A DNA stretch of 64,000 nt from a bacterium. GTDB lineage: Bacteria > Vulcanimicrobiota > Vulcanimicrobiia > Vulcanimicrobiales > Vulcanimicrobiaceae. A model generated the notes under the pieces. It saw only the letters and a list, made by a program, of their open reading frames with translations. It had not been told where the DNA came from and did not search any database. The position numbers and the translations under genes were made by a program. Below are positions 1 through 64,000 of this stretch, piece after piece. The stretch's first letter is position 1. Every line of letters begins with the position of its first letter. The DNA is taken from positions 248,001 through 312,000 of the forward strand of contig JAJYFL010000001.1 in the NCBI GenBank assembly GCA_021790935.1, written 5' to 3'.

Positions 1-1
1 T

Positions 2-1786
2 CGCCCCGCGCCGGTCTTCGCGCTTGCGCAGTGGGGCGACGGCAGCGCGTTCGTCTCGTTTTTGCCGCAAGCGCCGTTGCCGGCGACGATCGTCGGCCTC
101 AAGCTCGATTCCGCCGTGGTACACGCGGGCGACGAGGTGCACGTGGTTGGCTTCGCGCGCTCGCGCGACGGCGCTCTTTTGAGACCGTCGCGCGGAACCG
201 CGCGCGTCGTCATCCTGCAGCGCGGCCAGCCGATCGCGCAATCGAACGCGCATCTCGATCCCGCCGGCGCCTTTGTAACGACGATGCGCATTCCACCGCG
301 CAGCCGCGCCGGCGACTACGCGGTGCTTGCGACCGTGGACGGCGCGACGGCCGGCACGACGCTGCACGTGGACGCCGATGCGGGCGGGTTGTTGCTCGAA
401 GTCGCCTCACGGTGCCGGTTCGCCTGCAATCCGAACGAGGACGTCCCATTGGTGGTGCGCGCGCTGCGCGAAGGCAGAGCCGCGCCCGACGTGACCGTGC
501 GCGTCGGGGTCATTCGCTCGCCGCACGTCTTTATCGGAACGCAGCCCGGCGCGACACCCTGGGGAACGACCAAGTGGTACGAAACCAGCGTGCGAACCGG
601 CGCGGACGGTACGGCGTTCGTTGCGATTCCGCACCCGACCGACGGGCTTGCCTCCACCTACGGCGTGCGGGTCGAATCCGGCGGCGCGACCGCGGTCACG
701 CGCGTCGTCGTGCCCACGGCGCCCGTCGCCCTGCGGCTGGTGCTGGACAGGGATCGCATGAGTTTGGGAACGCCGCTGGGCTTCGACGTGTCGGCGGACT
801 CGGTAGCGACGGGCAAGCCCGTCGGGCATCTGGCGGTGCGCGTGCAGTTGCTCCACGGCGCTTCGATCGCCGAGCAGACCGTCACGTTGGATGGAGGCGG
901 CTACGCGCGCGGGAGCTTTAGCTCGCCGCAGCTCGGCTCGAACCTCGCGATCGCCAGCACCGTCGTGGACGGCGCTACGGCGATGGACGCACAGCAAGTA
1001 CAGATCGTTCCGCAAGCGATGCAGGACCCGCAGCAGACCGATAGCGGAGACGTGCGCATCGAGCTCAACGAGAAGCGTTACGTTGCGAACGAGGAGATCC
1101 GGGTCACGGCCGTTGCGCGCGGCGCACAGGGCGACGCGCTCCTCACCTACGAGAGCGCCGAAGGCTCGCAGGCCCACGTCGTTCCGGTGCGCGACGGGCG
1201 GGCGTACGCAACGTTTCGAGCGGTGGATGCTCCGGGCACGCTGCAGATCGGCGCGGCATTCGTGCGCGGCGGCGGGCTCGTATGGAGCAGTACGCCGCTG
1301 CACGTCGACGCGGCGGGGCGCCCGATCTCCGCGCCGCTTCTTTTGAACGAGGGCTCGTACGCGCCGGGCGCACTCGCAACCTTGCGGCTCGCGGACCTCA
1401 AACCCGGCGCGGGCACGCTGGTCGTGCGCCTCACGCGCGGAGAGCCGAGCGGCTCCGCTTTGTTCGAGACCGCGCCCGATCTCCTTGCGATCGGAAGCAC
1501 GACGTCGCAGGATACGGCGCCGCCGGTTCCGTCGTGGCATCCGTGGGTCGATTCCACCGGCCATCACGCACAGGTCATGACCTTCGCAAGGCGCACGGCG
1601 CCGCCCCAAGATCTCACGCTGGCCGAAGCGGCCACGCAAAGCGTCTACTGGCGCGTCGAACGGCACGACGGCGATCGCATCGAGTTGCGCGTTCCGCGCG
1701 TCGCGGGCACCTATCTGGTATCGATCCTCGAGATCGACGACGACGGGCGCGTCGTGGCCGGCTCTTCGAAGTTGGTGGTGCGGTGA
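2..1786 (+). CDS. C-terminal part of a large secreted macroglobulin-like protein (partial at left edge)
   Basis: The frame is open from the left edge, so only the last 594 residues are visible; a TTG at 62 is just an internal codon. The visible part is a chain of beta-rich segments of about 100 residues, resembling macroglobulin (MG) domains: the stretch GLKLDSAVVHAGDEVHVVGF looks like the opening of an MG2-type domain of bacterial alpha-2-macroglobulins. I see no thioester CGEQ motif, so if it belongs to that family it is a thioester-less or truncated form. Such proteins are periplasmic or surface proteins thought to trap proteases or stabilise the envelope. The stop overlaps the polA start by one base (TGATG), implying co-transcription. 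Alternative: another Ig-like adhesin. The family call is moderate; the reality of the gene is certain from frame length. Confidence 0.6.
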   Translation, partial: RPAPVFALAQWGDGSAFVSFLPQAPLPATIVGLKLDSAVVHAGDEVHVVGFARSRDGALLRPSRGTARVVILQRGQPIAQSNAHLDPAGAFVTTMRIPPRSRAGDYAVLATVDGATAGTTLHVDADAGGLLLEVASRCRFACNPNEDVPLVVRALREGRAAPDVTVRVGVIRSPHVFIGTQPGATPWGTTKWYETSVRTGADGTAFVAIPHPTDGLASTYGVRVESGGATAVTRVVVPTAPVALRLVLDRDRMSLGTPLGFDVSADSVATGKPVGHLAVRVQLLHGASIAEQTVTLDGGGYARGSFSSPQLGSNLAIASTVVDGATAMDAQQVQIVPQAMQDPQQTDSGDVRIELNEKRYVANEEIRVTAVARGAQGDALLTYESAEGSQAHVVPVRDGRAYATFRAVDAPGTLQIGAAFVRGGGLVWSSTPLHVDAAGRPISAPLLLNEGSYAPGALATLRLADLKPGAGTLVVRLTRGEPSGSALFETAPDLLAIGSTTSQDTAPPVPSWHPWVDSTGHHAQVMTFARRTAPPQDLTLAEAATQSVYWRVERHDGDRIELRVPRVAGTYLVSILEIDDDGRVVAGSSKLVVR

Positions 1787-4428
1787 TGGCGGCGCAGCGA
1801 GCGCCACGTGCCGATAGCCTGATGCTGCTCGACACCTACGGCTTGGTCTACCGGGCGTTCTTTGCGCTTCCGTCTCTCTCGACGGCCGGCGGCGTGCCGA
1901 TCAACGCCGCCTACGGTTTCACGATGATGCTGAACAAGCTCGTCGGCGACGAACGCCCGAGCCACGTCGTCGCGGCCTTCGACAAAGGGTTGCCGGCCCA
2001 GCGAATCGCGATGTTTCGCGAATACAAAGCCCAGCGCGAGAAGATGCCCGACGAACTCCGCAGCCAGTTTGCGCTCGTGCGCAAGATCTTGCAGACCTAC
2101 CGCATTCCGATCTTCGAACAGGAAGGCGAGGAGGCCGACGACGTCATCGCGACGCTCGCGCGGCAGGCAGGCGAACTCGGAGAGCGCGTCGTCGTCGTAT
2201 CGGGCGACAACGATCTGCTGCAGATCGTCGACGAGCATACGAGCGTGCTTATGACGCGCCGGGGCATCAGCGATCTCGCCCGCTACGACGTCGCCGCGGT
2301 GCGCGAGCGCTACGAACTCGATCCGTCGCAGCTGCCCGACTACCGCGGTCTCAAAGGCGATCCGTCCGACAACCTCCCGGGCATCCCCGGCGTGGGTGAG
2401 AAGACCGCGATCAAGCTCATCAAAGCCGCCGGGACGCTCGACAACCTGGTGGAACATCCCGAACTCGCCGGCTCGCCGAAGTTACAGGCGCTGATCGAGC
2501 GGTACGGCGGCCAGGCGCAGGTTTGCCGCGACGTATCGGTGATCAAGAACGATCTCGCCGACGTAACGCTCGACTGGAACGGCGCGCGCTACGAGCCGCC
2601 CGGCAACGACGAGCTCTACCGCCTCTATGCGGAGCTCGAGTTCAAATCGCTCCTTGCCAAGCTGCGGCCGCCCGCGGAGATGCCGCTTTTCGGCGGTGCG
2701 GCGCCGAAGATCGAGGGCGCCTATCGCTCCTATGCTGCGGCGGCAGATCCGCCGGAGTTCGCATCGCTGGCGCAGGATCTGCTGGAACTCGGCCGCGCGG
2801 ACCGCTTGATGCTGGCGCTGCATGGGGACGAGGAGATCGGCATCTCGGCCGCTCCGGGATCGGGCATCGGCTTTCTCCTGGGGGCGCTTGCGAACGAGCC
2901 GGTGCGCTCGGCTTTCGCGGCGCTGTGGAGTGGGTCGCAGCGCCTCGGGGCGCACGATGCCAAGAACGTGCTCGAGGCGCTCCATGCGCGCGGTTTCGCG
3001 CCGCGGCCCTTCGCCGACGATACGATGATCGCCGCGCACCTTCTCGATCCGTCGCGATCGTTCGTCGCCGTCGGTGACGCCACGCACGACTTGCTCGCCA
3101 TGACGGCTGGCGGCGATGCGGCCTCCTCCGCCGACGCGGCGCTTCGCTCGATAGAACCGGCGCGCGCCGAACTGGCGGAGCGAGATCAGTTGAAGTTGTA
3201 CGAAGACGTCGAGGTTCCGTTGGCGCCGGTACTGGCTAAGATGGAATGGACCGGCATAGCGGTCGATCCGTCGAAACTCGAGGATCTGGCGGCCGAGTGC
3301 GATGCGGCGATCGTGCGCTTGCGGAACCAAATCTACGACTTTGCGGGAGAAGAGTTCAACGTCGGTTCCCCGCAGCAGCTGGGCGCCGTTCTTTTTGGGA
3401 AGCTTCGGATACCCGGCGGTAAGAAGACCAAGACCGGCTGGGCGACCGGCGTCGAAGTGCTTCAATCGCTCGCGCGCGAGTACCCGATCTGCGCGAAGGT
3501 GCTCGAGTACCGCGAGGTCACGAAACTCAAGAACACCTATATCGACGTGATCCCGCAACTGGTGAGCCCGGCGGATCGCCGGCTGCACACGGTCTTCAAT
3601 CAAACGGCGACGGCGACGGGCCGCTTAAGCTCGACGAATCCAAACCTGCAGAACGTTCCGGTACGCGGCGAGCTCGGGCGGCGCATTCGTAAGGCGTTCG
3701 TCGCGCCGGGCGACGCGTACGTCTTGCTCGCAGCGGATTACAGCCAGATAGAGCTGCGCTTGATGGCGCACCTCTCGGGCGACGAGGCGATGCGGCGCGC
3801 GTTCCACGAAGGCCGCGATATTCACGATTTTACGGCGCGCCAGATCTTTTCACTCGCACCCGAAGATACCGTCGACGCCAACCAGCGGCGCATGGCCAAG
3901 TCGGTGAACTTCGGGCTGCTCTACGGAATGTCCGATTTCGGGCTCGCGCAGCGCCTCGAGATCGGGCGCGCCGAAGCCAAGGAGATCACCACCGCTTACT
4001 TCGCCCGCTTCCCCGAGGTTCGCGCGTACGTCGAGCGGACGATCGAACGGGGACGCGATCTCGGCTACGTGACGACGCTCATGGGGCGGCGCCGCTATAT
4101 GCCGGGGCTGACGTCGAGCAACTATATGCTGCGCGCCGCCGCGGAACGCGAAGCCACCAACGCTCCGTTACAAGGGAGCGCGGCCGATCTCATGAAGCTG
4201 GCGATGGTGCGGATCGACGCGCGGCTGGCGCAGGCCGGGTACGACGCGCGCATGCTGCTTCAGATCCACGACGAGTTGATCTTCGAAGTGCGGCGCGAGC
4301 GGCTACGCGACGTCGCGCAAATGGTACGAGAGGAGATGGAGGGTGCCGCGAGCCTCTCCGTGCCGCTCGAGGTTACGTTGAAGGTGGGAAGCAACTGGTA
4401 CGACGTGGAGGTGTCGAACGATCTTTAG
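1786..4428 (+). CDS. polA: DNA polymerase I
   Basis: 880 residues, the usual length. It fills Okazaki-fragment and repair gaps and removes RNA primers. An N-terminal 5'-3' flap exonuclease domain (about residues 10-290) shows EGEEADDVIATLA, SGDNDLLQ and the helix-hairpin-helix GIPGVGEKTA. The middle domain (about 310-480) is degenerate: the DxE pair of the 3'-5' exonuclease is not visible where expected (LMLALHGDEEIG), so proofreading is probably lost, as in Taq and Bst enzymes. The polymerase domain has motif A DYSQIELRLMAHL (near 651), motif B RRMAKSVNFGLLYG (near 704) and motif C QIHDE (near 826). I take the ATG at 1786, which overlaps the upstream stop, rather than in-frame starts further up that lie inside the preceding gene. 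Confidence 0.97.
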   Translation: MAAQRAPRADSLMLLDTYGLVYRAFFALPSLSTAGGVPINAAYGFTMMLNKLVGDERPSHVVAAFDKGLPAQRIAMFREYKAQREKMPDELRSQFALVRKILQTYRIPIFEQEGEEADDVIATLARQAGELGERVVVVSGDNDLLQIVDEHTSVLMTRRGISDLARYDVAAVRERYELDPSQLPDYRGLKGDPSDNLPGIPGVGEKTAIKLIKAAGTLDNLVEHPELAGSPKLQALIERYGGQAQVCRDVSVIKNDLADVTLDWNGARYEPPGNDELYRLYAELEFKSLLAKLRPPAEMPLFGGAAPKIEGAYRSYAAAADPPEFASLAQDLLELGRADRLMLALHGDEEIGISAAPGSGIGFLLGALANEPVRSAFAALWSGSQRLGAHDAKNVLEALHARGFAPRPFADDTMIAAHLLDPSRSFVAVGDATHDLLAMTAGGDAASSADAALRSIEPARAELAERDQLKLYEDVEVPLAPVLAKMEWTGIAVDPSKLEDLAAECDAAIVRLRNQIYDFAGEEFNVGSPQQLGAVLFGKLRIPGGKKTKTGWATGVEVLQSLAREYPICAKVLEYREVTKLKNTYIDVIPQLVSPADRRLHTVFNQTATATGRLSSTNPNLQNVPVRGELGRRIRKAFVAPGDAYVLLAADYSQIELRLMAHLSGDEAMRRAFHEGRDIHDFTARQIFSLAPEDTVDANQRRMAKSVNFGLLYGMSDFGLAQRLEIGRAEAKEITTAYFARFPEVRAYVERTIERGRDLGYVTTLMGRRRYMPGLTSSNYMLRAAAEREATNAPLQGSAADLMKLAMVRIDARLAQAGYDARMLLQIHDELIFEVRRERLRDVAQMVREEMEGAASLSVPLEVTLKVGSNWYDVEVSNDL

Positions 4429-4438
4429 CACGCTGGCG

Positions 4439-4858
4439 ATGGCCGTTCGGCTGGCGGCTTTCAAGCCGACGGCGACGGTCGCCGCGCCCAAGGCGACGCT
4501 TCGCGTTGCGGTTGCCGATACCGATCGGTCGCGCGAACGCGGGCTGATGGGCGTCGCCGTATTGCCGGCGCACGCGGGCATGGTCTTCGTTTTCGATGCG
4601 GATGGGCCGGTCCAATTCTGGATGAAGAACACGCTGATTCCACTCGACATGGTCTTCGTGAGCGCGCACGGTACGGTGCGCTCGGTTGCGTCCTGGGTTC
4701 CGACCGTGCCCCCCACGACCCCCGACGACCGGATCCCGCGCCGCGATGGGGTAGGGAAGTACGTCATCGAACTCAACGCCGGCGAAGCCGCTAGAGACGG
4801 CATCGTGCCGGGCGCGAAGATCGGCGGAATCACGCGCTTAACTCCGCCAGCCTCCTAG
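4439..4858 (+). CDS. DUF192 family protein
   Basis: 139 residues. DUF192 proteins are small, often exported all-beta proteins of unclear function, commonly found as stand-alone genes in bacteria and archaea. The family signature is plain: RSRERGLMGV near the start of the domain, then FWMKNTLIPLDMVFV near residue 60 and the PRRDGVGKYVIELNAG stretch near the end. The ATG at 4439 is 10 bases after polA; no better start lies upstream in frame. No clear signal peptide is present, which is unusual as many relatives are lipoproteins or secreted. The last codons (RLTPPAS and stop) coincide with one arm of a palindromic repeat also found at 16.8 kb, so the native C-terminus may have been altered by that element. 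Confidence 0.85.
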   Translation: MAVRLAAFKPTATVAAPKATLRVAVADTDRSRERGLMGVAVLPAHAGMVFVFDADGPVQFWMKNTLIPLDMVFVSAHGTVRSVASWVPTVPPTTPDDRIPRRDGVGKYVIELNAGEAARDGIVPGAKIGGITRLTPPAS

Positions 4859-4859
4859 G
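4836..4859. repeat. Solitary arm of the palindromic repeat found at 16773-16898
   Basis: GCTTAACTCCGCCAGCCTCC and the following TAGG match the arm of the 126-bp palindrome at 16.8 kb with one mismatch in the first 21 bases (C for A). It forms the 3' end and stop codon of the DUF192 gene. No second arm was seen nearby, so this is either a remnant or a half-site. Confidence 0.55.
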
Positions 4860-4864
4860 ACGCC

Positions 4865-5677
4865 GTGCCGGAACTTCCCGAAGTCGAGACCATCGCGCGC
4901 GGACTGCGCGCGAAGATCGTCGGCAAGACGATCGCTCGCGTGCAGGTTCGCCTTGCCAAGGTCGCCGTCGCACCCGCCGGGGTCGACTTTTCGCGCACCC
5001 TGGCCGGCGAGCGCATCGTTGGGGTCGCGCGGCGCGGGAAATACGTGGTTCTAGAACTGGTTTCGGGGCGGTCCCTGGTTACGAGCCTGCGCATGACGGG
5101 CCGTCTGCTCGTCGCGGGTGCCGGGGGATCTCCGCATCCCCACACGCACCTGACCCTGTGCTTCGGTGACGGCGACCGGCTCGCGTTTGCCGACGTCCGG
5201 CAGTTCGGCCGCATGCGGCTGGTTGGGCCGGGAGAGGCGTGGGACGCGGCCTTGGGCGTCGAGCCGCTGGGTGGGGACTTTACTCCTGAGCGCTTTATCG
5301 GTATGCTTGCGGGGCGGACGACGCCGATCAAGGCTTTTCTCCTCGATCAGCGGCGCATTGCCGGTGTAGGTAATATCTACGCCTGCGAGGCGCTCTGGAA
5401 GGCTCGGATTCGTCCGGGCGCGCCCGCGAAATCGCTCACGAAACCGGCGATTCGCCAGCTTCACCGCTGCCTCGTGGACGTTCTCAACCGCGCGATCGAG
5501 ATGCGCGGGAGCAGCGTCGACGACTACGTGGATGCGGATGGACGCAAGGGTGGTTTCCAGAACGTCCTCTCGGTCTACGGAAAGCTCGGCGAGCCGTGCG
5601 ACCGGTGCGGCCGCCCGATCGTCCGCACGGTCCTCGGGCAGCGGGGAACGTGGTGGTGCCGGGGCTGTCAACGGTAA
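4865..5677 (+). CDS. mutM: Formamidopyrimidine-DNA glycosylase
   Basis: 270 residues, standard for Fpg/MutM. It excises 8-oxoguanine and formamidopyrimidines and nicks the abasic site. The start is GTG, giving MPELPEVETIARGL, in which Pro2 is the Schiff-base nucleophile and Glu3 the catalytic acid. RRGKYVVLEL carries the conserved lysine near 57. The helix-two-turn-helix is at LLDQRRIAGVGNIYACEAL (about 160-178) and the C-terminal zinc finger is CDRC ... CRGC (about 247-268). It follows DUF192 by six bases in the polA-mutM run, which makes a DNA-repair operon. The Fpg group is favoured over Nei because of the PELPE N-terminus and the lysine after RRG. Confidence 0.96.
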   Translation: MPELPEVETIARGLRAKIVGKTIARVQVRLAKVAVAPAGVDFSRTLAGERIVGVARRGKYVVLELVSGRSLVTSLRMTGRLLVAGAGGSPHPHTHLTLCFGDGDRLAFADVRQFGRMRLVGPGEAWDAALGVEPLGGDFTPERFIGMLAGRTTPIKAFLLDQRRIAGVGNIYACEALWKARIRPGAPAKSLTKPAIRQLHRCLVDVLNRAIEMRGSSVDDYVDADGRKGGFQNVLSVYGKLGEPCDRCGRPIVRTVLGQRGTWWCRGCQR

Positions 5678-5745
5678 CCGCCACACGACCAACGGCGACA
5701 GATACGACAACGAATAAAATTCAAACGAAGGTAGGAACTTTTACC

Positions 5746-6918
5746 ATCTCTACGACTGAAATAGCACCGGCACACCACGAAGAAGAGGATCAACTCGCAT
5801 TCGAACAGCGTCTCTACGAAGAGTCGCTCAAGGTCCTCGACGAAGGTCAGGTTCTGACCGGCGTCATCGTTCAAAAAGACAAAGACGAATTGCTCGTCGA
5901 CATCGGGGGCAAATCCGAAGGCAGCCTCCCATTCCGCGAACTCTCGCTCGCGATCGATCCCAAGGAACTCAAGGTCGGCGACACCCTCGAAGTCATGATC
6001 CATCGGATCGACGACAACGATGGTACGCTCTTCCTTTCGGAGCGCCGGGCGCGCGCGCTGAAGACCTGGGAGAAGGTCATCGAGTCGCACGACCACGATG
6101 AGGTGATCGAGGCGACCGTGACGCAGGTCGTAAAGGGCGGGGTGCTCGTCGATCTCGGCATGCGCGGCTTCGTGCCCGCATCGCAGATCCGCCGGCAGCC
6201 CGTGGGCAACCTCGACGAACTCGTCGGCCGGAAGCTTCGCCTCAAGGTTATCGACCTCGACCACAAGCGCCACCGCGTGGTGCTCTCGCAACGCCTCGTA
6301 CTCGAAGAGGAGCTCAACGCCAAAAAGCAAGAGCTGCTCGGAACGCTGGAAGTCGGACAGATTCGCGAAGGCGTCGTCGTCCGTCTAGCCGAGTTCGGTG
6401 CGTTCGTCGATCTCGGCGGCATCGATGGTTTGATTCACAACAGCGAGCTCAGCTACGCGCGCATCAAGCATCCCTCCGAAGCGGTGAAGATCGGCGACGT
6501 CGTCAACGTAGAGATCATGAAGTTCGACCCGGATGCCAAGAAAGTAAGCCTTTCGCTGAAACACGCGCTGCCCGATCCGTGGGACGAGCACGCGCACAAT
6601 CTCTACGAGACCAACGCAATGACGGCGCAGGTCGTCAAGGTCACGCCAAACTATCTGCTGGTGGAGATCGTGCCGGGCGTGCTCGCGATGATCCCGAAGG
6701 GCGAGTTCGATCCGGGCGCGCAGTTCAGCCCCGGCCAAGAGGTCGAGGTTACCTTGCTGACCATCAACCAGTCGACGCGCCGCATCACCGCGTCGATCCA
6801 GCACGTGGCCGACATTCCGCCCGAAGAGATCGAGAAGTACGTCGTCGACGAGGACGTTCCGCTGGGGACGATCGCCGACTCCGAGCCGCCCTCCGCCGTG
6901 GAAGCACTCCCCGAGTAA
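5746..6918 (+). CDS. rpsA: 30S ribosomal protein S1 homologue (four S1 domains)
   Basis: An RNA-binding protein that helps the 30S subunit engage mRNA. Four S1/OB domains follow one another, each with the usual G-x-V core: GVIVQKDKDELLVDIGGKSE, ATVTQVVKGGVLVDLGMRGF, GVVVRLAEFGAFVDLGGIDG and AQVVKVTPNYLLVEIVPG; this matches the shorter S1 of many non-proteobacteria. The start is a problem. The frame has no ATG, GTG or TTG between the GTGs at 5650-5656 (inside mutM) and the first domain. An ATC at 5746 sits 9 bases after AAGGTAGGA and would give MSTTEIAPAHHEEEDQ (390 residues). The segment before it reads as Thr-rich, non-protein-like sequence. I favour ATC; GTG 5650 (422 residues) is the fallback. 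Confidence 0.9.
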   Translation: MSTTEIAPAHHEEEDQLAFEQRLYEESLKVLDEGQVLTGVIVQKDKDELLVDIGGKSEGSLPFRELSLAIDPKELKVGDTLEVMIHRIDDNDGTLFLSERRARALKTWEKVIESHDHDEVIEATVTQVVKGGVLVDLGMRGFVPASQIRRQPVGNLDELVGRKLRLKVIDLDHKRHRVVLSQRLVLEEELNAKKQELLGTLEVGQIREGVVVRLAEFGAFVDLGGIDGLIHNSELSYARIKHPSEAVKIGDVVNVEIMKFDPDAKKVSLSLKHALPDPWDEHAHNLYETNAMTAQVVKVTPNYLLVEIVPGVLAMIPKGEFDPGAQFSPGQEVEVTLLTINQSTRRITASIQHVADIPPEEIEKYVVDEDVPLGTIADSEPPSAVEALPE

Positions 6919-6952
6919 CGGTTTTCGGCAGGCACGAGCGTGCCGCACGGCG

Positions 6953-7537
6953 ATGGGCGTACGCATAGGGCTCACGGGGGGGATCGGTTCGGGGAAGAGC
7001 GAGGTTGCGCGCCTGCTCGAGTCGTTCGGCGCCTTTCTCATCGATACGGACCTCCTTGCGCGCGAAGCCGTCGCGCCCAACAGCGACGGCCTGCTCCAGA
7101 TAGCCCATTGCTGGCCGCAGGTCGTGCGCGAAGGCGTCCTGGACCGTTCGGCGCTGGCCGAGATCGTCTTCCGCGATCCCGGAGCGCTCGCGCGGCTCAA
7201 CGAGATCGTGCATCCCCACGTACGGCGCCTCGCCGCCGAGCGCGAGCGGTTCGCGAAGCCCGGACAGCCCATCGTTCATATCGTTCCGCTGCTCTTCGAG
7301 ACCGGGTACGCCGATTTGGTCGACAAGTCCATCGTCGTTACGGCATCGCAGGAGCAGCGCATCGCGCGCGTCGTCCGGCGCGATCGCGCCGGCGAAGAGC
7401 TGATCCGCGCGCGCATCGCGGCGCAGATCGATCCGGACGTGGCGCGCGCGCGCGCCGATTACGTCATCGAGAACGACGGCGATCTCGAGCGCTTGCGCGA
7501 GCGCACCAAAGCCGTGTACGAAGCGATCTTACGATGA
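6953..7537 (+). CDS. coaE: Dephospho-CoA kinase
   Basis: 194 residues. It phosphorylates the ribose 3'-OH of dephospho-CoA, the last step of coenzyme A synthesis. The P-loop GLTGGIGSGKSEVARLL is at residues 6-22, DTDLLAREAV provides the catalytic Asp region (about 31-40), and VPLLFETGYADLVD is the family-typical lid region. The ATG at 6953 is used; it lies 34 bases after rpsA. The C-terminus overlaps the convergent gene downstream by 9 bases. Confidence 0.95.
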   Translation: MGVRIGLTGGIGSGKSEVARLLESFGAFLIDTDLLAREAVAPNSDGLLQIAHCWPQVVREGVLDRSALAEIVFRDPGALARLNEIVHPHVRRLAAERERFAKPGQPIVHIVPLLFETGYADLVDKSIVVTASQEQRIARVVRRDRAGEELIRARIAAQIDPDVARARADYVIENDGDLERLRERTKAVYEAILR

Positions 7538-8134
7538 CGTACCGCGAGCTGCCGAACGGAGGTTGCGGTTCCCGAGCGTGCGCGCGAAGTCGACGAACTC
7601 CGCATCTGCCATTTTGCTGAAACGAGCCTCCGCCGCGGCTCCGAAGCGTGCGGTTATATCGCGCGTCACCTGATGGGCGACTCTCGGCGTTAGCGCCGTA
7701 CCGAGCATACGCCCGAACGAGAACGTATCGTGGCCCGACGTTCCGGCTTTAACGAGGGCGAGCGCAAGAGTCTTGCCCGCAAGCGAAGCCGGCGGTGGGA
7801 ACCCGACGTTGTCCTGGCCGGCACGCTGCCACGCGTCGTTGACGGCGAAATCGTAGATATTTACGAAACGGTTAAGGTTACGTGCCCCGTACGCTCGGCG
7901 TAACCGAACGAATTCGTGCTGCACGGTGCGTTGACCGAACATCGCCTCGGAAGCGCGTACCGACGAAAAACTGCCCGGGCCGCCGCCCGCGTCCACGAAC
8001 GCGGAGCCGACGCTTAGCATGGGTGGCTCGCCTGCGGAAGCGGCCGCCGCAGTCGCAGCGGTGATGAGGCCGAAACCCGCGACCATGGCAGCGGTCGCTG
8101 CCAGGGAGCGAAGCTTGTGGAACGGTGTATTCAT
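7529..8134 (-). CDS. Secreted protein of unknown function
   Basis: 201 residues with a Sec-type signal peptide (MNTPFHKLRSLAATAAMVAG, Ala-rich cleavage region around residue 33). I chose the ATG at 8134 over one at 8158 because an AGGAG lies 8 bases before it. The mature part has no motif I recognise; it contains an Arg- and aromatic-rich helix-like stretch (TVQHEFVRLRRAYGARNLNR) and ends in a low-complexity tail. It stands between coaE (convergent) and a BsuPI-like protein on the same strand, which may share its transcript. Function unknown. Confidence 0.75.
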   Translation of the reverse strand: MNTPFHKLRSLAATAAMVAGFGLITAATAAAASAGEPPMLSVGSAFVDAGGGPGSFSSVRASEAMFGQRTVQHEFVRLRRAYGARNLNRFVNIYDFAVNDAWQRAGQDNVGFPPPASLAGKTLALALVKAGTSGHDTFSFGRMLGTALTPRVAHQVTRDITARFGAAAEARFSKMADAEFVDFARTLGNRNLRSAARGTSS

Positions 8135-8166
8135 GGATCTCACTCCTATCGATTGCAATGAGCCTC

Positions 8167-8880
8167 TTATTCCGCGTTGTTCTGCAGAGGTAAACCTTGC
8201 GCCACAGGAGCGAGGGGTGCGGAGCGCATGACGTCGAGGAGCAGCGCTCCGCTGCGGAGGCGGACGACGTAGCCGCGCACCACGACGGGCGTACCCTGCG
8301 GCGTGGCCGGCAGACGCCGCGAGAGTGCGATCGAGCCGCTGCCATCGCGCAGCGAGGTTCCTCCTGCGACGACCGAGCCCGCGGTCGTTACTTGGTCCTT
8401 ACCGGCGAAATGACTCAGAGCCGCGATCGGAAGTGGTGGAGCGAACCTTACGACGACGCGTTCGCTTGCGGCGTACCGCTCGTCGAGCAGTCGTACGCGC
8501 AGCGTATAGACCCCCGGCGCAACGCTCCGGCCGCCGGCGGTTTCGTTCCAGACATAGGTGCCGAGCGTCGTGAGATGGGGTGCGATCTCCCGCGTATGGG
8601 CGATCGCCACCGCGCGGTTGGCTGCAGCGTAGTCCCACACGACGGTCTTCCCCGAGAGCACCTGGATATCGTAGAGGTTCGAGGTCGGAAAGCGCGCGAG
8701 TAACGGTCCGTTGGTGCGATTATCTACGGAGATCGTGACGGCGAGGGCGCCGAGCAGATCGTACGAGTTGCGATTGAGGTTGACGCGAATCGAGATCGGA
8801 CCGGAGGCGCCGAGAAGAACGGCGGCTGCCAGGAACGCCGGCACGAAGGAGCCGCGCACCGGCGCGCTGGTACGGGCCAT
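8167..8880 (-). CDS. Exported protein with BsuPI-like (proteinase-inhibitor fold) domain
   Basis: 237 residues from the ATG at 8880. The N-terminus has a hydrophobic export segment (FVPAFLAAAVLLGASG, about residues 12-27). Residues about 30-140 resemble the BsuPI domain family: NRNSYDLLGALAVTISVDNR, then SNLYDIQVLSGKTVVWDYA, then LTTLGTYVWNETAGG and APGVYTLRVRL, a beta-sandwich pattern with the Y-D-I-x-V and G-x-Y-T signatures. The C-terminal part (RLPATPQGTPVVVRGYVVRL) is an additional beta segment. In other bacteria this domain is used as a protein-binding module, and inhibition of a protease is not established here. It is divergent from the KGG genes. Confidence 0.65.
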   Translation of the reverse strand: MARTSAPVRGSFVPAFLAAAVLLGASGPISIRVNLNRNSYDLLGALAVTISVDNRTNGPLLARFPTSNLYDIQVLSGKTVVWDYAAANRAVAIAHTREIAPHLTTLGTYVWNETAGGRSVAPGVYTLRVRLLDERYAASERVVVRFAPPLPIAALSHFAGKDQVTTAGSVVAGGTSLRDGSGSIALSRRLPATPQGTPVVVRGYVVRLRSGALLLDVMRSAPLAPVAQGLPLQNNAE

Positions 8881-8930
8881 CGGTTTGAGGTGCGTCGAGA
8901 TCACGCTTGGATAGTCCTGTCTGCCCCGTC

Positions 8931-8955
8931 GTTTAGCAAGCGGTCGTATGGGTAA
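8931..8955 (+). promoter_or_regulatory. Sigma-B-like general stress promoter
   Basis: GTTTAG (8931-8936), a 13-base spacer and GGGTAA (8950-8955) match the sigma-B/sigma-F class consensus (GTTTAA, 12-15 bases, GGGTAT). It lies 40 bases before the first KGG gene, whose Bacillus relative GsiB is a sigma-B target. Confidence 0.55.
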
Positions 8956-8995
8956 TTGGGTCCTAGACATATTCTCTATAGAGGTGCGAAACCAC

Positions 8996-9220
8996 ATGGC
9001 GATTCAAGACGAGATGCAAGTGCGCCATTCCGGCGGCGGGATGACCGTGCAAGAGGCGGGCAAGCGCGGGGGCGAGCGCGTCAAGGCCAAGTATGGCACG
9101 GAGTTCTACGAGGCCATAGGCCGTAAGGGCGGGGAGGCGACCAAAGAAAAGTACGGCCCGTCCTTTTACGAGGTGATCGGCCAAAAAGGCGGGCAGAAGT
9201 TAAAGCGCAAGCCGACCTAG
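8996..9220 (+). CDS. KGG-repeat stress protein (GsiB/ConF-like), short
   Basis: 74 residues from the ATG at 8996, preceded by GAGGTG at 9 bases; an earlier in-frame ATG at 8948 falls in the promoter. The protein is a hydrophilic, glycine- and lysine-rich tandem repeat: GKRGGERVKAKYGTEFYEAI, GRKGGEATKEKYGPSFYEVI, then GQKGGQKLK, about 22 residues per unit. This is the stress-induced bacterial acidophilic repeat (KGG) family, produced on starvation, heat or desiccation and thought to be intrinsically disordered and protective. It is paired with a second KGG gene 9 bases downstream. A sigma-B-like promoter precedes it. Confidence 0.88.
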   Translation: MAIQDEMQVRHSGGGMTVQEAGKRGGERVKAKYGTEFYEAIGRKGGEATKEKYGPSFYEVIGQKGGQKLKRKPT

Positions 9221-9229
9221 GGGCCCACT

Positions 9230-9562
9230 ATGGCAAAACCTAAGGACGGGCCGGATAACGGGTCGGGCGATATGTCCGTTCGCGATGCCGGGAAAAAAGG
9301 CGGCGATACCGTCCGGGACCGTTACGGCTCGACGTTCTACGAAGAGATCGGGCGTAAAGGCGGCCAGGTGACGCGCGAGCGCCACGGTGCGGAGTTCTAC
9401 GAATCGATCGGGCGTAAAGGCGGCCGGGTCGTCAAGGACAAGTACGGTACGGGTTTCTACGAGCAGATCGGTCATAAGGGCGGGCAAAAGGTGAAGAGCC
9501 TGGTCGCCGAGGCCAAGAAGAAACGTGCCGAAACGGAACGCGAAAAAGGCCCGTCATCGTGA
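9230..9562 (+). CDS. KGG-repeat stress protein (GsiB/ConF-like), longer
   Basis: 110 residues, the second of a tandem pair. The repeats are GKKGGDTVRDRYGSTFYEEI, GRKGGQVTRERHGAEFYESI, GRKGGRVVKDKYGTGFYEQI and GHKGGQKVK, followed by a Lys/Glu-rich helical tail (AEAKKKRAETEREKG). Its units match those of the upstream gene, so the pair arose by duplication with one extra repeat here. It is probably co-transcribed from the stress promoter at 8931-8955. It overlaps the convergent lptC-like gene by 9 bases. Confidence 0.88.
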   Translation: MAKPKDGPDNGSGDMSVRDAGKKGGDTVRDRYGSTFYEEIGRKGGQVTRERHGAEFYESIGRKGGRVVKDKYGTGFYEQIGHKGGQKVKSLVAEAKKKRAETEREKGPSS

Positions 9563-10117
9563 GAGGTGGATGCCGCCGTGCACGCCTTCGAGCGTGACCA
9601 GTCCTTTCTTGAAGTCGACGGTGATGGAATCCACCTTGAGAGTCTGGCCGCGCGTGCGAACGATGCTTGGATGGGGCATCGCGAGGTGCTTCAGCCCGTC
9701 TTCCCACTCGACCAGATCGGTATCGAACGATCGCCCATCGTTCGCTTTTGGGTTGGCCGATTCGATATGCACGTCGCCGATGGCCGTAAAATCCAAGGAT
9801 GCCGTGTTGATCGAGACTTCCTGCGCCGATATGCGCAGATACGGTTTACCTTTGCGAAAGAGTATGCCGTTGTGGATGCCGGTGATCGTGGCTACCGATC
9901 CGTTCGGCGATTGTTCCGCCCGCTTGTAATCGAAGCTCCACGACTTCGTGTCGATGCGGTGGTTCGAGACGTGCCCGCCTTTGAGGACGATCGGCTGCGA
10001 ATTGGGAGTGTTGGGCATGGGCTCGCGGCCGGCCAGAATGAAGCCGACCGTGAGGAACGCTGCGAGGGCGAGGCCGGCGGCGATCGCCACCGAGCGGACG
10101 CCCATTCTAATCTTCAC
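9554..10117 (-). CDS. LptC-like LPS-transport periplasmic protein
   Basis: 187 residues. A single N-terminal membrane anchor (SVAIAAGLALAAFLTVGFIL) is followed by a beta-rich domain of the LptC/OstA jelly-roll type, ending in repeating strands (GKPYLRISAQEVSINTASLD, TLKVDSITVDFKKGLVTLEG). LptC bridges the inner-membrane LptB2FG exporter and the periplasmic lipopolysaccharide path. The start is taken as GTG 10117, which has GGAG 8 bases upstream and overlaps the lnt stop; an ATG at 10105 is the alternative. Position beside lnt, with lptD and lptF/G a few kb away, supports the role. Sequence similarity to characterised LptC is weak by eye. Confidence 0.6.
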   Translation of the reverse strand: MKIRMGVRSVAIAAGLALAAFLTVGFILAGREPMPNTPNSQPIVLKGGHVSNHRIDTKSWSFDYKRAEQSPNGSVATITGIHNGILFRKGKPYLRISAQEVSINTASLDFTAIGDVHIESANPKANDGRSFDTDLVEWEDGLKHLAMPHPSIVRTRGQTLKVDSITVDFKKGLVTLEGVHGGIHLSR

Positions 10118-11612
10118 GCTTGACGCTCCGCAGGCGCCGCACGAACGGCGCACCCAGAACCAGGACGAGATAGAGGGCGAGCAGCGTCAGCGCGACCGGA
10201 CGCGGTCCGATGCGAGCGAAGAAGGAGCCCGGCGGCCTGCCGACCATTCCGAGCACGACTGCCCGGTGGTCGAGCTGCGACCGCGCCGTCCATCGCCCAT
10301 CGGGTGCGATGATGCCGCTGATACCGGTCGCGGCCGCGCGCACGACCCAGGTTCCGCTCTCGATCGCGCGCAGCTGCGCGATCTGCGCGTGCTGGTACGG
10401 ACCGGAGGTCTCTCCGAACCATGCATCGTCGGTGGCGACGACCAAGAGTTGCGCTCCATTACGGAGTTGGCCGTGCGCGAGATCGGCAAACGCCGACTCC
10501 CAGCAGATCAACGGCGCAAACGAGAGTGCGGCGGTTGGGTAGACGGAGTCGGCAGTGCCCGACTGAAAATTGCCGATGAACGAGGTCTCGGGAAGCCAGT
10601 GCAGCCACGCTTTGCCGGGGAACGACTCGGCAAACGGCACGAGCTGCCGCTTGTCGTAGATGCCGGCGAGCCTGCCGAGCGGGCCGAACACATAGAGAGC
10701 GTTGTAGTATCCGTTCGCATGGTAATCCCAACTCCCGACGACCAGCGTCGTGCGAAGGCGCCGCGCGATTCCCGCGAACCGCGCCATCAAAGCCGGATCG
10801 TAGTCGAGCGCGGTGACGATGACCGTCTCGGGCCACACGACCAGTTGTGGGTGAAATGGGGCGACCGTTCGCGTGAGCGCGGTGTAGCGCCGGATAGCCA
10901 GTTCGAGGGCTCCGGGCTTCATCTTGAGGGACTGCGCGATGTTGCCTTGCACGGCGGCAACGCGCATCGTCGGCGGCGCCGCGGCCCGGGCGGGCCATGC
11001 CGCCCAGCAGAGCGCCCAAGCGAGGGCGATCGTGCCAAAGACGACCGCGGCGCTGCGGTAGCGCCGGCGGGCGATCGCACTCGCGGCATACGCGCCGATC
11101 GTGCAGATGACGAACGTCACGCCGTAGGTGCCGGCATAGGCAGCGAAGAGGCCCAGCGGCGTATCGGCTTGCGTGTAACCGAGCTGTTCGAACGGCACGC
11201 CGAGCGGCCCGATCGAGCGCAGCCACTCGAAGACCGTGAAGGCAGCGGCCGCAGCCAAAGGTGCGAGCGCGCGCGGGGCAAAACGGGCGGCGACGGCGCT
11301 GCTCGCAGCGGCCAGCGCGAAGGCGAGACCTTCGGTCAGCGCGACGATGACCGGTACGGCGAAGGCAAAACCGCCGATGAAGCTGCCGATCGTGAACGAT
11401 ATCCACCAAAACGTGACGGCGAAGAAGACCGTTCCCGAGAGCCAGCCGGAGAAGAAGGCTCGTTTCCAGGAGAGGCGCTGCCAGAGCCAGAACAGGCCCG
11501 CCGCTCCGACCGGTGCGAGCCACGCCTGACCGGCCTTGGGAAATGCCAGCGCAAGGGCCACCGCGCTCAAGACGGCGATGCCGAACTCGAGCGCGCGCTC
11601 CGAGGGATACAT
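10107..11612 (-). CDS. lnt: Apolipoprotein N-acyltransferase
   Basis: 501 residues. Adds the third acyl chain to the N-terminal Cys of lipoproteins in the inner membrane. The N-terminal half (about residues 8-210) contains six or seven transmembrane helices; the C-terminal half is a nitrilase-like domain with the catalytic triad: Glu in LVVWPETV, Lys in YDKRQLVPFAE and Cys in APLICWESAF. The start is uncertain. The ATG at 11612 (MYPSERALEFG) overlaps the start codon of the divergent lipoprotein gene, and neither it nor the ATG at 11645 has a clear ribosome site. It overlaps the lptC-like gene by 11 bases at its 3' end. Confidence 0.93.
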   Translation of the reverse strand: MYPSERALEFGIAVLSAVALALAFPKAGQAWLAPVGAAGLFWLWQRLSWKRAFFSGWLSGTVFFAVTFWWISFTIGSFIGGFAFAVPVIVALTEGLAFALAAASSAVAARFAPRALAPLAAAAAFTVFEWLRSIGPLGVPFEQLGYTQADTPLGLFAAYAGTYGVTFVICTIGAYAASAIARRRYRSAAVVFGTIALAWALCWAAWPARAAAPPTMRVAAVQGNIAQSLKMKPGALELAIRRYTALTRTVAPFHPQLVVWPETVIVTALDYDPALMARFAGIARRLRTTLVVGSWDYHANGYYNALYVFGPLGRLAGIYDKRQLVPFAESFPGKAWLHWLPETSFIGNFQSGTADSVYPTAALSFAPLICWESAFADLAHGQLRNGAQLLVVATDDAWFGETSGPYQHAQIAQLRAIESGTWVVRAAATGISGIIAPDGRWTARSQLDHRAVVLGMVGRPPGSFFARIGPRPVALTLLALYLVLVLGAPFVRRLRSVKRED

Positions 11613-12414
11613 GATTCGTAGATTGGGTCTCGTCTTATTCACCATAGCGCTCGCGCTGGCGGCATGCGGGCGCCAGGTCACGCCAAACCGCACCTCGCCC
11701 GGCGGAAGGGGCGGTGGCCTCGCTGCGGGTTCCATGCAGGTCAAGTTTCAGACGCAGGGTCAAATGGATTTTGCGAACGTCCGGTACGTCATCATGTTTA
11801 ATACGAGCGGGACGGGCGGAGAACCTTATGCCAACGGGTACCAAACGAATTATCAGAACTACTCCTTTGCTCTGGTGGTCGGAGGGAGCGGCAACAGCGT
11901 CGCACAGCCGGTGCTCTATCAGTACATCCATCAAACCGGCCCCGGCGGTGCGGTCGCGATCGTTCCCTACCGGCTCTACTACACGCCGCAGCAGCTGACG
12001 TTTCTTCCAAATAGCAATGGGCTCGGCACCGAGTTCTCCATTACCTTCGACCGCACGCTGTTCTACGGCATCTCGGTCACCCCATCGCCGTCCCCGACCG
12101 CAACGGCGAGCGCGAGCGCATCCGCCTCGCCGTCACCTTCGCCCTCGCCCTCGTCCTCGCCGCCCGCGGCGACGCCCCAGCCGCAGCCGACCACCGCCGC
12201 TCAGACCACGTGGTACGTCAATTTCTTTACGACCGATACCTCCGGCAATCCACTGGACGCCTTCGGCATCGGAGGAGCGACCGATCAGTCTTTCGTCTGG
12301 TCGATCGATACAACGAAGATCTTCGACCAGCAGCAGTTCGTGGGGCAGAACGCTACTCAAGCACCCTATGCGAGCGCCCAGATCTCGATCGGCGAGATCG
12401 CCAACAACCCGTGA
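11611..12414 (+). CDS. Lipoprotein of unknown function with Ser/Pro linker
   Basis: 267 residues with a type II signal peptide: MIRRLGLVLFTIALALAAC, lipobox LAAC, Cys19 as lipidation site. GAGGGA lies 6 bases before the ATG. The mature part has two beta-rich sections (about 40-150 and 200-265) separated by a low-complexity linker of Ser, Pro, Ala and Thr repeats at about 155-195. FDRTLFYGISV and WYVNFFTTD are the most conserved-looking stretches, but no family is recognised. Its start codon overlaps that of lnt on the opposite strand by two bases. Confidence 0.75.
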   Translation: MIRRLGLVLFTIALALAACGRQVTPNRTSPGGRGGGLAAGSMQVKFQTQGQMDFANVRYVIMFNTSGTGGEPYANGYQTNYQNYSFALVVGGSGNSVAQPVLYQYIHQTGPGGAVAIVPYRLYYTPQQLTFLPNSNGLGTEFSITFDRTLFYGISVTPSPSPTATASASASASPSPSPSPSSSPPAATPQPQPTTAAQTTWYVNFFTTDTSGNPLDAFGIGGATDQSFVWSIDTTKIFDQQQFVGQNATQAPYASAQISIGEIANNP

Positions 12415-12426
12415 ATGTGAGCCGCT

Positions 12427-12588
12427 ATGTTTGAAACGATCGCCTGCGGGCACGAACTCTGCAACTGCGTGATCATGGCCGCCGTCGGCGACATTCAATA
12501 CTGCAGCGACGACTGCAGGAACGCCGTCGAAAACGACATCGAGTCCGATGCGTGCCCGTGCGGGCACCCGCCCTGCGACGCGGCCTAA
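12427..12588 (+). CDS. Bacterial metallothionein (SmtA/BmtA-like), 53 residues
   Basis: A short frame beginning MFETIACGHELCNC. Eight cysteines (7, 12, 14, 26, 30, 43, 45, 50) and two histidines (9, 47) follow the cyanobacterial SmtA pattern: C-x-H-x2-C-x-C, then YCSDDC, then CPCGHPPC. SmtA-type proteins bind zinc and cadmium in a four-metal cluster; the YCS..C and CGH..C segments are the family signatures. It starts 12 bases after the lipoprotein stop and may be translationally coupled to it; a weak GTGAG lies upstream. No SmtB-type repressor is visible nearby. Length and spacing of the Cys residues make a chance frame unlikely. Confidence 0.8.
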   Translation: MFETIACGHELCNCVIMAAVGDIQYCSDDCRNAVENDIESDACPCGHPPCDAA

Positions 12589-12701
12589 ACCGGCCCGCAC
12601 CGGGCTCCGAGCGGGCAGGCTGCTCCCGCGGTGGGCCGCCGGACGGAAATCGGACGCCTGGTTCTGTAAGATGATCCCACCTTTCCACAAGGGGACCCAG
12701 C

Positions 12702-13082
12702 ATGAAATCCTACCTTCGCTTCGCGATGCTGCTTGGGATCGTGGCCTCGAGCCTTTTCACCAAGACGCCCGCAGCAGCCGCGCCGGCACTCTCCGGCCAG
12801 TGGACCTGTCTCTCGTACGGCGCGAGCATCAACTGGTTTCAGAACATCCTGTTCCATCCCAACGGAACCTACGCACTCGGCGATGCTCGCAAGCCGTACG
12901 CACCCGGACGCTATTCGATCGACTCACGCAACGTCGTGCATTTCCTTAGCGGCGGTGACGACGATTTTCTGGGGCTCTACAAAGATCGTGCAGTCTACCT
13001 GAAGTTTAAGACCGATCCGGGACCGTTCGAAAAGCGCGGTTTCGACCTGACCTTCAAGTGCGGGCGCAACAGCAGGCAGTAA
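12702..13082 (+). CDS. Small secreted protein, unknown function
   Basis: 126 residues. A signal peptide (MKSYLRFAMLLGIVASSLF, cleavage near AAAA at 24-27) precedes a compact domain beginning LSGQWTCLSYGAS, with PNGTYALGD and GRYSIDSRNVVHFLSGG, a beta-barrel or lipocalin-like strand pattern (a G-x-W near the start, alternating hydrophobics). Two cysteines (in WTC and FKC) may form a disulphide. AAGGGGAC lies upstream of the ATG. No neighbour gives a functional clue. It is convergent with the lptD-like gene. Confidence 0.75.
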   Translation: MKSYLRFAMLLGIVASSLFTKTPAAAAPALSGQWTCLSYGASINWFQNILFHPNGTYALGDARKPYAPGRYSIDSRNVVHFLSGGDDDFLGLYKDRAVYLKFKTDPGPFEKRGFDLTFKCGRNSRQ

Positions 13083-13113
13083 AAGCCGATCGCGCTCCGC
13101 TGCCAACAGCCCG

Positions 13114-15609
13114 CTAGGGTCCGCCGAAGTTTAGACTCCCGGTCGGGATGATCGGCCCTTGCGTGTTGATGCCGAAATTCGCCGTATGCGACGGGAAGGC
13201 CAGCACTTCGAGCGAGACGTTGATCTGCCGTGAAGCCTGGTTGTACTGCACGCGGATCTCGTAACAATTGCCGATGATGCGGCTGTAGTAGATCGTCTTG
13301 TTTTCGATGCGGCCCTTGTTCTTCCAATCCACGTCTCCGGCGAACTGAAGTTGGGCTCCGCGCCCGAAGGGTGTCGAAAACTGCACGTTGGTGCTGGAGA
13401 AGCCGAGCCCGGAGCCCGGCGAGAACGCGCCGCCGAGCAGCACGTAGGATTGATACGAGGGCCGCAGCGCGAGTTGGTAGGAGACGGGCTGGGCCATCCT
13501 GTTGAAGTTGGTTGCGAAGCCCAGCGTCAGGTTGTAGTAGTCTCCGTTGTAGAACCGCAAGATATCTTGCGCGCCTTTGTAGTTCTGGGTCGGCTGCTGG
13601 TCCAAGAACTGGAACGGCACCGAAGCCGGGCCGTTGTAGTTGCTTTCGTTGTAGGTTATGGCGTTCAGCACGTGATTGCCGATCGGCGTCGAGAGGCTCA
13701 TGTTCTGGCGGATCGCGGCTTTCAGGTCTCCGGTTCCGTAGGCGAACTGGTCGACGTTCACGGTCGACTGGAAGTCGCTGCCGCCGATCTTATAGAGCAC
13801 CGGACCGAAGACGAAACCGAGATCGGCGCGCGTGGTCGTGAAAGAATTGCTCGGCTCGTTGTATTGCCCGAGCGTGAACTGACTCGTAATTGGAAACACG
13901 AAGTGCGGAAGGAAGTTATACGGGCGAATCTGCAGCTCGGGCAGCTTGTTGATGCCGTACGGCTGGTTGGCAAACGTCTTGTCAAAAATCAGTTGGTAGT
14001 CGGCGCCCTTGGTGCTCCAGTGGGTGAGCGTGTCGATATGTCCCGACGAGTTGGAACTGAAGAACCCGCCGTAGCTCGACTGGCTGCGCGAGTACGAGAA
14101 GGTCGAACTCTGCTGCAGGTTCGCGGTAATCTGGCGCTGGTCGGAGAAGCCGAAGCTGTCGTTGACTTGCTGCGAGCCGGTGGAGTTCCGCGAATACTGA
14201 TAGGTCTGCGAAGCGCGCGCCCCCGCATGCACGATCGAGGCGCCGATGGTCTCGGTGGCCGGCAGACTCGTGAGGGCCCCGAAATTATCGTTGTATGCAA
14301 ACGAGAAGTTGCCGCGCACCGTACGCGAGAAATTTTCTAAGTCTTGGACGTTGATCGTGTTGGTCGTCCGGCCGATGCGCTTATCCTGCTGCTCCTCGTA
14401 GTCGATACTGGTCTGGCGTTTGCCGTCCTTGCGCTGCAGGAACGCAACGTACCCGAGGTTCAGGCCCTCCTTAGAGTAGTACTCCACCTTGTAGTAGCCG
14501 TAGTAGTACTGATCCTTACCGAAGCCGATCTTGGTGCGGACGTACCATCCCTGATACGAGTTATAGCCGATCTCCGGGAAGAACGAGGGTCTCTGGCGCG
14601 GTCCGATGACCTGCCGCAGCGGTATGACGATACGCGGCAGAAAGAAGACGGCGGCCGCACCGAGCCACAGTATGGCTTTGTTGATGACGATGCGGTTACC
14701 GGGATAGACGTCGATGGTGCGTCCGGTGATGTGGTAGCCCGAGCGCGGGCGCGCGCAGGTCGTGACGAATGCGTAGTCGCCGTGCGCGACCCCCTTGGCG
14801 TTGGACTTAAGTTTGCGCGCGTTGAAGTAGACCAAGCCCTGCTCGACGCCTTGGGAACTCTCGCCTCGGCCGTTGACGAGCGTAGCCTTTTGATCGATCG
14901 TGTCGAAGGTGATTCGGTCTGCGTAGAGCACCGAGTTCTGCTCGCGGTTGATGATATACGGGCTGCCGCTCACCACGATGGTGCGGGCGCCGTCGTAGTG
15001 TGCGCGGTCGCCGACGAGAACTTCGTCCTGATAGAAGATGTGAACGTTGCCGATCGCATCGCCGGGCGTTCCCGGCTTCGTGCCGCCGACGAATTTGTCG
15101 GCGAGCACCGCGATGTCGCCGGGATGCAGCGTCGGCAGCGGAGTCGGTCCGGCGGCCGTTGGCGCGGGCGAGGGCGTCCCGGTCGGGGCGCCGACCGGTG
15201 CGATGGTGGGCGGCGGAGCGGAGGAGCGAATCAAGTAGACCGGTCCGCTCGTCGTCGATGCTTGCGGCGTCTGCAGCGGAATCGGCGGGGGCGTCATCGG
15301 CGCGGCGGCCGGGAACGGCGTCGCATAGAGCTGCGACTGGCCGCTCAGGGGCGCGGGGAAGGTCGGCGTCGGCTGCGGCGTGGGCGATGCGCTAGGCGCC
15401 GGCGACGCGGCCCCGGAGTCGGCCACGAGCGCGCCGCGCGCGCGGGCCGCGCAGCTCTGGCCGTTCAAGAGCGCGAGCGCGCGCCGCTGTGCGAGCGAAG
15501 GCGACCCGAAAGCAGCCGGCGCCGGCGCCGGCAGATACGCGGCGACGAACGATAGCAAACATGCGAGCGCCAATCGAGGGCGGCGGGGGCCGTTGTGGTC
15601 GGACAACAC
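13114..15609 (-). CDS. lptD: LptD/OstA-like outer-membrane LPS assembly protein
   Basis: 831 residues from a GTG start. A signal sequence (RLALACLLSFVAAYLPAPAP) is followed by a long Pro/Ala/Thr linker (about 60-165), then an OstA-type periplasmic domain (about 165-300: GDIAVLADKF, EVLVGDRAHYDGARTIVVSG, NSVLYADRITFD) and a C-terminal beta-barrel of about 500 residues rich in aromatic, alternating strands (YSYRSQSSYGG-like, ending NFGGP). LptD inserts lipopolysaccharide in the outer leaflet. It begins 4 bases after the lptF/G stop, so the two are coupled. The proline-rich linker is unusual compared with proteobacterial LptD. Confidence 0.8.
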   Translation of the reverse strand: MLSDHNGPRRPRLALACLLSFVAAYLPAPAPAAFGSPSLAQRRALALLNGQSCAARARGALVADSGAASPAPSASPTPQPTPTFPAPLSGQSQLYATPFPAAAPMTPPPIPLQTPQASTTSGPVYLIRSSAPPPTIAPVGAPTGTPSPAPTAAGPTPLPTLHPGDIAVLADKFVGGTKPGTPGDAIGNVHIFYQDEVLVGDRAHYDGARTIVVSGSPYIINREQNSVLYADRITFDTIDQKATLVNGRGESSQGVEQGLVYFNARKLKSNAKGVAHGDYAFVTTCARPRSGYHITGRTIDVYPGNRIVINKAILWLGAAAVFFLPRIVIPLRQVIGPRQRPSFFPEIGYNSYQGWYVRTKIGFGKDQYYYGYYKVEYYSKEGLNLGYVAFLQRKDGKRQTSIDYEEQQDKRIGRTTNTINVQDLENFSRTVRGNFSFAYNDNFGALTSLPATETIGASIVHAGARASQTYQYSRNSTGSQQVNDSFGFSDQRQITANLQQSSTFSYSRSQSSYGGFFSSNSSGHIDTLTHWSTKGADYQLIFDKTFANQPYGINKLPELQIRPYNFLPHFVFPITSQFTLGQYNEPSNSFTTTRADLGFVFGPVLYKIGGSDFQSTVNVDQFAYGTGDLKAAIRQNMSLSTPIGNHVLNAITYNESNYNGPASVPFQFLDQQPTQNYKGAQDILRFYNGDYYNLTLGFATNFNRMAQPVSYQLALRPSYQSYVLLGGAFSPGSGLGFSSTNVQFSTPFGRGAQLQFAGDVDWKNKGRIENKTIYYSRIIGNCYEIRVQYNQASRQINVSLEVLAFPSHTANFGINTQGPIIPTGSLNFGGP

Positions 15610-15613
15610 GCGG

Positions 15614-16768
15614 TTAGTGTTCTTCGTACCAGAGCAGTCCGAGGCCCGCGAGCCCGAAGACGACGTTCGGCAGCCAGGACGCGAGGTACGGGTTCACGCG
15701 CCCGGTGCTGCCGAAGACCGCGGCCGCGTCGGACATCATGTAGTAAACGAAGAACGCCAGAATCGACAGCGCGGCGCCAAGCATCCAACCTTTGCTGCCG
15801 AAGCGGATGGCCAGCGGCAGCGCGATAAGCACGCCGACGAAGGCGGCAAACGGAAAGGCCGTCTTGTTCGCGAGGCTGACCTGCAGATTGCCGAGGGCTT
15901 CGCCGCCGACGCCCTGCGCCCGCAGCGCGTTCACCTCGTTCTTGAGCTGGGCGCTCGACATCGTGTAGGCGTCGCTGTTCGCCGAGCTCATGAACGCCGC
16001 GGCGGTCTCGCCCATCGGCAGCCCGATCGAGGCCTCCTTGGCGTGTACCTGCGAGGTCAGGTAGCCTTGCGCGTTGTAGCGCGTCTCGATGACATCGTGC
16101 AGCACGAGCGTCGCGCCGCGGACGGTCGCGCTCTTGGCCTGCAGCGTCTCGTTGAAATACCCGAACTTTCCGGGCTTGAAGATCTGTACCCCCACCATCG
16201 TCTTGCCGTCGGGCATGACTTGGCTCACGTAGAAGACGTCGTTGGTGTCGGGATCCTTGCGGAAGAACTGTGGCTCTATCGGCAAGGACGACGTATGGTA
16301 GACGATTTGATAGAACGTGCGCGTCGAGAGATCGACCGATTTCGGCGCGATGTACTCGTTCATCGCATACGAGAGAACGAATGCCAAGAAACCAAAGATC
16401 AGCGGCGTTAGGCAGATGCGCCACAACGGGACGCCGGAGGTGCGGACGGCGTTGATCTCGTTGTCGCCGACCAGCCGCCCCATGCCGAGCAGCGTCGCGA
16501 CGAGCGTCGCAAACGGGAACGCCATCGGGATCGATTGCGGTATCCGAAAGACGACGAAGCGCAGCACCAAGAAGAACGGCGCATTCTGCTGGATGATGTA
16601 CTTCGCCGCCAGAAAGAAGATGTTGAACGCCCAGAACAGGAAGAACGCGGCGAATGCAAACAGAAACGGACCGATGAACGCGCGCAGGATATACGCGTCG
16701 AGAATCGGGAGCCGCAGGCGAGGCAGCGATACGAACGGCGCGCGTTGCCTTCCAGAGAGCGACGCCAT
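15614..16768 (-). CDS. LptF/LptG family LPS export permease
   Basis: 384 residues. Membrane half of the LptB2FG exporter that extracts lipopolysaccharide from the inner membrane. Two or three transmembrane helices at about 25-130 (LRAFIGPFLFAFAAFFLFW), a periplasmic jelly-roll domain (about 150-270), then three more helices at about 305-380. Typical family residues are seen in IPMAFPFATLVATLLGMGRL and NEINAVRTSGVPLWRI. Only one such permease lies in the window, so F and G cannot be told apart. It precedes lptD by 4 bases. Confidence 0.9.
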   Translation of the reverse strand: MASLSGRQRAPFVSLPRLRLPILDAYILRAFIGPFLFAFAAFFLFWAFNIFFLAAKYIIQQNAPFFLVLRFVVFRIPQSIPMAFPFATLVATLLGMGRLVGDNEINAVRTSGVPLWRICLTPLIFGFLAFVLSYAMNEYIAPKSVDLSTRTFYQIVYHTSSLPIEPQFFRKDPDTNDVFYVSQVMPDGKTMVGVQIFKPGKFGYFNETLQAKSATVRGATLVLHDVIETRYNAQGYLTSQVHAKEASIGLPMGETAAAFMSSANSDAYTMSSAQLKNEVNALRAQGVGGEALGNLQVSLANKTAFPFAAFVGVLIALPLAIRFGSKGWMLGAALSILAFFVYYMMSDAAAVFGSTGRVNPYLASWLPNVVFGLAGLGLLWYEEH

Positions 16769-16772
16769 AGGC

Positions 16773-16898
16773 TAGGAGGCTGTCGGAGTTAAGCCCGTTT
16801 CCATCTTTGGGCCGCCTTTTGCCCGAATACTTCGTTGCTCGTCTCCAGACAAAATTCGGCGCCAAATCTGAAAACGGCTCAACTCCGACAGCCTCCTA
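16773..16898. repeat. 126-bp imperfect palindrome (MITE-like hairpin element)
   Basis: The left end TAGGAGGCTGTCGGAGTTAA and the right end TTAACTCCGACAGCCTCCTA-like sequence (actually CAACTCCGACAGCCTCCTA) form 28-base arms with 3 mismatches. The pairing continues inwards with gaps (CCGTTTCCATCTTTGG against CCGTTTTCAGATTTGG), so nearly the whole element can fold into one long hairpin. It fills the gap between the transglycosylase and lptF/G, and a solitary arm occurs at 4836-4859. This is the architecture of a non-autonomous transposon derivative or ERIC-like dispersed repeat; it carries no frame of its own. Confidence 0.75.
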
Positions 16899-16904
16899 CC
16901 GGTC

Positions 16905-17378
16905 TCAGTAGTTTCTGTAGGCGTCGAGCACGCGCATGACGTACGCGCGCGTTTCGGCGAAGGGCGGAACGCCGTGGTACCGGTCTACGGCTCCCGGCCC
17001 GGCGTTGTATGCCGCGACCGCCAGCTTCACGTTGTTGCCGTAGCGAGCCAGGAGTGCGTGAAGGTACCGCGTGCCGCAATCGACGTTCTCTCGCGCGTCG
17101 AAGGGGTTGTCCAGGCCGCACGCCGCGGCGGTACCGGGCATCAGTTGCATCAGGCCTTCCGCGCCGGCCGAGCTGATGGCGCTCGGGTCGCCGGCAGATT
17201 CGGTCATTACGACGGCGTTGACCAAGCCCGCCGGTACGCCGTCGCGGGAGGAGGCGGCACCGACCAGCCGGGCAATCTCTTGGGGGGCGAGCGCGTGCGG
17301 GGCATAGGGCAGGTAGCCCGCACCCCCGCATCCGCAGAGTAGGCTCAAGAACGCCACCGTGCCCAGCAGCCTTTTCAT
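16905..17378 (-). CDS. Lytic transglycosylase lipoprotein (SLT domain)
   Basis: 157 residues. It cleaves the MurNAc-GlcNAc bond of peptidoglycan from an outer-membrane anchor. Type II signal peptide MKRLLGTVAFLSLLCGC, with lipid Cys at about 15. The SLT domain shows VVMTESAGDPSAISSAGAEG, in which the Glu (about 60) is catalytic, followed by GLMQLMPGTA and AVAAYNAGPGAVDRY, all diagnostic of the Slt70/MltC-E group. Its length is only the minimal catalytic core. It ends 6 bases before the palindromic repeat and is divergent from the TonB receptor gene. Confidence 0.93.
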   Translation of the reverse strand: MKRLLGTVAFLSLLCGCGGAGYLPYAPHALAPQEIARLVGAASSRDGVPAGLVNAVVMTESAGDPSAISSAGAEGLMQLMPGTAAACGLDNPFDARENVDCGTRYLHALLARYGNNVKLAVAAYNAGPGAVDRYHGVPPFAETRAYVMRVLDAYRNY

Positions 17379-17495
17379 CCTGGTCCCACCTTCTCTCTAC
17401 GCCCTCCAGTCGGCCTGCGCGCCTCGTCAAATGCTCGTCGGCGCCGCGTTCTGCCGTGGCAGGTAAGCCGGGGGGTCCCGCGTACCAGGTCCACG

Positions 17496-19802
17496 ATGCC
17501 ATTGATCGCCGCCAGCCTCACTTGTTGCCTTCTCACGGGTCACGTAAACGCGCCCTCCGGCCGCCCGCTCGGCGGCGCCCGCGTCGTCGTGCGCGGCACG
17601 GTCACCCGCTCGGCCGTCACCGGCGCAGCCGGCACCTTCGCTGTGCGGGTCGTTCCCGGGCGCTACGATCTCGATGCCCGCGCGAAAGGCTACGTGCCGA
17701 CCAGCGTCGGCCCGTTTCCGGTCCGGCGCTCCGAGCGGATCGAGGTGACGCTCGAGCCGCTCGACGCGCCGCAGCTGCGCGTCATCGGCAGCGTCCGGGT
17801 CGATGGGCGCCTCCAACCGGTCCGCGACGCCATCCCGACGGTGAACGTCACGCGCGCGCAGTTGCAGCGTGCCGGCATGGCGCGCGTCGTCGACGGCTTG
17901 AATCTGGTTCCGTCGGTGACGTTCGCGCGCCCGGACGGCGGGTCGTCGAGCACGTTCAGCACCGTCGCCTTGCGCGGTCCGGACCCATCGGAGACGCTGG
18001 TAGCGCTCGACGGGCAGATCCTCAACGACGGAAACACCGGGGACCTCGATCTCTCACGCTTCCCGGTTGCCGACTTCTCGAACCTCTCCGTGGTCGAGGG
18101 GCTCGGGCCGTTCGACGAGGAGGGGAGCAACACCATCGGCGGCGCGGTCGACTTGGTTTCGCTGCAGCCGACCCGTCTGCCGCACGACGCGTTCTCGGCG
18201 AGCGATGGTTCGTTCGGCCGCTCCGAGTTGTGGTACAACGCCACCGGGTCGCGCGGCAAGTTCGGCTACGCCTTCGGTCTGGACGATCAGCAAGAGCGCG
18301 GATACGTCAACCAGGACGTGGTGCTCTGCACCGGCGGTTTCGACCGCGCGAAGGCGCAGCCGTGCGCGGGCCCGGTGCCGGCCCACTTGGGCTCGGCCGT
18401 CGCGGCGCGTTCGCTGCTTGCGAATATGCGGTACGATTTCTCACAACGCGCCGACGTCGGACTGCGCATCTTCACGCTGGCCGACGCGCGCGACCAGAGC
18501 GGAGCGGTCAATACGCCCGCCGATCCCAACGCAGAGGGTGCCGGCGCCTACTTCGTCGGTCCGGGAAGTTCGAATATAGCGCAGCACATCCGTGCCTACG
18601 ACCTGCACGGCCGCGCGGCGCTCGGGGCCGGCTCGCTGATTGCCGACGCGAGCGTTTCGAACGACGATCTGGAACTGCTGGGCGGCGGCATCTCGCCCTA
18701 CGACATCTCGCACCGCGACAAGCGGCAGACGCTCTCGCTCTCGTGGGAGCGCTATCTCAGCGACGCCGAGCTGGCCTTCGGCGGATACGTTCGCGGCGAG
18801 TCGTTGACCGAGGCAGGCGTAGCAGGCGTGCAGTCGCAATCGATCGCATCGTATTTCGCGCGCGCCGGCATCCACCCCACGCGCAACCTTCGATTGCAGG
18901 CCGGCATCTACGCCTCGCACTACTCGACGTTCGGCTCGAACCTCGACGGGCGATTCGGCGCTTCGTACGACGTGGATCCGCGCACCGTCGTTCGCTTCGC
19001 CGCCGGCACGGGATTCCGCGCGCCGTTGTTGATCGAACGTTACGTCTTCCCGGTGAGTGCGCTGCCGCTCGATCAAAATTGCGTGGCGACCGGTCAAGGG
19101 AATCCGGCCGAACGTCCCGAGCACGCGACCGAGTACGAACTCGGGTACTCGCACACCTACGCATCGGATGCCAACCTCAACGTCTCGCTCTACCGCACGA
19201 ATCTGCGCGATCCGATCGAGACGTTCTATCCGCTCGGCGCTCGTTGCCCGGCTGCGAATCCACCGCCCGTCTCCTATCCCATCAACGTTGGAAACGTCGT
19301 ATACCAAGGTGCGGAGATCCGCTACGTACGCAACTTCCGCGATCTGCAAGTGACGGCGCGCTACGGCCTGAACGTTGCCTATCCGCTCGATCTTCCGGCA
19401 TCGGTAAGCAACCCCACCTCCGGCGGCAACCTCGTCGCGAACCAGCAGTTCTTGAACATTCCTCAGCAGGTCGCTTCGCTGCAGTTGAATTGGATGCAGG
19501 GCGCTTGGCACGCCGCGCTCGATACGGTGATGCGCGGCAAGAACAACGAACTCAACCAGGGCCCGTACGCGACGGTCGACGCGGCAGCCGGCCGCGAGTT
19601 CGGCCGCACCGACGTGACGCTCGCCGCAACGAACCTCACCAATGCGGTCGCCGGCAAGTTCACGCTGCCCGGGCTCGGCGCCCCGTATCGCGGCGTCGTC
19701 GGCGTGGGCGGGAGCGGCGCACCGCTCTATGGTTCGCTACCGACCGACGCGTTCTTCGTGGAACCGCTCGGCCTGCGGCTCATCGTGACGGTACGCGGAT
19801 AG
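17496..19802 (+). CDS. TonB-dependent receptor with carboxypeptidase-regulatory-like domain
   Basis: 768 residues. An outer-membrane gated barrel that imports a scarce nutrient using TonB energy. After a short export signal comes a CarboxypepD_reg-like domain (GHVNAPSGRPLGGARVVV, about 15-90), a plug domain (about 110-225: GMARVVDGLNLVPSV, VALRGPDPSETLVALDGQ, GPFDEEGSNTIGGAVDLVS) and a 22-strand-type barrel to the end, finishing in LRLIVTVRG. The substrate cannot be told. YgiD dioxygenase follows 4 bases later, suggesting a joint transcript. No TonB box was confidently identified. Confidence 0.9.
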   Translation: MPLIAASLTCCLLTGHVNAPSGRPLGGARVVVRGTVTRSAVTGAAGTFAVRVVPGRYDLDARAKGYVPTSVGPFPVRRSERIEVTLEPLDAPQLRVIGSVRVDGRLQPVRDAIPTVNVTRAQLQRAGMARVVDGLNLVPSVTFARPDGGSSSTFSTVALRGPDPSETLVALDGQILNDGNTGDLDLSRFPVADFSNLSVVEGLGPFDEEGSNTIGGAVDLVSLQPTRLPHDAFSASDGSFGRSELWYNATGSRGKFGYAFGLDDQQERGYVNQDVVLCTGGFDRAKAQPCAGPVPAHLGSAVAARSLLANMRYDFSQRADVGLRIFTLADARDQSGAVNTPADPNAEGAGAYFVGPGSSNIAQHIRAYDLHGRAALGAGSLIADASVSNDDLELLGGGISPYDISHRDKRQTLSLSWERYLSDAELAFGGYVRGESLTEAGVAGVQSQSIASYFARAGIHPTRNLRLQAGIYASHYSTFGSNLDGRFGASYDVDPRTVVRFAAGTGFRAPLLIERYVFPVSALPLDQNCVATGQGNPAERPEHATEYELGYSHTYASDANLNVSLYRTNLRDPIETFYPLGARCPAANPPPVSYPINVGNVVYQGAEIRYVRNFRDLQVTARYGLNVAYPLDLPASVSNPTSGGNLVANQQFLNIPQQVASLQLNWMQGAWHAALDTVMRGKNNELNQGPYATVDAAAGREFGRTDVTLAATNLTNAVAGKFTLPGLGAPYRGVVGVGGSGAPLYGSLPTDAFFVEPLGLRLIVTVRG

Positions 19803-19806
19803 AAAA

Positions 19807-20592
19807 GTGCGCAGCGCTGCGATGCCGGTTCTGTTCTTCGGCCACGGGAATCCGATGAACGCGATTACCGAAAACACGTACGCGAAGAAGTGGAATGCGA
19901 TCGGGCGCGGGTTGCCCAAACCCACTGCGGTGCTTGCCGTTTCCGCACACTGGTACGTCGACCACACCGCGGTGACGGTCTCGCCGGCTCCGCGCACCAT
20001 CCACGATTTCGGCGGTTTTCCGCGCGAATTGTACGAAGTGCAGTACCCGGCGCCCGGCGACCCGCGGCTTGCCGAGCGGGTGCGCGATCTGCTGGCGCCC
20101 GCCGTGCCGGTCGCATTAGACGAGCGCTGGGGGATCGACCACGGCACGTGGTCGGTGCTCGTTCACCTCTTTCCCGATGCCGGCGTGCCGGTGGTGCAAC
20201 TCAGTATCGACGAGAGGAAGCCGCCGCAGGTTCACTACGAGGTCGGGAAGCGGCTTGGCGCTCTGCGCGACGAGGGCGTCCTGGTAATCGGCAGCGGGAA
20301 CGTCGTGCACAACCTCCATGCGTTTGCCTGGGGGCGGCATGCTGTGGAACCATACGACTGGGCGGTGCGCTTCGAGAGCCGGGTTCGCGAGTTGCTGCTC
20401 GCGCGCGACGACGCGCCGCTGCTCGACTATCCGTCCCTCGGAGAGGACGCGCAGCTCTCGGTGCCCACGCCGGATCACTATCTGCCGCTGCTCTACGTCC
20501 TCGGGGCACGCCGCGAGAGCGATACGATTACGTTTCCGGTCGAAGGCGTCGACGGCGGATCGATCTCGATGCTCGCCGTCGACCTGCGATAG
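19807..20592 (+). CDS. ygiD: LigB-type dioxygenase, YgiD/DODA family
   Basis: 261 residues (256 if the ATG at 19822 is used instead of GTG). A class III extradiol ring-cleavage-type enzyme; E. coli YgiD opens L-DOPA. Putative zinc ligands are seen: His in FFGHGNPMNAI, His in SAHWYVDHTAV, His in GNVVHNLHAFAW and His in TPDHYLPLLYVLG, and the family stretch IHDFGGFPRELYEVQYPAPG is present. Natural substrate in this organism is unknown. It is 4 bases after the TonB receptor. Confidence 0.88.
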   Translation: MRSAAMPVLFFGHGNPMNAITENTYAKKWNAIGRGLPKPTAVLAVSAHWYVDHTAVTVSPAPRTIHDFGGFPRELYEVQYPAPGDPRLAERVRDLLAPAVPVALDERWGIDHGTWSVLVHLFPDAGVPVVQLSIDERKPPQVHYEVGKRLGALRDEGVLVIGSGNVVHNLHAFAWGRHAVEPYDWAVRFESRVRELLLARDDAPLLDYPSLGEDAQLSVPTPDHYLPLLYVLGARRESDTITFPVEGVDGGSISMLAVDLR

Positions 20593-20668
20593 CGCGCAGT
20601 CTTTGCGGCACCGCCGCTAGACCGCTGCGTCGACGCTCAAGCGCACGTCCGGAAGCGCGTCTGCAGTA
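20587..20668 (-). pseudogene. Duplicated 3' end of the Uma2 gene (remnant)
   Basis: Bases 20603-20659 are identical to 21894-21950, the last codons and downstream flank of the Uma2 gene, and the match continues with one mismatch to 20668. Weaker similarity extends left to 20587. Only about the last 20 codons (LPDVRLSVDAAV-like end and TAG) are present, so it is a dead copy. Together with the intact copy it forms direct repeats around a 1.2-kb segment holding one secreted-protein gene. Confidence 0.8.
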
Positions 20669-20724
20669 GCGGCCTCCTTCTTGCCACAAGCCCACACGGT
20701 GAATGTCGATGGACGGGAGTCGCC

Positions 20725-21393
20725 TTAGCGTCCAGACTTACTGTGCATGAGCACGAGCGAGATGTTGTCCGCCGACCCGTCGTTGTACGTTCCTTCATAC
20801 CGCGTGATCACGATTGTGACGTCGGCGCGCGTTGCATCCTTCGGGGCAACGCCTGATCGCGATCGATACAGGAGACCGGTGACGTCGTGGCGTTCCTGCG
20901 GCGTGACCGGACCGAGTGTGACGCTTCCAACGCTGTGGCCATGCGCATTCAAAAACGTGACGGTCGCTGTGGCGTGGTCGTCCTGGTTCTCCCAGCCTCC
21001 GAGCCACGCTGAGAACGTGTAGCGGCACGCTCCCTCCCGAATCGCGGCAGCTGATTCAAGCAGGGAGATTGACTGCGTCGCGGTCGATCGCGGGGCGTTG
21101 CCGCCTTCGAAATCATTCCTTCCCCGGTTCCGTGGTCCAGGGGAATGCTTGTCAGGGAAACCACCGGGGATCCCGTACCGTACCGCCGTGAACTGTCCGG
21201 TCGTTCTCCAGTCTGCCGGCCTGACGATCTGCGTGTCACTCGCGGCTCCGGTGTTAGCCTCCGCATTGCCATTACGCACCAGGTTTCGTCCGAACTGGCT
21301 CGCGGTAGCCGTTGGTGCGTGAACCGCCGCGGTCGTTGCCAATAGGAGCATTACACCGGCTACGATCGCTCCTAATTTGAGGGAATTCGTCAT
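20725..21393 (-). CDS. Secreted protein with NDGSADNISL motif (jelly-roll-like)
   Basis: 222 residues. N-terminal signal peptide (LGAIVAGVMLLLATTAAVHA). The mature protein reads like a carbohydrate-binding-module-type beta-sandwich: NLVRNGNAEANTGA at its start, PADWRTTGQFTAVRYG, then FSAWLGGWENQDDHATATVTF, LGPVTPQERHDVT and a terminal NDGSADNISLVL, a pattern common to many secreted bacterial proteins. Function unknown. It lies between two copies of the Uma2 3' end and so may have been brought in with that segment. Confidence 0.75.
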   Translation of the reverse strand: MTNSLKLGAIVAGVMLLLATTAAVHAPTATASQFGRNLVRNGNAEANTGAASDTQIVRPADWRTTGQFTAVRYGIPGGFPDKHSPGPRNRGRNDFEGGNAPRSTATQSISLLESAAAIREGACRYTFSAWLGGWENQDDHATATVTFLNAHGHSVGSVTLGPVTPQERHDVTGLLYRSRSGVAPKDATRADVTIVITRYEGTYNDGSADNISLVLMHSKSGR

Positions 21394-21907
21394 CGTTACT
21401 CCATCCTTCTCATCGATGCGTCTTGGCTAATGTACGTGCCCATGGGATGCGGGACACGCGGGCGCAGCACCGCTTGCGCTTGCAGTCATGCCGCATAGCG
21501 CGAAGCTCGCCATAATGAACGGCGTACCTGATTTTGTCACTTGTTACACGCGGCCGTGGCTGCGGCTGTAGAGAAGTACTTTTCGAACGCGAGTTTCGTC
21601 CGGCGCGCGCCCAGCATGTGATCACCCAAAACCAGTATGCTCATATAATCCGTGTCCATGACGCAATACGCGTGCATCAGCGGCGAACGGCATCGAGCGG
21701 TCTTCTCCCTAGCTCGTGCCACCGCGATGTTGTGCGCAGCCGCTCTTGCCAGTACTTCCGATGGATGGCCGTTCTTGGGCACACCGCAGGCGCCCTGCCG
21801 TAGCCGGCATTCCCCGTGCGGCCCAGCGGCTCGCAAAGGAGCGCCACATGGCGAATCCCGGCTGAGATGAATTACTACGATAGAGCGCGGTTCTTGCGGC
21901 ACCGCCG
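21394..21907. other. Region without a confident gene
   Basis: About 510 bases between the secreted protein and the Uma2 gene. A minus-strand frame ending at 21537 codes a stretch (MHAYCVMDTDYMSILVLGDH and on to ACNK) that reads somewhat like protein but has no acceptable start, ribosome site or family. It may be a gene remnant. The last 14 bases begin the repeat shared with 20603. Confidence 0.4.
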
Positions 21908-22465
21908 CTAGACCGCTGCGTCGACGCTCAAGCGCACGTCCGGAAGCGCGCCTGCAGTAAAGGTCTCGCCGCGCCGGAAGAGACGCGTCTTCGCATAGAC
22001 GCCGTTCCTCGGATCGCTGTGGCACTCGATGGTAGCGTCGGCGATCTCCACGATCCGCGCCTCGCGAATGCCCGCCGCCGCGTAGATGGGCAGCTTCACC
22101 TTACGATCGAAGTCGAGCGACGACTCGGAGACTTCGATAGCCAGCAGCACGTCGTCGGGTCTTGGATGGGCGCCTGCGTAGAAGTCCTCGCACGGTCGCA
22201 GGATCGCCAGATCCGGTTCGGGACAGGAATCCGGCGGTAACGCCACCGGTCCTTGCACGCGAACGATTGCGCGATCGCCCAGCGCCAGTGAAAAGAAGCG
22301 GTTTAGCTTGTCCACGCAGGCCCCGTGGCGCGACCCGATCGTCATTTTCTCGATGATCTCTCCGGCGAGGAGTTCGACGCGGTCGTCGGAGGTCAGAATC
22401 CCCCGCGCGAGCATCTCTTCGTACTCATCGAGCGTGAAACGATGGTGCCGCAAGGGCGCAGCCAT
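21908..22465 (-). CDS. Uma2 family endonuclease-like protein
   Basis: 185 residues from the ATG at 22465 (MAAPLRHHRFTLDEYEEMLA), the typical family start. Uma2 proteins have a PD-(D/E)XK nuclease fold and are abundant in cyanobacteria and other multicellular or soil bacteria; their role is not settled. Visible signatures: DDRVELLAGEIIEKMTIGS (Glu near 32-36), CPEPDLAIL (the Asp of PD), and LLAIEVSESSLDFDRKVKLP with E-V and D-x-x-x-K. The 3' end is duplicated at 20.6 kb. It lies in the accessory region and is preceded by a small frame on the same strand. Confidence 0.88.
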   Translation of the reverse strand: MAAPLRHHRFTLDEYEEMLARGILTSDDRVELLAGEIIEKMTIGSRHGACVDKLNRFFSLALGDRAIVRVQGPVALPPDSCPEPDLAILRPCEDFYAGAHPRPDDVLLAIEVSESSLDFDRKVKLPIYAAAGIREARIVEIADATIECHSDPRNGVYAKTRLFRRGETFTAGALPDVRLSVDAAV

Positions 22466-22491
22466 GGTATCAAACTGATTCGACAGCGTCT

Positions 22492-22731
22492 TCACCTCCT
22501 CCCATCCCACCATCGCTCGAACTCGTCGAGCTGCGCCAACGCATCGCAGGCATCGTAAACCCGCGCCAACGGAGGCGGCCCGCTTCGAAGCGCCCGGAAT
22601 CCTGAAATGCAAATATCATCGCGTCCCTTTACCCGGAAGGTTACAGAAATGTAGGGGCCCAATGGCAAGAAAGCCCGCTTCGCACGAGAAGAACTAGGCA
22701 TGACGCCGTTCCTTATCGTCGGAGTGCTCAT
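22492..22731 (-). CDS. Possible small protein upstream of Uma2
   Basis: 79 residues, ending 26 bases before the Uma2 start, with GGAGGAGG over its stop codon. It reads SVTFRVKGRDDICISGFRAL and ends LAQLDEFERWWDGRR. The charged, tryptophan-containing C-terminus looks protein-like, but there is no recognised family. Its 5' end overlaps the frameshifted membrane-protein gene on the other strand by 32 bases, so the true start may be the internal Met at residue 11. Confidence 0.4.
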   Translation of the reverse strand: MSTPTIRNGVMPSSSRAKRAFLPLGPYISVTFRVKGRDDICISGFRALRSGPPPLARVYDACDALAQLDEFERWWDGRR

Positions 22732-22875
22732 GCTCGTACCGGCGTTTCAGATGGGGATGTCACGCACCCGCGCGCAGCGGCTCCAGGTCCGTCTGCCTGG
22801 TGGTTGTTGGCAGGTGGGACGTTATTTATGCTGCTCGTCCTTGCGATGAGGGTGCTTCGCATGAGCATCGATTAG
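22700..22875 (+). pseudogene. Frameshifted two-helix membrane protein
   Basis: From ATG 22700 the frame encodes MTPFLIVGVLMLVPAFQMGM and the basic loop SRTRAQRLQ, then runs into non-membrane sequence and a stop. In another frame from about 22785 the DNA encodes SAWWLLAGGTLFMLLVLAMR and ends RVLRMSID at 22875, clearly a second membrane helix. A single indel around 22780-22795 would join them into a protein of about 58 residues. Either a recent mutation or a sequencing error explains it. Confidence 0.55.
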
Positions 22876-22888
22876 CCGAGGGGACGCG

Positions 22889-23146
22889 TTGTTGATGTCA
22901 CAAGGGATCCTGGCCTACGTGCTTTTTGCGTGCTTTGTGGCGGGCCTCGCGTTTAATTTTGGGTGGATGGCAGCGCGGAGGGAAGCAAAGCCTATTAGAA
23001 TGCTTACTTCTTTGGGTCTGGCCGTTCCGGGGGTGGTTTTTGTGGCTGCGGCCTATGCCCATTCGTTCGGACTGGCATTCGTCGGCCTCTTATTGATCGC
23101 GATTGTGGAGATTGTGCTCTCTTGGTTGCCGTCAGCCGGCCGATGA
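22889..23146 (+). CDS. Small integral membrane protein, unknown
   Basis: 83-85 residues with three predicted membrane helices (ILAYVLFACFVAGLAFNFG, LGLAVPGVVFVAAAYAHSF and FVGLLLIAIVEIVLSWL). Starts are TTG 22889, TTG 22892 or ATG 22895; GAGGGG at 22878-22883 best suits the TTG codons. It follows the frameshifted two-helix gene by 13 bases, and the two were probably a pair of small membrane proteins in one transcript. No family recognised. Confidence 0.6.
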   Translation: MLMSQGILAYVLFACFVAGLAFNFGWMAARREAKPIRMLTSLGLAVPGVVFVAAAYAHSFGLAFVGLLLIAIVEIVLSWLPSAGR

Positions 23147-23373
23147 GAAGGTTCACTTTCCATCCGATGGGCGCACGATCATCGGTTCATGCAAGAATGG
23201 TGGTCCTGAATGACGCCGAGTTCGCGGCAGCGGGTCGCAGCCCTATAATGCTGTAAAAAGGTGGAGACCACCGCCGATTTTCGGAAAGGGTTTTTTTTGC
23301 ACAAAAAATCTCACCGAATCGCAAGTCTTCTCGACCCGCAGCGGGCGAAGTCATCACATATCAAGCTGTCCGA
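23147..23373. other. Intergenic region with a promoter-like TATAAT, hairpin and T-run
   Basis: A perfect TATAAT at 23244-23249 (weak -35 TTCGCG, 17 bases upstream) is followed by a GGTGG-AGA-CCACC hairpin (23260-23272) and a run of eight T (23291-23298). A very short transcript could be made here. No protein-coding frame is supported. Confidence 0.3.
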
Positions 23374-23843
23374 TTAACCGGGGCCACCTCTCGCATCGCG
23401 GCCGAGCTTGCGTCCTCGCCGAGTTGGAAACAGCGGCGTTGCCGGCTCACCCGTACGCTCGGTGATCCAGATGCGTAGTGCGGCAACGCTGGCGGCCGTG
23501 AGCGGAGTGATACGAGCTTTGCGGCCCTGGCCGTGACAGCGGACATGCACGCTGGTGCCGAGGTGCACATCGTTGCAGGTCAAACCAATCAGTTCGGAGG
23601 TGCGCAGCCCGGTTTGAATCGCAACCAACAGCAAGGCACGATCCCTGCGCCCGGTCCAGGTGCGGCGGTCGGGAACAGCAGGGAGCGCGCTTACTTCGTC
23701 GTCGGTGAGAGAGGTGACCAATGCGCGGTCGAAACGCTTGGGCGGGAACTCCAGCACGCGTTGGATACTCTCAGCGTGCTGGGGATGCTACAATGCCGAG
23801 TAGCGGAACGGAGCGTGAATGGCTGCCAGACGAGTGCAAAATT
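23374..23843 (-). pseudogene. Tyrosine recombinase (integrase) pseudogene
   Basis: Central part of a phage-type integrase. LTDDEVSALPAVPDRRTWTG leads to the first catalytic Arg in AIQTGLRTSELIGL, then the Lys region GQGRKARITPLTAASVAALR. It is broken at both ends. Upstream, the homologous frame continues as TRLAAIHAPFRYSAL, then an in-frame TAG and HPQHAESIQRVLEF. Downstream it ends in RGRKLGRDARGGPG and a stop before the H-x-x-R and Tyr boxes. Thus no active recombinase. It marks past integration in the accessory region next to the cell-wall cluster. Confidence 0.82.
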
Positions 23844-23962
23844 ATAACGCTTACGTGTCCCACAGGTCGCCAAGCAAAACCAAGCCGTTGGCAGCTCAGT
23901 CTATGCGAAAGCGGTGCAGGAAAAGCAGCGGGAATGTCCCCAAAGCCAGGGAAGTCTTCACG

Positions 23963-24820
23963 ATGTCGTCCGCTCCCTTCGCACCTCGTGCACTCGCTGT
24001 CACGTTGCTATGTACATTCGTTAGCGCAAGCCGCTTAACGGGCATCGCAGACGCGCAACCTTCCGCCCCCAGCGCAACCGCATTACCATCGCCGGGCAGT
24101 ACCGTTGCGCTTGGCACGATCGAGGCGAAGTCCGTCCTTGCGATGAGGGCGCAGGGGTCGTCGCCGCTCATCTCATACAATGAGACCTTCATCCCGAAGG
24201 GTCTGGGGCTACGAATTCTCCAAGTCCACGGAAAGACCGTCGTCCACCTCGCGTTTTCGTCGGCTACAACACCGCAGACCTTTCAGGTTACGCAGCATGC
24301 CGGGTGGAATACTACCGCTATCCTTGATACGCGCTCAAAGCAACGCTATGTCGCACAACGCCCATTTTGGTCCGCAGTGTGGTCAACGGTTCATCACAGT
24401 AAACCGACCGCTTCGCCATCACCGGCTCAAACAACGGTGCTCCTTAGCGTCAGGAAGAAGATGATCGGCGACCTTCTTGCCACGAGCGACAAGGACTATA
24501 CCGTCTCATTCGCTGGAACGCAGACTCTCGTCGGATCGCCAGTATACCACCTTCACTTCATCGCGCGGCACGACGCCGCCGCGCATCCCCTTACCGACGT
24601 TTTTATCGATACGCATTCGTATCTGGTCCGCAGAGCCGTCGCAGCCTTCAGCGAAAGCACCCCCGCCAGCGTGACGGGCACCCTCACGTTAAACTTCGGC
24701 CAAGTCGCCGGTTTTTGGTTGGTTAATTCCGGCAAGGTAGCCGCTACCGTACACGCGTTCTTTCGACAAGTCTCCGGGAGCGCGGCATTTTCGGTCTCGC
24801 GCGTCCGCACGCACGGCTAA
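23963..24820 (+). CDS. Secreted LolA-like fold protein, unknown function
   Basis: 285 residues from the ATG at 23963; longer upstream in-frame sequence overlaps the integrase remnant and is not protein-like. A signal peptide (LAVTLLCTFVSASRLTGIADA) precedes a domain resembling the outer-membrane lipoprotein-carrier/RseB-type half-barrel: YNETFIPKGLGLRILQVHGK, DTRSKQRYVAQRPFWS, YTVSFAGTQTLVGSPVYHLH and DTHSYLVRRAVAAF, i.e. repeated strand pairs ending in a lipid-binding-type groove. The LolA comparison is by pattern only. It has a Ser/Pro-rich spacer near residue 140. Confidence 0.65.
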   Translation: MSSAPFAPRALAVTLLCTFVSASRLTGIADAQPSAPSATALPSPGSTVALGTIEAKSVLAMRAQGSSPLISYNETFIPKGLGLRILQVHGKTVVHLAFSSATTPQTFQVTQHAGWNTTAILDTRSKQRYVAQRPFWSAVWSTVHHSKPTASPSPAQTTVLLSVRKKMIGDLLATSDKDYTVSFAGTQTLVGSPVYHLHFIARHDAAAHPLTDVFIDTHSYLVRRAVAAFSESTPASVTGTLTLNFGQVAGFWLVNSGKVAATVHAFFRQVSGSAAFSVSRVRTHG

Positions 24821-24849
24821 ATGGCACAATGTTCTCACGGGCTGTTCCT

Positions 24850-25350
24850 ATGACGGCCCGTGATTGCTTTGATGCCATGTATCGCGCGATCAACACCAGC
24901 CTCGCCTATCGCGCCGTCGTGCGCGCATCGGCAACGGGGCTGCCTGCGGCTTGCGCCTGCGCCGTCATGTGCATCGACGCGCTCATGTTCATCGACGCAG
25001 CGGCCGCCGCGACGGAGATTCGCCGGCTGCTGCAGCCAGGCGGCACCTTCATCGCAACAGCGGCTGAGTCGCTCGGCGAAGCGCTTCTCCCGACGCTGGT
25101 GGCCGACTATCGCCCGATCTTTGAAGAGGTTGGCTTTAGGACGCTGCGTCATGAAGAACTTGCCGGCCACGATGCACAGAAGCTCGCGCTCTATCACGCG
25201 TTAGAGAAGCATGCCGATGCCTTGCGTGCCGAAATCGGCGATGCGGCCGAGCGTCTCCTCGCGGAAGCGCGCAACGGCTTAGAGCGCGCCGCCCACAACA
25301 CGCGGCGCGTGCGCGAGGTACTGTTCATTGCCGAACGCGCCGATGTTTAG
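24850..25350 (+). pseudogene. SAM-dependent methyltransferase remnant with internal deletion
   Basis: The frame begins DCFDAMYRAINTSLAYRAVV, like the first helix of a class I methyltransferase, then jumps directly to SATGLPAACACAVMCIDALM, the strand-4 region, and continues normally through RRLLQPGGTFIATAAESLG to the end. The SAM-binding glycine motif (D-x-G-x-G) that should lie between is absent. So about 100 residues appear deleted in frame and the product cannot bind SAM in the usual way. It may still be translated from 24829 or 24850. Confidence 0.6.
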
Positions 25351-25447
25351 GCGGTAGAGCACAGCCCCGCAATCGAGGGTCAGGTTCAGGGCAGCAACTG
25401 GGACGGGGCTAGCCCGGTCGGGCCTGAGCTAGGATCCACAGCGGCCC

Positions 25448-25476
25448 TTGCGCTGGCCCCTCCCCGGGCGTATAGT
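25448..25476 (+). promoter_or_regulatory. Promoter of the dcw operon
   Basis: TTGCGC (25448-25453), a 17-base spacer and TATAGT (25471-25476). The -10 box abuts the first MraZ repeat, so MraZ binding would block RNA polymerase. Confidence 0.6.
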
Positions 25477-25510
25477 GGTGCAAAGTGGTGCATTATGGTG
25501 GCCAGGGGAG
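25476..25510 (+). promoter_or_regulatory. MraZ operator (four repeats, 10-base period)
   Basis: TGGTG at 25476, 25486 and 25496 and a degenerate GGGAG at 25506 repeat every 10 bases, so they lie on one face of the DNA. This is the MraZ box architecture (TGGG-type repeats with 5-base spacers) used for autorepression of mraZ-led operons. The fourth unit coincides with the ribosome site. Confidence 0.8.
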
Positions 25511-25515
25511 GGCTC

Positions 25516-25959
25516 ATGCACGCGGATTTGCCGCGCTTTACGGGTTCGGTCGAGCACGCCCTCGATGAAAAGGGCCGTCTCATCGTGCCCGCGCGCTTCC
25601 GCGAGCGCCTCGGAGCCGGCTTCGTCCTCACGATCGCCCAGCCGGACCCCTGCCTAGCCTTCTACCCCGCCCCGACCTGGGCTGAGTTCTGCCGCCGTTT
25701 AGAGGAAGTTCCTCGTAAGGACGACAGCTACCGCCGCCTCGTCCGGCACCTCTTCGCGCACACCGAGGAGGTCGCTTGCGATGCCCAGGGGCGCCTGCTG
25801 ATTCCGGGTCCGCTGCGCGAGTATGCCGGAATCGAACGCGAGATCGTCTCGATCGGCTCCCTGACCCGCGTGGAGGTCTGGGCGAAGGAGCGCTACGCCG
25901 CCCACGCGCTGCCGGATGGCGAGGTCGCCGAGTTCATGGCGCAGCTCGGGCTCTACTGA
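25516..25959 (+). CDS. mraZ: Transcriptional regulator / division protein MraZ
   Basis: 147 residues from the ATG at 25516, which follows GGGGAGGG; an ATG at 25495 lies in the operator. A ring-forming DNA-binding protein that represses its own dcw operon. Two AbrB/SpoVT-like halves each carry the DxxGR motif: DEKGRLIVPARFRE (about 16) and DAQGRLLIPGPLRE (about 88). It is the first gene of the 17-kb cell-wall run, 9 bases before rsmH. Its targets are the repeats at 25476-25510. Confidence 0.95.
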   Translation: MHADLPRFTGSVEHALDEKGRLIVPARFRERLGAGFVLTIAQPDPCLAFYPAPTWAEFCRRLEEVPRKDDSYRRLVRHLFAHTEEVACDAQGRLLIPGPLREYAGIEREIVSIGSLTRVEVWAKERYAAHALPDGEVAEFMAQLGLY

Positions 25960-25968
25960 TGTGCGCGC

Positions 25969-26841
25969 ATGAGCCATGTGCCGGTCCTCTACGCTCCCGC
26001 CTTGGAGTACTTGGCGATCCGGCCGGGTGGGACGTATGTCGATGCGACCTTTGGTGCCGGCGGCCATACCCGTGGGATCCTGGAGCGCTTGACGGATGGA
26101 CGGGTCGTTGCGTTGGATGCGGATCCTTCGGCTGCAGAACGGGCGCGGGCCATCACGTCTCCCTCCTTCGCTTTCGTGCAGGCCAACTTTCGCGATCTGG
26201 ATCGGGTGCTCGACGAGCTGGGCGTGGGGCAGATCGATGGGATTCTCTTCGACTTGGGGGTTTCGTCAATGCAATTCGATGAAGCGGAGCGCGGGTTCTC
26301 CTTCCGCGAAGCCGCACCGCTCGACATGCGCATGAACCCGGACTCCGGGCCCAGCGCCTACGATATCTTGATGACGGCGAGCGAACGCGAGCTCGCGGAT
26401 ATCTTCTTTCACTACGGGCAGGAGCGGGCGGCTCGGAAGATCGCGCGCGTCATCGTGCGGCGCCGCGCGTCGGGAACGATGCCGACGACCACGATCGATT
26501 TCGCCGGCATGGTGAGCGGGCTGCTCCAGCGTCCCGGCAGGCGCGAGCGCATCCATCCGGCCACGCGCGTCTTCGCCTCGCTGCGCATCGCCGTCAACGA
26601 CGAACTCGGCGCGCTCAAAGAGGGGCTTTCGAGCGCGGCGGGCCGGCTGCGCGGCGCCGGCCGCATCGTCGCCATCAGCTTTCACTCGCTCGAAGACCGC
26701 ATCGTCAAGCATGCGTTTCGCGAAGACGAACGGCTGGAAGCGATTACGCGCAAACCCGTCGTTCCTAGCGAAGCGGAGACGGAGCAAAACCCTCGAGCGC
26801 GCAGCGCCAAACTGCGCGCGGCGCAACGGAAGGCCAGTTGA
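25969..26841 (+). CDS. rsmH: 16S rRNA m4C1402 methyltransferase
   Basis: 290 residues, also called MraW. It methylates N4 of C1402 in the 30S P site. Visible are HVPVLYAPALEYL at the N-terminus, the SAM motif DATFGAGGHTRGIL (about 25-38), DLGVSSMQFDEAERGFSF (about 95), and the C-terminal FHSLEDRIVKHAFRE. All are family hallmarks. Second gene of the dcw operon; 9 bases separate it from ftsL. Confidence 0.97.
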   Translation: MSHVPVLYAPALEYLAIRPGGTYVDATFGAGGHTRGILERLTDGRVVALDADPSAAERARAITSPSFAFVQANFRDLDRVLDELGVGQIDGILFDLGVSSMQFDEAERGFSFREAAPLDMRMNPDSGPSAYDILMTASERELADIFFHYGQERAARKIARVIVRRRASGTMPTTTIDFAGMVSGLLQRPGRRERIHPATRVFASLRIAVNDELGALKEGLSSAAGRLRGAGRIVAISFHSLEDRIVKHAFREDERLEAITRKPVVPSEAETEQNPRARSAKLRAAQRKAS

Positions 26842-26850
26842 GGTGTACGC

Positions 26851-27288
26851 ATGATCGCTCAGCGACGAGTCGAAGAACGACCCCGCATAGCCAACGCACG
26901 CAGCGCGACGACGGCGACGGAGTTGCGCCGCTCGCATGCCGCCCGATCGCGGTATGCCGGGTTGCTGCGCTTCTCCGCCGTGCTCTGCCTCGCGCTGCTG
27001 GCGGTAATGGCCTACGTCACGCTCACGGCGAATCTCACCGGGCTCAACTACGCCCTCGGTCGGGCGGAGCGCCAGCGAACGAGCTTGCAGGACGAGACGC
27101 TGCGCCTGGACGATCGCATCGCCGCACTGCGCTCGGACGACCGCCTCGCGCGGATAGCCGCCCAGCTCGGCATGCGCGAGCCGCAGCAATTTGCGAAGGT
27201 CGCGCTGCCGCGGTCCGCAACGGAGCGTAAGGCTCGGGGGCGCGTCGCCGTACTCTCGACCGTTGCGGACTGGTTGCGCGCGAAGTAG
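26851..27288 (+). CDS. ftsL: Cell division protein FtsL-like
   Basis: 145 residues. Bitopic divisome component that with FtsB/DivIC activates FtsWI. A basic cytoplasmic N-terminus (about 1-38) is followed by one membrane helix (LRFSAVLCLALLAVMAYVTL, about 40-60) and a coiled-coil-prone segment (LGRAERQRTSLQDETLRLDD, about 70-95), then RIAAQLGMREPQQFAKV. The sequence is poorly conserved, as usual for FtsL; position between rsmH and ftsI is the strongest evidence. Confidence 0.82.
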   Translation: MIAQRRVEERPRIANARSATTATELRRSHAARSRYAGLLRFSAVLCLALLAVMAYVTLTANLTGLNYALGRAERQRTSLQDETLRLDDRIAALRSDDRLARIAAQLGMREPQQFAKVALPRSATERKARGRVAVLSTVADWLRAK

Positions 27289-27304
27289 CCGGTAGGCAGG
27301 CACG

Positions 27305-29083
27305 GTGCACCAGCGACACTTCGCGCGCGTCGGACCACGGCGTGCTAAAGCCGCCTTTTACATCTTCGCAGCTATCGCACTCTACCTGACCTGGCGTCTC
27401 TACGACGTCCAGGTTCTGCGCGGTCCGGTCCTTGCGAAAGAGGCGCTGGCGCAGCGCTCGGATACGATCGACGTCTACGCCCGCCGCGGCAGCATTCTGG
27501 ACCGCGAAGGGAACGTGCTCGTACGCTCGCTGCCCTCGGAGAGCGTCTACGCGGTGCCGCACGATCTAACCGATCCGAGCGACGCGATCGCGCGGCTGGG
27601 AAAGATCTTCGGCGCGCTGGATCCGCAGCTCGTCGCGATGCTGCGCGACAAGAATCTGCAATACGTGTGGGTAGCGCGCAAGATCTCCTACGATCAAGTT
27701 CGCGCGGTTCGGGCGCTGAAGATACCGGGCATCAACTTGGTGCGCGAGCGGACCGGCCGCAGCGTCGACACTGTGGGCACGATGGCCTCGACGGTACTCG
27801 GGTTCGTCGGCATCGACGACAACGGGCTCGACGGAATCGAGTATGCCTACGACGGGCTGCTGCGCGGGCAGACGGGCAAGATGACGATCGAGACCGACGA
27901 GTTCGGCCGCCCGATTCCCTTCGGTCACCGCCAAGTGCTCGTGCCCGCCAAGGCCGGTTTGTCGCTGGAACTCACCATCGACTCGTATCTGCAGTACGTT
28001 GCCGAGACCGCGCTAGCGGCGCAGGTGAAGCAGTATCGCGCGCGCAGCGGTACGGCGATCGTGATGGACCCCAACACCGGCGCGGTGCTCGCGCTCGCGA
28101 ACGTCCCGGATTACGACCCGAATCGCTTCTGGCGGTTTCCGGCGCGAGACCGGAGCGACCGCGCGGTGCTCGACGCCTACGAACCCGGCTCTACCTATAA
28201 ACTGGTTACCGCCGCAGCCGCCATCGAGAGCGGGCGCGTTACGCCGACGATGCGCTTTGAGTCCGCCGGGCCGATCGTCGTGGGCGGCCGCACGATCCAC
28301 GACGCGGTCGACGGGCTTACGCCGAGTCCCAACGGGAATACGCTCGAAACCATCGTCGCCGATTCGCTGAACGTCGGAGCCGCCGAAGTGGCCATGCATA
28401 TCGGCGGCCGGGCGTTCTACCGCATGGAACGGCGCGCCGGCTTCGGATCGCCTACGAGGATTGGGCTCCCGGGCGAGAATCCCGGCATTGTGCCGCCGCC
28501 AAGCCAATGGAGCGGGAGCTCGCTAGCCACGATGGCTTTCGGCCAAGGGGTCGCGGTGACGCCGCTCGCGCTGACCCGGTACTACTGCGCCATCGCGAAC
28601 GGCGGCCTGCTCCTGCGGCCGCGTCTGCTGCACGCCATCCTCGGGCAGCACGGGCAGGTCCTCTACACCTATCCTACGGAGGTCGTGCGGCGGGTCTTCT
28701 CCCCGAAGATCGCCCGGCAGTTGCGGCAATTTCTGCGCGCGGTCGTCGTACGCGGGACGGGCGACCCGTCGGCCCAGATTCCCGGCTACACCACGGCCGG
28801 GAAGACCGGCACCGCGCAGATCGCAGAGAATGGCGCCTACCTCCCCGGCGCCTACGTCGCGTCCTTTATCGGGATGATTCCCTACCATCATCCGCGGTTT
28901 GTCATCCTCGTGAAGGTGGACCGGCCCGAGGGTTCGATCTACGGCTCCGAAGTCGCGGCTCCGGCGTTCGTGCGGATCGCCAAGGCCGCGATGATCCACG
29001 CCGGAATCCTGCCCGATCTCGCAACGGTGCGCCGAGCCCACGGCAGCCGCTTGGTCAACGCACCCTCCGGGGCGAAACCGTGA
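27305..29083 (+). CDS. ftsI: Peptidoglycan transpeptidase FtsI (PBP3-type)
   Basis: 592 residues from GTG. Septal D,D-transpeptidase, partner of FtsW. One membrane helix (about 14-33), then the PBP dimer domain (GSILDREGNVLVRSLPSESV) and the transpeptidase domain with all three motifs: SxxK in YEPGSTYKLV (about 295), SxN in DSLNVGAAEV (about 355) and KTG in TAGKTGTAQIA (about 500). There is no PASTA tail. It ends in GTGA shared with murE. Confidence 0.96.
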   Translation: MHQRHFARVGPRRAKAAFYIFAAIALYLTWRLYDVQVLRGPVLAKEALAQRSDTIDVYARRGSILDREGNVLVRSLPSESVYAVPHDLTDPSDAIARLGKIFGALDPQLVAMLRDKNLQYVWVARKISYDQVRAVRALKIPGINLVRERTGRSVDTVGTMASTVLGFVGIDDNGLDGIEYAYDGLLRGQTGKMTIETDEFGRPIPFGHRQVLVPAKAGLSLELTIDSYLQYVAETALAAQVKQYRARSGTAIVMDPNTGAVLALANVPDYDPNRFWRFPARDRSDRAVLDAYEPGSTYKLVTAAAAIESGRVTPTMRFESAGPIVVGGRTIHDAVDGLTPSPNGNTLETIVADSLNVGAAEVAMHIGGRAFYRMERRAGFGSPTRIGLPGENPGIVPPPSQWSGSSLATMAFGQGVAVTPLALTRYYCAIANGGLLLRPRLLHAILGQHGQVLYTYPTEVVRRVFSPKIARQLRQFLRAVVVRGTGDPSAQIPGYTTAGKTGTAQIAENGAYLPGAYVASFIGMIPYHHPRFVILVKVDRPEGSIYGSEVAAPAFVRIAKAAMIHAGILPDLATVRRAHGSRLVNAPSGAKP

Positions 29084-30555
29084 GCATGACCTCCGTGCAA
29101 CGCCGCCTCTCGCTCTCCGAACTCCTAGCCGCGCTTCCGCCGGGCACGCGGACGCTGGGCGATCCCGATCGCGAGATCTGTGCGCTGACGGCGGATTCGC
29201 GCGCCGTTACTGCAGGCGCGCTGTTCGTCGCTCTGCGCGGCGAGCGTACCGACGGCCACCGGTTCGTCGGCGAAGCCGTTCGGCGCGGTGCCGCCGCCGT
29301 GGTGATGGAGGAGCCGCAGCCGCTCCCGGCCCACGCGACGGGGATCGTCGTCGCCGACTCTATGCGCGCGCTCTCCCATCTCGCCGATACGTTTTACGGG
29401 CACCCGAGCGGCGATCTCGAGGTCGTCGGCGTGACCGGAACCAACGGTAAGACGACCACCTCGCAGATGATCGGCGCCATCTTGAACGCAGCCGGCATCG
29501 CTGCCGGCACGATCGGCACGATCGGAGCGCGTCTGGGCGAGAGGCGGTGGCCGCTTGCAAACACCACGCCGCTCGCGCACGATCTGCACGCGCTTCTCGC
29601 CGAGATGCGGGCACTCGGAGCGCGAGCCGTTGCGATGGAGGTGAGTTCTCACGCGCTCTCGCTCCAGCGCGTGGCGGACGTGCAATTCGCCGTCGGCGCG
29701 CTGACGAACGTTACGCGCGACCATTTGGATTTCCACGGAACGATCGAATCGTACGCGCTCGCGAAGCGGCTCCTCTTCGAGCGTTCGCGGCGTTGCGCGG
29801 TCAACGTCGACGACGAGTTCGGCGCGCGCTGGGCGGCAGAGTTCCGCTCTCGCAAACCGGTGCGCACCTACGCGATCGGCTCTCACGACGCCGACGTGCG
29901 CGCCGAAGCGATCGAGGTGCGCGCCGGCGGCAGCACCTTCCGCGTCGGCGGCGCGCGCTTCGAACTGCGAATGCCGGGGCGTTTCAACGTTGCCAACGCT
30001 CTGTGCGCGATCGCGGTAGCGCGCTACTTCGACGTAACCAACGCGACGGCCGGAGAAGGCCTGCTCGCGATGGAGCGCGTTCCCGGCCGCATGGATTGCG
30101 TGCGCGGCTGCGGCGTCGACGTCGTGATCGACTACGCGCACACGCCGGATTCGCTCGAGCGCGCGCTGCAGGCGCTGCGCGAGACGACGCCGGGCCGATT
30201 GATCCTCGTCTTCGGCTGCGGCGGAGATCGCGACCGCGGCAAGCGCCCGGAGATGGGCGCGGTTGCGGCCCGGCTTTCGGACGTCGCCTACGTTACCTCC
30301 GACAATCCGCGCGGCGAGGACCCGCAGGCGATCGCCGGCGAGATCGTGAGCGGTATCGGCGGCGGCGCGCACGTCGTCGAACTCGATCGCCGCAGCGCGA
30401 TCGAGGCGGCGATCGAACAGGCGCGACCGGGCGACGCGGTGCTCATCGCCGGCAAGGGGCACGAAGACTATCAGATCGTCGGCTCGCGCGTTCTGCCGTT
30501 CGACGATCTTACGGTCGCACGCGAAGCGCTGGCGCGCCGAGAGCTGCAAACGTGA
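29080..30555 (+). CDS. murE: UDP-MurNAc-tripeptide synthetase MurE
   Basis: 491 residues. Adds the third stem-peptide amino acid. GTG at 29080 overlaps the ftsI stop (GTGA); an ATG at 29086 is possible. Seen: ADSRAVTAGALFVALRG (N-terminal Mur domain), the P-loop GVTGTNGKTTTSQMIG (about 115), the carbamylated-Lys region and, in the C-terminal domain, SDNPRGEDP. DNPR is the signature of meso-diaminopimelate-adding MurE, as opposed to the Lys type, so the peptidoglycan is predicted to contain meso-DAP. Coupled to murF by a GTGA overlap. Confidence 0.96.
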   Translation: MSMTSVQRRLSLSELLAALPPGTRTLGDPDREICALTADSRAVTAGALFVALRGERTDGHRFVGEAVRRGAAAVVMEEPQPLPAHATGIVVADSMRALSHLADTFYGHPSGDLEVVGVTGTNGKTTTSQMIGAILNAAGIAAGTIGTIGARLGERRWPLANTTPLAHDLHALLAEMRALGARAVAMEVSSHALSLQRVADVQFAVGALTNVTRDHLDFHGTIESYALAKRLLFERSRRCAVNVDDEFGARWAAEFRSRKPVRTYAIGSHDADVRAEAIEVRAGGSTFRVGGARFELRMPGRFNVANALCAIAVARYFDVTNATAGEGLLAMERVPGRMDCVRGCGVDVVIDYAHTPDSLERALQALRETTPGRLILVFGCGGDRDRGKRPEMGAVAARLSDVAYVTSDNPRGEDPQAIAGEIVSGIGGGAHVVELDRRSAIEAAIEQARPGDAVLIAGKGHEDYQIVGSRVLPFDDLTVAREALARRELQT

Positions 30556-31910
30556 GGCTGACGGCGGAGCGCGCGGCGAAGGCGGCGCGTGCGGTCGCTT
30601 ACGATGCGGAACGCTTTCCGGCGCACCTGCGCGTCGTCACCGACACGCGAACGCTCGTGCCGGGCGATACGTTCTTGGCACTGCGCGGCGAACGCTTCGA
30701 CGGGCACGCGTACGTGCGCGAGGCGCTCGAACGGGGCGCGGTGGCGCTGGTCGTGGACGATCCGCAAGCGTGCATCGCCGGGGTCCCGACGCTGCTCGTC
30801 CGCGACACGCTGCGGGCCTATATGGATCTGGCCGGCGCCGCGCGCGAGCAGTTCGAAGGGCGCGTGGTTGCGATAACCGGAAGCGCCGGCAAGACCACGA
30901 CCAAACACCTCCTGGCGCAGCTGCTCGCCGCGCGCTACGGCGAGGCGCGCGTCTTGGCGTCGCCGGCAAACGAGAACAACGAGATCGGCGTGAGCAAACT
31001 GCTGCTCGCCGCCGGCGCGCACGACGTCGTCGTCGTCGAGATGGGCGCGCGGCGGTACGGCGACGTTGCGGCGCTGGTCGAGATTGCGAAGCCGCACCTC
31101 GGCGTGCTCACCAACGTCGGCGAGGCGCACCTAGAGATCGTCGGCTCGCGCGAGCGCCTGGCCGAGACGAAATGGGCGCTCTTTGCGGGCGGAGCCCGGG
31201 CCGTCCTCAACGCGCAGGACGAGGTTTCGCTCTCGCGTGCGGCATCGCTCCCCGACGCGCCGGCGTGGTTCGGTATCGGCGAGCCGACGCGAGCCGGGAC
31301 GTTCGTCGTCGACGAGCGCACGCTCTCGGTCGAGCGCGGCGCGCAGACGCTGCGCGTGCCGATCGACGCGCGCTTACCCGGAGCGCACAATCGCCGCAAC
31401 CTTGCAGCGGCCATCGCGGCGGCGCTCGCGTGCGGCTGCGGCATCGAAGAGCTAGCCGAGGCGACGAAACGGTTGACTCTGCCGAGCGGGCGCTACGACA
31501 CGATCGCGATCGCCGGCGGACCTCGCATCATCTACGACGCGTACAATGCGAGCATGTCCGGTACGATGGCGACGCTCGACGCATTCGCGCTCGAAAGCGG
31601 CGGCCGCCGGATCGCGGTGCTGGGCAGCATGGCGGAGCTCGGCGACGAAGCGGCGTCGATGCACGAGCGCGTCGGCGAGCACGCGGCCGCGAGCAATCTC
31701 GATATGCTCCTGGTCGGCGGGGATTTCGCCGGCGCATTGGCGGCCGGAGCGCGCCGGGCGGGGCTCGAGCCGGATCGCATCGTAGCCTTCGCGGCGAACG
31801 ACGATGCGGTCGCGTGGCTGCGCGAGCACGCAGGCCCGAGCGACGTCGTGCTGCTCAAGGGCTCGCGAGTCTATCGGCTGGAGGAGATCGTCGAGGGCTT
31901 GAAGCGATGA
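30552..31910 (+). CDS. murF: UDP-MurNAc-pentapeptide synthetase MurF
   Basis: 452 residues from GTG at 30552 overlapping murE. Ligates D-Ala-D-Ala (made by Ddl, further down the same run) to the UDP-MurNAc-tripeptide. The N-terminal TDTRTLVPGDTFLALRG region, P-loop AITGSAGKTTTKHLLAQLL (about 100) and NENNEIG, and the C-terminal YDAYNASMSGTMATLDAF and GSMAELGDEAASMHERVGE are all typical for MurF. Overlaps the next gene by ATGA. Confidence 0.96.
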   Translation: MRLTAERAAKAARAVAYDAERFPAHLRVVTDTRTLVPGDTFLALRGERFDGHAYVREALERGAVALVVDDPQACIAGVPTLLVRDTLRAYMDLAGAAREQFEGRVVAITGSAGKTTTKHLLAQLLAARYGEARVLASPANENNEIGVSKLLLAAGAHDVVVVEMGARRYGDVAALVEIAKPHLGVLTNVGEAHLEIVGSRERLAETKWALFAGGARAVLNAQDEVSLSRAASLPDAPAWFGIGEPTRAGTFVVDERTLSVERGAQTLRVPIDARLPGAHNRRNLAAAIAAALACGCGIEELAEATKRLTLPSGRYDTIAIAGGPRIIYDAYNASMSGTMATLDAFALESGGRRIAVLGSMAELGDEAASMHERVGEHAAASNLDMLLVGGDFAGALAAGARRAGLEPDRIVAFAANDDAVAWLREHAGPSDVVLLKGSRVYRLEEIVEGLKR

Positions 31911-32617
31911 CGCGCGGACTGCGCGTCGACCGCCCGGAGCTGCCGCCGGGGCTCGTCGCGATTCCGGTGCGCACGCGTTTGGTGCGGCCGGGAGAAGATT
32001 TGGCCGTCATCGTGCGCGATGCGGTGCGCGGAATCGCCAGGCCGGGCGACGCGCTCGCCGTCTCCGAGACCGCCGTGGCGATCGCGCAGGGCGAGATCGT
32101 GCCGGCCGAGTACGTGCGGCCGAGCAAACTCGCCTATCTGCTCGCTCGGCGAGCGGGCGCGCTCGCGACGGTCAATCAGCCGGAATCGCTGCAGATCGTC
32201 ATCGACCGAGCCGGCGTTTGGAGAGTGCTCTACGCATCTGCGATGCACGTATTGGCGCGTGCGATCGGGCGGCGCGGCGCCTTCTACGAAGTCATGGGAG
32301 AGGCGATCGCCGCGATCGACGGCTATACCGGAACGATGCCGCCCTTCGAGCGCGCGATCGTCTTCGCACCGCAGAATCCCGATGCGTTCGCGCAGTCGGT
32401 CTACGAGGAGACGGGCATCGCGTGCGCCGTCGTCGATGCGAACGATCTGGAGAAGGCCAAGGTGCTGGGCGCTTCGTCGGGCCTGCACCGGGCGAACGTG
32501 GAACGCGCGCTGCTCTCCAACCCGCACGGCAACGGCGACGAACAGACGCCGGTCGTGGTATTGAAGTGGCGCGCGCAGGGGCCGAACCCGCTCTTCGCCG
32601 CCGAGGCGAGGCCGTGA
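31907..32617 (+). CDS. F420-0:gamma-glutamyl ligase (CofE) homologue in the dcw operon
   Basis: 236 residues, ATGA overlap with murF upstream and GTGA overlap with mraY downstream, so it is fully embedded in the operon. It resembles CofE, the GTP-dependent ligase that adds gamma-linked glutamates to coenzyme F420: AIPVRTRLVRPGEDLAVIVR, RPGDALAVSETAVAIAQGEI and RPSKLAYLLARRAG fit the CofE N-terminal half. The C-terminal half (SGTMPP-like GTMPPFERAIVFAPQNPD, VYEETGIACAVVDAND, ASSGLHRANVERALLSNPHG) is different from classical CofE. No other F420 gene is in the window. Given the place, a role in modifying a peptidoglycan precursor (a gamma-glutamyl bond is part of it) is possible but unproven. 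Confidence 0.75.
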   Translation: MTRGLRVDRPELPPGLVAIPVRTRLVRPGEDLAVIVRDAVRGIARPGDALAVSETAVAIAQGEIVPAEYVRPSKLAYLLARRAGALATVNQPESLQIVIDRAGVWRVLYASAMHVLARAIGRRGAFYEVMGEAIAAIDGYTGTMPPFERAIVFAPQNPDAFAQSVYEETGIACAVVDANDLEKAKVLGASSGLHRANVERALLSNPHGNGDEQTPVVVLKWRAQGPNPLFAAEARP

Positions 32618-33570
32618 CGCACGCGCTCGCTACGGTCGTCCTCGGGTTCGCGCTCGCGCTGGTCGCGGGGGCCCTCGCGCTTCCGCTGCTGAGCCGCCTG
32701 CAGTTTCGGCAGCACGCGTACGAAGACGCGCCGCAGACGCACCTCGCGAAGACCGGTACGCCGACGATGGGCGGCGTCGTCTTCGTCGTCGCGCTCGTAC
32801 CGATGCTCGCGATTTGGGGCTCGCCGCTGCTCCGCGATCTCTTTTTTCTCGTCGCCGCCTGCGCGGGCGTCGGGTTCGCCGACGACTTGCTCTCGGTACG
32901 CCGTGGTAAGAACCTCGGGCTGCGCGCGCGCACCAAGTATCTGTTCACCGCGCTCGTAGCCGTCCTCTTTCTGGGAGCGATCTACGATTCGTATGCGTTC
33001 TTTCCGCGCGACGTGATCTTCCACGCCGGGACCTACGCGCTGGCCGTTCCGCATCTGTTGTGGCTGCTGCTCGGAATCTGCGCGATTACGGGAACCATCC
33101 ACGCCGTGAATCTCACCGATGGGCTCGACGGCTTGGCGACGGGAACCACCATCCCGCCGGCGCTCGTCCTGGCGCTGCTCGGGCTGCAGTTTGCGATTCC
33201 GGCGGCGGCTACGAGCTGCTTGCTCGCAGTGGGCGCGTGCTTTGCATTCTTAGTCTACAACCGGCATCCGGCGAAGATGTTCATGGGCGATACGGGGTCG
33301 CTCGCGCTAGGGGCGCTGCTCTCGGGCGCCGCGATCGCCACCGGCGAGATGCTGCTGCTGATCGTGATCGGCGGAGTCTTCGTCGCCGAAGCGCTCTCGG
33401 TAATCGTTCAAGTGGCGTACTTCAAACGCACCGGCGGCAAACGGATCTTTCGCATGAGCCCGCTGCACCATCACTTCGAACTCGGGGGCTGGCCCGAAAC
33501 CCGCGTGACGGCGCGCTTTTGGCTGGCTTCGGCGCTCTTCTCGGCAGTGGGGCTCGCGATCGTTCGATGA
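32614..33570 (+). CDS. mraY: Phospho-MurNAc-pentapeptide transferase MraY
   Basis: 318 residues from GTG at 32614. Transfers phospho-MurNAc-pentapeptide to undecaprenyl phosphate, making lipid I. About ten transmembrane helices. Catalytic Asp pair in GFADDLLSV (about 85), NLTDGLDGLATGT (about 170), FMGDTGSLALG (about 225) and the periplasmic HHH box PLHHHFELGG (about 290). Overlaps murD by ATGA. Shorter than E. coli MraY (360) through a shorter N-terminus. Confidence 0.96.
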   Translation: MTHALATVVLGFALALVAGALALPLLSRLQFRQHAYEDAPQTHLAKTGTPTMGGVVFVVALVPMLAIWGSPLLRDLFFLVAACAGVGFADDLLSVRRGKNLGLRARTKYLFTALVAVLFLGAIYDSYAFFPRDVIFHAGTYALAVPHLLWLLLGICAITGTIHAVNLTDGLDGLATGTTIPPALVLALLGLQFAIPAAATSCLLAVGACFAFLVYNRHPAKMFMGDTGSLALGALLSGAAIATGEMLLLIVIGGVFVAEALSVIVQVAYFKRTGGKRIFRMSPLHHHFELGGWPETRVTARFWLASALFSAVGLAIVR

Positions 33571-34961
33571 ACTTCGACGCGCGCGAGACCGCACTCGTGA
33601 TTGGCCTCGGCCGAAGCGGCCAGAGCACGGTCGAGGTCCTGTGCCGGCGGGGCGTCACGGTCTATGCAACCGACGAGAAGCCGCAGCGAGAACTCGCCGG
33701 CGCGATCGCGGGAGTGCGCGCATCCGGCGGGACGTTCGTCGACCCGGGCGATCTCAACGCGCTGCTGCCGCAGCTCACGGTGGCCGTCCTCTCGCCGGGC
33801 GTGCCGCTCACGAACGCCCTCGTAAGGCGCGTTCAAGATCGCAACGTTCCCGTCTTCTCCGAGGTCGAGGTCGCCTACCGTTTGTGCCGGGCGCCGATCG
33901 TCGCGGTTACCGGGACCAAGGGAAAATCGACCACCACGTCGCTGATCGGTCACCTCTTTCGCACGTGCGGCCGGACGGTCCACGTCGGCGGAAACATCGG
34001 CAACCCGCTCGTTCGCGAGGTCGTCGATGCCGGCCCCGACGATTGGGTCGTAGCCGAGGTGAGCTCGTTTCAGCTCGAGTCGATTCGATCGTTCAAACCG
34101 CGCGTAGCGGTGCTGCTGAATATCTCTCCCGACCATCTCGACCGCTATTACTCGATGGACGAGTACGCGGAAGCGAAGTTCCGCATCTTCGCCAATCAAG
34201 GCCTCCACGACGCCTTCGTCGGCAATCTCGACGACGAGCGCGTCTCGGCGCTGCATTGGCAGAACGGCGAAGGGCGCGTCGCCGCGCGCCAGCTCTGGTA
34301 TACGATGCGCGACCGCCACGAGCGCGCGACCATGTACCTGCGCGACGGGTCGGTGCTTTACGCGCCGATCGCCGGCGATCCGAGGCCGTTCGAGGTCCTG
34401 CGCCGCGACGAGATCCCGCTCGCCGGCGAGCACAACGTGCAGAACGTCATGGCGGCGCTGCTGGCGGCGCTGGCGGCCGGGCTCGAGCCGCATCGCCTGC
34501 GAGCCGGAGTTGCATCGTTCGTGCCGATGGCGCACCGCTTGCAGCCGGTCGCCGATATCGCCGGCGTGCTGTACGTCGACGACTCCAAGGCCACGAATCC
34601 AGATTCGGCGATCGCCGCGCTGCACGCATACGATAGGCCGGTCGTGCTGATCGCCGGCGGGAAGCCGAAGAATACCGAATTCGCCGAGATGGGGCGCGCG
34701 ATCGACCGGCGCGCGCGCGCGGTGGTTCTCATCGGCGAAGCGGCCGCGGAGATCGCGCGTTTCGTCGAGAGCGTGCCGGTGCTGCGCGCGGCATCGATGG
34801 AGGAAGCCGTCGCTTTGGCTAGCGGCCGTGCCGTTGCGGGGGACGTCGTGCTGCTCTCGCCCGGCTGCGCGTCGTTCGATATGTTCGCCTCCGCCGAAGA
34901 CCGCGGAGAACGCTTTGCGGCGGCGGTCTGCGCCATGCGGGAGGCTGCCGGTGCGCAATAG
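33567..34961 (+). CDS. murD: UDP-MurNAc-alanine--D-glutamate ligase MurD
   Basis: 464 residues. Adds D-Glu to UDP-MurNAc-L-Ala. The N-terminal dinucleotide-fold-like region (LVIGLGRSGQSTVEVL), P-loop AVTGTKGKSTTTSLIGHLF (about 113), EVSSFQLESIRSFKP and NISPDHLDRYYSMDEY (about 190), and C-terminal DDSKATNPDSAIAAL and GGKPKNTEF are diagnostic. It starts in the mraY stop (ATGA) and ends inside the ftsW start region. Confidence 0.96.
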   Translation: MNFDARETALVIGLGRSGQSTVEVLCRRGVTVYATDEKPQRELAGAIAGVRASGGTFVDPGDLNALLPQLTVAVLSPGVPLTNALVRRVQDRNVPVFSEVEVAYRLCRAPIVAVTGTKGKSTTTSLIGHLFRTCGRTVHVGGNIGNPLVREVVDAGPDDWVVAEVSSFQLESIRSFKPRVAVLLNISPDHLDRYYSMDEYAEAKFRIFANQGLHDAFVGNLDDERVSALHWQNGEGRVAARQLWYTMRDRHERATMYLRDGSVLYAPIAGDPRPFEVLRRDEIPLAGEHNVQNVMAALLAALAAGLEPHRLRAGVASFVPMAHRLQPVADIAGVLYVDDSKATNPDSAIAALHAYDRPVVLIAGGKPKNTEFAEMGRAIDRRARAVVLIGEAAAEIARFVESVPVLRAASMEEAVALASGRAVAGDVVLLSPGCASFDMFASAEDRGERFAAAVCAMREAAGAQ

Positions 34962-36120
34962 TTCCGCCGCCGCAGCGGCACGGGGCGGCTCGAGCGAGCC
35001 CGCCGCGCTCCCGCGCTCGTTCGTCGCGGCGCCGCCGGACGGCGTGCTCTTTGCGACGATCGCGATCCTCATATCGATCGGCCTGGTCATGGTGTTCAGC
35101 GCCTCGAGCGCGCAGGCGTACGCCGACCATCACGACACGGCCTACTATCTGAAGCGGCAGGCCCTGTGGCTTCTCGTCGGTTCGATCTGCTCGCTCGTCG
35201 CGTATCGCATCGATTACCACAAACTGCGCGCGCTGGCCCCGTACGTCTTTGTCCTCGCCATCGCGAGCTTGGCGGCGGTGCTCGTGCCGCACGTCGGGAT
35301 ATCGGTCAACGGCGCGCGCCGGTGGCTCGGCATCGGCGGGTTTGCCGTTCAGCCGTCGGAGTTCGCCAAGCTCGCGCTGGTCGTTTATTTGGCCGCGGCG
35401 TTAAGCGCGCAGGGCGAGCGCATCACCTCGCTCGTAAAAGGACTCATACCGATGTGCTTCGCGGCCGCCATCGTGGCGCTGCTGGTACTGAAGGAACCCG
35501 ACATGGGAACCGCGAGCATCATCATGATGACGGCGTTCGCGATGTTTTTCACCGCCGGCGCGCGCATCGAACACCTCTTGCTCGTGCTGCTCGCGACGCT
35601 CCCGGCGGCGGCCGCGGCGATCCTCGCCTCGCCCTACAAGCGGGCGCGCATCTTCGCGTTCGTCAATCCGTGGAAGGACCCGGAGAACACGGGCTTCCAC
35701 ATCGTACAGTCGCTCTTCGCGCTCGGCAGCGGCGGCATCTTCGGCGTCGGTTTGGGGGAATCGCGAGCGAAGTTCTTCTACTTGCCCGAGCAGTACACCG
35801 ATTTCATCTTCTCGATTCTTGGCGAAGAACTCGGGCTCATCGGAGCGGTATCGGTCGTCGCGCTCTTCGTCGTCTTCGGGTACCGGGCGATCCGCATCGC
35901 GATCGCCGCGCCGGACCGCTTCGGCGCCCTGCTGGCAGGCGGCTGCACCGCGCTCATTTTGATCCAAGCCTTCGTCAACATCGGCGTCGTGACGTCGTCG
36001 TGGCCGGTCACCGGCGTACCGCTGCCGTTCATCTCGTTCGGCGGGAGCTCGCTCGTCGTCTGCATGGTCGCCGTCGCTTTGATTCTCAACGTCGGCTGCC
36101 GCCGGCGCGTCGACCTGTAA
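34951..36120 (+). CDS. ftsW: Septal peptidoglycan glycosyltransferase FtsW
   Basis: 389 residues from GTG at 34951, with GGGAGG 6 bases upstream inside murD. SEDS-family polymerase of lipid II. About ten membrane helices. SEDS signatures: NGARRWLGIGGFAVQPSEFAK (shown here in two parts, NGARRWLGIGG and QPSEFAKLALVVYLA), KEPDMGTA, ILGEELGLIGA and the C-terminal GVPLPFISFGGSSLVV. It acts with FtsI, encoded upstream. RodA is the alternative, but position in the dcw run favours FtsW. Confidence 0.94.
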   Translation: MRNSSAAAAARGGSSEPAALPRSFVAAPPDGVLFATIAILISIGLVMVFSASSAQAYADHHDTAYYLKRQALWLLVGSICSLVAYRIDYHKLRALAPYVFVLAIASLAAVLVPHVGISVNGARRWLGIGGFAVQPSEFAKLALVVYLAAALSAQGERITSLVKGLIPMCFAAAIVALLVLKEPDMGTASIIMMTAFAMFFTAGARIEHLLLVLLATLPAAAAAILASPYKRARIFAFVNPWKDPENTGFHIVQSLFALGSGGIFGVGLGESRAKFFYLPEQYTDFIFSILGEELGLIGAVSVVALFVVFGYRAIRIAIAAPDRFGALLAGGCTALILIQAFVNIGVVTSSWPVTGVPLPFISFGGSSLVVCMVAVALILNVGCRRRVDL

Positions 36121-36122
36121 CC

Positions 36123-37247
36123 GTGAACGTCGTCTTCGCTGCGGGCGGCACCGGCGGGCACGTCTATCCGGCCGTCGCCGTGGCCGACGCGCTCGCGGGC
36201 CGCGCCGCCGTGCGATTCATCGGTGCGGCCGATCGTCTGGAGGCGAAGCTCGTGCCGCAGGCGGGTTACGCTTTCGATGCGATCTCGAGCCGGCCGCTCG
36301 CGCGCGGCGCCTCCCTCGACACGCTGCGCACGCTCGGTGCAAACGCAATCGGCCTGATGCAGGCCGCGCGCCTGCTCGCAGCGGCGAAGCCCGACATCGT
36401 CGTTGCGACCGGAGGCTACGTCTGCTTTCCCGTAATGGCGGCCGCGCGCGGGCTTCGGGCGGTGCGGCGGATTCACGCGCGGCTTGCGCTGCTGGAACCC
36501 AACGTGCGGCCCGGCTTGACCAATCGTCTTCTGGCGCCGCTGGTCGACGAGGTTTGGGGCGCCTACGCGCAGACTCCCGATTCCCGCGGGCCGATCGCCC
36601 GCAAGTACGTGCGGACGGGCGTTCCGGTACGCGCGCGCGTGCTGCAGCGCACCAACCGGATAGAGGCGGCGCGGCGGCTCGGGCTCGATCCCAACCGCCG
36701 GACCATCCTGGCTATCGGCGGCAGCCAAGGCGCGCGGTCGATCAACGAAGCGGTGGCGGCCCTCGTCACGCGGCGCGGGCTGCCGCGCGACTGGCAGGTG
36801 CTGCACGTCAGCGGCGAGCGCGATTACACCTACATGCTCGCCGAGGAACGCGAGCCGTTCGGCGACAACCGCGTCGTCCTCGTCGCATATCTGGCAGACC
36901 TCGCCGACGCATATGCGGCGTGCGACCTCGTACTATCGCGAGCCGGAGCCTCAACCCTCGGCGAGCTCGCGGCTCTCGGCATGCCCGCGGTGCTGGTGCC
37001 CTACCCCTTCGCTGCCGAGGACCATCAGACGGTCAACGCGCGCGCTTTCGAGGCGGCCGGCGCGGCCGTAGTGCTGGCCGATCGGGAGCTCGATGCCGAC
37101 AGCCTCTGGTGGACGCTGCGGGATGCGATGGATCCGGCGCGCTTGGCAACGATGCGCGCCGCCGCCCGTTCCCTCGCGCCGGGCGATCCGGTTGCGGCGA
37201 TCGTCGCACGGATAGATGGCTTGCTATCGCGAAAGAAGCCGATCTAA
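36123..37247 (+). CDS. murG: UDP-GlcNAc:lipid I N-acetylglucosaminyltransferase MurG
   Basis: 374 residues from GTG, 2 bases after ftsW. Converts lipid I to lipid II on the cytoplasmic face. GT28/GT-B fold: AAGGTGGHVYPAVAVADAL at the N-terminus, ATGGYVCFPVMAAA (about 100), LLEPNVRPGLTNRLLA (family norm EQNA..G..N; here LEPN), AIGGSQGARSINEAV (about 200), SRAGASTLGELAALG (about 280) and PFAAEDHQTVNA. The replacement of the usual EQN by EPN is a small oddity. Ends TAATG with murC. Confidence 0.95.
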   Translation: MNVVFAAGGTGGHVYPAVAVADALAGRAAVRFIGAADRLEAKLVPQAGYAFDAISSRPLARGASLDTLRTLGANAIGLMQAARLLAAAKPDIVVATGGYVCFPVMAAARGLRAVRRIHARLALLEPNVRPGLTNRLLAPLVDEVWGAYAQTPDSRGPIARKYVRTGVPVRARVLQRTNRIEAARRLGLDPNRRTILAIGGSQGARSINEAVAALVTRRGLPRDWQVLHVSGERDYTYMLAEEREPFGDNRVVLVAYLADLADAYAACDLVLSRAGASTLGELAALGMPAVLVPYPFAAEDHQTVNARAFEAAGAAVVLADRELDADSLWWTLRDAMDPARLATMRAAARSLAPGDPVAAIVARIDGLLSRKKPI

Positions 37248-38635
37248 TGGAATCGGGGACGCTGCACTTCGTCGGTATCGGCGGAATCGGAATGAGCGCG
37301 ATCGCGCGCATCTTACTCGGGCGCGGCGAACGCATATCCGGCTCCGATCTCGTCGATTCCATGCTGCTCGACGATTTGCGTGCGGCGGGCGCCCGGGTGA
37401 CGATCGGGCATGCCGAAGCGAACGTGAACGGCGCGCGCGCGCTCGTGGTGAGCTCCGCCATCGATCCGGCGAATCCCGAGTACCGCACCGCGCTAGCGCG
37501 CGGCATCCCGATCGTCCGGCGCGGCGAGATGCTGGCGGAGCTGATGCGGGGCCAGCGCGGCATAGCGATCTGCGGCACGCACGGAAAGACCACGACCACG
37601 GCGATGACCGCGGCCGTCTTGCGCGGCGGAGACGTCGATGCGAGCCTCGTGCTCGGCGGAATCGCGATCGACACCAACACCAACGCCCACGATGGCGCGT
37701 CGCCCTGGTTTCTAACGGAGGCCGACGAATCGGACGGCTCGTTCGCGCTGCTCGATCCGGTCGTCGCCGTGGTGACCAACGTCGAGAACGATCATCTCGC
37801 ATCCGACGAAGACCTTCCGAAACTCGCCCGTGCCTTCGAGGCGTTCTTGGAGAAGATTCCCGGAAACGGCCTGTCGGTCGTCGGTGGCGACTGTCCCGCA
37901 AGTGCCGCGCTCGCCGCTCTGCCGCGGCGCTCGCGCACCGTTACCTTCGGCTTCTCTCCGGCGGCGCACGTGCGCCCCGCGAAGGTGCGATATGCGAACC
38001 TCGGCGCGACGTTCGACGTGCTCGCGGGATCCGCTAACCTCGGAACGGTCGAGATAAGAGTCCCGGGTGCGATCAACGTAGCCAACGCGCTGGCGGCCAT
38101 TACGGTCGGTCGCGAACTCGAGATCCCGTTTACAAGAATCGCGCACGCGCTGCGCGGCTTCTCGGGCGTTCGCAGACGCTTCGAGATTCTGGCACGTTCG
38201 GAGCGCATGACGGTAGTCGACGACTACGCGCACCATCCAACCGCCGTGCGCGCGACGATCGCCGCGGCGCGCCAGTACTACGGCGGACCGGTCGTCGTCG
38301 CGTTTCAACCGCACCGTTACACGCGCACGGAATATCTCGCTTCCGCGTTCGCCGATGCGTTGCGCGGCGCCGACGAAGTCTACCTCACGCCGGTGTATGC
38401 CGCTTCGGAGCTGCCGATACCCGGCGTCAGCGAGCGTTCGATCGGCGAACCGCTGCGCGCGTTCGGCACGCGCGTGCGGTACGTCGATCGCGTCGACGAC
38501 GTCGTCGAGCCGCTGCTGCGCGACGCACCTGCGGGCGCGCTCGTCCTCATGCTCGGCGCGGGAAGCATCACGCGCGCCGCCAAGGATCTCGCGCACGCCG
38601 TGCAGGCGCTCGGTACGCGGAGCGCGGCATCGTGA
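37247..38635 (+). CDS. murC: UDP-MurNAc--L-alanine ligase MurC
   Basis: 462 residues; start overlaps the murG stop by one base. First ligase of the stem peptide. HFVGIGGIGMSAIARILL (about 5-22), SSAIDPANPEY, P-loop CGTHGKTTTTAMTAAVL (about 108), TEADESDGSF (about 162), NVENDHL and C-terminal DDYAHHPTAVRATIAAAR with FQPHRYTRT. All are typical. Overlaps murB by GTGA. Confidence 0.97.
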   Translation: MESGTLHFVGIGGIGMSAIARILLGRGERISGSDLVDSMLLDDLRAAGARVTIGHAEANVNGARALVVSSAIDPANPEYRTALARGIPIVRRGEMLAELMRGQRGIAICGTHGKTTTTAMTAAVLRGGDVDASLVLGGIAIDTNTNAHDGASPWFLTEADESDGSFALLDPVVAVVTNVENDHLASDEDLPKLARAFEAFLEKIPGNGLSVVGGDCPASAALAALPRRSRTVTFGFSPAAHVRPAKVRYANLGATFDVLAGSANLGTVEIRVPGAINVANALAAITVGRELEIPFTRIAHALRGFSGVRRRFEILARSERMTVVDDYAHHPTAVRATIAAARQYYGGPVVVAFQPHRYTRTEYLASAFADALRGADEVYLTPVYAASELPIPGVSERSIGEPLRAFGTRVRYVDRVDDVVEPLLRDAPAGALVLMLGAGSITRAAKDLAHAVQALGTRSAAS

Positions 38636-39630
38636 GCGTCGCCGCCGACGCCTCAGAGAGCCTCCTCGCCGCGACCGACTGCGAAGCGCTCCGCGCGCTC
38701 TGCGGCGATCGCGTGCGTTTCCGCGAACCCATCGCTGCGTACACCTCGTGGAAGATCGGCGGCCCCGCCGATGCGTGTATCACGCTCGAAGATCGGGCGC
38801 AGCTCGCGGACGTCATGCGGTTCTGCCTGCGCCGCGGCGTGCCGTGGTTCGTTCTCGGGAGCGGCAGCAATCTGCTCGTCGGCGACGGCGGGATTCGCGG
38901 GCTCGTGCTTCGCCTCGCGGGAAGCTTTGCCGAGATCGAGGTGGCGCTGGAAGACGAATGCGTCGTGGTGCGCGCGGGCTCGTCGGCCTCCATGCCGCTT
39001 CTGACGGCCAAGGCCGCTTCGTTCGGCGCGCTCGGCGTCGATTCGCTCGCGGGCATCCCCGGTACCGTCGGCGGATCGCTGCGCATGAATGCGGGGACCG
39101 ATCGAGAGATCGGCGATTTCGCGCGCGAAGTCTGGGTCCAGTCGCCGGCCAAGCCCGATCCGCACCTCGCGAACGTCCGCTTCGGCTACCGGCATACGAC
39201 GCTGGGCGCCGATGCGATCGTCTCGCGCGTCACGCTCTGCTTCGAGCGGGGCGACGAAGCGGCGGTGCGCGCTCGGATGCACGAGCGGCTCGTACGCCGC
39301 AAAGATACGCAGCCGATCGCGCAGCCCAACGCCGGATCGTGCTTTCGCAATCCGGAAGGCGACAAGGCGGCGCGCCTGATCGAAGCCGTGGGCGCTAAGG
39401 GGTGGCGTGAGGGCGGGGCCGAAGTCTCGGCTTTGCACGCCAACTTCATCAACAATCTCGGGGATGCGACCGCCGAAGACGTAGCGATACTGCTGGCGCG
39501 CATGCGGCGAGCGGTCTACGATCGCTTCGGCGTGGAGTTGGTGCTCGAAGTGCACCTAGTCGGCACATTCATCTCTGCAGAACGCTCTGCGGCGAGGCTC
39601 ACAACGTTGGTTCGCGATGAAAATTCCTAG
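38632..39630 (+). CDS. murB: UDP-N-acetylenolpyruvoylglucosamine reductase MurB
   Basis: 332 residues from GTG. Reduces UDP-GlcNAc-enolpyruvate to UDP-MurNAc using FAD and NADPH. FAD-binding signatures are TSWKIGGPADACI (about 42), LGSGSNLLVGDGGIRGLV (about 77) and LAGIPGTVGGSLRMNAG (about 140). The catalytic Ser lies in NAGSCFRNPEGDKAARLIE (about 235), the pattern of the type II enzymes. The C-terminus overlaps ddl by 14 bases. Confidence 0.96.
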   Translation: MSVAADASESLLAATDCEALRALCGDRVRFREPIAAYTSWKIGGPADACITLEDRAQLADVMRFCLRRGVPWFVLGSGSNLLVGDGGIRGLVLRLAGSFAEIEVALEDECVVVRAGSSASMPLLTAKAASFGALGVDSLAGIPGTVGGSLRMNAGTDREIGDFAREVWVQSPAKPDPHLANVRFGYRHTTLGADAIVSRVTLCFERGDEAAVRARMHERLVRRKDTQPIAQPNAGSCFRNPEGDKAARLIEAVGAKGWREGGAEVSALHANFINNLGDATAEDVAILLARMRRAVYDRFGVELVLEVHLVGTFISAERSAARLTTLVRDENS

Positions 39631-40561
39631 GAGACCGAGGGTCGCCGTCGTGATGGGCGGCGGCAGTTCCGAGCGCGAGATCTCGATTCTTACAGGCTCG
39701 GGCGTGATGCGCGCGCTCCAGACGCTCGGCTACGAGGCGCGGTCGCTGGATTACGACGCGAACTTCGTCGATGCGATACGCGCCATCGATCCGGACGTCG
39801 TCTTCAACGCGCTGCACGGAGCTGGCGGAGAAGACGGCCAGATCCAAGGCATGCTCGACTACTTCGGCATCCCGTACACCGGAAGTGGCGTCGAGTCGTC
39901 GGCCCTTGCCATGGACAAGCATCTCACCAAGAAATTGCTCGCGGCCGAAGGGCTCCCGACCGCCGCCTGGGATCTCTTCGATCTCTCCGGCGGCACGTTG
40001 CCGCTGCTGCCCGGATCGCTCGATCTGCCGCTGGTGTTGAAGCCGCGGTTTGAAGGGAGCGCGAAGGGCATCTCGATCGTGCGCACGCACGAGGCTTGGA
40101 CGCACGCCGTACTCGAAACCGCGCGGCACTATACCGAGGTGCTGGCGGAAGAGTACGTTGCCGGCCGGGAGTACACGTGCGCCGTCTTCGGCGAGGATGC
40201 ACTTCCCGTCGTCGAGATCGTGCCGCTCAAAGACGAGTTTTATTCATACGATGCAAAGTATGCGGAGGGAGGCAGCACGCACATCGTACCCGCGCAGATC
40301 GACGAGGACCTGGCCGCGCGGATTCAGATGCTCGCGCTCTCGCTGCACCGTCTGGTCGGGTTGCGCGACTACTCGCGCACGGATTTCATCGTGAGCAAGG
40401 AAGGCCGCCCCTACGTGCTCGAGATAAACTCGCTGCCCGGACTTACGCCGACGAGCCTCTTTCCGGACGCATGCGCCGCGCTCGGCATCGGCTACGAAGC
40501 GATCGTCGACCGGCTGATCGGCTACGCGCTGGCGCGCGGAGCGGCGGGGGTTTCGGCATGA
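39617..40561 (+). CDS. ddl: D-alanine--D-alanine ligase
   Basis: 314 residues. ATP-grasp enzyme supplying the D-Ala-D-Ala used by MurF. VVMGGGSSEREISILTGSGV at the N-terminus, FNALHGAGGEDGQIQGML (about 63), AMDKHLTKKLL, VLKPRFEGSAKGISIV (about 143), and the metal-binding end EINSLPGLTPTSLFP. Within the 14-base overlap with murB the reading frames differ. ATGA overlap with hisB downstream. Confidence 0.96.
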   Translation: MKIPRRPRVAVVMGGGSSEREISILTGSGVMRALQTLGYEARSLDYDANFVDAIRAIDPDVVFNALHGAGGEDGQIQGMLDYFGIPYTGSGVESSALAMDKHLTKKLLAAEGLPTAAWDLFDLSGGTLPLLPGSLDLPLVLKPRFEGSAKGISIVRTHEAWTHAVLETARHYTEVLAEEYVAGREYTCAVFGEDALPVVEIVPLKDEFYSYDAKYAEGGSTHIVPAQIDEDLAARIQMLALSLHRLVGLRDYSRTDFIVSKEGRPYVLEINSLPGLTPTSLFPDACAALGIGYEAIVDRLIGYALARGAAGVSA

Positions 40562-41157
40562 GCGGCTTGCGTCCCGATCCGCGCCGCGGCAGCGTCTCGC
40601 GCGCAACCAAAGAGACGTCGGTCGAGTTGACGATCGATCTGGACGGCGGCCCGATCGAGGTGAGCACGCCCGTCGATTTTCTCGATCATATGCTCGAAGC
40701 GTTCGCCAAACACGCCGGCTGCGGGCTCGTGGTGCGGGCCGCCGGCGATGGGATGGACCAACATCACGCGATCGAGGACGTCGGCATCGCGCTCGGTAAG
40801 GCGATCTACGACGCTCTCGGCGAAAAACGCGGCATCGCGCGCTTCGGATGGTCGCTCGTTCCGCTGGACGAGGCGCTCGTCGCGGCGAGCGTCGACATCT
40901 CCGGGCGCTCGTATCTGAACTTCAACGTTTCGTTCCTGCGCGAGAACCTCGGCCAGATGCCGACCGAGATGGTCGGGGAGTTCTTCCGCGCGGTAACGGA
41001 CAACGCCAAGATCACGCTGCACCTGGTACAGATGAGCGGACGCGTCGCGCACCACGTCTGCGAAGCGGCATTCAAAGCGTTTGCGCGCGCGTTTGCCATG
41101 GCCAAGGCGCCGGGCGGCGACGGTTCGATCCCGTCGACCAAAGGCGTCATCGAGTAA
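40558..41157 (+). CDS. hisB: Imidazoleglycerol-phosphate dehydratase
   Basis: 199 residues. Sixth step of histidine synthesis. Mn-binding signatures of both halves: DFLDHMLEAFAKHAG (about 37), DQHHAIEDVGIALG (about 63), then FFRAVTDNAKITLH and HHVCEAAFKAFARA (about 165). Monofunctional, without the phosphatase domain of the E. coli protein. Its ATGA overlap with ddl makes it part of the cell-wall transcript, an uncommon junction. Confidence 0.96.
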   Translation: MSGLRPDPRRGSVSRATKETSVELTIDLDGGPIEVSTPVDFLDHMLEAFAKHAGCGLVVRAAGDGMDQHHAIEDVGIALGKAIYDALGEKRGIARFGWSLVPLDEALVAASVDISGRSYLNFNVSFLRENLGQMPTEMVGEFFRAVTDNAKITLHLVQMSGRVAHHVCEAAFKAFARAFAMAKAPGGDGSIPSTKGVIE

Positions 41158-41158
41158 C

Positions 41159-41785
41159 GTGCTGGCGGTTATCGATTTCGGCGGCGGCAATCTCGGTTCT
41201 CTCTTGGCCGCGCTCTCGAGGCGCGGCGCGAAGTACGTCGTGACGGACGATCCCGCAGCGGCGGCGCGCGCACGCGCGGTAATCTTTCCGGGTGACGGCG
41301 CCTTCGCGGCGACCATGAGCGCGCTGCGCGAGCGCGGACTCGATCGGGCGATTCTGACGGCGATCGAGGCTGGAAAGCCGTTTCTCGGCATCTGCGTCGG
41401 GATGCAGATTCTCTTCGATGGGAGCGATGAGTTCGGCGCTTGCAGGGGCCTGCGAATCTTGCCCGGTACGATCTCGCGCTTCGAGCGCGCGCCGCGCATC
41501 CCGCACGTGGGCTGGAACGAGCTCGAGCCGGTCGCCGCGCATCCGCTCACCGCTGGATTGGAGGCGGGAGCGTACGCCTATTTCTTACATTCGTACCGCG
41601 CGCTCGTCGGCCCCGATACGGTAAGCGCGGCGACGCACGGCGAGCGGTTTGCTGCGGTGGTCGCGCGCGGCAACGTCATGGGAACGCAGTTTCACCCGGA
41701 GAAGAGCCGCAGCGCCGGAGCGCGATTGCTGGACAACTTCTTGCGGATGCTCGAGCCTGCGGCGGAGACCGTTTCGTGCTTGTGA
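41159..41785 (+). CDS. hisH: Imidazole glycerol phosphate synthase, glutaminase subunit
   Basis: 208 residues from GTG, one base after hisB. Class I glutamine amidotransferase that feeds ammonia to HisF. The nucleophile is Cys in FLGICVGMQILFDGS (about 78), with His and Glu in GTQFHPEKS (about 180). IDFGGGNLGSLLAAL forms the N-terminus and PHVGWNELEP the interface. hisF, its obligatory partner, is not in the window. Overlaps hisA by 10 bases. Confidence 0.95.
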   Translation: MLAVIDFGGGNLGSLLAALSRRGAKYVVTDDPAAAARARAVIFPGDGAFAATMSALRERGLDRAILTAIEAGKPFLGICVGMQILFDGSDEFGACRGLRILPGTISRFERAPRIPHVGWNELEPVAAHPLTAGLEAGAYAYFLHSYRALVGPDTVSAATHGERFAAVVARGNVMGTQFHPEKSRSAGARLLDNFLRMLEPAAETVSCL

Positions 41786-42495
41786 TTCCGGCCATCGACC
41801 TGCGGGGCGGCAAGTGCGTGCGCCTGCAGCAAGGCGATCCGTCACGCGAGACGGCCTACGACGGCGATCCGGTTGAACGGGCGAAGGCCTTCGTTGCGGG
41901 CGGCGCCGAACGGCTGCATGCGATCGATCTCGACGGCGCTTTCGGTTCGGGCGAGAACCACGACGCCATCGCCCGCATCTGCCGCGCGGTCGACGTCCCC
42001 GTGCAGACGGGTGGAGGCATCCGAACGCTCGAGCACGCGAAGGCGCGCCTGCGGGCGGGTGCGGCGTACGTGATCTTGGGCACGCTGCTAACGCAGGACG
42101 AGCGCGCCGCCAGAAACGTCGTCGGCGCGCTCGGCGAGCGCGCGATCGCGGGCATCGACGCCCGCGGAGAGTTCGTGGCCGTGCGAGGCTGGCAGGAGAG
42201 CGTTGCGATCGGTCGCGACGCGCTCGTAAGACGCGTCGCCGCCTGGGGCGTCAAGCGCGTGATCTTCACCGAGATCCGGCGGGACGGAACGGGGCTGGGC
42301 TTCGATATAGACGGCTTGCGCGCGGTGGCGAATGCAGCGCCGATCGCGATCACCGCCAGCGGCGGCGCGAGTACGCTCGAGGATCTCGAGCGGCTGCGGC
42401 GCGAGGCTCCGCCGAGCGTGGACTCGTGCGTCGTTGGGCGCGCCCTCTACGAAGGCACGATGGAACTGGCGGAGGCGATCGCCGCCGTCGCCTAA
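41776..42495 (+). CDS. hisA: ProFAR isomerase HisA
   Basis: 239 residues from GTG 41776 (MLVIPAIDLRGGK); GTG 41782, which makes a GTGA overlap with hisH, is the alternative. A (beta/alpha)8 isomerase acting on the imidazole precursor N'-ProFAR. Asp8-type residue in IPAIDLRGGKCVRL, second catalytic Asp in FTEIRRDGTGLGFD (about 170), phosphate loops VQTGGGIRTLEH (about 78) and TASGGASTLEDL. Last gene of the plus-strand run. Convergent with alr, 16 bases away. Confidence 0.95.
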   Translation: MLVIPAIDLRGGKCVRLQQGDPSRETAYDGDPVERAKAFVAGGAERLHAIDLDGAFGSGENHDAIARICRAVDVPVQTGGGIRTLEHAKARLRAGAAYVILGTLLTQDERAARNVVGALGERAIAGIDARGEFVAVRGWQESVAIGRDALVRRVAAWGVKRVIFTEIRRDGTGLGFDIDGLRAVANAAPIAITASGGASTLEDLERLRREAPPSVDSCVVGRALYEGTMELAEAIAAVA

Positions 42496-42511
42496 CCTGC
42501 GGGCGATGCCG

Positions 42512-43645
42512 TCACGCCTCCGAGTAGAGGCGCGGAATCCCCGGCGGTATGCGGGTCACGATCTCGTAATCGATGGTCTCGGCCCACCCGGCCCAGTCGC
42601 CGGCGCCTACCGATGCGCCGCCGTCGGTGCCGATGAGCGTGACGGCGCTCCCCGGGTGCGCGTTCGGCGCATTGGTGAGATCGATCGTCGTCATATTCAT
42701 GGCGACGCGTCCGACGATCGGGCAGCGCGCGCCGTCGACGACGAACGCGCCGCGATTGGAGAGCAGGCGCGGAATGCCGTCGGCGTAGCCGGCGGGGACC
42801 ACCCCCAGACGCATCTGGCGCGGCGCGTGGAAGCTCGAGCCGTAGCCGACGGACGTCCCCGCTTCTACCTCGCGCTCGGCAACGAGCGTGGTCACGTAGC
42901 TGAGCGCCGGCCGCAGCTCGAAGCCGTTCGCGGCCATCGCTTCGTGGGTCTGCGGCGAGGGCCACAGCCCGTAGAGCGCGATGCCGATGCGCGACATATC
43001 CAAGCGCGTCTGCGGCCAAAGCATCGCCGCCGCCGAGGCCGCGATGTGCCGGATCGGGCGAATCTCGCGCTCGCGCAGCAGTGGTTCGATGCGGTCGAGC
43101 ACGCCTTGCAAACGATCGAGCTGCGCGAGCGTGAACGGAGAGTCCAACTCTTCCGCCGAGGCGAAGTGCGAGAATACGCCCGCGAGCGCGAGCTCCGGGA
43201 CGCGTGCGTAATCCTCGATCGCGTCGACCGCATCGTGCGGCTCCAATCCCAGTCGGGCGATGCCGGTGTTTACTTTCACGTGAACGCCGAACGGAGAGGC
43301 CCGCCGGCGCGCGGCGCGTGCCAGCTGCCGCGCGTAGGATCCGGTATCCCAGAGCGCGGCTTCCAAACCGGCTGCGAGCGCGGCATCCAGATCGTTCGGC
43401 GCGATCGGGCCCAGCACGACGATCGGGCGCGTAATGCCCCCGTCGCGCAGCGCGAGCGCCTCCTCCAACGCATAGACGCACAGATGCGAGGCGTACCCTT
43501 CGACCGCGAGCGCAGTCTCAACAAGTCCGTGGCCGTACGCGTTGGCCTTGACGACGAAGGCGACCCTCGACGGGCGCACGAGGTTCTGCAGCGCGCGGGC
43601 GTTGTGATGCAGCGCGGCGAGCGATACGCGAACCGTGCCGAACAC
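42512..43645 (-). CDS. alr: Alanine racemase
   Basis: 377 residues from GTG at 43645. PLP enzyme making D-Ala from L-Ala. PLP lysine in FVVKANAYGHGLVE (about 33), catalytic Tyr in TSVGYGSSFHAP (about 260), plus VHVKVNTGIARLG, FSHFASAEE and RVAMNMTTIDLTN. Longer frame upstream belongs to the preceding gene, whose TAG lies one base before. Its product feeds Ddl, encoded on the opposite strand. Confidence 0.95.
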   Translation of the reverse strand: MFGTVRVSLAALHHNARALQNLVRPSRVAFVVKANAYGHGLVETALAVEGYASHLCVYALEEALALRDGGITRPIVVLGPIAPNDLDAALAAGLEAALWDTGSYARQLARAARRRASPFGVHVKVNTGIARLGLEPHDAVDAIEDYARVPELALAGVFSHFASAEELDSPFTLAQLDRLQGVLDRIEPLLREREIRPIRHIAASAAAMLWPQTRLDMSRIGIALYGLWPSPQTHEAMAANGFELRPALSYVTTLVAEREVEAGTSVGYGSSFHAPRQMRLGVVPAGYADGIPRLLSNRGAFVVDGARCPIVGRVAMNMTTIDLTNAPNAHPGSAVTLIGTDGGASVGAGDWAGWAETIDYEIVTRIPPGIPRLYSEA

Positions 43646-43646
43646 G

Positions 43647-44132
43647 CTACGCTCGTGCTTCGTAGGCCCGCATCTGCGACCGTACCGCCAGCGCGACCGG
43701 TAGACCGAAGAAGATGCAATGCGCGACCAGAGCGTCGGCAAACTCCCACATCGTCGGTATGCTGAAGGCATTGTCGCCGAGCAGGACGATCTGCATGACG
43801 ACGTAGACGACCGCTCCGAATACGATGCCCGAGATCGCCGGGTGCGCGTTGATCGAGGAGCGCGAATTTGCCAGGTAGGCATAGCCCGTCGCCCACCCGA
43901 TGCTGACGGCGGCGTGCATCAGCAAGCCGAGCCACGCGTATTCCGGCGAAGTAAAGGCGACCTTGCCGACGGCCGTCGATGCAATCCACGTCCACACCGC
44001 GAGCATGCTGCCGTGCTGCGGCAGCACCGACGTGACGTAAAGAAACGCATCGATGAGGATGCCGCCGGCGATTCCGGCGACGGCGCCCTGCGCGAGGATG
44101 CGGCCCCAGGCCGGTCTCGTTACGCCGGTCAT
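43647..44132 (-). CDS. Four-helix integral membrane protein, unknown
   Basis: 161 residues. Four predicted membrane helices: ILAQGAVAGIAGGILIDAFL, WLGLLMHAAVSIGWATGYAY, AISGIVFGAVVYVVMQIVLL and ADALVAHCIFFGLPVALAV. Likely inner-membrane. No conserved functional motif. It begins in the stop of the hydrolase gene (ATGA) and ends one base before alr, so all three are one transcript. Function unknown. Confidence 0.8.
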   Translation of the reverse strand: MTGVTRPAWGRILAQGAVAGIAGGILIDAFLYVTSVLPQHGSMLAVWTWIASTAVGKVAFTSPEYAWLGLLMHAAVSIGWATGYAYLANSRSSINAHPAISGIVFGAVVYVVMQIVLLGDNAFSIPTMWEFADALVAHCIFFGLPVALAVRSQMRAYEARA

Positions 44133-45049
44133 GATGCGGGCGTGCGGCTCAAGGCCGTCGTGCGTAGGAATAGGGCATACCAGTCGCGCTGCTGCAGCAG
44201 CTCGTCGTGTGCCACCTGGGTCGTGAGCGCGAACGTCGGCGCGCGCGTCTGCAGCGCCGCGAGCGTCATTCGGTGCGCGAGAAAGACGAAGATGTTCGGG
44301 TGTGGCGCCTGAAGCATACCCATGAGAGCGGCATTGCCGGTGCTGGTGTCGCGCGTGAAGAGGCTCAGCAGATGGTTCTGCTGCGCCGAGGCCGCCCAGC
44401 CGGCGAATGCGTCGTAGTAGCCATACGCCGCGTCGAAGAGCAGCACGTCGCTCACCAGCGCGTTCATCCCGCCGCGCGTTAGGACGCCGCCCGCGCCGCC
44501 GTAGCCGCCGCTGTGCGCCGTAAGCGCGATACGGCCGATCGCCGGTGTGCGAAGGATGCCGCGCCCTACGAGAAAACGGGCGACGTCGTGCATGAAGCGC
44601 GAGAACCCGTCGTCGTCGAGCTCCAGTTTGCCGAAACCGGAGTCGGGGGCATCTTTGGGCCCCTGGGGCACGACGAGGACGGCGTTGAGGCCGCTCGCCA
44701 GGAGTTGCTCGCGCAACCTGTAGCGCGTCAGCACGTGGGCTACGTCGTTGCGCCATCCGTGGAAGTGAACGACGAAGTCCGTCGCTGCGCCGGCCCGGAA
44801 GCCGGGCGGCACGTAGAGGGCGACGGTCGAATCGCTATAGTGCGCGGCCGCTCCGTAGTGCACGCCCTCGTAGTCGTACCCGTGCGAGCGGCTTGGGTCG
44901 GGGTACGGGGCGCTCGCGAACGGCGCGAAGATGGTCGTTCCCGGTGGTTCGGCCGAATCCGGACGGGGGGTCGGGGCGGCGGCCTGAGCGGCCATCAGGC
45001 CCGTCAGGGGGGCAGCCCCGAGCGTGGCGAGCAGAGCACGGCGCTTCAT
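44129..45049 (-). CDS. Exported alpha/beta-hydrolase-like esterase
   Basis: 306 residues from the ATG at 45049. N-terminus MKRRALLATLGAAPLTGLMA, Tat- or Sec-like. The core resembles an alpha/beta hydrolase: FVVHFHGWRNDVAHVL (oxyanion-side HG), VLVVPQGPKDAP, and the nucleophile elbow in ALTAHSGGYGGAGG, with Ser in an AHSGG box in place of GxSxG. The final catalytic His is probably in QVAHDELLQQRDW. The substrate is unknown. First gene of the minus-strand trio ending in alr. Confidence 0.8.
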   Translation of the reverse strand: MKRRALLATLGAAPLTGLMAAQAAAPTPRPDSAEPPGTTIFAPFASAPYPDPSRSHGYDYEGVHYGAAAHYSDSTVALYVPPGFRAGAATDFVVHFHGWRNDVAHVLTRYRLREQLLASGLNAVLVVPQGPKDAPDSGFGKLELDDDGFSRFMHDVARFLVGRGILRTPAIGRIALTAHSGGYGGAGGVLTRGGMNALVSDVLLFDAAYGYYDAFAGWAASAQQNHLLSLFTRDTSTGNAALMGMLQAPHPNIFVFLAHRMTLAALQTRAPTFALTTQVAHDELLQQRDWYALFLRTTALSRTPAS

Positions 45050-45108
45050 GCGTCTGATATCCGCCGCCGAGGCACGGAATCCCCGGCTTGAGGCGCGCCC
45101 TTCCCTGC

Positions 45109-45172
45109 TTGCACTCTCCCCCAAGGTCTGCTAAAATATGCAACGCTAGCACTCCACTGTTATGAGTGCCAG
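45109..45172 (+). promoter_or_regulatory. groESL promoter and CIRCE operator (HrcA binding site)
   Basis: TTGCAC (45109-45114), a 17-base spacer and TAAAAT (45132-45137) make a good housekeeping promoter. Just downstream, CTAGCACTC (45146-45154), nine bases and GAGTGCCAG (45164-45172) form the CIRCE inverted repeat (consensus TTAGCACTC-N9-GAGTGCTAA). HrcA repression in non-stress conditions is therefore expected. Confidence 0.93.
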
Positions 45173-45262
45173 CCCGCCGGGGACCCCTCGCCAAGCTCGG
45201 GGCACCGGCCGCCGAACGTTCGAGCTGGCCGCATCAGCACACCATATTTCTGGAGGTTTTCC

Positions 45263-45568
45263 GTGAATCTCAAGCCGTTGGGCGACCGTGTGGTCGTCGA
45301 GCACGTCGAGCAGCAAGACAAGAGCGCCGGTGGCGTGTTCCTGCCCGACACCGCAAAGGAGAAGCCGCAAGAGGGCATGGTCCGCGCGGTGGGTACGGGT
45401 CGCATACTCGAGAATGGGACGGCGCTCCCGATGAGCGTGAACGTCGGCGACCGCGTGATCTACTCCAAGTACTCGGGTAGCGAAGTCAAAGTTGACGGCA
45501 CCGACTACCTCATCATTTCCGAAAAAGATGTCCTCGCCATCGTCGACAAAGTTCCGGCTGGCGTTTGA
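45263..45568 (+). CDS. groES: Co-chaperonin GroES
   Basis: 101 residues from GTG, GGAGG 6 bases upstream. Forms the seven-fold lid of Gro[22 protein letters not shown] at the N-terminus, the mobile loop [18 protein letters not shown] (about 21-38), [20 protein letters not shown]-type C-terminal half. Controlled by the CIRCE element upstream and co-transcribed with groEL, 19 bases downstream. Confidence 0.97.
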
Positions 45569-45578
45569 AGGAGTTTGA

Positions 45579-47243
<1,665 letters not shown>

Positions 47244-47273
47244 TCGCCCTCTCGCCAGAGAGCAACGCAACGG

Positions 47274-47301
47274 CCCCGGCGGGAAACCGCCGGGGTTTTT
47301 C
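47274..47301 (+). terminator. Intrinsic terminator of groESL
   Basis: CCCCGGCGG, a GAAA tetraloop and CCGCCGGGG form a perfect 9-bp GC stem, followed by TTTTTC. Confidence 0.95.
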
Positions 47302-47322
47302 TCAACCGCGGCGCCGTTTATT

Positions 47323-47331
47323 TGCTACAAT
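47323..47331 (+). promoter_or_regulatory. Extended -10 promoter before the secreted protein at 47360
   Basis: TGCTACAAT is an extended -10 (TG-n-TACAAT); no good -35 is seen. AAGGAGG follows at 47343-47349 before the ATG at 47360. Confidence 0.5.
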
Positions 47332-47359
47332 GGAGCAACCATAAGGAGGCAATGATTCT

Positions 47360-47800
47360 ATGCGCATGCGACAGGCGCTGGCGGCGTTGCTGCTTGCCGG
47401 ATCTCTCTCGATGCTCGGGTCCCGAATGCCGGCCGCCGCAGCAACCCAACCTGCTGCTACGTCGAGCCAACTTCTTGGCGCTCTGAAAAACATGAGCGCG
47501 GAGTTGGCAAAGTTCCGCGGGATGATGGGCAACTTAACCCAATCCGATTTTCAAATCGTCGACGTTGCGACGGTGCTCGCTCCGTCCAACGAAGCAACCT
47601 TCCGGCGCGAACTCAAGACGGACGCGGCACACATCAGCGGCTTCCACGATACGCTCAGCCATACGACCTTTACCGACGACGATGGCGTCACCAAGCTCGT
47701 GTCCACGTTCTTAAAGGCGCAAAAACCGCCGCTCACCGTCGAACAATTCGTTGCCGTGCACGTGACCCGGTCCGGCCAGATACTGCTCTTTTATCAGTAG
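47360..47800 (+). CDS. Small secreted protein, unknown
   Basis: 146 residues. Signal peptide (ALAALLLAGSLSMLGSRMPA, cleavage near AAA at 26-28). The mature part is mostly helical (LLGALKNMSAELAKFRGMMG) with a fasciclin-like short motif RELKTDAAHISGFHDTL and a C-terminal strand ending ILLFYQ. No family assigned. Its own promoter and terminator-bounded position make it monocistronic. Confidence 0.75.
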   Translation: MRMRQALAALLLAGSLSMLGSRMPAAAATQPAATSSQLLGALKNMSAELAKFRGMMGNLTQSDFQIVDVATVLAPSNEATFRRELKTDAAHISGFHDTLSHTTFTDDDGVTKLVSTFLKAQKPPLTVEQFVAVHVTRSGQILLFYQ

Positions 47801-47904
47801 AAACGGCGCATCCGCGCTGCGCGCTCCGCGCCCCCCGTCGGCCGCCGCCGGGGCCCCCGGCCTTCGGCCCCGGCCGCATTGCGACCATGTACACGTGCGT
47901 CGGC
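47801..47904. other. GC-rich intergenic hairpin between convergent genes
   Basis: Alternating G- and C-runs around 47840-47875 (CCGGCCTTCGGCCCCGGCC) can fold into strong hairpins, but there is no T-run, so a classical terminator cannot be claimed. Confidence 0.35.
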
Positions 47905-49248
47905 TTAGCGGTTCGGGGGCTCGGGTATCGCGCGGGCGGGTCGGCGTGCCCAGATGAAATAGACCGGGATCGCTGTCAGGAGGATCCCTAGGCCGATCAG
48001 GCTGTTCGACGGGTAGGCGATCCAGGTATCGAGCACCACCGCTGCCGCGACGAACAGGAAGACCGCGGTCGAGACGGGGTGCCCGGGAACCTTGTAACCG
48101 ACGGCCGAGTCGGTGCCGTCGCTCGCGTCGCGGCGGCGGAAGACGAACAGCGCGATGGCTGCTAAGGTGAAGAAGACGTAGTCGACGGACGTGACGTAGT
48201 TCAGAATTTGATCGTACCTGCCCGAGAGGGCGATGGCGATCGCGAAGATGCCCTGCAGTACGATGGCGACGACCGGCACGCGCGTCTTGGGATGCACCCA
48301 CGCTACCTGTTTGAAAAAAACGCGGTCCTGCGCCATCGCGTAGTAGACGCGCGGCGACGTAAGGATCTGATTGCTGAGGAAGCCGAGCGTTGAGAGAGCG
48401 ACGGCGATCGCTATCAAGCGTCCGCCCACCGGGCCCAGTGCGATCGTCATGACGGCCGACGCGGGGGTATTCGTGCGCATCAGGCCGGTCGCGCCCAGAA
48501 CGTGCAGGCTCACGAGGTTGACGAGCAGATAGAGCACCACGACGCCGGTCACGCCCCAGATCATGCCGAGCGGCAGCGTCTTGGCGGGGTTCTTGAGCTC
48601 GGCCGTCATGAAGCTCGACGTCTGCCAGCCGCTGTACGAGAAGAGCACCGGAATCATCGCGGCGCCGAGCACGACGAGCAGTTTAAACTGCGTGTTGAAT
48701 CCGCTAACGGGAATCGCCGCCGTGGCCGAAGGATGCGCGAAGAGGCCGACCGCGATCAATCCGCCGATCGCGGCGACTTTGAGTACCATGAAGGCATTCT
48801 GTACGTTGCTGCCTTGGCGCACGCCCAAGCAGTTGATCAGCGTCAGCACCGAGAGCAGGGCGATCGCAAGAACCGGTGCTGCGGCGTGCAGGCCCGTGAG
48901 CGGCGTGAAGTAGATCGAGAAGGTGACGGCGGCCGCCGCCATGCCGCCGCTCTGCGAGACGAGCAGCAGCGTCCAGCCGTACGCGAAAGCGACGGCCGGA
49001 TGGAAGGCGTCGCGCATGTAGGCGTAGAGGCCGCCGTCGGCCGGGCGCCGCGCCGCGAGTTCCGCGAAGACGAACGCGCCCAGGAGCGCGATCGCGCCGC
49101 CGGCGATCCAGACGGCCATCACGAGCGCCGGCTCGTGCACGCGTCGCGCGACGACCGAGGGGTTCATGAATATGCCCGAACCGACGATGCCGCCCATGAC
49201 GATAAGCGCGGCGTCGAAAGTGCCGAGCCGCCGTAAGAGCGTTGCCAC
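47905..49248 (-). CDS. APC-family amino acid permease
   Basis: 447 residues from GTG at 49248. Twelve predicted membrane helices, the amino acid-polyamine-organocation fold. The family's first unwound helix is plain (DAALIVMGGIVGSGIFMNP), followed by ELAARRPADGGLYAYMRDAF (family norm G..P..GG.Y.Y) and YSGWQTSSFMTAELKNPAK (helix 6 and the loop with E and NP). Closest type is the LAT/cationic amino acid permease group. Substrate unknown. It starts 7 bases after ispH and may share its transcript. Confidence 0.9.
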   Translation of the reverse strand: MATLLRRLGTFDAALIVMGGIVGSGIFMNPSVVARRVHEPALVMAVWIAGGAIALLGAFVFAELAARRPADGGLYAYMRDAFHPAVAFAYGWTLLLVSQSGGMAAAAVTFSIYFTPLTGLHAAAPVLAIALLSVLTLINCLGVRQGSNVQNAFMVLKVAAIGGLIAVGLFAHPSATAAIPVSGFNTQFKLLVVLGAAMIPVLFSYSGWQTSSFMTAELKNPAKTLPLGMIWGVTGVVVLYLLVNLVSLHVLGATGLMRTNTPASAVMTIALGPVGGRLIAIAVALSTLGFLSNQILTSPRVYYAMAQDRVFFKQVAWVHPKTRVPVVAIVLQGIFAIAIALSGRYDQILNYVTSVDYVFFTLAAIALFVFRRRDASDGTDSAVGYKVPGHPVSTAVFLFVAAAVVLDTWIAYPSNSLIGLGILLTAIPVYFIWARRPARAIPEPPNR

Positions 49249-49255
49249 GAAAGCG

Positions 49256-50197
49256 CTACGCGGGCCGCAGCTCGGCGAGTTCGCGCGGTGGGGCGAAGAC
49301 GATCGCCGGTTCCCGCGTACCGAAATCCTCGATCGTGAAATCGCCGAACGCGCGCACGCGCTCCACGATGCGCCGTACCAGCGTTTCGGGAGACGAAGCG
49401 CCCGCCGTAATGCCCACGGTCGCAACGCCGTCGAACCACGCGGCCTCGACGTCCTCTTCGCGATCGACCAGGTGCGCCGGCGTCCCCATCTGCTCGGCGC
49501 TTTCGCGTAAACGCTGAGAGTTCGAGCTGTTTTGGGAGCCGACGACGACGATCAGATCGGCGACGCGGGCGAGATCCTTCACGGCGGTCTGCCGATTCTG
49601 CGTCGCATAACAGATATCGCTCTTGGCCGGTTCGTGGAGCGTGGGGAAACGCTCGCGCAAGGCCTGCAGAATCTCGCGCGTGTCGTCGAGGCTGAGCGTC
49701 GTCTGCGTGACCACCGCGACGGCCTTCGGGTCGGGCACGGCAACCGTCTGCGCGTCGCGCACGTTCTCGACGAGCGCGATGCGATCCGGGATCTCGCCGA
49801 GCGTTCCCGCGACCTCGTCGTGACCTTTGTGGCCGACGAGCAGAACGAAGAGCCCCTGCTTTGCGAAACGGATCGCCTCGAGGTGGACTTTCGATACGAG
49901 CGGGCAGGTGGCGTCGACGACGCGCAGCCCGCGCTCCGCCGCGCGCCGGCGAACCTCGGGCGCGATGCCGTGCGCGCTGAAGACCGCTAAGGCTCCGTCG
50001 GGAACCTGGTCGATCTCGTCGACGAAGACGACTCCGCGTCTCTGGAAGCCCTCGACGACGTCGCGGTTGTGCACGATCTCCTTACGGACGTAGAGCGGGC
50101 CGCCGTGCAGATCGAGAAGCTGATCGACGATATCTATGGCTCGGTCGACGCCCGCGCAGAAGCCGCGGGGGTTGGCAAGGAGGATCGTACGCGTCAC
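49256..50197 (-). CDS. ispH: 4-hydroxy-3-methylbut-2-enyl diphosphate reductase
   Basis: 313 residues from GTG, with GAGGAGGGG directly upstream. Last enzyme of the MEP isoprenoid pathway, giving IPP and DMAPP, here also needed for undecaprenyl lipid carriers. The [4Fe-4S] cysteines are in NPRGFCAGVDRAI (about 14), DATCPLVSKVH (about 98) and KSDICYATQNRQ (about 200), the last with the TxNRQ box. Other hallmarks: EIVHNRDVV, FSAHG and GSQNSSNSQRL. Confidence 0.96.
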   Translation of the reverse strand: MTRTILLANPRGFCAGVDRAIDIVDQLLDLHGGPLYVRKEIVHNRDVVEGFQRRGVVFVDEIDQVPDGALAVFSAHGIAPEVRRRAAERGLRVVDATCPLVSKVHLEAIRFAKQGLFVLLVGHKGHDEVAGTLGEIPDRIALVENVRDAQTVAVPDPKAVAVVTQTTLSLDDTREILQALRERFPTLHEPAKSDICYATQNRQTAVKDLARVADLIVVVGSQNSSNSQRLRESAEQMGTPAHLVDREEDVEAAWFDGVATVGITAGASSPETLVRRIVERVRAFGDFTIEDFGTREPAIVFAPPRELAELRPA

Positions 50198-50251
50198 CCC
50201 CTCCTCTTGGCGGCCGGGTAGGGAGCGGACCTTTACGGGTACACTCCCGAT

Positions 50252-50563
50252 ATGAAACGTCTTATCTCTATCGCAATCCTAACCGCACTCTTCTCAGCGA
50301 GCGTGCCCTTGGCCGCTTCGGCCGCATCGGTCTTCTATGGGCTGGTCTCACACGTCTCGGTGAGCAACATCAAGGTCTACGACCCGCGCTCGCGCCAGAC
50401 GTTGAGCTTCCTGATCCTGCCCAAGTTCGATCGGATTTTTTCGGAAAACGGCAAGACAACCTACCAGATGAAGGATATCCACGACGGGCAGTACGTTCGC
50501 GTGATCTACGACCAGAAGGCTCTGGGCGTGCGGCATGCGGATAAAATCGTCCTGATGCGCTGA
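50252..50563 (+). CDS. Small secreted protein, unknown
   Basis: 103 residues with a signal peptide (MKRLISIAILTALFSASVPL, cleavage near AASA at 21-24). The mature part is short and beta-rich: GLVSHVSVSNIKVYDPRSRQ, TLSFLILPKFDRIF, QYVRVIYDQKALG, an OB-like strand order that resembles DUF5666-like domains. Divergent from ispH across 54 bases. Function unknown. Confidence 0.75.
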   Translation: MKRLISIAILTALFSASVPLAASAASVFYGLVSHVSVSNIKVYDPRSRQTLSFLILPKFDRIFSENGKTTYQMKDIHDGQYVRVIYDQKALGVRHADKIVLMR

Positions 50564-50630
50564 TGCCCGGAGGCCGCCACCGGCGCGCGCCGGTGGAAAG
50601 TTCTTTCGCGCCCGGCTCGAAGTAGACCGC

Positions 50631-51179
50631 ATGCTTCTCTCAACGACCGCATTCTGGCTCGCCCTTGCGAGCGGTTCGCTCGTCTCCCAAGTCCAGCCCC
50701 TGCCCTCGCCGACGCCCTACCCGCTGCCGGCCGCGGCGGCACCGGCGACGAACGTTGTCCTCAACAACGGCCCCTGCCTCGATTCGCTCGTCTCCGTGCC
50801 GCACACCCTCAATGGCGATTCGATGGGGGCGCAGGTCGTGACGATCGACGAAGTCGTGTCGACGGCTACGCTCATCGCAGGGCAGGTGATCGGCTACGTC
50901 TACACCCGCGAGGACGGCACGACGTGGCTCGGGCAGCGCCACGAACGCTACATGTCCGCTGCCGACAGCAGCGCGATAAACGCCGTGCTCGCTTCGACGC
51001 ATCTGCCGGGCGAACACGTCAACGCCTTCCCGCCCGTTCGCAAGTTCGGCGTGAAAACGAATTACGCCGAGTTCTTCCAGGTTCGGATTCCGACCACGGC
51101 ACTGGCTCCTCTGCGCATCGCCATCAACCCCTGCGTTGCCTGGCCTGCCGGACAGCCGCTGCCGCAGCCGATTCCGTAG
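50631..51179 (+). CDS. Secreted protein, unknown
   Basis: 182 residues. An N-terminal hydrophobic segment (AFWLALASGSLVSQV) and a Pro-rich spacer precede a domain with SMGAQVVTIDEVVSTATLIA, YVYTREDGTTWLGQRHERYM and VKTNYAEFFQVRI. The tail is Pro-rich. Two cysteines (CLDSL, PCVAW) may pair. No family recognised. It is 18 bases before hsp20. Confidence 0.7.
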   Translation: MLLSTTAFWLALASGSLVSQVQPLPSPTPYPLPAAAAPATNVVLNNGPCLDSLVSVPHTLNGDSMGAQVVTIDEVVSTATLIAGQVIGYVYTREDGTTWLGQRHERYMSAADSSAINAVLASTHLPGEHVNAFPPVRKFGVKTNYAEFFQVRIPTTALAPLRIAINPCVAWPAGQPLPQPIP

Positions 51180-51197
51180 ACGGAGTTATAGCCGGCA

Positions 51198-51629
51198 ATG
51201 GATTTTGACAACCGGCGCTCGGAGTTCGAGCGACTCTTTGCAGAGTTGGTTCGGCGCCCGCGCGGCGGCGGCTGGGAGCCTAACGCAGACGTCGTTCTCG
51301 ACGAACCCAGCGGAAATCTGATCGTGACGGTGGAGCTAGCCGGCGCGAGCTCCGAGAGCCTGCGGATCGCCGTGGACGAGCGCCACCTCTTCATCATCGG
51401 CCGCCGCATTCAAGGAACGCGCTTGCGCAGCGCTTCGCTCCTGCAAAAAGAGATCGCGTACGGAGAGTTCGTCAAGAAGATCCATCTGCCGGTGGCCGTG
51501 CAGTACGGCGACGTCACCGCAACCTACGGCGACGGAATGCTGACGATCGCACTGCCGATCGCGCAGACGGAGTACATTCCGACCGCACGCACTGAGATTC
51601 GTTTGACCGTAAAAAGGACGCTAGCCTAA
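51198..51629 (+). CDS. Small heat-shock protein (Hsp20/alpha-crystallin)
   Basis: 143 residues. Holdase for unfolding proteins. The alpha-crystallin domain (about 35-125) is clear: LIVTVELAGASSESLRIAVD, HLFIIGRRIQG, EIAYGEFVKKIHLPVAV and the closing YGDGMLTIALPI (the GxLxI-type box). The lon start follows without a gap, so holdase and protease are co-expressed. No CIRCE is seen in front of it. Confidence 0.93.
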   Translation: MDFDNRRSEFERLFAELVRRPRGGGWEPNADVVLDEPSGNLIVTVELAGASSESLRIAVDERHLFIIGRRIQGTRLRSASLLQKEIAYGEFVKKIHLPVAVQYGDVTATYGDGMLTIALPIAQTEYIPTARTEIRLTVKRTLA

Positions 51630-54119
51630 ATGGCCGCCACCGAGCAAGACAACCCACCGTCGCCGATCGTCGCCGCGGGCTCGATCGGCATCTTGCCGCT
51701 GCAGGAGGCGGTACTCTTCCCAAGCACCGTCATTCCGCTCGCGGTCGTGAAGAGACCCGGCATCCAACTCGTCGAGGAGGCCCTGCGCGAGGGGAAGCCG
51801 ATCGGCCTGACCGTGCTCAAGAACAAAGAGACGGAGAACCCGGGGCCGGACGACGTACACCGCATCGGCACTATCGGCATCGTGCAGAAGATGTTGAAAG
51901 TTCCGGACGGCACGCTGCGCTGCATCGTCGCAGGGCAGGCGGTCTTCAAGATCGAGCAGTTCACGCAGACCGAACCGTACATGCTGGCGGCCTACACCGA
52001 GCTTCCCGACCTCACGCGCGATACCGAAGCGCTGCGGGCGATGCATCGCAATCTCTCCGCGCTCTTCCAAAAGCTGCTGGGCTACCTTCCGCAGGCTCCG
52101 CGTGAGATGGAGATGGAAGTCCAAAATATCACCGATTCGAATCTGCTCACGTATTTCGTGGCGTCGACCATGCGTTTGGAGACCGCCGACCGCCAGGCTA
52201 TTTTGGAGGAGCGCGTCACCGAGAAACGCATGCGCAAGCTCACGATGATGCTTACGAAGGAACTCGAAGTCGTCGAGCTCGGCCATAAGATTCAGTCGGA
52301 TATTCAGCGCGAGATGGAGAAGAACCAGCGCGAGTTTTACCTGCGCCAGCAGTTGCGCGCGATTCAGGAAGAGCTTGGCGAAGTCGATCCGCAGCAGGCC
52401 GAGACCAACGAGATGCGTCAGAAGATCGACGATGCGAAGATGTCCGAGGACGCGAAGAAAGCTGCGGACCGCGAGCTCGACCGCCTCTCGAAAGTACCGC
52501 AGGCGAGCCCCGAGTATAGCGTCATCCGCACGTATCTCGATTGGCTCGTTACGCTTCCGTGGGGCAGCGAGACCGTCGACCACCTGGACATCGCGAAGGC
52601 GCGGCTGATTCTCGACGAGGATCACTACGATCTCGAGAAGATCAAAGACCGCATCGTCGAGTATCTCGCGGTCGGCAAGCTCAAGCGCCGCCTGACGGGC
52701 CCGATTCTCTGTTTCGTCGGCCCCCCGGGCGTCGGGAAGACCTCCCTCGGGCAGTCGATCGCGCGCGCGATGGGGCGCAAGTTCGTGCGCCTATCGGTAG
52801 GCGGCGTCCGCGACGAGGCCGAGATCCGCGGGCACCGCCGGACGTATATCGGCGCCATGCCGGGCTCGATCGTCCGCGCGATCCGCGACGCGGGCACGCG
52901 CAATCCCGTGATGATGATCGACGAAATCGATAAGGTCGGCGCGGATTTTCGCGGCGATCCGCAGTCGGCCTTGCTCGAAGTTCTCGACCCCGAACAGAAC
53001 TCGACGTTCCGCGATCACTATTTGGACCTGGCGTTCGATCTCTCGCACGTACTGTTCGTCTGTACGGCAAACAGCTTGGATACGGTGAGCCCGCCGCTGC
53101 GAGACCGCATGGAGATCATCCAACTCGCGGGCTATACGGAGTTCGAGAAGCTGCAGATCGCAAAGCGGTACCTGCTCAAGAAACAGCGCACGGCCAACGG
53201 GCTCAAAGATTCGCAAGCGCAGCTGACGGATGCGGCGATCAAGGCGATCGTCAACGACTACACGCGCGAAGCCGGCGTGCGTAATCTCGAGCGCGAGATC
53301 GGCACCGTCTTCCGGAAGATTGCGCGGCGCATCGCCGAGCATCCGCGATTCAAGGGCCGCATCAATCCCGCCAATCTGCACGAATTCCTCGACCGGCCGC
53401 GATTCTTCGCGGAGGTCAAGAAGCGCGTCGCCTCCGTCGGAGTGGCGACCGGTATGGCCTACACGCCGGTCGGCGGGGACATTCTCTTCATTGAGACCAC
53501 CGGCATGCCCGGAACGGGGAAGCTCATTCTGACCGGTCAGCTGGGCGACGTGATGAAGGAGAGCGCGCAGGCTGCGGTCTCCTTCTTGCGCTCGCGAAGC
53601 GCCGAGTTAGGATTGGCTGAAGATTACTTCGCCAAGCACGATCTCCACATTCACGTTCCGGCGGGCGCGACGCCAAAGGATGGTCCCTCGGCCGGCATCG
53701 CGCTGGCTACCTCGATCGCTTCGCTGCTCACCGGGCTCAAGGTCGATCCGAACCTTGCGATGACCGGCGAGATCACGCTTACCGGGCAAGTTCTGCCGAT
53801 CGGCGGGCTCAAGGAGAAGGTGCTGGGAGCCCGGCGCGCCGGCATCAAGAAGATCCTCTTGCCCAAACACAACGACCGCGACCTCGACGATATTCCGAAG
53901 GAAGTACGCGACACGATGGAGTTCGTTACGGTCGAGGAGCTCTCGGAGGTGCTGCAACAGGCGCTCGGCAAGCGCGTCATCTCGCCGGTCGAGCTCGGCC
54001 GCGACGGCGAGGGCCGTGCCAGCAACGTCGTGCCGATCCGTCGCGCCTCTGCCAAGCGCGCCGATCGCAAGCGCCGCAACGGCGTGGCCGGCCGCACGCC
54101 TCCTAGGAGGGGCAGCTAG
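51630..54119 (+). CDS. lon: ATP-dependent protease Lon
   Basis: 829 residues. Degrades misfolded and regulatory proteins in the cytosol. LON substrate domain (about 12-200: GILPLQEAVLFPSTVIPLAV), coiled linker, AAA+ module with Walker A CFVGPPGVGKTSLGQS (about 367) and Walker B PVMMIDEIDKVGADF, and the S16 peptidase with catalytic Ser in KDGPSAGIALATS (about 690) and Lys in GGLKEKVLGARRAGIKK (about 733). Directly follows hsp20. Its C-terminal tail is basic. Its stop TAG overlaps the selD stop by four bases on the other strand. Confidence 0.97.
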   Translation: MAATEQDNPPSPIVAAGSIGILPLQEAVLFPSTVIPLAVVKRPGIQLVEEALREGKPIGLTVLKNKETENPGPDDVHRIGTIGIVQKMLKVPDGTLRCIVAGQAVFKIEQFTQTEPYMLAAYTELPDLTRDTEALRAMHRNLSALFQKLLGYLPQAPREMEMEVQNITDSNLLTYFVASTMRLETADRQAILEERVTEKRMRKLTMMLTKELEVVELGHKIQSDIQREMEKNQREFYLRQQLRAIQEELGEVDPQQAETNEMRQKIDDAKMSEDAKKAADRELDRLSKVPQASPEYSVIRTYLDWLVTLPWGSETVDHLDIAKARLILDEDHYDLEKIKDRIVEYLAVGKLKRRLTGPILCFVGPPGVGKTSLGQSIARAMGRKFVRLSVGGVRDEAEIRGHRRTYIGAMPGSIVRAIRDAGTRNPVMMIDEIDKVGADFRGDPQSALLEVLDPEQNSTFRDHYLDLAFDLSHVLFVCTANSLDTVSPPLRDRMEIIQLAGYTEFEKLQIAKRYLLKKQRTANGLKDSQAQLTDAAIKAIVNDYTREAGVRNLEREIGTVFRKIARRIAEHPRFKGRINPANLHEFLDRPRFFAEVKKRVASVGVATGMAYTPVGGDILFIETTGMPGTGKLILTGQLGDVMKESAQAAVSFLRSRSAELGLAEDYFAKHDLHIHVPAGATPKDGPSAGIALATSIASLLTGLKVDPNLAMTGEITLTGQVLPIGGLKEKVLGARRAGIKKILLPKHNDRDLDDIPKEVRDTMEFVTVEELSEVLQQALGKRVISPVELGRDGEGRASNVVPIRRASAKRADRKRRNGVAGRTPPRRGS

Positions 54120-55156
54120 CGAACGAGGATGCCGTCGCCTTCGCGCACTTCGCCGATCACCGCGTCGAGCACGCCGTCCGCGCGCAAGTCGTGGCGCAAC
54201 CGATCCGCGCGCGAGCGCGGAACGCTGAGAAGTAGGCCGCCGGAGGTCTGCGCGTCGGAGAGGCCGAGCCGAATCGCGGGTGAGACGCCGGGCTCGAACG
54301 TCGTAAAGACGGCATGCTGCGCCGCGTTGTCGAGCGTTCCGCCGGGAACGGCGTCGCGGCCTATGAGCGCGAGCGCCCCCTCGAAGAACGGTACGGCACG
54401 CGCGTCGATCGCGATCGCGCAGCCGGAGGCGCTCGCCATCTCGTAGGCGTGTCCGAGGAGACCGAAACCCGTGACGTCCGTGACCGCGTGCACCTCGGCT
54501 CGCAGCGCCGCAGCCGCCGCGCGGTCGTTGAGCGTGGCCATCGCGTCGACGGCCGGCTGCATCTGCGCGGCGCCGATCTCGCCGCGTTTGAGCGCGGTTG
54601 CGAAGATTCCGGTGCCGATCGGCTTGGTCAGTATCAGCACGTCGCCGGGGCGCGCGCCCGCGTTGGTTAGGATGCGTCTGGGATCGATGATTCCGGTGAC
54701 GGCCATGCCGTATTTGGGCTCGTTGTCCTTGATCGTATGGCCGCCGAGTATCGCCACGCCTGCCTGCAGCGCGATCGCGGAGCCCCCTTCGAGGATCCGC
54801 TCGAGCACGCGCAACTCGATCGCATCGGTCGGGAACGTTGCGATGTTCAGCGCGGTAATCGGCGTAGCGCCCATCGCGTAGATGTCGGAGAGCGCGTTGG
54901 CTGCGGCGATACGCCCGAAGTCGAACGGGTCGTCGACGATGGGCGTGAAAAAGTCGACGGTCTGCACGATGGCCAGATCGTCCCGCAGTCGATAGACGCC
55001 GGCATCGTCGCTGGTGCCGAAACCGACGAGGACGCGTTCGTTCCCGGTAGCGGGTAGGTGGCGCAAGACCTGCGCCAGCTCGGCCGAGCCGAGTTTACTC
55101 GCTCAGCCCGCGCAGGAAGAGTACGCCGTCAGTTTGATGTTTTCGAGGGACTGCAT
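54116..55156 (-). CDS. selD: Selenophosphate synthetase, itself a selenoprotein (Sec18, in-frame TGA)
   Basis: 346 residues if the TGA at 55105-55103 is read as selenocysteine. SelD makes selenophosphate from selenide and ATP. The start is ATG 55156: MQSLENIKLTAYSSCAGUAS, U being the TGA; the U-x-S-K context matches the catalytic C/U17 and Lys20 of SelD (YSxxxGCxxK). After it come GFGTSDDAGVYRL, TVDFFTPIVDDPFDFGRIAA (20 residues), ALSDIYAMGATPITAL and GGHTIKDNEPKYGMAVTG, all typical. A hairpin resembling the E. coli fdhF SECIS lies 26 bases after TGA. If TGA is taken as stop, the only start left is a TTG at 55066, and the protein would lack the catalytic residue. It is 46 bases after cvpA. 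Confidence 0.9.
55060..55105 (-). promoter_or_regulatory. Selenocysteine TGA codon and SECIS-like hairpin
   Basis: TGA at 55105-55103 is followed by 26 bases and then GGCGCAGGUCUUGCGCC (55076-55060): a 6-bp stem with the loop GGUCU. The core GCAGGUCUUGC almost copies the E. coli fdhF apical loop GCAGGUCUGC bound by SelB. A second 6-bp hairpin (55093-55079, CUCGGC-UCG-GCCGAG) fills the gap. The distance fits bacterial SECIS elements, which lie close after UGA in the coding region. Confidence 0.82.
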
Positions 55157-55201
55157 CCCCGTTAATACAACGGCGCCCCCGGCCGCTCCGCTCGCCGGCA
55201 G

Positions 55202-55738
55202 TTATAAGCGGTGACGGTTGAAGTACGGCGCTACGAACGGCCGCGCGAACCACGGAAGCATCCGTTCGATCGCTCCGTCGATTCGCCCGTCGGGCTGCGT
55301 GAGGTAGGCGACGAGCGTCGACCGGTGCAGGTCGGCCCGTATATCCGGCGAGAGCGGGAAGAAGAGCACGACGTAGAGCAGCAGCCACAGGCCGATCGTC
55401 GCCTTGACGAAGCCGACGGCCGCACCCCCGATCGCGTTGGCGATGCCGATCAGGGGCAGCTTCGCAACGCCGTTTAGAGCCCAGGCGATCGCAATGACGA
55501 CGATGTAGGTAACCAGGCCCGTGAGAAACATGCCGATGACGTGCGCGGATCCGGGCCCCACGTGCAGCACCGATTGGAAGAGGCCGTCCAGGGCTCCGTT
55601 GTACCACCAGGGCGTGATGAGCGCGAGCGCGAGCGCGATCGCGCCCGAGAGCTCGGAAACGAACCCGCGCTTGTAGCCTTTGAGCACCGCGATCAATAAG
55701 ATCGCGAGGATGAGAATATCCGGCCACGCCAAGCTCAT
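55202..55738 (-). CDS. cvpA: CvpA family membrane protein
   Basis: 178 residues with four or five membrane helices. CvpA proteins, named for colicin V production, are inner-membrane proteins of uncertain role. Family features: DILILAILLIAVLKGYKRGF at the start (the G-x-x-R-G of the first helix hairpin), SELSGAIALALALI and GAAVGFVKATIGLWLLLYVV. Overlaps the pheT stop by ATGA. selD follows. Confidence 0.9.
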   Translation of the reverse strand: MSLAWPDILILAILLIAVLKGYKRGFVSELSGAIALALALITPWWYNGALDGLFQSVLHVGPGSAHVIGMFLTGLVTYIVVIAIAWALNGVAKLPLIGIANAIGGAAVGFVKATIGLWLLLYVVLFFPLSPDIRADLHRSTLVAYLTQPDGRIDGAIERMLPWFARPFVAPYFNRHRL

Positions 55739-58098
55739 TGGCGCACCGTGGCTGCAAACTCGTCACCGAGCGCGGAGAGGACCTTTGCGACGGCCGCATC
55801 GGCCTCCGCGTCGGTGATCGTTGCATCGGCGCGCTGCAGCGTGACGCGCACCGTAATGCTCTTGCGCCCCTCACCGACGCCCGGGCCGCGGTATTCGTCG
55901 AAAACCCTAACGCGAACGCAGAGCGGTCCCAGCACGCGCGCGATGGTCCGCTCGATTTGATTGGCTCGCACGCCGAGTTCGCACAGGAGCGCGAGGTCGC
56001 GATAGGACGACGGGTACTTGGAGGGCGGCGCGTATTGTGGAGTACGATAGTCCGGAATGGTGTCGAGGGAGATGCTGCACACGTATACCGGCAGGGCCAC
56101 GCCGAATGCGTCCGTCATCCGGGGATCGACCTGACCGACGTTGGCGATCTCGCGCCCGTCCACAAGCAGAACCGCCGTCTTCCCCGGGTGCAAACCGTTG
56201 CGCACGTCGGGCGTTACCTCGTAATCGCGCCGCCCGGTCAGTGCGTAAACGAGATCCTCGCTGTCTCCCATGATGCGTAGGAACGCCGTGTCGCGCCAGG
56301 GCGGCTCCTCGACCGGCGCCACCGAGTATCCGAAGGCGAGCGTGGTATTCTCCGACGGGTGGTCCCCGTCGGAGAATACATGCCCGATCTCGAAGACGCG
56401 CGCGGGCTCACCGGTGCGCGCGAAGTACTCGAGCAGACCCGGACCGAGAGCGTATCGCAGATAGCGCTGATCTTCCGAGAGCGGGTTGCGGACCTCGACG
56501 GGGGGCGAGCTCGGTGCGAAACCGGCGCGCTTGAGGTTTTCGAAGACCCTCGCACCGTGCAACGCGTAGGAGATGATCTCGCGGTAGCCGAGCGCGGAGA
56601 GCGTACGCGCGATCGTCCGCTCGAGACGATAACCGCGGCTCTCGATAGCGTGGGGGAAAACCTGCGGAATCTCGGATTCGATCCGCTCGTAGCCGGCCAT
56701 GCGCGCGAGTTCTTCCACGACGTCGGCCCCAAGCGTAACGTCGCGCCGCCAGAGCGGCGGCGCCAAGAGCAGGCGTTCGGCGCTCTCTTGGACGACGCCG
56801 AAACCCAGCGCCTCCAGATGGCCGCGAATCTCCCCGGCGGCCAGGTCGAATCCCAAGAGGCGCTTTACTTCGCTGGTCTTGAACGAGATCGGCGGCATCG
56901 CGGTAACGGGTGCGCCGACCGCGTGCGGCGCGAAAGGCGTCGCTCCGGTCTCCGCCAGCAGCCGCGCCGCGCGGGCCGCGCCGTAGTCGCTGAGGGTCAG
57001 CGGCAGCGTTTTTTCGTGGCGCGTGCTCGCATCGGTGCGGATCCCGAGAGCCGCACTCGTACGGCGAATGCGCGCGCCCTCGAAATTCGCGCTTTCCAGC
57101 AAGACCGCGGTGGTCGCTGCGCTCACTTGGCTCGCACCGCCCCCCTTGATGCCCGCGATCGCTTGCGCCTCGCGCTCGTCGGCGACGACCAGCGCGCTCG
57201 GGTCGAGCTCGCGTTCCACGCCGTCGAGCGTGACGAGCTTTTCACCGCGCTTCGCGTCGCGCACGATCAAATGGTGGTTCGGTATCCGAGCGTCGTCGTA
57301 GAAGTGAAGCGGCTGCCCGGTCTCGAGCATGACGTAGTTCGAGATATCGACGACGTTGTCGATCGGGCGCTGGCCGGCGAGAGCCAAGCGGATGCGCATC
57401 CAGGCGGGCGACCGCCCGACGCGCACGCCGGTGAAGCGCTGCGCGACGAAGCGCACGCAGCCGGTCGATTCGATCGAGACGATCGGGGCGTCGGCGCCGT
57501 CGTCGCGGTCGCCGGGGTTCGCGAGGTCGGGTAGGCGGAGCGCGGTCTTCTGGACCGCAGCCAGCTCCCGAGCCAAGCCGATCATCGACATCGCATCGGC
57601 GCGGTTGTTGGTCACGTCGACGTCGAGCACCGCGTCGGCGAGGCGAAAGCGTTCGACCACGTCGGTGCCCGGTGCGAGGTCGGATTCGAACTGCATGATG
57701 CCGTCCTCGAACCATTCGCCCGGAAGATCCAGCTCTTCCGCAGAGATCATCATCCCTTCCGACTCGATGCCCCGCATCTTGCGCCGTTCGATTTTGAGGT
57801 GCGGAAGTTGGGCGCCGATGGTCGCGACCGCGATCGTCTGGCCGGCCGCCACGTTGGTAGCGGCCGTCGCGATCGTTAGGTGCGTTCCGCCGCCGGTCTC
57901 GATCTCTCCGACCTGTAGGCGATCCGCGTCGGGGTGTTTCGCGAGCGCGGCGATCCGGCCGATGACGACACCCGAGATCGCGGGGCGCTCCCGTATTCCG
58001 TCGACCGGGAAACCGATCGACGCCAGCAGATCGGCGACGGCTTGAGCGTCGGCGGGGAGATCGACGTACTCCCGCAGCCAGGCTAATGGTACGCGCAT
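55735..58098 (-). CDS. pheT: Phenylalanyl-tRNA synthetase, beta subunit
   Basis: 787 residues. Forms the (alpha-beta)2 enzyme with PheS, with the editing and anticodon-binding parts here. MRVPLAWLREYVDLP at the start, the tRNA-binding (EMAP-like) domain (about 40-150: DRLQVGEIETGGGTHLTIAT), B3/B4 editing domain (about 210-400), B5 and the C-terminal anticodon-binding FDX-ACB domain (about 695-787: YPSSYRDLALLCELGVRANQ). 21 bases after pheS. Confidence 0.97.
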   Translation of the reverse strand: MRVPLAWLREYVDLPADAQAVADLLASIGFPVDGIRERPAISGVVIGRIAALAKHPDADRLQVGEIETGGGTHLTIATAATNVAAGQTIAVATIGAQLPHLKIERRKMRGIESEGMMISAEELDLPGEWFEDGIMQFESDLAPGTDVVERFRLADAVLDVDVTNNRADAMSMIGLARELAAVQKTALRLPDLANPGDRDDGADAPIVSIESTGCVRFVAQRFTGVRVGRSPAWMRIRLALAGQRPIDNVVDISNYVMLETGQPLHFYDDARIPNHHLIVRDAKRGEKLVTLDGVERELDPSALVVADEREAQAIAGIKGGGASQVSAATTAVLLESANFEGARIRRTSAALGIRTDASTRHEKTLPLTLSDYGAARAARLLAETGATPFAPHAVGAPVTAMPPISFKTSEVKRLLGFDLAAGEIRGHLEALGFGVVQESAERLLLAPPLWRRDVTLGADVVEELARMAGYERIESEIPQVFPHAIESRGYRLERTIARTLSALGYREIISYALHGARVFENLKRAGFAPSSPPVEVRNPLSEDQRYLRYALGPGLLEYFARTGEPARVFEIGHVFSDGDHPSENTTLAFGYSVAPVEEPPWRDTAFLRIMGDSEDLVYALTGRRDYEVTPDVRNGLHPGKTAVLLVDGREIANVGQVDPRMTDAFGVALPVYVCSISLDTIPDYRTPQYAPPSKYPSSYRDLALLCELGVRANQIERTIARVLGPLCVRVRVFDEYRGPGVGEGRKSITVRVTLQRADATITDAEADAAVAKVLSALGDEFAATVRQ

Positions 58099-58119
58099 CG
58101 TTCTTTCGTCAATCTTCGT

Positions 58120-59154
58120 TCAGGCAAGCTGCTGCAAGAAGTCCGGCTCGTTCTCGACGAACCGGCGGATGTCGTCGACGTCGTAGCGCACGATCGCCAA
58201 GCGCTCCAAGCCGAAGCCGAACGCCCAGCCGCTCACGGCGCCGGCATCGTACTTCATCTCGGAGAGGACGTTCGGGTGCACCATGCCGGCTCCGCCAAGT
58301 TCTATCCATCCCGAACCTCCGCACATGCGGCACGTGCCGCCCAGCGCGTGGCAGGCCGGGCACGTCGTGTCCACCTCGGCGCTGGGTTCGGTGAACGGAA
58401 AGTACGACGGGCGAAACCGCACCTGCTGGTCGGGCCCGAAGAGCTCGCGGCACATACCGGTGAGCATGCCCTTGAGATGGCCGAAATGAATGCCTTGCGC
58501 GACGAGCAGCCCTTCGCATTGATGGAATTGGTAGAGGTGACGGGCGTCGACGGCGTCGCGCCGGTAGCACTTTCCCGGAGTTACGACCGCGACCGGGGGC
58601 TTGTGCTGCTGCATCGTGCGAATCTGCATCGGGGAGGTGTGCGGGCGCAACAGCAGGTGATCCGTGAGAAAGAACGAGTCGAAGCCGTCGCGTGCCGGAT
58701 GATCCGGCGGAATATTGAGCGCGTCGAAATTATAGTAGTCGGGCTCGATCTCCGGGCCCAGCACGACGGCGAACCCGTGGCGTTCGAAATACGCGCAGAT
58801 GTCGTCCATCACGCGCCGAATCGGATGGATCGAGCCGCGAAGCGGGGCGATTGCCGGGAAGGTGACGTCGATTCGTTTCGCGAGCTCCGCATCGAAGTTT
58901 CCGGCCGCGAGCCGGCGCTCGGCTTCGAGCAGCTGCGCCTCCAGCACCTCGACGATCGCGTTGATCGTCTTGCCGGCCGAAGGGCGCTGCGCCGCCGGCA
59001 GCTGCCCGATGCCTCGACGAAGCAGCGTTACCTCGCCGCTACGCCCCAAGAAAGCCACTCGCACGGCTTCGAGGGTGTCGGCATCGGGTGCATCGGCAAC
59101 GGCGGCATCGAAACGGCCGCGCAACTCGGAGAGTCGGTTTGCTAGTTCGCTCAT
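58120..59154 (-). CDS. pheS: Phenylalanyl-tRNA synthetase, alpha subunit
   Basis: 344 residues. Catalytic class II core. N-terminal coiled coil (about 1-90), motif 1 HPIRRVMDDICAYFERHGF (about 110), motif 2 region SPMQIRTMQQHKPPVAVVTP to YRRDAVDARHLYQFHQCEG, and motif 3 GFGLERLAIVRYDVDDIRR near the end. CPACHALGGTCRMCGG near 275 is the zinc-ribbon-like insert normal in many bacterial PheS. AAGGA sits 5 bases before ATG, directly downstream of a terminator-like hairpin, so expression may be attenuated. Confidence 0.97.
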   Translation of the reverse strand: MSELANRLSELRGRFDAAVADAPDADTLEAVRVAFLGRSGEVTLLRRGIGQLPAAQRPSAGKTINAIVEVLEAQLLEAERRLAAGNFDAELAKRIDVTFPAIAPLRGSIHPIRRVMDDICAYFERHGFAVVLGPEIEPDYYNFDALNIPPDHPARDGFDSFFLTDHLLLRPHTSPMQIRTMQQHKPPVAVVTPGKCYRRDAVDARHLYQFHQCEGLLVAQGIHFGHLKGMLTGMCRELFGPDQQVRFRPSYFPFTEPSAEVDTTCPACHALGGTCRMCGGSGWIELGGAGMVHPNVLSEMKYDAGAVSGWAFGFGLERLAIVRYDVDDIRRFVENEPDFLQQLA

Positions 59155-59162
59155 TCGTCCTT

Positions 59163-59202
59163 AAAAAAGAAGGCGCCCGGCGGTTAGTTCCGGGCGTTCT
59201 TC
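59163..59202 (-). terminator. Terminator/attenuator immediately before pheS
   Basis: In the minus sense GAAGAACGCCCGG, the loop AACTAACCG, CCGGGCGCCTTC and TTTTTT make a stem of seven GC-rich pairs plus GAAG/CTTC pairs with an internal bulge, followed by six T. It ends only 8 bases before the pheS start codon and lies after the leader frame, so it is placed to cut off transcription into pheST. Confidence 0.8.
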
Positions 59203-59232
59203 AAATCCACTCTTTTCCGTCGTAATCGACGG

Positions 59233-59334
59233 TCAGGTCGGGACCGGAGTCGGGTGCAAGTGCCGGTAGATCAAATATGCGTTTATCGAACCCGTGTTTG
59301 CAAAGATCGTCCAAAAGAATTCGGAGGTCGCCAT
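59233..59334 (-). CDS. 33-residue leader or YqzL-like small protein before pheS
   Basis: ATG 59334 encodes MATSEFFWTIFANTGSINAY and ends LIYRHLHPTPVPT. The pattern FFWxxFxxTGSIxAYLxYR resembles the YqzL-like small protein family as I recall it. It also carries three Phe and one Trp in its first eleven residues, so it could serve as a pheM-like attenuation leader for pheST, whose terminator follows 31 bases later. AAGGAGA lies 12 bases upstream of the ATG. A 67-residue frame over the same DNA (59201-59404) is less protein-like. Which role applies is open. Confidence 0.55.
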   Translation of the reverse strand: MATSEFFWTIFANTGSINAYLIYRHLHPTPVPT

Positions 59335-59394
59335 CGGCTTTGTGGGTCTCCTTTTCTCGGCAGTTTGACTCCGCACGACCGTGCGAATGGGAGC

Positions 59395-59459
59395 AGTATA
59401 CCACGCGAGTTTTGCGGCGGGTAGTCTTGACTTTTTGCCCGGGAACTACTGTCTTGACA
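59395..59459 (-). promoter_or_regulatory. Putative promoter and operator-like dyads of the pheST leader
   Basis: A good -10 (TATACT in the minus sense, 59400-59395) lies 60 bases before the leader frame; the -35 is poor. Just upstream are two short dyads, AGTC-TT-GACT (59423-59432) and TGTC-TT-GACA (59450-59459), 27 bases centre to centre, suggesting an activator or repressor site. Confidence 0.4.
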
Positions 59460-59488
59460 AGGCCCCCTCAGGAGCATCATGACGCCGG

Positions 59489-60262
59489 TCATCCTCGCTT
59501 CGCGGCCTCGTAGAGGGCGATCGAGCCGGCCGCAGCGGCGTTCAGGCTCTCGGCCGGGCCTGCCATCGGGATGGCCACCAAACGGCTGCAGAGGGCGCTC
59601 CAAGGGCCCAGACCGTGCCGTTCGCTGCCGACCGCCAGGATCGTACGGGGGCCGAACGGCGCCCGGCCCAAGGGCTCGCCCGCGGCGGCGGTGCCGACGA
59701 CTTCGAAAGCGTGCCGTCGGGCGGCCGCCTGCAGTTCCTCACAGGCCGCACGGGCGAGGCGCTGCCGGAAGATGGCGCCCATCGCTCCACGGACCACCTT
59801 TGGCTGGTACGGCTCGACGCCGCCCGATCCGAAGATCGCCCGGTCGACGCCGAACGCTTCGGCCGAGCGCAGCAACGTACCGGCGTTCCCGGGGTCGTTG
59901 AGATCGGCCAGGAGCAGAATGGTGCCCGGTGCTGCCAGCAGCTCGTCGAGAGGGTGCAGCAGCATCGGAGCTACCGCGAGCAGCCCGGAGGGCGTATCGA
60001 GATCGGAGAGTTTCGCGAAGGTTCGTTCGTCGACCAGGTAGACCGGCGTGCCGGAGCTCTCCAAGGCTCGAACTTGCGCCGCATCGTCATAGGCACGCTG
60101 CGTCGCGTAGAGCGCTTCGATCGCAACCCGGCTGCGCAGCGCTTCGTCCAGCAGCGTCGGTCCCTCGAAAGAGAAACGGCCGTGCTCGCGGCGCCCTTTC
60201 TTGGAGAGCAGTTGGCGGGCGAATTCGACGCGCGGGTGATGCGCGCCCAGCGTCGTCGGCAT
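59489..60262 (-). CDS. TrmH/SpoU family RNA 2'-O-methyltransferase
   Basis: 257 residues. A SPOUT-fold enzyme that methylates a ribose in tRNA or rRNA. N-terminal substrate-binding domain (about 1-100: RVEFARQLLSKKGRREHGRF), then the three SpoU motifs: LADLNDPGNAGTLLRSAEAF (motif 1, Asn and Arg), AVGSERHGLGPW (motif 2) and IPMAGPAESLNAAAAGSIAL (motif 3, the knot). RlmB or the 23S 2251-type is possible; the target cannot be told. Begins 4 bases after the small membrane protein. Confidence 0.93.
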   Translation of the reverse strand: MPTTLGAHHPRVEFARQLLSKKGRREHGRFSFEGPTLLDEALRSRVAIEALYATQRAYDDAAQVRALESSGTPVYLVDERTFAKLSDLDTPSGLLAVAPMLLHPLDELLAAPGTILLLADLNDPGNAGTLLRSAEAFGVDRAIFGSGGVEPYQPKVVRGAMGAIFRQRLARAACEELQAAARRHAFEVVGTAAAGEPLGRAPFGPRTILAVGSERHGLGPWSALCSRLVAIPMAGPAESLNAAAAGSIALYEAAKRG

Positions 60263-60266
60263 CGCT

Positions 60267-60476
60267 TTAGCGCATCGGCGTGCGGTGCATCTGCCAGGCC
60301 CGCAACGCGATCATGATGCCTCCGGAGAGTATCGCCGCGATGGCTATGGCGATCCGGTCGTTGAAATGGTGCGGCACCACGAAATGCAGCATCAGGAACG
60401 CGATCAGGGCGAATATTAGGGCGAAGAGGAGCAGCCAGCGGAGTTCCTGGCCGATCGACGATTGGTTGTTACGCAC
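60267..60476 (-). CDS. Small two-helix membrane protein
   Basis: 69 residues from GTG. Two membrane helices (WLLLFALIFALIAFLMLHFV and IAIAIAAILSGGIMIALRAW) separated by a short loop, and a basic tail. No family recognised. It is divergent from the Nudix gene by 50 bases (2 if the TTG is used there) and is followed at once by the TrmH-like gene. Confidence 0.65.
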   Translation of the reverse strand: MRNNQSSIGQELRWLLLFALIFALIAFLMLHFVVPHHFNDRIAIAIAAILSGGIMIALRAWQMHRTPMR

Positions 60477-60526
60477 GGTTGAAGGTGTACGAGGCGTCCG
60501 GCCGCTTCTCCGTTAATCCATCGGTC

Positions 60527-61054
60527 ATGGACGGCCGAACGAAGGTTGTGGACTCACGCGAAGCCTTTAGCGGGCGCGTCTTCCGCGTCCGCGTCGACAC
60601 GGTGCGGATCGAAGGTACGCAGGGGCGCGTCGACGTCGTGGAACACGGGGGGTCGGTCGCGATCCTCGCCTGCCCGGAGCCCGGCCAGCTCGTCCTCGTC
60701 CGGCAGTACCGGCATCCGGCCCGGCGGGCGCTCTGGGAGATTCCAGCCGGGACGATGGAGCCGGACGAGGAGCCCGTGGCCGCCGCCGCCCGCGAGCTGG
60801 CCGAGGAGACCGGCCTCATCGCGGCGCGCGTGACGCCGCTCTATACGGCCTGGGTGACTCCGGGATTCTGCACCGAGCGGATGCATCTCTTCCTCGCCGA
60901 TGGATTGACCGCAGGGGCGCAGCATCTCGACGCCGACGAGCACATCGAGGTCGGCACCTTCACCCTCGACCAGGCCTGGGCGATCGCGAAGCAAGGCGAC
61001 TCCGCCGATATGAAAACGCTGCTCGCACTTCTATGGATGAGCGCGCGGGCGTAA
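60527..61054 (+). CDS. Nudix hydrolase, ADP-ribose pyrophosphatase type
   Basis: 175 residues from the ATG at 60527; a TTG at 60479 is possible but has no ribosome site. Cleaves ADP-ribose or similar nucleoside diphosphates. The Nudix box is complete: G-x5-E-x7-REUxEExGU in GTMEPDEEPVAAAARELAEE and TGL (about 80-103). Before it VLVRQYRHPARRALWEIPAG is the NudF-type signature, after it TPGFCTERMHLFLADGL. Convergent with rplT. Confidence 0.93.
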   Translation: MDGRTKVVDSREAFSGRVFRVRVDTVRIEGTQGRVDVVEHGGSVAILACPEPGQLVLVRQYRHPARRALWEIPAGTMEPDEEPVAAAARELAEETGLIAARVTPLYTAWVTPGFCTERMHLFLADGLTAGAQHLDADEHIEVGTFTLDQAWAIAKQGDSADMKTLLALLWMSARA

Positions 61055-61086
61055 CGGGCCAACGCCTCCGGGAAACGCTCCTAGAG

Positions 61087-61446
61087 TTACCTGCCGACGG
61101 CCGTTTTGGCGATCTGCAGCAGCGAACCGAATGCCTTTCCGTCCGAAACCGCCAGCTCGGCCAGCGCCTTGCGGTTGAGCGTTACGCCCGATTTTTTGAG
61201 GCCGTTCATGAAGACGGAGTAGCTCAAGCCTTCTTTGCGAGCGGCGGCGTTGATGCGGCTGATCCACAACGAGCGGAAATCGCGCTTGCGAACGCGCCGG
61301 TCGCGGAAGGCGTATGCGAGCGAGTGCAGCAGGGCTTCGTTCGCAACGCGATAGTTGCGCCGGCGCGCCGCGCGAAAGCCCTTGACGAGCTTCATTACCT
61401 TGCGGCGGTGCTTGAGGCCGTGAACGCCGCGTTTGATGCGTGCCAT
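61087..61446 (-). CDS. rplT: 50S ribosomal protein L20
   Basis: 119 residues. Early assembly protein of the large subunit. MARIKRGVHGLKHRRKVMKL, then FRDRRVRKRDFRSLWISRIN and SYSVFMNGLKKSGVTLNRKA, strictly conserved family sequence. Often autorepresses infC-rpmI-rplT by binding the mRNA leader. Last gene of that operon, 17 bases after rpmI. Confidence 0.98.
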   Translation of the reverse strand: MARIKRGVHGLKHRRKVMKLVKGFRAARRRNYRVANEALLHSLAYAFRDRRVRKRDFRSLWISRINAAARKEGLSYSVFMNGLKKSGVTLNRKALAELAVSDGKAFGSLLQIAKTAVGR

Positions 61447-61463
61447 ATCTGTTCGAGCCCTCC

Positions 61464-61670
61464 CTATACCAAGTACGGGATCATCGGCGCGATGCGCTTG
61501 AGGTCGCCCTTGAACACCGGTTGATCCTTGCGGAAATTACGCTTGCGCTTGCGCGTTTTCTTACTGAGAATGTGGCCGCAGCCGCTGAACTGGTGACGGT
61601 GCGTTACTTTGCCGTTCGCACTTACTTTCACGCGTTTGGCGGTTCCGCGGTGGGTTCGAATCTTAGGCAC
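61464..61670 (-). CDS. rpmI: 50S ribosomal protein L35
   Basis: 68 residues. MPKIRTHRGTAKRVKVSANG, HRHQFSGCGHILSKKTRKRK and FKGDLKRIAPMIPYLV; the KTHRGAAKR and SHIL.KKT motifs of L35 are seen. The start overlaps the infC stop by 8 bases. Confidence 0.97.
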   Translation of the reverse strand: MPKIRTHRGTAKRVKVSANGKVTHRHQFSGCGHILSKKTRKRKRNFRKDQPVFKGDLKRIAPMIPYLV

Positions 61671-62268
61671 TGGGCTGCTCCTCCGTCGTAGCGTGTGCGT
61701 GCGGTTTTCCGTCTCTCTCCGATTCGCGTAGGGACGAGAACTTCGGAGGGCCGGCGGGTACCGCGCGAGGCGCTAGAATCATAAACATGTTCTTACCTTC
61801 GAGCTTCGGTTCGCGCTCGACGGTCGCAATCGGTGCCATATCTTCGGCCATCCGATCCAAGAGTTTCCGCCCGAAGACGGTGTAGGTAATCTCGCGTCCG
61901 CGAAACATGATCGTAACCTTGATCTTACTGCCGTCCTGTATCAAGCGCTCGGCCATACGAGCTTTGGTTTCGTAGTCGTGCGTCTCGATCTTGGGGCGCA
62001 GCTTCACTTCGCGGAGTTCGAAATTCTTCTGTTTCTTGCGGGTATCTTTATCTTTCTTCGACTGCTCGTACTTCAAACGACCGTAGTCGCCGATTCTGCA
62101 AACCGGCGGCTGCGCGGTGGGCGATACTTCGATAAGATCGAGTCCGGCCGAGCGCGCGCGGGTTTGGGCGTCCTCGGTTAGCATGATCCCAAGTTGCGAG
62201 CCGTCTTCGTCGATCACGCGAACTTGGCGGATACGGATCTGGTCGTTTACGCGGAGCGGTCGAGCTAT
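61663..62268 (-). CDS. infC: Translation initiation factor IF-3, ATA start
   Basis: 201 residues from an ATA at 62268. IF-3 dissociates ribosomes and rejects non-standard start codons. AGGAG lies 8 bases before ATA, and the protein then reads ARPLRVNDQIRIRQVRVIDE, the normal IF-3 beginning (RVNEQIR). No ATG, GTG or TTG fits; a GTG at 62217 would cut off 17 conserved residues. Rare start codons in infC (ATT in E. coli) allow IF-3 to limit its own synthesis. Further motifs: GDYGRLKYEQSKKDK, KQKNFELREVKLRP and KIKVTIMFRGREITY. The C-terminus has a charged tail. Confidence 0.95.
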   Translation of the reverse strand: MARPLRVNDQIRIRQVRVIDEDGSQLGIMLTEDAQTRARSAGLDLIEVSPTAQPPVCRIGDYGRLKYEQSKKDKDTRKKQKNFELREVKLRPKIETHDYETKARMAERLIQDGSKIKVTIMFRGREITYTVFGRKLLDRMAEDMAPIATVEREPKLEGKNMFMILAPRAVPAGPPKFSSLRESERDGKPHAHATTEEQPSA

Positions 62269-62327
62269 GGCAAAGTCTCCTTTTAACCCCTATCGCGACG
62301 GTCGCGACGAGCGCCAAGCGGGGCGGC

Positions 62328-62353
62328 AAAAAAAATGGCGCCGCCGAAGCGAC
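62328..62353 (-). terminator. Possible leader terminator (attenuator) of the infC operon
   Basis: In the minus sense GTCGC-TTCG-GCGGC (UUCG tetraloop, 62353-62340) is followed by GCCA and TTTTTTTT (62335-62328). It lies 60 bases before infC. A premature terminator here would fit leader-mediated control of infC-rpmI-rplT, but the stem is short. Confidence 0.45.
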
Positions 62354-62542
62354 CCCATCGAACGGAACCAGCCGGCGGCCCCTTGGATGAAGACCGGATC
62401 GCCCGAAGGCATCCGGTGAGGACCCCTGCGGGCCCTACTTCGGCCCCCGGAGCATACCACGAGGCGTCACGCCGGTGCAAGGGCGCGGTGCTTCGGGCCC
62501 GGCAGGCAGTGCCGCCGTGCTAGGGCAGCGAACCTCGCGACG

Positions 62543-64000
62543 ATGAAGAATGTCGCCCTACGCGCGGCCGCTTTTTGTGCGGTCGCCTTTGCCGCAGTGC
62601 TCGCTTGCCTCATGCCTGCCGCCGCCGCGCAGCCGATCCGGCTGGTGGTCGACGTCTCCCAGGCGCCCTCGCAGAACATCGTGCGGACCCACGAGACGAT
62701 TCCCGTGCGCCCGGGACCACTGACCCTCTATTATCCGAAGTGGATTCCCGGAGAGCATCAGCCGGTCGGACCGATCGTCAACGTCGCCGATCTCACGATC
62801 CGGGCGGACGGCCGGACGATTCCCTGGCGGCGCAACCCGCTCGACATGTTCGCGTTCGAGACGGACGTGCCGAAGGGCGTGCGGTCGATCGACGTCCACT
62901 TCACCTACCTTGGCGCCACCTTCGGCCGGTACTCGTCGTCGCGCTTGGCCACGCCGAACATGCTGGTCATCACGTGGAATCAGAATCTGCTCTACCCTTC
63001 GACCGGCACGATCCAGGATACGATCTTCGCGCCGAGCATCGTGTTGCCGGGCGAGAACTGGAAGTACGCGACGGCACTCTACGATCCGCGGCGCGACGGC
63101 AATACGGTGACCTTCGCGCGGACGTCGCTCGAGCATCTCGTCGACTCGCCGCTCGACTCGTGCGTCAACTTCCGTCAATGGGTGCTCTGGCACGGGGGCG
63201 GAACCGATCCCGGCACCGTTACCCTCAACGCGTGCGCCGACGTGCCGTCGGAGCTCGACGCGAAGCCCGCGACCATCGATCACTTCAAAGCGCTCGTACG
63301 GGAGATGCTGGCGATGTACGGCGCGCGTCACTGGCACGACTATCACTTCTTGCTGACGCTCAGCGACGTAATACCGGGCGAAGGCGTCGAACATCACGAG
63401 TCCAGCGACGACGGCGAGGGCGGCAACTACCTGATCGACCCGAAGGCGCTCGAGCGCGGCGGCGACCTGCTCTCGCACGAGTTCAACCACTCGTGGGACG
63501 GCAAGTACCGCATGCCCGCCGGCCTCTATCCGAAGAATCTGCAGCTGCCCTACGACGATTCGCTGCTCTGGGTGTACGAGGGCATGACGCAGTACTATGG
63601 CGACGTCATGTCGTTTCGCGACGGCATCCGCAAAGCGAAGGACTGGCCCGATCAGATCGCGTCGTTCTGGGCGCATTACGACAACGAGCCGGGCCGGAAG
63701 TGGCGTTCGCTAGGCGATACGGCGACCTCGGGGCCCTTCATCTATCAAGCGCCGTTCGGCTATGGAGCCGAGCGGCGCGGCGAGGATTTCTACACCGAAG
63801 CGGCGCTGATGTGGCTGAGGGCCGACAGCATCATCCGCGCGCGTTCGCACGGCACGAAATCGCTCGATACGTTCGCGCGCGCCTTCTTCGGGCAGAGAAA
63901 CACCGGCCCGATCGTGGTGACCTACGATCGAGCGGACGTGATTGCGGGCCTGAACGCGGTCGTCCCTTACGACTGGGCGGGATTCTTCCATAAATGGATC
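62543..64000 (+). CDS. M61 family metallopeptidase (partial at right edge)
   Basis: 486 codons visible, open to the right edge. A secreted zinc aminopeptidase of the glycyl-aminopeptidase type. Signal peptide (FCAVAFAAVLACLMPAAAA), N-terminal beta domain (IRLVVDVSQAPSQNIVRTHE, LTLYYPKWIPGEHQ, typical M61), then the catalytic site LLSHEFNHSWDGKYRMPAGL, with H-E-x-x-H, and the second Glu in LLWVYEGMTQYYGDV. A PDZ domain would be expected beyond the edge. The promoter region contains 60 bases of no special feature. Divergent from infC. Confidence 0.93.
   Translation, partial: MKNVALRAAAFCAVAFAAVLACLMPAAAAQPIRLVVDVSQAPSQNIVRTHETIPVRPGPLTLYYPKWIPGEHQPVGPIVNVADLTIRADGRTIPWRRNPLDMFAFETDVPKGVRSIDVHFTYLGATFGRYSSSRLATPNMLVITWNQNLLYPSTGTIQDTIFAPSIVLPGENWKYATALYDPRRDGNTVTFARTSLEHLVDSPLDSCVNFRQWVLWHGGGTDPGTVTLNACADVPSELDAKPATIDHFKALVREMLAMYGARHWHDYHFLLTLSDVIPGEGVEHHESSDDGEGGNYLIDPKALERGGDLLSHEFNHSWDGKYRMPAGLYPKNLQLPYDDSLLWVYEGMTQYYGDVMSFRDGIRKAKDWPDQIASFWAHYDNEPGRKWRSLGDTATSGPFIYQAPFGYGAERRGEDFYTEAALMWLRADSIIRARSHGTKSLDTFARAFFGQRNTGPIVVTYDRADVIAGLNAVVPYDWAGFFHKWI

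Follow-up and report, generated by a model that had tools for sequence, protein, structure and literature searches.

A 126-bp palindrome lies between two genes of an uncultured bacterium, and its arms and fold raise the question of what kind of element it is, whether it moves, and what would move it. We analysed it within a window of 64,000 nucleotides (positions 248001-312000 of contig C33, G000:C33:248001-312000; contigs of G000 are cited below as C and a number), which is part of an assembly of 2,645,631 bp in 33 contigs. Our preferred answer, to which we give a probability of roughly 75%, is a non-autonomous MITE-like element that is moved in trans, most likely by a transposase of the IS5 family, and that inserts at TA with a preference for CTAG. 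Copies of the repeat occupy dozens of sites in this bacterium and its relatives, and it may be a small mobile element carrying a structured module.

Structure and position of the window element

An earlier note on this DNA had given the palindrome's sequence and coordinates, both of which are correct, and had described arms of 28 bases with 3 mismatches, which our count reproduced (Table 1). The element starts with TAGGAGGCTGTCGGAGTT and finishes with the exact reverse complement of this sequence, such that the outer 18 bp are fully complementary, and at up to 3 mismatches TAGGAGGCTGTCGGAGTT occurs 3 times in the window against 0.02 expected. The claim that the element folds along nearly its whole length also held, with a fold energy of -61.6 kcal/mol compared with -31.4 ± 3.4 for 200 shuffled sequences, none of which equalled it (z = -8.9 when folded as RNA, -8.8 when folded as DNA). 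Its position is intergenic, as the note had said, between an SLT-domain gene and a gene of the LptF/LptG type. An Rfam search of the window gave no matches, and a search of four element loci at E values up to 1 returned only Ysr224, at 22 bits against a gathering threshold of 70 and outside the element. No match to the element was found in plasmids and phages by distant blastn or in viral contigs by exact pattern.

Table 1. Positions in the window of the element, its neighbours and related sites
Feature	Position	Strand	Basis or remark
Internally deleted 126-bp copy of a ~166-bp mobile palindrome	16773..16898	+	TA to TA
Left terminal inverted repeat, TAGGAGGCTGTCGGAGTT	16773..16790	+	End-matches in genome and window
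Right terminal inverted repeat, fully complementary to the left one	16881..16898	-	End-matches in genome and window
Duplicated TA target, left	16773..16774	.	Single TA at the empty site in G002
Duplicated TA target, right	16897..16898	.	Single TA at the empty site in G002
LptF/LptG-type permease gene	15614..16768	-	Start 5 bp from the element
SLT-domain (transglycosylase) gene	16905..17378	-	Upstream of the LptF/LptG-type gene, same direction
Solitary arm (truncated copy) supplying the DUF192 stop codon	4832..4857	-	Matches the element end
DUF192 gene ending in the solitary arm	4439..4858	+	ORF
Unoccupied CTAG site; G002 carries a ~100-bp short copy (L134)	39625..39633	.	Flanks a few bases different

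Copies in the source genome and their target sites

The earlier note had staked its reading, a dispersed family, on there being further copies in the genome, and these are present: at up to 2 mismatches, G000 contains 82 end-matches (38 forward and 44 reverse), whereas the reversed control sequence gives 0 and 0. This 2.65-Mb genome has the element at 39 places, of which 37 hold both ends and two are incomplete, and a further 16 matches are single-ended, some of them covering little beyond the 17-base end. Copy lengths cluster at about 126, 166 and 220 bp; the usual length of the family is ~166 bp, the long form has ~220 bp and the 126-bp copy is internally deleted. Among the 35 copies of at least 121 bp, 32 have TA at both ends, and these TA-flanked copies are preceded by C in 28 cases and followed by G in 27. 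CTAG is scarce in the stretches examined (220 occurrences vs 862 expected from base composition).

Copies were found at the ends of genes more often than other CTAG sites. By counts that rest on a crude codon-usage gene caller, 15/38 copies coincide with TAG stop codons compared with 21/125 other CTAG sites (Fisher p = 0.006), and only 6/38 lie inside genes compared with 73/125. Because the unit starts with G after its TA, insertion into a TAG stop preserves the stop, and copies can therefore survive at gene ends. This restoration of TAG also explains why, as the earlier note had reported, a solitary arm supplies the stop codon of a DUF192 gene. The arm is real, with 24 of 26 bases equal to the element end (by eye), and the DUF192 ORF uses the arm's terminal TAG as its stop codon. 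Single arms of this kind are best read as remnants of larger deletions, since the orthologue of one of them (C10:113926) in the related genome G002 consists of ~90 bases of the left part of the element, without the right end. Separately, at two other single-ended matches in G000, C4:12992 (L031) and C9:252422 (L069), an AGGAGG and a downstream TTG resemble a ribosome-binding site and start codon that would serve the following ORF (by eye); the G001 version of the C4 gene, next to L031, appears by eye to begin with ATG instead.

Empty sites and length changes among relatives

Empty sites in related strains, which the earlier note had suggested looking for, were found in G002. Both G001 and G002 belong to the same genus as G000, with mostly 92-96% aligned identity to it and 87% in one stretch. 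At the window locus, where G002 is 92-93% identical, G002 reads CCATAGAC-TA-GCGGGCTTAG with a single TA, whereas in G000 and G001 a TA stands on either side of the element. The right flanks of G001 and G002 are identical here over 25 bases, and the G000 flanks differ by a few substitutions. A second G000 copy, C17:10963, likewise has an empty site in G002. The empty site shows that insertion of the element duplicates its TA target. There are also copies in relatives without an element at the matching place in G000, namely at 39.63 kb of the window, at C9:251341 and on C33 near 158.2 kb; the flanks differ somewhat at all three, so that these places may represent losses in G000.

Across the 262 kb of G000 covered by the site comparison, which was limited by contig edges, eight of the listed relatives' copies have a G000 copy at the same site: the window copy, C1:46220, C8:83524, C9:65215, C11:103874, C11:140247, C33:157084 and C33:330855, the last with a damaged right end in G001. 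The listing from which these come, for G001, G002 and G079, has 49 rows, some of them loose or overlapping. The G001 orthologue of the window copy has ~220 bp and includes the apical hairpin, a part that is missing in G000, and length changes at the same site also occur at C33:157084, C1:46220, C11:140247 and C9:65215. To judge from this comparison, the window copy is a deletion derivative without the apical domain. The family thus has the properties by which MITEs are recognised: it is short, of a transposase-less size, has terminal inverted repeats, duplicates its target, and is dispersed and polymorphic between close relatives.

Subfamilies with different arms and a common core

A class-wide search found relatives of the element in 32 of 117 genomes, several of them matching in the core only. 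The 69 diverse loci comprise 57 with delimited arms, 8 undelimited ones and 4 running off an edge. Delimited copies are 164-169 bp long in 47/57 cases, a range that is partly imposed because the search for ends reached no further than 14 bases from the expected place, and 18 of 20 further loci were delimited at 165-167 bp. At least four arm sets occur in the genus and its relatives, TAGGAGGCTGTCGGAGTT (subfamily i, that of the window), TAGGAGTTTGTCTGACTTGAGC (ii), TAGCAGGTTGCGGAAAAACCC (iii) and TAGTGTGCTGAACC (iv), and others occur elsewhere. The type-iii end has 12 forward and 12 reverse matches in G000 and is matched in 17 of the 99 genomes of the bacterial family.

In 13 representatives, hand-picked for differing arms, the arm 30-mers have an identity of 0.49 compared with 0.45 when shuffled, whereas the apical 51-mers have an identity of 0.88 (minimum 0.77); within each representative, 19-22 of the 22 terminal bases pair. 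MITEs are usually recognised by their conserved ends, with an interior that is free to decay. The pattern between subfamilies here reverses the usual one and is unusual: the arms are nearly unrelated, and the core is conserved and covaries. The conserved apical domain consists of GUUGC, UCnUC, GGUCAC, a hairpin that is usually C(UNCG)G-closed, CUCCCUC, n'UC and GCGCC, and in 43 distinct aligned rows its apical hexamer is CTACGG in 32 and CTGCGG and CTCCGG in 1 each. A covariance model of the inner region matched 63 of 149 genomes of the phylum, of which 60 belong to the same family and 3 to a second family of the order; the copy numbers that it gives are lower bounds, with at most 29 candidates scored per genome. 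Order-level matches to this model in G025, G027 and G028 have best E values of 5.5e-14 to 1.1e-8.

The long form contains an extra 52-nt segment that exists in three versions of equal length (in G000, G001 and G002; e.g. L019, L119 and L128). Their stems differ and the loop motifs AGGAT and GGA recur (by eye), and on this basis the three versions look like structural homologues.

Covariation in the inner fold

We aligned 46 of the 57 delimited copies and one G000 copy with MAFFT (alignment A1), adjusting the ends by hand in seven (L204, L212, L218, L219, L230, L231 and L243); a second alignment, A2, holds 45 of these 47 rows and omits L243 and L094. Minimum-energy folds of the 47 copies form a single long hairpin in 34 cases and are branched inside in 13, including the G000 copy L081. 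In the inner region, 89.6% of cells pair in a structure taken from one member (L213). Covariation was counted on this inner region only, because in A1 the outer arms of GTGT-type copies are displaced by one base. Among 43 distinct rows, changes on both sides are seen in 18/27 pairs. The covariation score is 0.237, compared with 0.095 ± 0.007 in 500 shuffles, none as high, and with at most 0.130 for slid partners; these shuffle controls ignore relatedness, and related sequences inflate such scores. The count excludes pair 32-65 (A-U 21, U-A 17, G-C 2), with which it rises to 19/28 and 0.262 but becomes partly circular, as the pair was added after its covariation had been noticed. In the apical domain, the variability of paired columns does not significantly exceed that of unpaired columns (permutation p = 0.20).

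The fold is likely to be under selection, but the case falls short of proof, because relatedness inflates the scores and the apical stems show no significant excess of variation over the loops. Covariation in the inner fold suggests selection on the pairing and on the core, acting on RNA or on single-strand DNA. We tentatively consider, at somewhat less than even odds, that these repeats are miniature mobile elements of one superfamily, which keep a long covarying hairpin and its apical domain while exchanging arms among several nearly unrelated sequences; the fold, as RNA or as single-stranded DNA, would be selected and possibly recognised. This reading is weakened by the 13 of 47 folds that are branched. 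Which strand is selected was also approached from AC and GU mismatches (138 and 48), a difference that came largely from position 18, whose state members of a subfamily have in common; at positions 1-17, three groups that are not independent sum to 80 vs 48, and the approach was dropped.

An element that is primarily a host-useful RNA structure selected at gene ends, such as an ERIC-like signal for mRNA processing or stability or a terminator, would account for the gene-end location as well as for the covariation and the frequent C(UNCG)G loop, and has precedents in ERIC and NEMIS (as portrayed in excerpts of PMC2229807). We nevertheless regard it as unlikely, given that sites are polymorphic between close relatives, that Rfam gives no match, and that at 19 tandem gene pairs the element lies in mixed orientation (7 sense, 12 antisense).

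Matching of the two arms within a copy

The arms of single copies match each other better than they match the arms of other copies. In 35 G000 copies, arm mismatches total 52, compared with 88.9 when arms are shuffled among copies (2000 shuffles, minimum 74), and in relatives they total 48 vs 77.4 (minimum 62). The latter figures come from 36 strictly two-ended copies. A wider set of 49 relatives' copies includes 10 that are loosely delimited; L285, for instance, is a ~90-base left part with a chance right end (5 mismatches). Some single copies have changes in both arms (e.g. C33:55670 and C9:53294), and the copy at C11:140247 has TAGATG/CATCTA in G001 and TAGGAG/CTCCTA in G000.

Such paired changes would be expected if recognition depended on the fold and not on the end sequence, with arms drifting or being rewritten by template switching or hairpin-templated copying and with the hairpin and core read by the machinery. 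The near absence of arm similarity between subfamilies, despite the pairing of their terminal bases, the conserved apical domain and the partly imposed uniformity of length point the same way as the arm-matching counts. Template switching is able to produce paired arm changes (PMC8794818, in excerpt), and subfamily inheritance, conversion between copies or selection would fit them as well. Ends are, however, conserved across genera within a subfamily, and those of subfamily iii equal the ends of an ordinary IS5 element (below). Moreover, 35 G000 copies depart from the end consensus 47 times, in one arm only in 25 cases, identically in both arms in 21 and differently in both in 1; some of the 21 recur in several copies, perhaps by inheritance. 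The G001 orthologue of the window copy also retains unrepaired arm mismatches. Taken together, we think it improbable that the fold takes the place of the end sequence, if slightly less so than a primarily host-serving role, and return to recognition of the ends by a transposase.

Candidate mobilisers

The earlier note had supposed a dispersed MITE or ERIC-like family, with a transposase elsewhere in the genome as its possible mover. The copies and the empty site with its TA duplication bear out the mobile part, and an insertion sequence with the same ends exists for a sister subfamily, whereas for the window's own subfamily none was found in G000 or in the 98 other genomes searched. The former is a 1,329-bp IS5-family element in G043 (L371), from another genus of the same bacterial family, with TAGCAGGTTGCGGAAAAA at one end; this end is identical to that of subfamily iii over 18 bases and the opposite end over 16, and its transposase is an uninterrupted ORF of 361 amino acids (NF033581, 273.5 bits; cut-off 140). 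Ends of this kind recur among IS5-family insertion sequences of the bacterial family. Another such element, in G097 (L373), has the end TAGGAGTTTGCTGAAAAACG, in which ~10 of 18 bases are as in subfamily i (by eye). G010, which belongs to the same bacterial family and is assembled in a single contig, contains a frameshifted IS5-family element with ends TAACAGGGTGCTGAAAAAG and at least 21 copies of another (L379-L399), all of whose ends are within 3 mismatches of TAGCAGGCCCGTGAAAAA... and TAGCAGGCTGATGAAAAA....

At E values up to 1e-15, an IS5-like transposase is present in 7 of 99 genomes and was not detected in G000, G001 or G002. No pairs of subfamily-i ends 1-3 kb apart occur among the matches listed, and among the PF01609 loci of 8 genomes, allowing up to 4 mismatches, none has ends of subfamily i. 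An IS5-type transposase acting in trans would still best explain how the family moves, because sister subfamily iii has the 18 terminal bases of an IS5-family element; for the window's subfamily we infer the partner, since no IS5 element found here has ends resembling those of subfamily i. In this model, the terminal inverted repeats would be recognised by a transposase provided in trans, most likely from the IS5 family, which would insert the unit at TA, preferably within cTAg, with the TA duplication that the empty site shows. The intact unit would be a long hairpin of ~166 bp with the conserved apical domain, or of ~220 bp with the extra domain; the window copy would have lost its apical domain by internal deletion, and single arms would be what larger deletions left.

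IS630 prefers CTAG as its target. Derivation from an IS630/Tc1-mariner element, as for RUP of pneumococcus, would fit this preference and the TA duplication, but we consider it very unlikely, as the PF13358 matches in 25 genomes include four G001 loci and one G000 fragment, and none of these five has such ends in the ~3-kb stretches inspected. A REP/REPIN system with a RAYT was also rejected: Y1_Tnp matches are no more than partial in G000 and absent from G001 and G002, and G079 has two full-profile matches. The only possible relic partner in G000 is a degraded IS1182-type ORF (L400), below the cut-off, with a subfamily-ii-like end (17/21) ~120 nt downstream at L400 3214-3234 (C20:175213-175233). 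Several transposase genes and fragments (L148, L168, L173, L176 and L180) also lie together on C24, a contig of 49 kb.

Relation to known repeats

We found no description of this element family in the titles and abstract openings of the open-access papers searched. IS5-family-derived MITEs are similar in being short, dispersed and polymorphic, with terminal inverted repeats and target duplication, and in having ends in common with an insertion sequence of autonomous type (here for sister subfamily iii only). In contrast to them, the present family combines several arm sets with a core that is conserved and covaries. Should this core have a function, one genus would offer a natural test bed, with its empty sites, deletion derivatives and several sets of arms, for asking what an interior contributes to mobility or to the host, and by what means long palindromes maintain the match between their arms.

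Among other short repeats, ERIC, NEMIS and RUP are also described in PMC10969869. RUP of Streptococcus pneumoniae has a TA target and has been proposed to be mobilised in trans by an insertion sequence with matching ends, to which our reading is alike; RUP is tied to IS630-Spn1 (PMC2229807, in excerpt), whereas the end match here is to an IS5-family element. The ERIC or RU-1 repeats of enterobacteria, with 127 bp, TA termini and a stable long stem-loop in the transcript (PMC2229807, in excerpt), are alike by description as short palindromes and occur in a different host group. The Correia or NEMIS repeats of Neisseria also have TA termini and come in short and long forms, which differ by an internal segment of ~50 bp (PMC2229807, in excerpt); they are unlike the present family, in which the extra segment has 52 nt and three equal-length versions.
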